Positions 1 to 23,906 of a DNA stretch of 23,906 nucleotides are shown one piece after another. The notes under the pieces were generated by a model that saw only the letters and a list, made by a program, of their open reading frames with translations, made no database searches and was not told the origin of the DNA. Position 1 is the stretch's first letter. Every line of letters starts with the position of its first letter. The stretch comes from a virus. Location of the stretch: positions 1-23,906 of IMG/VR virus record IMGVR_UViG_3300037847_000596. One strand, written 5' to 3'. The position numbers and the translations under genes were made by a program.

Positions 1-165
1 TCTGGTAATTTAGTAATATTTCCGTCAATGATATTTCATGAAACAGGAAAGAACCCAATTGATAAACCTCGTATATCTATATCAGGAGATATCATGATAA
101 CTATGAAAGAAGGTATAAAATCAGAACATAACATACCCTCTCCGTCTACTTGGAAGAAGCTTTAA
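1..165 (+). CDS. 2-oxoglutarate/Fe(II) oxygenase-like protein, C-terminal fragment
   Basis: The first 54 codons of the window are open and end in TAA; the gene begins outside the window. The fragment has the signature of the C-terminal end of 2OG-Fe(II) dioxygenases: a hydrophobic strand leading to FPS, a histidine at fragment residue 13 that fits the distal iron ligand, and, eleven residues later, R24-I-S26, the Arg-x-Ser that binds the C5 carboxylate of 2-oxoglutarate. In phages this fold is found in prolyl-4-hydroxylase-like and nucleic-acid oxygenases. The HxD half of the iron site is not visible, so activity cannot be judged. It lies directly upstream of virion genes and about 2.8 kb before three glycosyltransferases. 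Its substrate is unknown. Confidence 0.7.
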   Translation, partial: SGNLVIFPSMIFHETGKNPIDKPRISISGDIMITMKEGIKSEHNIPSPSTWKKL

Positions 166-183
166 AATGTTGTAAAATGCAGT

Positions 184-2112
184 ATGCCTTTAACAAATGT
201 TCAAATACGACCAGGACTTAACAAATCAGATACACCGTCAGGGGCCGAAGGACAATGGATTGATGGTGATTTTGTAAGATTTAGATATGGTCAACCCGAA
301 AAGATTGGTGGTTTTCAAGCCATAGGTCAGCATACAATTTCTGGTCCTGCAAGAGCACAACACTGTTGGAATGATTTAGAAGGTAGAAAGTATGCAGCAC
401 TTGGTACATCTAAAGCATTATATATTTATTATGAAGATGCATTTTATGACATCACACCTTTAGCAACTGCAATTACAGGAGCTACATTTACATCAACAAA
501 TGGTTCATCAACTGTAACTGTAAATAAAGCATCACACAATTTAAACGTTGGAGAATATGTTACATTTACTTCAGTAAGTTTACCTGGGGGTGGTGCCACA
601 GGTTTTACTGTAGCTAACTTTGAAGATTTTACCTATGAAATTTTAACTGTTCCAAATGCTAATACTTTTACAATTCAAATGAAAACTAATGAGTCGGGAA
701 CAGGAATGACAGCAGCAGGATCTGCAAGTATAAATCCTTATCAAGAAATAGGACCAACAATTCAAACATATGGTTATGGTTGGGGTACAAGCACATGGGG
801 AACTGTAGCATGGGGACAAGGAAGCACATCAACGCAAGTTGTGCTTGATCCAGGATCATGGTCTTTAGATAATTTTGGTCAACAATTAATAGCTACTATT
901 AAAGATGGTAAAACATTTGTTTGGGATGCTGGTGCAGCAAATCCTTTAGATACTAGAGCTACTTTAATGACAGGGGCACCTACTGCTTCTAGATTAACAA
1001 TTGTTTCAGACAGGGATAGACACGTAGTTCATTTTGGAACAGAAACTTCAATAGGAAACACAACAACACAAGACCCAATGTTTATTAGATTTAGTAATCA
1101 AGAAGATTACAATACATACGAACCTACTTCAGTAAATACTGCAGGTACTTTTAGACTTGATACAGGTAACAAAATTGTAGCTGCGGTTTCTGGTAAAGAC
1201 TATAATTTAATTTTAACTGATACTGCTGCATATGTAATGCAGTTTGTAGGTCCACCTTTTACTTTTTCTATAAGACAAGTTGGTTCTAACTGTGGATGTA
1301 TTGGTCAACACGCAGTTGTATATGCAGATGGTCAAGTCTTTTGGATGGGAACTGGCGGAGGATTTTTTAAGTACGATGGAACTGTAAAACTTTTACCTGC
1401 ATTAATAGAAGATTTTGTTTTTACTACTGCAGGAGATAATATTGGTGTTAACTATTCATCTAATGAAATTATCTATGCATCTCATAATTCACTGTTTAAT
1501 GAAATAGTTTGGTTTTATCCTGCTGGTAAACCATTAAATAATCCTGCTACTCAGAATAATAGAAGTGTAGTTTATAATTATGTTGAAAATACTTGGTCAA
1601 TAATGACATTAGCACGAAGCACTTATCATGATGCTTCTACATATGATCTTCCTTATGCAACAGAATACACAACAACAGGAACTCCTACATTTACCAATTT
1701 AAGTGGTGCTACAAATACATTTGGCGCAACTAAATATTTTGCACATGAAACTGGAACAAATATTATAGACTTAGATGGTACTGAAACTCCGATCGCTGCG
1801 TTTATACAATCTGGAGATTTTGATTTACCCACAGACGGCGATGGTCAATTTTTAATGAGAATAAGTAGATTTCTCCCTGATTTCAAAAATCTTCAAGGAA
1901 ATGCAGTAGTAACTATAGGTGTTAAGAATTTTCCAATTGATGCGAATGCGTCATCTCAACTAGGGCCTTTTACAATTAACTCTTCTACACAAAAGATTGA
2001 TACAAGAGCTAGAGGTCGTTTAGCTAATTTAAAAATAGAAAACACTGCAAATGATGAGACATGGAGATTCGGTACTTTTAGAGCAGATGTTAACGTAGAT
2101 GGTAGAAGATAA
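184..2112 (+). CDS. Tail nozzle/hub-like structural protein (T7 gp12 / P22 gp10 type)
   Basis: This 642-residue protein is rich in beta strands, Gly, Thr and aromatic residues, with no signal peptide and no obvious membrane segment. Its plan resembles the podovirus tail tube nozzle (T7 gp12) or hub (P22 gp10). An N-terminal GDFVRFRYGQPEKIGGF segment parallels the 'which entries, what readout' start of those proteins. A propeller-like middle follows, with a DRDRHVVHFG stretch and later YADGQVFWMGTGGGFFKYDG, and the C-terminal domain is strand-rich. It would sit below the portal in the tail and form the DNA exit channel. The assignment rests on architecture and position, not on strong motif identity. 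No convincing Shine-Dalgarno sequence precedes the ATG. The stop overlaps the next start (TAATG). A generic structural beta-propeller protein is the alternative. Confidence 0.6.
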   Translation: MPLTNVQIRPGLNKSDTPSGAEGQWIDGDFVRFRYGQPEKIGGFQAIGQHTISGPARAQHCWNDLEGRKYAALGTSKALYIYYEDAFYDITPLATAITGATFTSTNGSSTVTVNKASHNLNVGEYVTFTSVSLPGGGATGFTVANFEDFTYEILTVPNANTFTIQMKTNESGTGMTAAGSASINPYQEIGPTIQTYGYGWGTSTWGTVAWGQGSTSTQVVLDPGSWSLDNFGQQLIATIKDGKTFVWDAGAANPLDTRATLMTGAPTASRLTIVSDRDRHVVHFGTETSIGNTTTQDPMFIRFSNQEDYNTYEPTSVNTAGTFRLDTGNKIVAAVSGKDYNLILTDTAAYVMQFVGPPFTFSIRQVGSNCGCIGQHAVVYADGQVFWMGTGGGFFKYDGTVKLLPALIEDFVFTTAGDNIGVNYSSNEIIYASHNSLFNEIVWFYPAGKPLNNPATQNNRSVVYNYVENTWSIMTLARSTYHDASTYDLPYATEYTTTGTPTFTNLSGATNTFGATKYFAHETGTNIIDLDGTETPIAAFIQSGDFDLPTDGDGQFLMRISRFLPDFKNLQGNAVVTIGVKNFPIDANASSQLGPFTINSSTQKIDTRARGRLANLKIENTANDETWRFGTFRADVNVDGRR

Positions 2113-2276
2113 TGGCCAAAATAAACGTATACGTTCCTGAACCACCAAAAGAATATACTGAAGAAGGGTTTAGACAAATTAACCAAGCGATAGCTACTGT
2201 TGAAAATCAACTTAACACAACGTATCAACAGGACTTGAAAAATGAACAAGATGCGTTTAATTATTTCATATCATGA
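2112..2276 (+). CDS. Small conserved-type phage protein, 54 aa
   Basis: A complete 54-codon frame fills the gap between its neighbours exactly. Its ATG shares the A of the upstream TAA (TAATG), and its TGA lies inside the ATGA that starts the next gene. That double coupling is strong evidence that it is translated. The product begins MAKINVYVPEPPKEY and then runs as a probable amphipathic helix or short coiled coil (residues 17-52) with many Gln, Asn and Glu. No membrane segment or cysteine is present. The position, between the nozzle-like protein and another small protein, suggests a minor virion or assembly factor. No function is recognised. Confidence 0.75.
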   Translation: MAKINVYVPEPPKEYTEEGFRQINQAIATVENQLNTTYQQDLKNEQDAFNYFIS

Positions 2277-2608
2277 CAATAAGATATAAAAGTGACACAT
2301 TTAATTTAACAACTACTGGTGCAACAACTGTTTTTACTTGTCCAAGTGATGCAACTGCATTAGTTAAATTAGTTCAAGCAACACATAATACTGCTTCTAA
2401 TGTAGATACTGACTTATTATTACAGAAGTCAGGAGGTTCGGACGTTTTAATTTCACATGCTACTTTAAATAAAAATACAACAAACATGTTACAAGAAACA
2501 CTAAGTATGGAAGCAAGTGATGTTTTAAAAATGCAAGCAGGTACAGCTAATGAGATAACAGGTGTTGTAAGTTATGCACTCATAGATAGGTCACAAGAAA
2601 ATGGCTAA
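2273..2608 (+). CDS. Small beta-rich virion-associated protein, 111 aa, function unknown
   Basis: The 111-residue product is rich in Thr, Ala, Ser and Val in alternating patterns that predict a beta-sandwich. An example is the opening MTIRYKSDTFNLTTTG, followed by FTCPSDATALVKLVQ. It has no membrane segment, no Cys pair and no catalytic motif. The profile fits small decoration, adaptor or fibre-base proteins of tailed phages. It overlaps the 54-aa gene upstream (ATGA) and the basic 44-aa gene downstream by 8 bases, so it belongs to the same coupled late operon. The structural role is inferred from composition and location only. Confidence 0.7.
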   Translation: MTIRYKSDTFNLTTTGATTVFTCPSDATALVKLVQATHNTASNVDTDLLLQKSGGSDVLISHATLNKNTTNMLQETLSMEASDVLKMQAGTANEITGVVSYALIDRSQENG

Positions 2609-2735
2609 ACAGAAATTTGTACATTTCGTTCCCCGACCAAAGCCTAGAAAAAGACCTCGTACCCATAAGAAGAGACTTAACAAAAACGAAAAAAGAGACT
2701 ATAAACCTTATAATAGACAAGGAAGAAAACAATGA
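2601..2735 (+). CDS. Very basic Arg/Lys/Pro-rich small protein, 44 aa
   Basis: A complete 44-codon frame starts inside the end of the preceding gene, and its stop overlaps the next start as ATGA. The product is extremely basic, with 10 Lys, 8 Arg and 2 His against only 1 Glu and 1 Asp. A proline-arginine run occupies residues 11-20 and the tail around residues 34-44 is Tyr/Asn/Arg-rich. Such peptides are unfolded alone and bind nucleic acid or acidic surfaces; small basic virion proteins can help condense DNA. Whether this one binds DNA, RNA or a partner protein cannot be read from the sequence. The exact fit between neighbours argues that it is real. Confidence 0.75.
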   Translation: MAKQKFVHFVPRPKPRKRPRTHKKRLNKNEKRDYKPYNRQGRKQ

Positions 2736-2932
2736 GTGATGATTTAATAAGAATACCTGCGAAAGTTAAGGAAATTGTAAAACATAAAAGAACGGGTCAC
2801 ATTTATGATAGCAAAGCTGATTTTGATAATGATGTTGCTGATCCCAATACTGATACTACTGCTGATGATTTTAGGCAAGATCTCGAAATAACAGTTGCAT
2901 CTTTGGAGGTATTTGGTAAAACCAAAGAATGA
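2732..2932 (+). CDS. Small acidic phage protein, 66 aa, function unknown
   Basis: The 66-residue product has a basic N-terminal third (around VKEIVKHKRTGHIYDS) and an acidic middle rich in Asp, Asn and Thr (about residues 30-48), ending in a short strand-helix stretch. No known domain was recognised. It is coupled at both ends: its ATG overlaps the TGA of the basic 44-aa gene and its TGA overlaps the start of the glycosyltransferase gene (ATGA). Its strongly acidic segment directly after a strongly basic protein could reflect a binding pair, which is speculation. It marks the boundary between the small virion-type genes and the glycosyltransferase block. Confidence 0.7.
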   Translation: MSDDLIRIPAKVKEIVKHKRTGHIYDSKADFDNDVADPNTDTTADDFRQDLEITVASLEVFGKTKE

Positions 2933-3858
2933 ACCCGCAAGGTGGAACGGAATTACAGCACGGATTTTTAGATCAATACGCTGATAAAAATTTATTAAAT
3001 CAAGTACAGATTACAACCTCTGTTCCAGAAAAAATTCCTTTACATCCTAGTAAACCAAATATTCTTTGGCAAAAAAATTCATACGATCAACCTAATATAG
3101 CACCTTGGTTCAGCCAAAAAACAAATCATAAAAAATACGATTGGTATGTTTTTAATAGCAACTGGTCTTATGAAAAATTTAGAATGATGTTTGATCTACC
3201 AACTGAAAGATGTCATGTTATTAAAAATGGATGTACCAGTTTTCCGACTAGAAAACCTTATAAGAAAGGTGATCCTATAAGAATCATACATCAAAACACA
3301 CCTTGGAGAGGATTGAGTGTTTTATTAGGTGCAATGCAACTTGTAAAAAATCCATTGATTAAATTAGATGTGTTTAGTTCAACAGAAGTTTACGGTGAAG
3401 AATTTAAAAAAAGAAATGACCATACGTATGTGCCTCTTTATAAACAAGCCTCTGAATTACCTAATGTAAACTACATTGGCTATAAACCTAATTTTTACAT
3501 ATTAGAAAATCTTAATAAATATAACATGTATGTGTACCCGAGTATCTTTGAAGAAACATCATGTATATCTGCAATTGAATGTTTATCAGCAGGACTATAT
3601 TCAATTGTCACAAACTTTGGAGCTTTATATGAAACTTGCGCAGAGTTTCCAATGTATGTAACTTACACAAAAGATTTAAAAATATTATCTCAAACGTTTG
3701 CTACAGCTATTGAAATGGCTGCTCAAACTTTACATGAAACAGCAATACAAGATAGTTTAGACATGCAACAAGATTTTTATAAAAAATATTACAATTGGAA
3801 TAAAAGAGCTTTAGAATGGAATAACTTTTTATATAATGTAATTAATGAAAAAAAGTAA
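2929..3858 (+). CDS. GT4-like (GT-B fold) glycosyltransferase
   Basis: The 309-residue protein has GT4 family landmarks in order. They are GGTE at residues 5-8 (the glycine-rich N-terminal loop), VFNSNW at 74-79, VIKNG at 97-101, the domain-linker W-R-G-L at 126-129, and an E209-x7-E217 pair in FEETSCISAIE, the donor-nucleotide-binding EX7E motif. Such enzymes transfer a sugar from a nucleotide-sugar donor with retention of configuration. The start is fixed near this ATG because an in-frame TAA lies 12 bases upstream; a GGAGG at 2905-2909 is rather far away. The first beta strand usual before GGTE is missing, so the N terminus is shorter than typical GT4 proteins. The acceptor is unknown: virion protein, host glycan and DNA are all possible. 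Confidence 0.8.
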   Translation: MNPQGGTELQHGFLDQYADKNLLNQVQITTSVPEKIPLHPSKPNILWQKNSYDQPNIAPWFSQKTNHKKYDWYVFNSNWSYEKFRMMFDLPTERCHVIKNGCTSFPTRKPYKKGDPIRIIHQNTPWRGLSVLLGAMQLVKNPLIKLDVFSSTEVYGEEFKKRNDHTYVPLYKQASELPNVNYIGYKPNFYILENLNKYNMYVYPSIFEETSCISAIECLSAGLYSIVTNFGALYETCAEFPMYVTYTKDLKILSQTFATAIEMAAQTLHETAIQDSLDMQQDFYKKYYNWNKRALEWNNFLYNVINEKK

Positions 3859-4741
3859 AAACTGGTCTAATAACGATACTTATCAAACTATAAAGGAAAT
3901 AAACGTGTCATCACAAGATCCATCAGAACCAATTTGGTTTAAAGAAAAAACAACATCAGAGTTACTACAAGAAGGATTTAAAGAAGAACAACAAATAAAA
4001 CTTTGTGTAGGGACACCTGTTCATTCAGAAGTATCAATTCATTATACTCAGTGTTTATTAGAGATACAGAAAGATTTTATTAAGAATGGAGATAGTGTGT
4101 CTTTTCTTATGCATAAATCATCACTAATAACTCAAGGTAGAAATCTTACGGTTGCTTCATTTTTAGAAACAGATGCAGATTACTTATTATTTTTAGATTC
4201 TGATATCGCAATTGGTCCGCATGTAATTAGGAAAATGATTGATGCGGATAAAGATGTGATATGCGTACCTTATCCTTTGAAAAGCATACAATGGGGTAAA
4301 CTTAAAGAAAGATTTGAAAGAGGATTAATTAAAACTGAAGCTGATATGGAAACTGGTGTGTGTTCATACCCAGTTAGATTAGAAGATGCAACTAATATTG
4401 TGATGAACAATGGTATAATAGAAATAACTCATGCACCTGCAGGGTGTTTATTAATAAAAAGATCAGTATTTGAAAAACTTATAAAAGCATATCCTGATAG
4501 AAATATAAAACAAAAGTCTGTCATAAATGGTGAATATGAAGAAAAACAACACTACTATAACTTTTTTGATACAGTACACGATAAAGAAACTAAAACTTAC
4601 ATGGGAGAAGATTTTGGTTTTTGTAAACTTTGGAAAGATATAAATGGTAAAATTTTTGCTGTAGTTGATGAGTATATAATGCACGTTGGAGAGCATCAAT
4701 ATATTGGAAGATTCAGAGATGAATTTATAAAACATGATTAA
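3845..4741 (+). CDS. GT-A fold glycosyltransferase, copy 1
   Basis: The 298-residue protein has a Rossmann-like nucleotide-sugar domain. CVGTPVHSEV (residues 54-63) opens the first strand. FLDSD (116-120) supplies the DxD metal-binding motif, and APAGCLLIKR (197-206) and GEDFGFC (254-260) match the acceptor/catalytic region of GT-A enzymes. H280 could be the third metal ligand. An extra N-terminal segment of about 50 residues is absent from the downstream paralogue. It overlaps the GT4-like gene by 14 bases and the next gene by 8 bases, so the three are surely co-translated. The fold call is firm; donor, acceptor and family number are not determinable here. Confidence 0.8.
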   Translation: MKKSKNWSNNDTYQTIKEINVSSQDPSEPIWFKEKTTSELLQEGFKEEQQIKLCVGTPVHSEVSIHYTQCLLEIQKDFIKNGDSVSFLMHKSSLITQGRNLTVASFLETDADYLLFLDSDIAIGPHVIRKMIDADKDVICVPYPLKSIQWGKLKERFERGLIKTEADMETGVCSYPVRLEDATNIVMNNGIIEITHAPAGCLLIKRSVFEKLIKAYPDRNIKQKSVINGEYEEKQHYYNFFDTVHDKETKTYMGEDFGFCKLWKDINGKIFAVVDEYIMHVGEHQYIGRFRDEFIKHD

Positions 4742-5471
4742 ATTATATTTAGCTTCACCTACTACAGGTTTAGTAGATATTCATTACATGCGATCTGTGT
4801 TTTCATTACAAGCAGAGTGTCATAAAAGAAAAGTTGGAATTACTTTACATTTACATAAAAGTTCTATTGTTACTTTTGGTAGGAACGGATGCACTGCAGG
4901 ATTTTTAAGTTCTGACTGTACCCATATGTTGTTTGTAGATACTGATATTCAATTCAATGAACAAGATATTTTTAAAATGGTAGAAGCAGATGAAGAAGTA
5001 ACATTAATACCTTATCCAATGAAATGGATTGATTGGAAAAAAGCTAACGAACAATACAGTAATCATAAAATTCCTGTTAATAAAGGTGGTTTTCATTTTC
5101 CTATGAAAGTAATGAATGAGGATAACTTTGAAAGTGTTAACGGTTGGATGGAGATTAAACGAGGGCCTGCTGGCTGTATGTTAATTAAACGAGAAGCTTT
5201 TGAACGTATGATTAAATACTATCCAGAGCTTAAAGTAAGACAGAATCACCTTATTAATGAAACAACTAAAAACATGGAGCATTCTTATAACTTTTGGGAT
5301 ACAGAATTTAACAAGGAAACTGGTCAAATCATAGGCGAAGACTTTGCTTTCTGTGACCGTTATAGGAAGGCAGGAGGACGTATATTTGCTCTCATAGACT
5401 CTGAAATAACGCATCATGGTAACTATCCTTTTAGAGCTAAGTTCATTGACGAATGCGCTAAAATTGAGTAA
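4734..5471 (+). CDS. GT-A fold glycosyltransferase, copy 2 (paralogue)
   Basis: The 245-residue protein aligns along its whole length with the gene just upstream. The shared elements are HKSSIVTFGRN versus HKSSLITQGRN, DTD (69-71) versus DSD, RGPAGCMLIKRE versus HAPAGCLLIKRS, GEDFAFC (201-207) versus GEDFGFC, and a late histidine pair (H227/H228). It lacks the roughly 50-residue N-terminal extension of copy 1. All metal-binding and acceptor-loop motifs are kept, so both copies should be active, perhaps adding successive sugars or acting on different acceptors. It is the last gene of the coupled block; a 39-bp gap follows before the next gene. Confidence 0.8.
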   Translation: MIKLYLASPTTGLVDIHYMRSVFSLQAECHKRKVGITLHLHKSSIVTFGRNGCTAGFLSSDCTHMLFVDTDIQFNEQDIFKMVEADEEVTLIPYPMKWIDWKKANEQYSNHKIPVNKGGFHFPMKVMNEDNFESVNGWMEIKRGPAGCMLIKREAFERMIKYYPELKVRQNHLINETTKNMEHSYNFWDTEFNKETGQIIGEDFAFCDRYRKAGGRIFALIDSEITHHGNYPFRAKFIDECAKIE

Positions 5472-5510
5472 ATTTACAAAAATACGTATTTATAACAGGA
5501 GCTAAAAAAT
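5472..5510 (+). promoter_or_regulatory. Intergenic gap with 12-bp palindrome and ribosome binding site
   Basis: This is one of the few non-coding gaps in the late region. It contains a perfect 12-bp palindrome, AAATACGTATTT, at 5480-5491, followed by TATAAC and an AGGAG ribosome binding site at 5497-5501, nine bases before the ATG. A -35 box at normal spacing from TATAAC is not evident, so it is not called a promoter with confidence. The palindrome could be an operator, a weak hairpin or chance in AT-rich DNA. Confidence 0.35.
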
Positions 5511-6959
5511 ATGCATCCATTAATGATGGCCGCTTTGATATCAGGAGGTGTCAATGCATTACAAGGTAAAAGAGGATCTGACCTTTTAAAATCTACAATT
5601 AAAGATACAGCTATAGCCGCAGTCTTAGGTGGTGCTAAAATGCCTGGAGGAGACAAAGGTATTTCAACACTAGCTTCAGAAGGTAGTAAACAAGCAGCCA
5701 TGAGCACAACAGGTACGATTGCTGCTAAGTCTCCTTTTGCTGCGGGTCAGGCAGGTGCATTGCAAGCAAGTAGAAAAATGATGTTAGCAAATGCAAACAA
5801 ACCTTTAACCATGGGTCAAAAATTAGAAAAAGCTTTTACTGCAATTGAAAAACCATTTAGAGATCCAAAGACAGGAGATATTTCATCTTTCAGAGTTGGA
5901 TTAGGATCAGCTGGTTTAGGGGGTGCTGCTTATGCTGCAGGATTATTCGACCCTAAAGATCCACCAGATCCAAAGTATCCTGGATTTAATAAATACTACG
6001 CAGCTAATCCTAAAATGTTTCAACCAGGTTCAGGTCAATACGGCCCTGATACAGATCTGTATCCTGAAGGGTCACCTTATTCTGGTTTGCAAGAAGGTGG
6101 TATTGCAGATGTAGAAATGATGTCACCTGACGATGAGATGTTACAGTTTGATATGCAACAACAAGCAATGGAAGACGGACCAGGGATTGTTGGAATTTTA
6201 GAGGAAAGATTTAGAGAAGATTTTATGGCTCCAGATAAAAAAGCAATGAAAGCTTCTATGAGAAGAAAAGATCCAGTGAAAACTGGTAGAGTTCCAGTTT
6301 CAGGAATGTCAACTGCAACTCCAATGATGGCAGAAATTAAAACAATGGTGCCTGAAAGAATTAAAAAAGATTTTATAATGAAGTATAAACAAGATCCTGA
6401 CAAAACAGCTATCGAATACGCAACTATGATGAGAGATAAAGATAGAATTACAATTGCAGATGTTCAAAAAGCAAAAGAGATGTTAGAACAAATGACAAAC
6501 GAAACTGAAATGGAAGTAGGCGAAATAGAAGGTATCTTAGGTCTAACTTCAGATGCTAAAGAAGGAGTAAGAATACCTCAAGCTCCACCTCCACCTGCAC
6601 TTCAAAACATTTTAGATACATTTAGATCTAGAGCAGCTAATGAACCAAGAATGCAAGAGTTCAACAAAGGTGATTTAGTTGATGTATTACCCTCTAAACT
6701 AAAAAGAGATGAGAATGATACATCTAATTATAAAAGAACTTCTGGTAAAATGGTTACTGATGAAACGGGCAAAGGATCAGGGAACAAGGACACTATGCTA
6801 GCTCAGTTAGCAGATGGAGAATTTGTTACAAAAGCTAAATCGGTATTAGGTGCTGGTAAAGCTATGGGTGGTAAAAATAAAGAAGAACAAAGAGAATTAG
6901 GAGCTAAATTTTTCTATACACAAATGAGTGAACTAGAGAAATTAGCAGAAAGTGCATAA
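5511..6959 (+). CDS. Large late-region protein with DGEFV motif, putative virion protein
   Basis: The 482-residue protein has an N-terminal hydrophobic, Ala/Gly-rich stretch (residues 1-45) and a second Gly/Ala-rich hydrophobic patch near 130-145. A Pro/Asp/Gly-rich linker follows, then a helical, charged middle (about 225-350). The C terminus carries MLAQLADGEFVTKAKSVLGAG, with D435-G-E-F-V439. I recall this LADGEFV element, often after a GG-I segment as here (GLQEGGIADVE), from many uncultured marine phage proteins encoded beside ejection or tail genes; its role is not established. The gene has a good AGGAG site and overlaps the next start by one base (TAATG). Position suggests a virion or internal protein. 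No enzyme motif was seen. Confidence 0.6.
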   Translation: MHPLMMAALISGGVNALQGKRGSDLLKSTIKDTAIAAVLGGAKMPGGDKGISTLASEGSKQAAMSTTGTIAAKSPFAAGQAGALQASRKMMLANANKPLTMGQKLEKAFTAIEKPFRDPKTGDISSFRVGLGSAGLGGAAYAAGLFDPKDPPDPKYPGFNKYYAANPKMFQPGSGQYGPDTDLYPEGSPYSGLQEGGIADVEMMSPDDEMLQFDMQQQAMEDGPGIVGILEERFREDFMAPDKKAMKASMRRKDPVKTGRVPVSGMSTATPMMAEIKTMVPERIKKDFIMKYKQDPDKTAIEYATMMRDKDRITIADVQKAKEMLEQMTNETEMEVGEIEGILGLTSDAKEGVRIPQAPPPPALQNILDTFRSRAANEPRMQEFNKGDLVDVLPSKLKRDENDTSNYKRTSGKMVTDETGKGSGNKDTMLAQLADGEFVTKAKSVLGAGKAMGGKNKEEQRELGAKFFYTQMSELEKLAESA

Positions 6960-7393
6960 TGTATTTAATACAATTTAAACCAGAGGAAATAGATAAGGTA
7001 TGGCCATTGGTCAAAGATAAAGTTCAATCTGCTTTAGAAAGAAACCATGAAGGTAAAACTTTGATGGACAATCATCATGTAAAAGAAATGTGCAAACAAG
7101 GTATAAAACAATTATGGGTTACAGTTGATAAAGAAGATAATTTTAAAGGTGTATGTATTTCAGAAATAGCTAGATACCCTAATTACAATGTCGGTGTAGT
7201 GAACATCGCGACTGGTAATGATCTACCTCAATGGATAGATAAAATTAATGTATTTGAAAAATGGGCTTTTGATAATTGTGGATGTAAAAAAATTGAAGTG
7301 TATGGAAGACCTGGTTGGAAAAAAATGTTAGAACCTTTAGGTTTTCAATTTAATCACGTACAAATGGATAAATTTATAGGAGGGCACGTATAA
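6959..7393 (+). CDS. GNAT-like protein, putative T7 gp13-type internal protein
   Basis: The 144-residue protein has a GNAT-like pattern: an N-terminal helix pair, a strand QLWVTVDKEDNFKGVCISEI (51-70), a conserved helix before CGCKKIEVYGRPGWKKMLEPLGF (107-129), and a terminal strand. The segment 'cysteine-lysine-rich strand, GRPGW, L-x-x-LGF' is the usual GNAT C-terminal arm. The acetyl-CoA pyrophosphate loop (R/Q-x-x-G-x-G/A) is not clear, so catalysis is doubtful. Size, position and fold match T7 gp13, a 138-residue early-assembly internal protein whose fold has been described as acetyltransferase-like. It lies between the DGEFV protein and the Gly/Ala/Gln-rich protein, with single-base overlaps on both sides. 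Confidence 0.55.
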   Translation: MYLIQFKPEEIDKVWPLVKDKVQSALERNHEGKTLMDNHHVKEMCKQGIKQLWVTVDKEDNFKGVCISEIARYPNYNVGVVNIATGNDLPQWIDKINVFEKWAFDNCGCKKIEVYGRPGWKKMLEPLGFQFNHVQMDKFIGGHV

Positions 7394-8208
7394 TGTCAGG
7401 AGGAGGAGGTGGAGGCGGTACACCCGCGGACACTACAAACGTACAAACTATTAGAGAAGCACCAGAAATAGAAGCAAGAAGATTAGGTCTTATGGATGCT
7501 GCAGGAGAACTTGCGGATAAACCATTAGGTCTACCTGATTTTCAAGTTGCAGGTTTAACTGCTGCAGAACAAGAAGGAATTAAACAAGCACGTCAAGGAA
7601 CAGGTGCAGGTTTATCTTCTATCGCTGCTGCGGAATCAGCTGCTGCGTTAGATCCTTCATCACAACAGTTTCAAAATTATTTTAATCCTTATCAATCTTT
7701 TATAACTGATGAAATAAATAGACAGGCTCAACTTGGTCAACAACGAATTGCAAACCAAGCAGTTTCAGCTGGCGCATTTGGTGGTGGAAGAGAAGGGGTA
7801 CAAAGAGCAGAAGCCGAAAGAGCAAGACTATCAGAAATAGGATTAGCACAAGGTAGAGCGTTTCAAGGAGCATTAAGTGCATTTCAACAGGGACAACAAT
7901 TACAAGCACAAACTGGACTAGCTGCGGCTGATGCTAAAATGAGGCAACAAATGGGAGACATCAATGCATTATTCACAGCAGGTGGATTAGAAAGAGGAGT
8001 AACTCAAGCTGAACTAGAAGCTAAAAGACAAAGCGAAGTACAGAAAATTACTGATCCATATCAAAGATTGTCTTTTGTATCTGACATTCAAAGAGGGGCA
8101 CCTTCTACACAATCAACAGTAACTCAGGGCTTCGCACCAACAGCTTCACCTTTTGCTCAAGCAGTAGGAACTGGTATAGGAGCTTATGCTGCGTTGGCTC
8201 CTAAATAG
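7393..8208 (+). CDS. Gly/Ala/Gln-rich putative internal virion (ejection) protein, gp14-like position
   Basis: The 271-residue product starts with a run of seven glycines (residues 4-10) and is then strongly enriched in Ala, Gln, Gly and Arg with long predicted helices. Notable segments are FNPYQSFITDEINRQAQLGQQ (about 96-116), AGAFGGGREGVQRAEAERARL (about 126-146) and a Gly/Ala hydrophobic C-terminal tail (about 255-271). This composition and the membrane-compatible ends are typical of podovirus ejection proteins that leave the capsid and help form the channel across the host envelope. A strong AGGAGGG sits at 7378-7384, eight bases before the ATG. The role is inferred from composition and from its place in the cassette; direct similarity to T7 gp14 is not claimed. 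Confidence 0.6.
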   Translation: MSGGGGGGGTPADTTNVQTIREAPEIEARRLGLMDAAGELADKPLGLPDFQVAGLTAAEQEGIKQARQGTGAGLSSIAAAESAAALDPSSQQFQNYFNPYQSFITDEINRQAQLGQQRIANQAVSAGAFGGGREGVQRAEAERARLSEIGLAQGRAFQGALSAFQQGQQLQAQTGLAAADAKMRQQMGDINALFTAGGLERGVTQAELEAKRQSEVQKITDPYQRLSFVSDIQRGAPSTQSTVTQGFAPTASPFAQAVGTGIGAYAALAPK

Positions 8209-8216
8209 GAGAACAC

Positions 8217-10061
8217 ATGGAAGTACCAAAGTCACCGTTTACATTAGAGGGGTTAAAGCAGTCAGGAATTTCTGCATTTAATACTTTTAGAAAAAATCCA
8301 ATTAAAACTGTAATGAGTCCTATGGTTCCTAAAAATCCGTACGTTGCAACTGGTATGGCTTTAACAGGTATTTATGGTTTGTTGCCAGAGTCTACAAAAA
8401 AGTTTTTACAAGATTTACCAGCTGGAGACTTCGATATGGATTATGCAAGAAGAGAAGCAGAAAAAGCAAAAGCAAGACAAGAAGCTCCTGAACAAAAAGA
8501 AAACAAACAACCTCTTTTAAGAAGTGTTTTAGATTATTTTCCTGCAGGAGATTTTGATAGAGATTTTGCATTAAGAGAAAGTCAAAAAATTACAGATAGA
8601 ATTGTAGATAAATCAGATGTAAGAGTGAAAAAAGATGATGTCGAAACAGGTCCCGAAAAATTAGAAAATAAAACACCTGACTTAAAAAAGAAAGTGCCTA
8701 CTCAAACAGAAAACAAACAACCAGAAACAAATCAAAATGATGCAATAGTTATGGTAAATGATCAAAAGAAAAGTATTAAAAATGCAGAGAAAGTTTTTAA
8801 TGCTTTAGAGTCCGAGGCTCGTAAACAGGGTAAGATGACTAAATTATCTGAAGCAATGGATGCAGCTAAACAGGTAATGGGTGAAAGAGGTTACAATAAA
8901 TCAGGGAAATTATTATTATTACAATTAGCTTCTAATTTAATATCAGGGAAAACGATGCAACCAGGAATCCCTGGATTTTTAGATGTGTTGGGTCAAGCAG
9001 GTCAAAACGTTATTCCTATGGCCATTGCACTTGAGCGAGAAAGAGAAAAAGAAGAGTTATCCTTAGCTAAAGTTTTATTAGAATCAGAAGCTAAAAAAGC
9101 AAAGGATACAAAAATAAAAGCACCTTCAATTAAAATTAGATATAAACAACCAAATGGTGAAATTTCAGATCCAATACCCGCTTCTTTAACTGAAGAAGGT
9201 TACTACATTGGTTACGAAAATATAGGGGGTCAACCTGAAAAAATAAAAATTGATCCAAGCTCAGTTATTGGTCAAGCTCCAATTGCTGATAACGTAGCCA
9301 ACAAAGCAAAAATTTTAAATGAATATAAGGCAGTAAAATCAGGTGATTTATATACAAACTTATTCATCAAGGTAGCCGCTGAAAACCCAGATCTTATTGG
9401 GGTACAAGGTGGTTGGAAGAAACTTACACTTAAATTTGGTGAGCTTGCGAATATTGCTACAGGTTCAAAAAGTTATAAAGAAACAATTCTTAAATTAAAA
9501 GATAGAGAAGAAACTAATTTTCAAAACTTTAAAGCATTTGGTGAAGTAGAGGATGGAGTTGACAAAAAACTTCAAAGTATATTTCAAAAAATTGAAACTA
9601 AAGCACAAGATTTAGATTCAGCATCAGAAGAAATTCAAGCACAAGCATTGTTAGAGACATTAGAACTATTGTCTACTTATGCCTTAGCACAAACACTAAA
9701 AGATAAAGACCGTTTGGCTGTAGCCGACATTGAAAGAGCTGAAAAAAGATTAGGAGGCACTGTTGGTTATGTGCCTTTCTATGATCAAAACCCATTAGAA
9801 ATTTTAACAGCTTATAAAACAGTTAATGAAACTTTTAAGAATAGATTAGGTGGTATCAGAAATCAATGGAAAGATGTTTATTATTATAATCCAATGGAAC
9901 TTGATGCTATTGATAAAGATTTTGCTCAACAGATGATTGATAAAAATCAAGAAAATATAAATAAATTTATCGAAGGATATACTCCAGAGAATAATCAAGA
10001 CCAAGAAGCATTTAGTAATATATTTAACAAAGATAACTTACAAGGAATTATTAAAGAATGA
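8217..10061 (+). CDS. Putative internal virion/ejection protein, gp15-like position, 614 aa
   Basis: The product has one probable N-terminal membrane-compatible helix (about residues 42-56). After it comes a disordered, charged Lys/Glu/Gln/Pro segment (about 80-190) that contains two copies of a PAGDFDxDxAxRE motif (68-80 and 109-121) and two ENKQP pentapeptides. The remainder is largely helical, with a coiled-coil-like stretch around 290-310 and another near 450-500. There is no recognisable enzyme domain. AGGAG at 8207-8211 precedes the ATG by five bases. It overlaps the next gene by four bases. Size and order resemble T7 gp15 in the ejection cassette, which is positional inference. Confidence 0.6.
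   Translation: MEVPKSPFTLEGLKQSGISAFNTFRKNPIKTVMSPMVPKNPYVATGMALTGIYGLLPESTKKFLQDLPAGDFDMDYARREAEKAKARQEAPEQKENKQPLLRSVLDYFPAGDFDRDFALRESQKITDRIVDKSDVRVKKDDVETGPEKLENKTPDLKKKVPTQTENKQPETNQNDAIVMVNDQKKSIKNAEKVFNALESEARKQGKMTKLSEAMDAAKQVMGERGYNKSGKLLLLQLASNLISGKTMQPGIPGFLDVLGQAGQNVIPMAIALEREREKEELSLAKVLLESEAKKAKDTKIKAPSIKIRYKQPNGEISDPIPASLTEEGYYIGYENIGGQPEKIKIDPSSVIGQAPIADNVANKAKILNEYKAVKSGDLYTNLFIKVAAENPDLIGVQGGWKKLTLKFGELANIATGSKSYKETILKLKDREETNFQNFKAFGEVEDGVDKKLQSIFQKIETKAQDLDSASEEIQAQALLETLELLSTYALAQTLKDKDRLAVADIERAEKRLGGTVGYVPFYDQNPLEILTAYKTVNETFKNRLGGIRNQWKDVYYYNPMELDAIDKDFAQQMIDKNQENINKFIEGYTPENNQDQEAFSNIFNKDNLQGIIKE
8418..8579 (+). repeat. Two in-frame copies of a PAGDFDxDxAxRE motif
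   Basis: Two 13-residue copies, encoded at 8418-8456 and 8541-8579, lie in the N-terminal part of the 614-aa putative ejection protein. Nine of thirteen residues are identical. The copies are separated by about 28 residues of charged linker. Each is preceded by hydrophobic or aromatic residues, which suggests a short binding motif presented twice. Nucleotide identity between copies is only partial, so the duplication is not recent. Confidence 0.75.
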
Positions 10062-12964
10062 CCCCACAAGAAGTAGCAGATTTAATAAATTCTAATCAAC
10101 TTGATTTAAGAGCTCTTGATAAAGATCGTTTACAAATATTAGATGGTCTACAAAAGAAAGGTGTAATACAAACAAAACCTATTGCTGATATATTAGAGAG
10201 ACAAACTCAAGTCGCTGATGAACTAGCAAAAGAAAAGTCTTATCAAGAAGATCCCATAAGAGCTAAGACTGGAGATATATTAAATAGAGATACTGTTAAA
10301 ACAATATTTGACATGGGTTTTTTTGCTACACAATTAATGATGGACCGTAAAAGATTAGCTCAAATATTAGCTAATCCAAGTAAATACTCAGGTCAAATTA
10401 CTAAACTAAAAGAAGTTTTTTCAAAAAAAAGCACAAATCAATTTGCATCTACTCTTAAAAATTTGGGAAACTCTGTTAAAAACTTACCTGAACCTGTTTC
10501 TGCAATTCTTAGACCTGTAGTAGCAGGATCATTAGGATACTCAGCAGGTGGTCTAGCATATGATGTAGCTGATGATATTATAAGAGCTAAAGAAGGTATA
10601 ACTTCTTCAGGTTACAAAGAAGATTTAGAAAACAATCCTTATCTAAGAGCAGCAGATGATTTTGCTGTTGGACTTGCTTGGAACGCAGGTGCAGAATTAC
10701 TAGCTCCTGCAGCATTCGGTGCAGGTTATTTAGTTAGAAAGTTTTTAGGATTAGAAGGCGATTATGCAAAAACTATAAAAGCTATTGCCGAAAAGAATGG
10801 ATTAGAAGCATCTTATTTAGAAATGGCAGACCCTACATCAATTGGTGGTAGAGTTGTAAAAGCATTTAACAAAGTTTTTGGTCAATTACCTTTTGTAGGT
10901 AACCCTGCACTAGCTGCTAAGGAAGCTAGATATAGAGAGTTTACACAGGCGTTTGAAAAGAATTTTAATTTACAACCAAACATGCATATGGCTGAATTAG
11001 CAACGGTATCGGACGATATTGCTAAACAAATGTCTGATAACTTTGTAAGATTTAGAGGAGTATCTGATTCTATGTATGAGAGTTTTAGATCTATGTCCAA
11101 ACAGTTTGGAGATCCAATGATGATAGATTTAAATTTTTCAAGAAAATATTATAATTCATTGTTAGCTAATGATTTTGCACCAGCTGAATTTAAAATGAAT
11201 ATAGATAATGAGTTGTTACAAACTCCTATTGGTAGATTTAGAATGGCTTACGAATCATTAATAAAAGCAAATAGACCTATATCGCCAAATGAATTTTTGG
11301 AATTACAAATTATGTTAAATAGAGCAGTAGCTACTTCACCTAAAAATTTACCATTAATTGGTACGTATAAAGATATGAAGAAAGCTTTAGAAAAAGATTT
11401 TTCTTCAGTCAAGCTTAACCCTGCTGATGAAATATATCTTAAATATCCACCGCAAGATGCAAACATAGCTAATAATATTTTACAACCTGCAGACCCAACT
11501 AAAGTAAAAATAGGCGATATTGAAGGTGCAAGAGGAATGAAGTTGAATGAAGAAGCTATTAAAAGACTGAGAACTCAACTTTTAGATGCAAATAATTTTT
11601 ACCAAACTAACATAGTATCTTTTCAAACAGCACTAGCTAATAGATTCGCAAAGGCTTTTGATAAAAATTTATTTTCTGACAAACAGTTAGCAGGTTTCTT
11701 TGAATCAGGAAGAATTAACAAAGATCAATTGGCTCAAATGATTTCTAAAAATGTATTTCAATCAGGAGCAGGAAGACAAAGTTTTGACGCTATAACTGAT
11801 TTACAAAAATTAGTTGAAGCCGATGTGTATAGATTTAATCCTGCAACTCAAGCTTTTGAATTTGTTAAAAAAGGAACTAAAGCAGGTAATGATTCTTTAA
11901 GAAGATTATTTAGTTCTTATCTTGCAGATTCATATCAAAAATCTTTTAAAGTTGCACAAGACGACAGCTTTATTGAACAAATGTTAGGTAAAGAAAAACA
12001 AATGGAATTACAAAGATTACCTGGTAGAACTTTAGATCAAATAAAACAAGGTGCTGATATTGGCCAGGACTTTGCATATTATGGTAATTTAAAATTTGAC
12101 CCTGATGAATTTAGAAGATTAGTATTTCCTACAAATGAATACAAAAATAAAATTAATATGATCTTTGGTGAGCAAGCAGGTAAAAAAATGACAAATAAAA
12201 TTGATGAGTTATTAACTTACGTTGATGCTCTAAACAGTTATGATATACCAAACGCATCTACATTTTTAGCTAGAAGACTTGTACTTACAGGCCCAGGTTC
12301 CATTGGTGCTGCTGGTGCTATGTACGGAATGGGCTTACCTGGTACAGCTTTAATGTTATTTTTAGGTAACAGAACTAACAAAATATTATCCTCTCCTAAA
12401 GTTATGGATAAAGTGGGCTCTACTTTTAAAACATACCTGCAACTATTGGACGAAGGTAAACTACCAAGTGTTGCATTACCTTTAATGAACAGAGCTATTA
12501 TTGATATGATTTCTACTTTTGGTAATGAATATCCAAACGATCCAATTGTTTATGGTGGAGGAGACGTTAACACGCAAGAATTATTAGAAAGATTAAGTAC
12601 AACGCAATATGATTCTGCTCCACCTAAAGATATAAATATGAACAAAGAAGATTATGATAGATTATTTCCTGAAGTACCAGAAAAAGATTTAGCTAAAGTA
12701 ATTCCTCCACCAGAGATGGAAGACGTAATTTCAATTATAGGTGGTGCACCTGTTAATGAAAATGAAGCACAAGTTATGGCTCGGGGACTAGAGACCATGG
12801 ACGAAGGCCCACTTACTGCTGCTTTACCTAAACTACCAGGATTACCTGTAGCTCAACAAGCACCACAATTAACAGCACAGATAGCACCACAAGACTATCA
12901 AGCAGCTTTTCCTAGAGATGAGTTAGGTCAATTGATTGCAACTAGAAGGGGACAGAATGCCTAA
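10058..12964 (+). CDS. Largest putative internal virion/ejection protein, gp16-like position, 968 aa
   Basis: This is the longest gene in the window. The product is mainly helical with three hydrophobic Gly/Ala-rich segments able to enter a membrane: about residues 147-168, 203-229 and 742-771. A Pro-rich tail carries YQAAFPRDELGQLIATRR near the very end, a terminal motif type I recall from other marine phage ejection-type proteins. T7 gp16 has an N-terminal transglycosylase domain; nothing like its catalytic glutamate region is visible here, so any peptidoglycan-cutting activity must be elsewhere. It is coupled to the gene upstream (ATGA) and overlaps the small membrane protein gene downstream by eight bases. 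Confidence 0.6.
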   Translation: MTPQEVADLINSNQLDLRALDKDRLQILDGLQKKGVIQTKPIADILERQTQVADELAKEKSYQEDPIRAKTGDILNRDTVKTIFDMGFFATQLMMDRKRLAQILANPSKYSGQITKLKEVFSKKSTNQFASTLKNLGNSVKNLPEPVSAILRPVVAGSLGYSAGGLAYDVADDIIRAKEGITSSGYKEDLENNPYLRAADDFAVGLAWNAGAELLAPAAFGAGYLVRKFLGLEGDYAKTIKAIAEKNGLEASYLEMADPTSIGGRVVKAFNKVFGQLPFVGNPALAAKEARYREFTQAFEKNFNLQPNMHMAELATVSDDIAKQMSDNFVRFRGVSDSMYESFRSMSKQFGDPMMIDLNFSRKYYNSLLANDFAPAEFKMNIDNELLQTPIGRFRMAYESLIKANRPISPNEFLELQIMLNRAVATSPKNLPLIGTYKDMKKALEKDFSSVKLNPADEIYLKYPPQDANIANNILQPADPTKVKIGDIEGARGMKLNEEAIKRLRTQLLDANNFYQTNIVSFQTALANRFAKAFDKNLFSDKQLAGFFESGRINKDQLAQMISKNVFQSGAGRQSFDAITDLQKLVEADVYRFNPATQAFEFVKKGTKAGNDSLRRLFSSYLADSYQKSFKVAQDDSFIEQMLGKEKQMELQRLPGRTLDQIKQGADIGQDFAYYGNLKFDPDEFRRLVFPTNEYKNKINMIFGEQAGKKMTNKIDELLTYVDALNSYDIPNASTFLARRLVLTGPGSIGAAGAMYGMGLPGTALMLFLGNRTNKILSSPKVMDKVGSTFKTYLQLLDEGKLPSVALPLMNRAIIDMISTFGNEYPNDPIVYGGGDVNTQELLERLSTTQYDSAPPKDINMNKEDYDRLFPEVPEKDLAKVIPPPEMEDVISIIGGAPVNENEAQVMARGLETMDEGPLTAALPKLPGLPVAQQAPQLTAQIAPQDYQAAFPRDELGQLIATRRGQNA
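12946..12952 (+). promoter_or_regulatory. Ribosome binding site that decides the start at 12957
   Basis: AAGGGGA ends four bases before the ATG at 12957. An alternative in-frame ATG at 12936 lies upstream of this site and has no comparable sequence before it, so 12957 is preferred. Confidence 0.6.
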
Positions 12965-13133
12965 AAAATCTGCATTACAAAAAATAGAACACCATGAAAA
13001 AATTTGCAGATACATGCAGAAACAAACATTTGATCGAATAGATAGAATGGAAGCACGAATTGCAAGAATGGAGAAGTTTATAGTGGGTGGATTAGGTGCA
13101 ATTCTTTTAGCTGTACTTTCAAATCATATGTAG
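12957..13133 (+). CDS. Small coiled-coil plus transmembrane protein, XhlA/holin-accessory-like
   Basis: The 58-residue product has a basic N terminus and an amphipathic helix with heptad-like spacing (about residues 5-40, including DRIDRMEARIARMEKF). A single hydrophobic C-terminal segment, IVGGLGAILLAVLSNH (about 42-57), follows. This plan, coiled coil then C-terminal membrane anchor in under 90 residues, is that of the haemolysin XhlA-type proteins, which accompany phage lysis cassettes. The place after the last virion gene fits a lysis function. No endolysin is found next to it, so the assignment is tentative; a membrane-tethered virion accessory protein is the alternative. The start follows from the AAGGGGA site just upstream. 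Confidence 0.5.
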   Translation: MPKKSALQKIEHHEKICRYMQKQTFDRIDRMEARIARMEKFIVGGLGAILLAVLSNHM

Positions 13134-13145
13134 TATATCTACTGT

Positions 13146-13901
13146 GTGCTCATAAAAAAATACGATTACGAACATTACGATAGAGAAACTAAAAAGACAG
13201 GACGTTCTTATTTAGTTGGTGAGAAAAAATTACCTTCAGTTACAACAATCTTAGATAAGACCAAAGATAAAGAGTGGTTAAAAAAATGGCAAGAGAAGGT
13301 TGGTATTGAAGAAGCTGAGCGAATAAAAAACGAAGCATCTTTAATTGGTACTGAAATGCATAAATATTTAGAATATTATGTTGAAGGAAAGAGATACGAA
13401 TCGCTATCTCCTCAAGGGCAACAAGCTAGATTGATGGCGTTAGAAATAGTTAAACATGGTTTTAAACCTATTACAGAAGTATGGGGATCTGAGGTATCGT
13501 TAAGACATACTGATAAGTATGCAGGTGCTACAGATCTTGTAGCGGTGTATAATGGTAAACCTGTTATCATTGACTTTAAACAAAGTAATAAGCCTGCTCA
13601 AGAACACTATTCTAAGATACAAGATTATTATACACAGTTAGCAGCATACGGAGAAGCTCACTCAGAACACTACGGACCCATTGAAGGTGGTGTAGTTCTA
13701 ATGTGCACGAGAGGATTATTGTTTCAAAAGTTTGAGGTATTTGGAGATAGATATGAACAAGCTAAAAAAGATTGGTGGAAGAAATATGATGACTATCTTG
13801 CTATAACCAAGTCCGAACAACTTCACCAAGAGTCTGAGCAGAAAGACGAAACTTCGACTTCAGAGACCGAACAATCTTCTCATCAACAGTCCCCTCAGTA
13901 A
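13146..13901 (+). CDS. PD-(D/E)XK nuclease, RecB/Cas4-like exonuclease family
   Basis: The 251-residue protein shows the ordered motifs of RecB/Cas4-type nucleases. They are G68-T-E-x-H72 (the histidine motif), D130 in YAGATDLVAVYNG, D143-F-K145 in PVIIDFKQ (the D-E-x-K core) and Q164-x3-Y168 in YYTQLAAY. Such enzymes cut or resect DNA with divalent metal and commonly act in phage recombination or genome processing. The start is GTG: an in-frame TAG lies at 13131-13133 and no ATG occurs before residue 71. The last 33 residues are a Glu/Ser/Gln/Thr-rich tail whose bases are antisense to the end of the helicase gene, so this tail is probably not part of the fold. Confidence 0.82.
   Translation: MLIKKYDYEHYDRETKKTGRSYLVGEKKLPSVTTILDKTKDKEWLKKWQEKVGIEEAERIKNEASLIGTEMHKYLEYYVEGKRYESLSPQGQQARLMALEIVKHGFKPITEVWGSEVSLRHTDKYAGATDLVAVYNGKPVIIDFKQSNKPAQEHYSKIQDYYTQLAAYGEAHSEHYGPIEGGVVLMCTRGLLFQKFEVFGDRYEQAKKDWWKKYDDYLAITKSEQLHQESEQKDETSTSETEQSSHQQSPQ
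13801..13901. other. 101-bp tail-to-tail overlap of nuclease and helicase genes
   Basis: The last 33 codons of the plus-strand nuclease and the last 33 codons of the minus-strand SNF2 helicase share the same DNA. No terminator-like hairpin followed by a T run was seen between or near the two ends. Convergent transcripts should therefore overlap here. Confidence 0.85.
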
Positions 13902-15225
13902 TTAAATCTACATAAGTTACTTTTTGAGTTTGACCTATACGGTGTGCTCGTTCTTCTGATTGTAATCTGTGTTCAGCATCAAAACTGTTGGAATAATATA
14001 CAACTAATGTTGCAGCTGTAAGAGTAAGACCATAACCACCTGTAGATGGATTTGCTACAAAGAATCTACAGTTAGGATTGTTTTGAAATAATTTAATAGC
14101 TTTAGATCTATCTTCACTGCTGACCGCACCATAAAAATTAACCACGGACTCAGGCCCATATTTTTGTCTAAGTTCAGAAGTGATGTCTTCGATGTTGTGT
14201 ACCCAGTTAGCCCAAATGATTGTTTTGGCATCGGACTCTTCAAGTATCTCAAATAAAGTTTTCATCTTATTATTCTCAAGCTTTTTAATTACAGAAGATT
14301 CACCCTTAAAAAAACCAGCAGTGATTTGATGTAATCTTATTATTTCAGTCATTGCATTATTAACTGTCATGTAATCACCTTGAAGATTGGTATGTGCTTG
14401 TTGCTTAAGTTCATTATATAAAATTCTTTGTTCATCTGTTAAATGTACTACACGTTTCTGATAGAGTTTTGGTGGAAGATCTAAACACTCTTCTTTACGA
14501 ACTCTGTATGAAAATTTTTTAATTTTATTTTCTAATTCTGCAAGATTTTTAAAACCAACTGGTATAGCTATTTGTTTATCTCCATATGAGTGCATCATTT
14601 CAAATATACAGTATCTATTTTTAAATGCAGTGAATGTAGGAAAATCTAACAGTTTTGGATCTAAAAATTCACATTGACTATAAATATCAATTGGAGATTT
14701 AGTAACAGGTGTACCCGTTAGTATACGTCTATATTTAGCTAGAGGTCTAATCTTAATTAGGTTTTTGGTTCTCATAGCCTTTATGTTTTTAATTGTAGAT
14801 GATTCATCTATACCAACTAATGCATCGTGTTTATGTAGAAAATCACAAGCAATGTTGTATCCTTTTTTAGTTGAGAATGCTTCTACATTCATAACTAATA
14901 TTTTACATTTTTGTGATGGTGTCTGAATAAATTTCTTTACAGTTTTTTCTGACGTAGGTTTCCATAAACAAACTTCATGAGGTATGTTAATATGTTTAGG
15001 TATCTCATCATTGACCCAAATGGTATATACAGATTTAGTAGCTATGATTAAAGCACTATCTATATCTTGTGTTGTAAATAAAACACCAATATTATCAATG
15101 AGCACTTTTGTTTTACCTGTACCCATTTCCATAAATAAGGCAAAAGACTCTTTATTCCAACAAGCTTCTAATGCTTTACGTTGGTGATCAAAAGGTTCTG
15201 TTTTAAATTTATACTTAGCTACCAC
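13801..15225 (-). CDS. SNF2-type superfamily 2 helicase/ATPase
   Basis: The 474-residue protein contains all main SF2/SNF2 motifs. The Q-motif-like FDHQRKAL is at residues 12-19, Walker A GTGKT at 35-39, motif II D140-E-S-S in place of DEAH, and motif III LTGTP at 169-173. Motif V is GGYGLTLTAA from 396, and motif VI QSEERAHRIGQ at 422-432 has arginine fingers at 426 and 429. It would be an ATP-driven DNA translocase; phage relatives assist recombination, replication restart or recombination-dependent replication. It lacks accessory domains. The start is GTG with no visible Shine-Dalgarno sequence; an in-frame stop lies a short way upstream and the next Met is inside motif I. It is the only complete minus-strand gene here. 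Confidence 0.88.
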   Translation of the reverse strand: MVAKYKFKTEPFDHQRKALEACWNKESFALFMEMGTGKTKVLIDNIGVLFTTQDIDSALIIATKSVYTIWVNDEIPKHINIPHEVCLWKPTSEKTVKKFIQTPSQKCKILVMNVEAFSTKKGYNIACDFLHKHDALVGIDESSTIKNIKAMRTKNLIKIRPLAKYRRILTGTPVTKSPIDIYSQCEFLDPKLLDFPTFTAFKNRYCIFEMMHSYGDKQIAIPVGFKNLAELENKIKKFSYRVRKEECLDLPPKLYQKRVVHLTDEQRILYNELKQQAHTNLQGDYMTVNNAMTEIIRLHQITAGFFKGESSVIKKLENNKMKTLFEILEESDAKTIIWANWVHNIEDITSELRQKYGPESVVNFYGAVSSEDRSKAIKLFQNNPNCRFFVANPSTGGYGLTLTAATLVVYYSNSFDAEHRLQSEERAHRIGQTQKVTYVDLITEGTVDEKIVRSLKSKFRLSAQTLGEVVRTWL

Positions 15226-15290
15226 GAAAAGTTTTTTAAATTACTTGACAAAGAAAATCAATAGTATATTTACAAATCAAAGGAGAAAAA
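15226..15290 (+). promoter_or_regulatory. Divergent intergenic region with probable rightward promoter
   Basis: This 65-bp gap separates the leftward helicase gene from the rightward replication operon. It has a perfect sigma70-type -35 hexamer TTGACA at 15245-15250. Candidate -10 boxes follow at 15265-15270 (TATATT, 14-bp spacer) and 15267-15272 (TATTTA, 16-bp spacer). The first is the better match but its spacing is short; the second has nearer-normal spacing but a poor match. A strong AAGGAG ribosome binding site lies at 15279-15284, six bases before the ATG. No comparably good leftward promoter was found. Confidence 0.6.
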
Positions 15291-15824
15291 ATGGTAGATC
15301 CTATACTAAAATCACTTGAAAAAGTGGACAAGGAAAAAACATCAACACTTGTTGAAATGGCTAAAAGTTTAGTTGATACTAAAAAAGCTATTGAAGACTC
15401 TGAAAAGAAAACAAAGGAATTGAAGGAAAAAGCTAGGCTTTTATCTGAAGAACAAATTCCTAATTTTCTTCAAGAAATGGGTGTAGATGCAATAAAAACT
15501 CCCTTTGGTACGATTGGATATGATCTAAAGTACAGAGGGCATATTTCCAAGGCTAATCAATCACAGGCCCACGAATGGTTAAGAAAAGAAGGTCATGGGG
15601 ATATAATAAAAACTGAAGTGTCAGCAAGTTTTGGAATGGGTGAGTCTGACAAAGCGCAAAGTATGTTAGCGTCTTTGCGTGATAATGGTATGAATCCAAA
15701 CTTTAAAGAAGGCGTTCATCATTCAACTTTATCATCTTGGATAAAAGATATGACTGAGAAAGGTAAAGATATACCTGATGAATTGTTTGGAGTTTATATA
15801 GCTAACACAACAACAATTAAATAA
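15291..15824 (+). CDS. Coiled-coil phage protein of replication operon, 177 aa, function unknown
   Basis: The product has an N-terminal Lys/Glu-rich coiled coil (about residues 8-55) and then a compact domain. That domain contains KTPFGTIGYDLKYRGHIS (69-86), a helix around 90-100 and a C-terminal segment VHHSTLSSWIKDM-EKGKDIPDELFGVY (142-169). The last part resembles the end of several phage proteins found beside single-strand-binding and recombination genes, but I do not recognise a named family. It is the first gene after the rightward promoter and has the best ribosome binding site of the module, so it is probably made early and in quantity. A Gam-like nuclease inhibitor is a possible alternative because of size and coiled coil; motif support is lacking. 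Confidence 0.6.
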   Translation: MVDPILKSLEKVDKEKTSTLVEMAKSLVDTKKAIEDSEKKTKELKEKARLLSEEQIPNFLQEMGVDAIKTPFGTIGYDLKYRGHISKANQSQAHEWLRKEGHGDIIKTEVSASFGMGESDKAQSMLASLRDNGMNPNFKEGVHHSTLSSWIKDMTEKGKDIPDELFGVYIANTTTIK

Positions 15825-15832
15825 GGAAACGT

Positions 15833-16645
15833 ATGTCACAAGTACAAAAGAAGTCCAGTAAGGCTGAAGTAATTGAAAAGCCAAACTTCTCTGTAGCTAC
15901 AAACTACTTAGAAGAATTCGGAGGTGCTGGATTAGAAAATATTACCTCCGAGAACATGTCGATGCCTTTTATCAAATTGATATCTGATGCATCACCAGAA
16001 CGTAAAAAAATGAATGAGAAATACATTGAAGGTGCCGATACAGGAATGATTGCAAATACAATTACTAAAAAATTGTATGATGGTTCTAAAGGTATCTTAT
16101 GTGTTCCTTGTTTTTATAAATTTGAATATGTGGAATGGCAGCAAAGGGGTCAAGGTCAAACGGCTCCAGTAACAAGCTATCCTGCTGATTCTGATATTTT
16201 ATCAAAGACAACAAGAAGTATGGACAACAGAGATGTATTACCAAGTGGAAACTACATTGAGGGGACCAACTATCATTTTGTTTTGGTATTAAATGAGGAC
16301 GGTACACCAGATACAACTGGGCTTATTACAATGTCAAGAACACAATCAAAGAAATCTAGAAAATGGAATTCTATGATGAAATCTATGCCAAAAATTAAAA
16401 ATGCTAAAGGAGACTTTGTAAGTCAACCAGCTTTTTTTAATTCTTATAGACTTTCAACAACACAAGAAACCAATTCAAAAGGTTCTTGGACTAGTTGGAT
16501 AATCAATCATGCGGGTAAGGTTGAAAATGAATTAGTGCTACAAACTGCGTCTGAGTTTTATAAAACTTGCAGACAGGGTGTAGTAGTGAAACATGAAGAG
16601 GAGAACGATCTTACTGAGCAAGGTAATACTAACCAGCCATTCTAA
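15833..16645 (+). CDS. Putative single-stranded DNA-binding protein
   Basis: The 270-residue protein has a basic N terminus and an aromatic-rich, strand-rich core. CVPCFYKFEYVEWQQRG lies near residues 90-106 and YHFVLVLNEDGTPDTTGLITMSRTQ near 147-171, with SKKSRKW following. An acidic/polar C-terminal tail, EEENDLTEQGNTNQPF, ends in Pro-Phe. A negatively charged tail ending in an aromatic residue is characteristic of SSB and T7 gp2.5-type proteins and recruits partner enzymes. It lies between the coiled-coil protein and the primase, a natural place for an SSB. No classic OB-fold signature can be proved by eye, so the call rests on tail and context. The stop overlaps the primase start (TAATG). 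Confidence 0.5.
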   Translation: MSQVQKKSSKAEVIEKPNFSVATNYLEEFGGAGLENITSENMSMPFIKLISDASPERKKMNEKYIEGADTGMIANTITKKLYDGSKGILCVPCFYKFEYVEWQQRGQGQTAPVTSYPADSDILSKTTRSMDNRDVLPSGNYIEGTNYHFVLVLNEDGTPDTTGLITMSRTQSKKSRKWNSMMKSMPKIKNAKGDFVSQPAFFNSYRLSTTQETNSKGSWTSWIINHAGKVENELVLQTASEFYKTCRQGVVVKHEEENDLTEQGNTNQPF

Positions 16646-18177
16646 TGCTGGACAAGTTCATAGAGGTCTTTCAAGGACTAGATAGTGCTTATGGAGAGTA
16701 CTTTCTTGAAGGGTCTAAAGATAACAGAACTGGAAAAGAAAAGGGGCGCGCTACGACCAAGCGGGCCCCTGTCACAAAAGAATTATTTCAACAACATTTA
16801 AACGGACAAATTAATTTAGGTGTCATACCTATTCGGGAAGACAACACCTGTTATTGGGGTTGTATTGACGTAGACAAGTATGACCAAGATTTTAGACAAT
16901 TATTAGTAAAAATTAGGGAGAGAAACTATCCTTTGGTGCCATATCGCTCCAAATCGGGCGGTATACACCTATTCTTGCATGTTTTGACCCCAATCCCTGC
17001 ATCTGACATGATCGAAAAATTAGGGGTATTAGCGACCGATCTAGGGCTATCTAACTGTGAGATCTTCCCAAAACAACGTCAAATTAAGGTTCATAAGAAT
17101 GATTTAGGAAATTGGCTAAATATACCGTATCAACAGGCTGTAAGGACTACTCGATACGCACTCAACGACAACGGAACAGGGATCACGATTACTGATTGGT
17201 TTGATTGGATACAACAGTATCGTCTTACAACAGAGAAATTTTATGCAATCCAAGTGCATGATCAACATATTGCGGAAGAAGGCTTTGACCAGTACCCGCC
17301 GTGTCTTCAAGCCTTAATTCGTAATGGTTGTGAAGGTGGTTATCGTAATAATGCTTTAACTGCCTTTGCGACCTTAGCGAAAAAGAAAAGTCCAGATGGT
17401 TGGCAGAAAGAAGTGTGGGACCGAAACGAAGAGTTTAACGAACCTTTACCAAAACATGAAGTGCAAGGACTTATAAAACAATACGAAAAAAAAGATTACG
17501 CATATAAATGCTCTGACTTACCTATGAAAAATCATTGTAATGCAGAGTTATGTAAAACATTGAAGTTCGGAATTGATACTGCTGCGTACGTGCCAAAGGT
17601 AGATTCCTTCCAGAGATTAAAAACAAGTCCGCCCATTTATTATCTTACAATTGAAAAGAAAACTATAGAACTATCTGGTAAGCAATGTAATCAACAACAG
17701 TTGTTTGCAGAAGCTTTATTTGACCAGGCGGATATAGTCTGGCAAAAATTAAAAGACAGAGATTTTAGACAATTCTTAATGACTCTTAAAACCATGCAAC
17801 AAGATATAGAGGGATACGATGAAGAGTCCGAAGCACAAGAAGAGTTTAAAGATATGATGATACAGTTTACACAAGAAACACAACAAGCAGAAAACTCATC
17901 ACAGGTTGAAGCAGACATGTGGTATTTGTTTGATGACAAGGTGGTATTTAAATATAAAACATTTGAAAGGTTTGTTAAGAAATCTAACAAAGCTGTGAAA
18001 AAATATGAGCTAATTAATTTTCTTAAAAAGAATGGTGCAATTAAAAAAGATTACTTCGATAAGATCAAAATTAAAAATATCTGGTATTGTCCAAAATTTA
18101 TAGAACCAGTTATTGAAAGATCTACAAATATATTTAAAAAAGATAAGAAAGCAGAGTTTGATGAAAAGACGACTTAA
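16645..18177 (+). CDS. Archaeo-eukaryotic-type DNA primase with C-terminal four-cysteine domain
   Basis: The 510-residue protein begins with an AEP catalytic domain. It shows the metal-binding D75-V-D77 in CIDVDKYD, the nucleotide-binding S102-K-S-G-G-I-H108, a third acidic site E139-IFPKQ, and GNWLNIPY (155-162), the set typical of TOTE-type and related AEP primases. A second domain has C220 in a PPC motif, then C289, C298 and C303; this spacing resembles the iron-sulfur C-terminal domain of the large primase subunit PriL, or a zinc site. The last 170 residues are helical with a winged-helix-like end. It would make primers for the family A polymerase encoded 3.5 kb downstream. No helicase domain is fused. 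The first half is GC-richer with non-AGA arginine codons. Confidence 0.82.
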   Translation: MLDKFIEVFQGLDSAYGEYFLEGSKDNRTGKEKGRATTKRAPVTKELFQQHLNGQINLGVIPIREDNTCYWGCIDVDKYDQDFRQLLVKIRERNYPLVPYRSKSGGIHLFLHVLTPIPASDMIEKLGVLATDLGLSNCEIFPKQRQIKVHKNDLGNWLNIPYQQAVRTTRYALNDNGTGITITDWFDWIQQYRLTTEKFYAIQVHDQHIAEEGFDQYPPCLQALIRNGCEGGYRNNALTAFATLAKKKSPDGWQKEVWDRNEEFNEPLPKHEVQGLIKQYEKKDYAYKCSDLPMKNHCNAELCKTLKFGIDTAAYVPKVDSFQRLKTSPPIYYLTIEKKTIELSGKQCNQQQLFAEALFDQADIVWQKLKDRDFRQFLMTLKTMQQDIEGYDEESEAQEEFKDMMIQFTQETQQAENSSQVEADMWYLFDDKVVFKYKTFERFVKKSNKAVKKYELINFLKKNGAIKKDYFDKIKIKNIWYCPKFIEPVIERSTNIFKKDKKAEFDEKTT

Positions 18178-18748
18178 AGTATTAATTGCATGCGAGTATT
18201 CGGGTACAGTAAGAGATGCATTTACGAAAAAAGGACACTATGCTGTGAGTTGTGATATAATTCCTACAGAATCACCTGGAGAACATATACAAGATGATGT
18301 TTTAAATCATTTGCATAAAGGTTGGGATTTAATTATCGCTCATCCACCCTGTACTTATTTATCTAATGCAGGTGCAAGACATTTATATCCTAAAGGTAAA
18401 CTGAATGAAATAAGGTATAAAAAAGGATTAGAGGCTAAAAAATTTTTTATGTGTTTTTATAATATGGATTGTAAAGTTGCGGTTGAAAATCCAATACCAT
18501 CAACTGTTTTTGAATTACCAAAATATGATCAAATTATCCAACCATATGAATATGGACATCCTTTTCAAAAAAAGACTTGTTTGTGGTTAAAAAATTTACC
18601 AAAATTAAAACCTACAAATATTGTAACAGAAAGGGAAAGCACAAAAATACCTGGTAATTGGTACAACAAGGGTGGTAAAGAAAGACAAAAAAACAGAGCT
18701 AGATTTTTTAAAGGGATAGCTGAAGCGATGGCGAATCAATGGGGTTAG
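18161..18748 (+). CDS. Compact cytosine-5 DNA methyltransferase-like protein
   Basis: Starting at the ATG at 18161 gives 195 residues. Another in-frame ATG at 18113 would deepen the overlap with the primase and add only a charged leader, so the later start is preferred. The fold looks like a minimal Rossmann methyltransferase: LIACEYSGTVRDAF (8-21) as the SAM-binding motif I, D32 after the second strand, HPPC64TYLSNAG as the catalytic loop and VENP (108-111) like the ENV motif of C5 enzymes. The usual PCQ is PCT here and no separate target-recognition domain fits in this length. It could be a real small methylase, or a related base-modifying enzyme. It overlaps the helicase gene by 10 bases. 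Confidence 0.65.
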   Translation: MKRRLKVLIACEYSGTVRDAFTKKGHYAVSCDIIPTESPGEHIQDDVLNHLHKGWDLIIAHPPCTYLSNAGARHLYPKGKLNEIRYKKGLEAKKFFMCFYNMDCKVAVENPIPSTVFELPKYDQIIQPYEYGHPFQKKTCLWLKNLPKLKPTNIVTERESTKIPGNWYNKGGKERQKNRARFFKGIAEAMANQWG

Positions 18749-20304
18749 AAAATAAAACTATTAAAATATACGGTCCACCTGGGACAGGTAAGACTACAAC
18801 TTTGTTAAATAAATTAGATAAATTATTTGCAAGAGGTGTTATGCCTTCAGACATTGCTTATTTATCTTTTACAAACAAAGCGGTAAATGAAGCAAAGCAT
18901 AGAGCTGAGAAAAAATTTAAAAAACTTACTGATGAAGATCTAAAAAACTTTAGAACCATACATAGTTTTTGTAGACAGAACTTTAAAACAAAACCTGTCA
19001 TAGACCCTGAGATAGATATGGTAGAATTTGCACAAGTGTTAGGATTACCTAAACTGCAGTTTGAGAAATACAACGGTCAACGTGTTTGGAACGATTGGTC
19101 TTTGAGAGTATATGATAAAGCAAGAAACATGCTTAAACATCCAGACGATGCATACAAAGAAGAAAGAATTAAACGTGTGGTGTTTGCAAAATACAGATTA
19201 ATTATAGATGCTTATGAGGAATTTAAAGAAGATCATAGAGTAGATTTTACAGATATGATTGAGGAGTACATAGAGAACGGTGTACCGCCAAGACTTAAAG
19301 TTTTAATTGTAGATGAAGCTCAAGACTTAACACCTTTACAATGGAAACTAATTTATAAATTAGCTGAGTTTAGCCAAAAGATATTTTTAGCAGGAGATGA
19401 TGACCAGGCGATCTATGAATGGAATGGTGCAAATGTAGAAGAGTTTAATGAGTTTCCAGGTAGAGACTATGTGTTAAGAAAATCATACAGAATTCCTTCA
19501 GATATACACGACTACTCACAATACATTGCAAGTTACATTCATGGTAGAAAACGTAAAGAATTCATACCGCAACAGAATGTAGGTAGCATAAATACTTACA
19601 ATAGATTGAAAGATATACCATTCAGCGAACACGGATCATGGATCATGTTAGGGAGGACTAATGAAATAGTAGATGAACTTAGAATGAAAGCAAGAGAAAT
19701 GGGTTTATTCTTTCAAGACTCAAAAGGTAGAAAATCATTTGATTTAAACAAATGGAAAGCAATACAAATTTGGTTACGTTTGATGAAAGGCGAGAGTGTA
19801 GATAGAGAAGAAGTTCAGATTATATACACATACATAAACGAAATAGGATTTGGTTGGCGAAACATAGAATCTAAACGATGGTACAACATACATAGCAGCC
19901 AAGAACTTAACTATGATTTTTTAAATGTTTGGTGTGGTCTGGGGTCATTGAGAAAACCATGGACAGAAGTATTTAACAGAAACTTCCCAGAAAAAGAAAA
20001 GTTTTATTTCGAAAAACTTATTGATTCTGGCATAGATATTGTTAAAAATTCAGAGATGATAATTGATACGATACATTCGATCAAAGGTGGCGAAGCTGAT
20101 AACGTTGTGATTTATGAAAAATCTAATTGGATTGCCTCAATACAAAATAAAGTTGGTTTAGATAGAAGCTCAGAATACAGGGTATGGTATGTGGGTGTGA
20201 CTAGAGCAAAACAAAATATTCATATATTAAGAAGTGTTAGTGAATATTATTTTCCATTATCTAGAATGTTAAATGAAGTAAGGAGAGTTAAACATGTCAG
20301 TTGA
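18739..20304 (+). CDS. UvrD/Rep-type superfamily 1 DNA helicase
   Basis: The 521-residue protein has a complete SF1A motif series. Walker A GPPGTGKTT is at residues 12-20, motif Ia FTNKAVNEA at 44-52, and motif Ic TIHSFC at 73-78. Motif II is DEAQD at 192-196, motif III GDDDQAIYEW at 219-228, and motif IV LRKSYRIP at 246-253. Motif V is TIHSIKGGEAD at 444-454 and motif VI YVGVTRAK at 484-491. It is shorter than E. coli UvrD (720 residues), with reduced 1B/2B insertions, closer in size to phage Dda. It would unwind DNA 3' to 5' or displace proteins during replication. Coupling to the methylase-like gene upstream and to the next gene (11-base overlap) places it in the replication operon. Confidence 0.9.
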   Translation: MGLENKTIKIYGPPGTGKTTTLLNKLDKLFARGVMPSDIAYLSFTNKAVNEAKHRAEKKFKKLTDEDLKNFRTIHSFCRQNFKTKPVIDPEIDMVEFAQVLGLPKLQFEKYNGQRVWNDWSLRVYDKARNMLKHPDDAYKEERIKRVVFAKYRLIIDAYEEFKEDHRVDFTDMIEEYIENGVPPRLKVLIVDEAQDLTPLQWKLIYKLAEFSQKIFLAGDDDQAIYEWNGANVEEFNEFPGRDYVLRKSYRIPSDIHDYSQYIASYIHGRKRKEFIPQQNVGSINTYNRLKDIPFSEHGSWIMLGRTNEIVDELRMKAREMGLFFQDSKGRKSFDLNKWKAIQIWLRLMKGESVDREEVQIIYTYINEIGFGWRNIESKRWYNIHSSQELNYDFLNVWCGLGSLRKPWTEVFNRNFPEKEKFYFEKLIDSGIDIVKNSEMIIDTIHSIKGGEADNVVIYEKSNWIASIQNKVGLDRSSEYRVWYVGVTRAKQNIHILRSVSEYYFPLSRMLNEVRRVKHVS

Positions 20305-21124
20305 TTTAAGAATATTATCGTTAGGTGCAGGAGTACAAAGTTCAACACTTGCATTGATGATAGAAAAAGGTGAAATACCTATGGTAGACTATGCTTTATT
20401 TTCAGACACTGGGTCCGAACCTGCGAAAGTATATGAGTGGTTAGAGTGGTTGACTAAACAATTGTCATATCCAGTAAATATTGTTTCTGCTGGGTCATTA
20501 AAAGAAGGTATGATTAAGTCGAACGAAGGAACATATGTCAGAGGTTCTACAGTACCGATGTATGTAAGACATAAGGTGACTGGTAAGAAAGGTATACTTA
20601 GACGTATGTGTACCGCAACATATAAAATAGAACCTGTCACTAAGGAGATAAGAAGGTTACTTGGTGTGGGCTATAAACAAAGAGTTCCAAAAGATAAAAA
20701 AGTGCAACAAATATTTGGTATATCAAAGGATGAAGCTGTTCGAATGCGGGTATCTCAATATCATTATATAGATTTTGAATATCCATTAATTGATAAAATG
20801 ATGTCTAGAGCCGATTGTATTAAATGGATGAAAGATAATAACTTTCCTGAACCACCTAGATCTGCTTGCACGTTCTGTCCATATCATTCTGATGAAGAAT
20901 GGTTACGTATAAAAACAGAAACACCTGATGAGTTTGAGGAAGTGGTACAGTTAGATAAAAAACTAAGAACAGGTTTTAAAGGATGTAAGCCTGAAGAAAA
21001 TAATTATTATTTACACAGATCTGGTAAACCATTATCTGAAGTTGATTTTACAAAGAAAGATGATAAACAAGGAGATCTATTAGAAGGTATGGACATGGAG
21101 TGTGAAGGAATGTGTGGAGTGTAA
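20294..21124 (+). CDS. PAPS reductase-like ATP pyrophosphatase (DndC-type superfamily)
   Basis: The 276-residue protein opens with LSLGAGVQSS (8-17), the PP-loop of the adenine nucleotide alpha hydrolase family, followed by FSDTGSEPAKVYEWL (36-50), the standard second motif. C106 (RRMCTATYKIEP) and the CTFC pair at 192-195 are typical for the phage branch of phosphoadenosine-phosphosulfate reductase-like proteins. A further C270-x3-C274 sits at the extreme C terminus, so four or five cysteines could bind an iron-sulfur cluster. Real PAPS reduction is unlikely to be needed in this operon; related enzymes use the same chemistry to adenylate or sulfurate nucleic acids (DndC). Actual substrate is unknown. 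Confidence 0.75.
   Translation: MSVDLRILSLGAGVQSSTLALMIEKGEIPMVDYALFSDTGSEPAKVYEWLEWLTKQLSYPVNIVSAGSLKEGMIKSNEGTYVRGSTVPMYVRHKVTGKKGILRRMCTATYKIEPVTKEIRRLLGVGYKQRVPKDKKVQQIFGISKDEAVRMRVSQYHYIDFEYPLIDKMMSRADCIKWMKDNNFPEPPRSACTFCPYHSDEEWLRIKTETPDEFEEVVQLDKKLRTGFKGCKPEENNYYLHRSGKPLSEVDFTKKDDKQGDLLEGMDMECEGMCGV
21116..21119 (+). promoter_or_regulatory. Ribosome binding site supporting the start at 21126
   Basis: GGAG lies six bases before the ATG at 21126. The alternative upstream ATG at 21102 has no such site and would extend the protein backwards into the preceding gene, so 21126 is chosen. Confidence 0.5.
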
Positions 21125-21125
21125 T

Positions 21126-21329
21126 ATGTTTAGAAAATTAATATTAGATGCATTAGAAGATAGATACAATTCTCAAATAAGTGAGGCAGAAGCAACACTA
21201 AAAATATATTTAGAAAAACCTGTAGCAATTGGAGAGCATCCTCAACATGTTGATGAAGCAGATAAATTAATTGAAAAAATTGCAACTGCTGAAGAGAAGT
21301 TAGAAATACTTAGGGCATTTAGATTATGA
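21126..21329 (+). CDS. Small helical protein, 67 aa, function unknown
   Basis: From the preferred ATG the product is 67 residues, nearly all helical and acidic. A heptad-like Glu/Ala/Leu pattern occurs at both ends, with a short turn containing GEHPQHVDEAD (near residues 38-48) between, consistent with a helical hairpin. No cysteine and no membrane segment remain once the upstream extension is dropped. It begins one base after the stop of the PAPS-reductase-like gene and overlaps the DUF3310 gene by four bases (ATGA). A small adaptor or regulator in the replication operon is likely, but no function is recognised. Confidence 0.65.
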   Translation: MFRKLILDALEDRYNSQISEAEATLKIYLEKPVAIGEHPQHVDEADKLIEKIATAEEKLEILRAFRL

Positions 21330-21601
21330 TAAATGATAATGATTTTAAAGAAGCATTCCCTTTAGATCACCAGGAGGGTGGTGAGCATTATAAAAAACTA
21401 CCTATTCAACCTTTTACTTATTGTAGAAAAAATAAATTAAATACGACTCAATCTAACATAATAAAATATGCATCAAGATTATATTCAAAAGGCGATCCAA
21501 TTGAACAGTTGAATAAAATTATTCATTACTGTCAGCTTGAAAAAGATTTTCTTAAAAATGACAAAAGTAATAAAAAAACAGATAGAAATAAAAAAGCATA
21601 A
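21326..21601 (+). CDS. DUF3310 family protein (relative of T7 gp1.7 domain)
   Basis: The 91-residue protein has the DUF3310 signature: GGEHYKKLPIQP (18-29) near the start, then a helix with NIIKYASRLYSKGDPIEQLNKIIHYCQLE (44-72), in which N-I-I-K-Y-x-S-R and the late I-H-Y are the usual conserved positions. The same domain occurs in T7 gp1.7, which has been reported to phosphorylate dTMP and dGMP, although no nucleotide-binding loop is visible in this short stand-alone form. It may feed or regulate dNTP supply for the polymerase encoded just downstream. The Lys/Asn-rich C terminus overlaps the next frame by 44 bases. Confidence 0.75.
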   Translation: MINDNDFKEAFPLDHQEGGEHYKKLPIQPFTYCRKNKLNTTQSNIIKYASRLYSKGDPIEQLNKIIHYCQLEKDFLKNDKSNKKTDRNKKA

Positions 21602-21800
21602 GTTCACTTTAGAAGTGTATCCTCATCTAGAGGGGACTAAAGAAGTAACGTGGGAAATTTTTCCTATAGATTATAAAGCAGCACTTTATGCTTTCAGTAA
21701 TAAAGATCAATTGAACAAACATATAGAGGACAACTACATTTATGAGCCAACAAATAAACTTGACGTACCGAGAAAGTTCAGACTGGAAAACACCAACTAG
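21558..21800 (+). CDS. Small basic protein overlapping both neighbours, 80 aa
   Basis: This frame gives 80 residues from the ATG at 21558 (an earlier in-frame ATG at 21537 would add seven). It has an N-terminal Lys-rich strand, HKFTLEVYPHLEGTKEVTWEIFPID, then a helix and a charged tail. It overlaps the DUF3310 gene by 44 bases and the polymerase gene by 59 bases. The central 140 bases belong to no other gene, and the Trp/Phe/Tyr pattern there looks like a real protein core. Function is unknown. The double overlap makes it less certain than its neighbours; the tail inside the polymerase start is probably dispensable. Confidence 0.5.
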   Translation: MTKVIKKQIEIKKHKFTLEVYPHLEGTKEVTWEIFPIDYKAALYAFSNKDQLNKHIEDNYIYEPTNKLDVPRKFRLENTN

Positions 21801-23613
21801 TTTTCCTGATCTTAAAACAGCAAAAGAAATAGCCATTGACTTGGAGACTAAAGATCCAAGCATCAAAGATAAAGGGCCTGGATGGCCTACAATGGATGGT
21901 AACATCGTAGGTATAGCTGTAGCTGCAGATGGTTTTGTTGGATATTATCCAATTGCTCATGAGAATGGGTCTAATATGGATCTTAAAATGGTACTTGATT
22001 GGATACAGGATGTGGTTTCAGGGCCTGGAGACAAGATATTTCATAACGCACCGTACGATGTAGGATGGCTCAGGGCTCACGGCATACGGATCAAGAACGG
22101 TAGAATCATAGATACAATGATAGCTGCTGCGTTGGTTGATGAAAATAGATTTTCTTATTCTTTGAATGCTTTAGGTTTTGATTTACTCGGAGAAACAAAA
22201 TCAGAATTAGAATTAAAACAAGCTGCTGATGATTGGGGAATAAATGCTAAAGGTGAGTTGTATAAATTACCTGCTAAGTTTGTAGGTGCTTACGCTGAAC
22301 AAGATGCATCACTAACTTTAAAACTTTGGCAATATCTTAAAACAGAAATAACAAAACAATCCTTAACAGATATATTTAACACTGAAATAGAACTATTACC
22401 TATTTTAATTGAAATGAGAGCTGTTGGGGTAAGAGTTAATTTGCAAGAAGCAGAGAAGTTAAAAAAAGAATTTGTATCTAAAGAAGATGATATACTTTTA
22501 AAAATTAAAAAAGAAGCTGGTGTAGATGTTGATATATTTGCTGCAAGATCTATTGCAAAAGCTTTTGATAAATTAAAAATAAAATATCCATTAACTGAGA
22601 AAACAAAAGAACCGAGCTTTACAGCTAATTGGTTATTAAATTGTGAGTATCCAATTGCAAAATTTATAAGAGAGGCAAGAGAGGTACACAAGTTTCATGC
22701 AACTTTTATTGATTCTATTTTAAAGTTTCAACACAATGGTCGTATACATGCTGAGATACATCAACTAAGAGGTGATGGAGGTGGTACAGTGTCGGGTAGA
22801 CTGAGCTATTCTAACCCAAATTTACAACAAGTACCTGCAAGAAATAAGGAATTAGGGACAAAGATTAGGTCTTTATTTAAACCTGAAACTGGGTTACAAT
22901 GGGGTTCGTTTGATTATAGTCAACAGGAGCCAAGACTTGTAGTTCATTACGCATCTTCAATTGGCTTTCCAGGATCAGACAAACTAGTAGAGGCTTATGA
23001 AAAAGAAAACGCAGACTTCCACCAAACAGTTGCAGAAATGGCAGGAATCCCCCGATCTCAAGCAAAAACAATTAACTTGGGAATCTTTTACGGTATGGGT
23101 GCGAGAAAACTTTCCAATGAGTTGGGAATCGAAACCGACGAAGCCAAGTTACTTCTACAAGAATATAATCAGAGAGTACCATTTGTCAAACAACTAGCTA
23201 ATAGATGCATGGAATCCGCTGAAAAGTACGGATCTATACGGACCATACGAGGTCGTAAATGTAGATTCGATAAGTGGGAACCTATGGCCTGGGGTCTTTT
23301 TAAATCTGAAACCTACGAATCAGCAATTGAAAAATACGGAAAGAATAATATTAAACGAGCTGGAACTTACAAAGCATTAAATAGATTAATACAAGGTTCA
23401 GCTGCAGATCAAGTAAAAGTAGCTATGATTGAATGTTACAAAGCTGGTTATCTACCTTTAATACAAATACATGATGAATTATGTTTTAATGTAAGGCCAG
23501 CAAAAGATGCAGATGAAATAAAAAAAATAATGGAAGATTGTATAAGTGAACTTAAAGTCCCTTCTTTAGTCGATGTTGCTATCGGTAAAGATTGGGGATC
23601 TGCTCATGACTAA
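21742..23613 (+). CDS. polA: Family A DNA polymerase with 3'-5' exonuclease domain
   Basis: The 623-residue protein has both domains complete. Exo I is D33-L-E35, Exo II HNAPYD106, and Exo III Y184-AEQD188. The polymerase domain has motif A FD391YSQQEPRLV, motif B R438-SQAK442-TINL446-GIFY450, and motif C IHD578E. No 5'-3' nuclease domain is present, as usual for phage replicative PolA. The residue matching E. coli Phe762 is Leu446, a marine-phage variant. It should be the replicative polymerase, using the primers of the AEP-type primase. A GAGGA at 21726-21730 lies eleven bases before the ATG. Conserved stretches around 21870-22110 and 23040-23300 are GC-richer than the flanks. Confidence 0.95.
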   Translation: MSQQINLTYRESSDWKTPTSFPDLKTAKEIAIDLETKDPSIKDKGPGWPTMDGNIVGIAVAADGFVGYYPIAHENGSNMDLKMVLDWIQDVVSGPGDKIFHNAPYDVGWLRAHGIRIKNGRIIDTMIAAALVDENRFSYSLNALGFDLLGETKSELELKQAADDWGINAKGELYKLPAKFVGAYAEQDASLTLKLWQYLKTEITKQSLTDIFNTEIELLPILIEMRAVGVRVNLQEAEKLKKEFVSKEDDILLKIKKEAGVDVDIFAARSIAKAFDKLKIKYPLTEKTKEPSFTANWLLNCEYPIAKFIREAREVHKFHATFIDSILKFQHNGRIHAEIHQLRGDGGGTVSGRLSYSNPNLQQVPARNKELGTKIRSLFKPETGLQWGSFDYSQQEPRLVVHYASSIGFPGSDKLVEAYEKENADFHQTVAEMAGIPRSQAKTINLGIFYGMGARKLSNELGIETDEAKLLLQEYNQRVPFVKQLANRCMESAEKYGSIRTIRGRKCRFDKWEPMAWGLFKSETYESAIEKYGKNNIKRAGTYKALNRLIQGSAADQVKVAMIECYKAGYLPLIQIHDELCFNVRPAKDADEIKKIMEDCISELKVPSLVDVAIGKDWGSAHD

Positions 23614-23758
23614 ACCTAAAGAATGCACTAACTGTAAAAAACTAGCAATCATTAAAGAAAAAGATAAATACTTTTGTGCAGAATGTTACCTTAAAAAAGA
23701 GGGCATAAAACCCTTACATCAAATTAATGATTTTGAAAAAAATGTTAGTAAAGACTAA
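23606..23758 (+). CDS. Small zinc-ribbon protein, 50 aa
   Basis: The product has four cysteines in CX2C-X13-CX2C arrangement (C7, C10, C24, C27; CTNC and CAEC), a classic zinc ribbon, followed by a short basic and then mixed-charge tail. The ATG at 23606 lies within the end of the polymerase gene (8-base overlap) and has GGGGA at 23594-23598, seven bases upstream. An earlier in-frame ATG at 23573 would run 41 bases into the polymerase gene and is less likely. Zinc ribbons this small usually bind nucleic acid or a polymerase; co-translation with the polymerase suggests a replication or transcription accessory role. Its 3' end overlaps a minus-strand gene. Confidence 0.7.
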   Translation: MTKPKECTNCKKLAIIKEKDKYFCAECYLKKEGIKPLHQINDFEKNVSKD

Positions 23759-23906
23759 GTATCTGTTTGTTCTTCGTCTTTATCTATATCTAAAAGACCT
23801 GCTTTAGCATCAATCTCACTTTGTTCGTTGATCTTAACTCTAAGTCTTTTGATCTTTATGTCGATCCACTTCATATCAGGAGTTACTCTTTTTTGTTCTA
23901 ACGCTT
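23755..23906 (-). CDS. C-terminal fragment of a charged helical protein, gene enters from right edge
   Basis: On the minus strand an open frame runs from the window edge to a TAG at 23755-23757, giving the last 49 residues. They include TPDMKWIDIKIKRLRVKI, a basic amphipathic stretch, then an acidic tail rich in Asp and Glu ending QTDT. No family is recognised from the fragment. The stop overlaps the stop of the zinc-ribbon gene tail to tail by three bases. The frame is open throughout and contains no rare features, but only the C terminus is visible, so function and length are unknown. Confidence 0.55.
   Translation of the reverse strand, partial: ALEQKRVTPDMKWIDIKIKRLRVKINEQSEIDAKAGLLDIDKDEEQTDT

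What the first reader, a model, noticed from the sequence alone, without database searches (positions are those of the whole stretch)
1..5471. Oxygenase plus three glycosyltransferases within the virion genes: possible virion-modification cassette
Seen: a 2OG-Fe(II) oxygenase-like C terminus at the left edge, then a nozzle-like gene, four small genes and three glycosyltransferases (one GT-B, two GT-A), all co-directional and mostly overlapping. Known: 2OG oxygenases hydroxylate Pro or Lys in proteins, and collagen-like and giant-virus systems glycosylate hydroxylysine. Inferred: the set could hydroxylate and then glycosylate a virion protein, for example the Pro/Lys/Arg-rich 44-aa product or a fibre. 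DNA glucosylation is less likely because no hydroxymethyl-pyrimidine gene is in the window. This is the best candidate here for an undescribed system.
Basis: partly seen in the sequence, partly recalled or inferred. Interest (0 to 1): 0.6.

Follow-up and report, generated by a model that had tools for sequence, protein, structure and literature searches.

The report
Sugar-adding genes in SAR11 phage virions
An ocean phage of SAR11 bacteria carries two or three sugar-attaching enzymes among its virion genes, probably to coat one of its own particle proteins with sugar; the oxygenase next to them looks like a separate partner of a tail-fibre gene, not part of one cassette.

Summary
Observation confirmed. 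The window is a fragment of an HTVC023P-type Pelagibacter phage. At 1-5471 lie the C terminus of a 2OG oxygenase (PF13759), a P22 gp10-like nozzle gene, four small genes, a GT-B and two paralogous GT-A enzymes (phrog_1574), overlapping, under purifying selection, catalytic motifs intact.

Interpretation partly supported. The glycosyltransferase (GT) block and the oxygenase are independent. In nozzle-fetched loci the block is present in 31/31, 31/31 and 0/24 of three lineages, while a nearby 2OG oxygenase is equally common with it (29/33) and without it (9/10). The oxygenase tracks a glycine-rich fibre gene (P=2e-6, uncorrected for relatedness). The 44-aa peptide occurs in unrelated SAR11 phages.

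The GT-A family is closest to STIV A197, proposed to glycosylate a capsid protein. In 21/21 testable distant P22-like contigs it directly follows the coat gene. Against this, its closest relatives lie in replication modules, near TET/JBP genes in two phages, so DNA glycosylation is a live rival; complete HTVC023P and HTVC027P lack the base-hydroxylating families tested. Best reading: virion-protein glycosylation, about 50%.

The parts
1..165 (+). C-terminal 54 aa of a 2OG-Fe(II) oxygenase (orthologue of HTVC023P gp71); part of a separate, variable fibre-oxygenase unit
184..2112 (+). virion structural protein, P22 gp10-like (nozzle / stabilization protein)
   Evidence: phrog_3287 7e-84; 90.5% identical to HTVC023P gp72; relatives annotated 'stabilization protein'
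2112..2276 (+). small conserved protein, 54 aa
   Evidence: phrog_32936 3.8e-14; present in GT+ and GT- lineages
2273..2608 (+). small conserved protein, 111 aa, fastest evolving of the set
   Evidence: phrog_1276 4.6e-5; dN/dS 0.57
2601..2735 (+). 44-aa basic peptide shared by unrelated pelagiphages
   Evidence: phrog_17967; 75-84% identical in HTVC010P, HTVC019P, HTVC168P and others, no GT annotated nearby
2732..2932 (+). small acidic protein, 66 aa; homologues also in the GT- lineage
2929..3858 (+). GT-B glycosyltransferase, E(x7)E motif intact
   Evidence: PF00534, phrog_2170; E209/E217 invariant in 18 homologues
3845..4741 (+). GT-A glycosyltransferase 1 (phrog_1574)
   Evidence: DxD D118/D120, GED 254-256 and H280 invariant in 28 homologues; model Z 17.6 to STIV A197
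4734..5471 (+). GT-A glycosyltransferase 2, tandem paralogue of the first
   Evidence: phrog_1574 9e-33; second GT-A in 24 of 92 loci of this lineage
5511..6959 (+). downstream virion/ejection-type gene that bounds the GT block
   Evidence: conserved neighbour in GT+ loci; no family match

Best explanation
A virion-gene operon of an HTVC023P-type SAR11 podovirus carries an inserted block GT-B, GT-A1 (and here GT-A2) that builds a short glycan on a phage virion protein (coat, nozzle-associated or fibre protein) in the host cytoplasm before or during assembly, using host nucleotide sugars. A GT-A would transfer the first sugar to a side chain, and the others would extend or branch it. The 2OG oxygenase at the left edge is a separate unit that travels with a glycine-rich tail-fibre gene and probably hydroxylates that fibre or another protein; it is not required by the GTs. 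Shown here: gene identity, intact catalytic motifs, purifying selection, presence or absence of the GTs as a block, independence from the oxygenase, coat-gene linkage of distant GT-A relatives, fold. Inferred: acceptor, sugar, order of action, the fibre as oxygenase substrate.
For: Position: between nozzle-associated and ejection-type genes, overlapping and on the same strand, in 31/31 and 31/31 nozzle-fetched loci of two lineages, 0/24 in a third. GT-A family: only PDB sequence match is STIV A197 (E=0.003), also the top structural match (Z 17.6, 2.5 A over 164 residues); next are LH3, mimivirus R699, Mnn9, COLGALT1. A197 is essential and proposed to glycosylate the glycosylated STIV capsid protein (PMC10551542). 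21/21 testable distant GT-A contigs (15 clusters at 80% identity) have GT-A directly after a P22-like coat gene (PF11651), in the order terminase-portal-scaffold-coat-GT-A-adaptor-closure; two annotated genomes agree. GT-A plus GT-B lie between large LamG/Kelch-type genes in marine virus AG-345-L05, and GT-A beside collar-fibre genes in cyanophage ACG-2014f. No PF00303 or PF12851 in complete HTVC023P and HTVC027P.
Against: The pelagiphage GT-A clade is closer to a replication-module clade (T4-like alphaproteobacterial phages, with TET/JBP in two) than to the coat-linked clade, and GT-B co-occurs with GT-A in those phages. HTVC027P has a second GT-A between primase and helicase. The window block is not beside the coat gene. 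No acceptor site, glycan or mass shift is known. GT-A folds are common, and a shared fold shows no function.
Confidence: 0.5

Rival explanations
1. The GTs glycosylate hydroxylated bases in phage DNA, as in TET/JBP-plus-GT or T4-type hypermodification.
For: The GT-A family lies between gp46 and the sliding clamp in Cr30, phiM12, DLP6 and OC. Cr30 and DLP6 have PF12851 Tet_JBP genes about 5 and 1 kb away, and in DLP6 the gene before it is a sugar-type nucleotidyltransferase. GT-B homologues co-occur in these genomes. The tree places pelagiphage GT-A nearer this clade. HTVC027P has a GT-A copy in its replication module. Some related clades carry thymidine hypermodification genes (PMC9599517).
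Against: No TS-fold hydroxymethylase (PF00303) or Tet_JBP in complete HTVC023P and HTVC027P, and no PF00303 in seven long GT+ contigs. The GT block is in the virion module, not the replication module. Only one of over 100 SAR11 genomes is reported to encode restriction-modification (PMC7029224).
Confidence: 0.22
2. The GTs modify host envelope glycans (LPS) during infection to block superinfection or loss of progeny to used receptors.
For: Usual reading for marine phage GTs (PMC7029224). GT-B has weak matches to exopolysaccharide and LPS GT models.
Against: No flippase or polyprenol-type Gtr genes among the neighbours; HTVC027P, a relative with the same block, is called lytic (PMC12753301); the block is embedded in virion genes and distant GT-A relatives adjoin coat genes.
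Confidence: 0.13
3. One reading: the oxygenase hydroxylates a virion protein and the GTs then glycosylate the new hydroxyl, as with collagen hydroxylysine.
For: The GT-A model resembles LH3, R699 and COLGALT1 and the oxygenase model resembles prolyl hydroxylases. Marine virus AG-345-L05 has GT-A, GT-B, 2OG-like and sulfotransferase genes interleaved with large fibre-like genes.
Against: Oxygenase and GT presence are independent (Fisher P=1); oxygenase family and strand vary; four GT-A+GT-B myoviruses have no PF13759 or PF13640 match; no collagen-like proteins seen; AlkB matches the oxygenase model almost as well.
Confidence: 0.1

Closest known systems
STIV A197 (GT-A glycosyltransferase of an archaeal virus)
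   Same: Nearest sequence-profile and structure match in the PDB; soluble minimal GT-A fold; proposed to glycosylate a viral capsid protein
   Different: Very remote (E=0.003); virus of archaea, unrelated to tailed phages; no GT-B partner tested here
Mycobacteriophage virion glycosylation (Freeman et al. 2023, cited through PMC12619734)
   Same: Phage-encoded GTs modify capsid and tail-tube proteins
   Different: No mycobacteriophage among the named hits of the GT-A and GT-B queries; the paper itself is not held here
HTVC023P-type pelagiphage AMGs (Wittmers et al. 2022, PMC9599517)
   Same: Already reports three GTs and eight non-orthologous 2OG oxygenases in this phage group
   Different: In the passages read: no assignment to virion modification, no test of linkage, no GT-A family context
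TET/JBP plus GT DNA hypermodification in phages
   Same: Homologous GT-A and GT-B families occur in Cr30 and DLP6, which have Tet_JBP genes
   Different: No Tet_JBP or TS-fold enzyme found in HTVC023P or HTVC027P; block lies in virion genes
Mimivirus R699 / human LH3 / COLGALT1 collagen glycosylation
   Same: GT-A fold similarity to GT-A1
   Different: 12-14% identity; no collagen-like substrate seen; oxygenase not coupled

Membership tests
phrog_1574 GT-A glycosyltransferases | profile match over nearly full length | tested here: met
   1.3e-28 and 9e-33
phrog_1574 GT-A glycosyltransferases | GT-A fold with DxD and ED residues | tested here: met
GT-B (GT4-like) glycosyltransferases | PF00534 match and E(x7)E motif | tested here: met
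PF13759 2OG-Fe(II) oxygenase | profile match and conserved metal-site residues (HxH...H...R) | tested here: met
   full-length orthologue 1e-15; H113, H115, H184, R195 invariant; the window itself holds only the C terminus
Fixed oxygenase-GT virion-modification cassette | oxygenase and GTs co-occur more than chance | tested here: not met
   29/33 versus 9/10, P=1
Phage virion-protein glycosylation system | GT family genetically linked to virion protein genes | tested here: met
   window position; coat adjacency 21/21 in distant relatives; but replication-module relatives exist
Phage virion-protein glycosylation system | glycan on a virion protein | not testable with these tools
   needs mass spectrometry
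TET/JBP or T4-type DNA glycosylation | base-hydroxylating enzyme (PF12851 or PF00303) in the same genome | tested here: not met
   absent in complete HTVC023P and HTVC027P; the window's own genome is incomplete
TET/JBP or T4-type DNA glycosylation | glycosylated bases in virion DNA | not testable with these tools
   needs nucleoside LC-MS
Collagen hydroxylysine glycosylation | Gly-X-Y collagen-like substrate | tested here: inconclusive
   5 of about 20,000 ORFs have 8 or more GXY units, all glycine-rich runs; mostly contig fragments

The most novel reading that the evidence does not exclude
SAR11 and other marine phages use interchangeable fibre- or coat-linked modification units (2OG oxygenases, sulfotransferases, A197-like GT-A and GT-B enzymes) to decorate their own virions, so that the most abundant ocean phages are chemically modified particles.
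Probability: 0.2. Interest if true: 0.72.

Novelty: new variant of a known kind. Interest (0 to 1): 0.47.

Why it matters
[quoted passage not shown] If they glycosylate their virions, surface chemistry, adsorption and decay of a large share of marine virus particles would need rethinking. The work also gives function leads for phrog_1574, a family labelled 'unknown function': an A197-like GT-A enzyme that is coat-linked in P22-like phages and replication-linked elsewhere, near TET/JBP genes in two cases. Which target each clade uses is directly testable with two cultured phages, HTVC023P and HTVC027P.

Tried and rejected
(1) 44-aa peptide as acceptor: rejected, conserved in unrelated pelagiphages with no GT annotated nearby. 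(2) 66-aa protein as GT-specific partner: first looked so, rejected when the GT- lineage protein proved homologous. (3) Window methyltransferase-like gene 18113-18745 (phrog_757) as part of a 5mC-oxidation-glycosylation route: no homologue in GT+ isolates and only one weak, stop-interrupted match among seven long contigs. (4) Ser/Thr-rich coat C termini in GT-A-linked P22-like phages: none obvious. (5) Search with the L068 GT-A for more loci gave only its own copies. (6) Transcriptome timing of HTVC027P GTs: not found in the main text. (7) DLP6 restriction data: the paper's sentence is incomplete, so not used. (8) No paper found linking cyanophage 2OG oxygenases to fibre hydroxylation with the terms used. 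(9) The first co-occurrence table mixed GT-fetched loci; recounted on nozzle-fetched loci only.
Full report
What is there. The window is a 23,906-base linear IMG/VR viral record. Its nearest isolate is Pelagibacter phage HTVC023P (nozzle protein 90.5% identical). The left-edge ORF is the end of a PF13759 oxygenase; its full-length orthologue is HTVC023P gp71. The two GT-A genes are tandem paralogues of phrog_1574, a family of unknown function in PHROGs. HTVC023P has one GT-A; 24 of 92 contigs of the window's lineage have two.

The enzymes look active. In 28 GT-A homologues the DxD aspartates, the GED motif and a C-terminal His are invariant. In 18 GT-B homologues the E(x7)E motif is invariant. 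In 15 oxygenase homologues HxH...H...R is invariant. Median dN/dS is 0.24, 0.13, 0.085 and 0.155 for GT-B, GT-A1, GT-A2 and oxygenase.

One cassette or two units? I annotated 330 contigs that carry the nozzle gene and then recounted only those fetched with nozzle queries, which are unbiased for GTs. The block GT-B plus GT-A is present in 31/31 loci of the window lineage, 31/31 of the HTVC027P lineage and 0/24 of the 023Pt_psg01 lineage. A 2OG oxygenase lies within 4 kb upstream of the nozzle in 29/33 GT+ loci and 9/10 GT- loci (P=1). In the HTVC027P lineage the oxygenases are of other families and mostly on the opposite strand. The oxygenase directly before the nozzle goes with the Gly-rich fibre gene gp70: 36 of 39 loci with it have gp70, 2 of 52 without it do (P=2e-19); in the nozzle-fetched subset 32/32 versus 2/9 (P=2e-6). 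Related contigs are not independent, so these P values overstate the case. Contig G005 (60 kb) has GT genes but no PF13759, PF13640, phrog_61 or phrog_81 match; its upstream slot holds a Gly-rich ORF. Its GTs are broken by frame shifts, as is its 111-aa gene, so it is weak evidence alone. G009 (49 kb) has open GT frames and no phrog_61 or phrog_81 match, but may be incomplete. The four complete T4-like genomes Cr30, phiM12, I1_18 and OC have no PF13759 and no PF13640 match, although they encode both GT families. Conclusion: oxygenase and GTs are separate units.

What the GT-A family does elsewhere. The only PDB sequence match of the family profile is STIV A197. The AlphaFold model of GT-A1 (mean pLDDT 82) matches A197 best (Z 17.6), then human LH3 residues 293-519 (Z 17.0), mimivirus R699 (15.2), Mnn9 (14.9) and COLGALT1 (14.8). 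R699 is a biochemically shown collagen glucosyltransferase (PMC9546862). A197 is essential and may glycosylate the STIV capsid protein (PMC10551542). Fold similarity alone does not prove a protein acceptor. Distant relatives (24-27% identity) were examined: in all 21 contigs with upstream sequence the GT-A gene directly follows a P22-like coat gene (15 clusters at 80% identity, coat proteins down to 33% identity). Annotated genomes ctkAd229 and ctTUS972 repeat the coat-to-adaptor position. In cyanophage ACG-2014f it lies among collar-fibre genes. In marine virus AG-345-L05 GT-A and GT-B are adjacent, between large LamG/Kelch-type genes, with 2OG-like and sulfotransferase genes.

The opposing evidence. 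In Cr30, phiM12, DLP6 and OC the GT-A gene sits between recombination endonuclease and sliding-clamp genes; in ctz7E20, ctah5458 and LS06 it is also near DNA genes. Cr30 and DLP6 carry Tet_JBP genes, labelled SNF2 in the records, about 5 and 1 kb away. The tree gives three groups (coat-linked, replication-linked, pelagiphage), with the pelagiphage group on the replication side of a supported branch (the root is only a midpoint). HTVC027P has a second copy between primase and helicase that groups within the pelagiphage clade. So the family probably has more than one kind of target. For the window's copy the virion position and the absence of PF00303 and PF12851 in both complete isolates favour a virion protein; I put this at 0.5, DNA at 0.22, host surface at 0.13 and the coupled cassette at 0.1.

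Comparison with the literature. Wittmers et al. 2022 (PMC9599517) already list three GTs and eight 2OG oxygenase groups in HTVC023P-type phages, so the genes are not new. I found no report of the coat-adjacent GT-A family, of the fibre-oxygenase link, or of virion glycosylation in these phages, within the few searches made of the open-access library. Virion glycosylation by phage GTs is known in mycobacteriophages (as summarised in PMC12619734), so this would be a new variant of a known kind.

Noticed in passing
window 2601-2735: A 44-aa basic peptide (core THKKRLNKNEKRDYKPYNRQGR) is 75-84% identical in unrelated SAR11 podoviruses (HTVC010P, HTVC019P-type), near lysis or terminase genes there; function unknown.
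   Followed up: partly
L228 12892-14220; L232 3398-4744: Genes labelled 'SNF2 DNA repair' in Caulobacter phage Cr30 and Stenotrophomonas phage DLP6 are Tet_JBP (PF12851) dioxygenases; in DLP6 the preceding gene is a nucleotidyltransferase.
   Followed up: partly
L416 56-14711 (MH319754.1): Marine virus AG-345-L05 has an island of large LamG/Kelch-type genes interleaved with sulfotransferases, 2OG-like genes, GT-A and GT-B.
   Followed up: partly
L408 3493-4200 (HTVC027P gp05): A second phrog_1574 GT-A copy lies between primase and helicase; in the window that slot holds a phrog_757 methyltransferase-like gene (18113-18745) with no Pfam match.
   Followed up: partly
window 2273-2608: The 111-aa protein evolves fastest of the set (dN/dS 0.57), as an exposed virion protein might.
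   Followed up: no
window 20294-21124: PAPS-reductase-like gene (phrog_424, 1.8e-45) in the replication module; possible role in DNA or nucleotide thio-chemistry not examined.
   Followed up: no
L409 143-1144 (contig G005): GT-B and GT-A are broken by frame shifts in one 60-kb contig, from assembly errors or decay.
   Followed up: no
window 1-165 and its orthologues (alignment A2): The PF13759 oxygenases aligned have an invariant His-x-His...His where 2OG oxygenases usually have His-x-Asp/Glu...His; the aligned PDB chain 3bvc shows His-x-His too.
   Followed up: no
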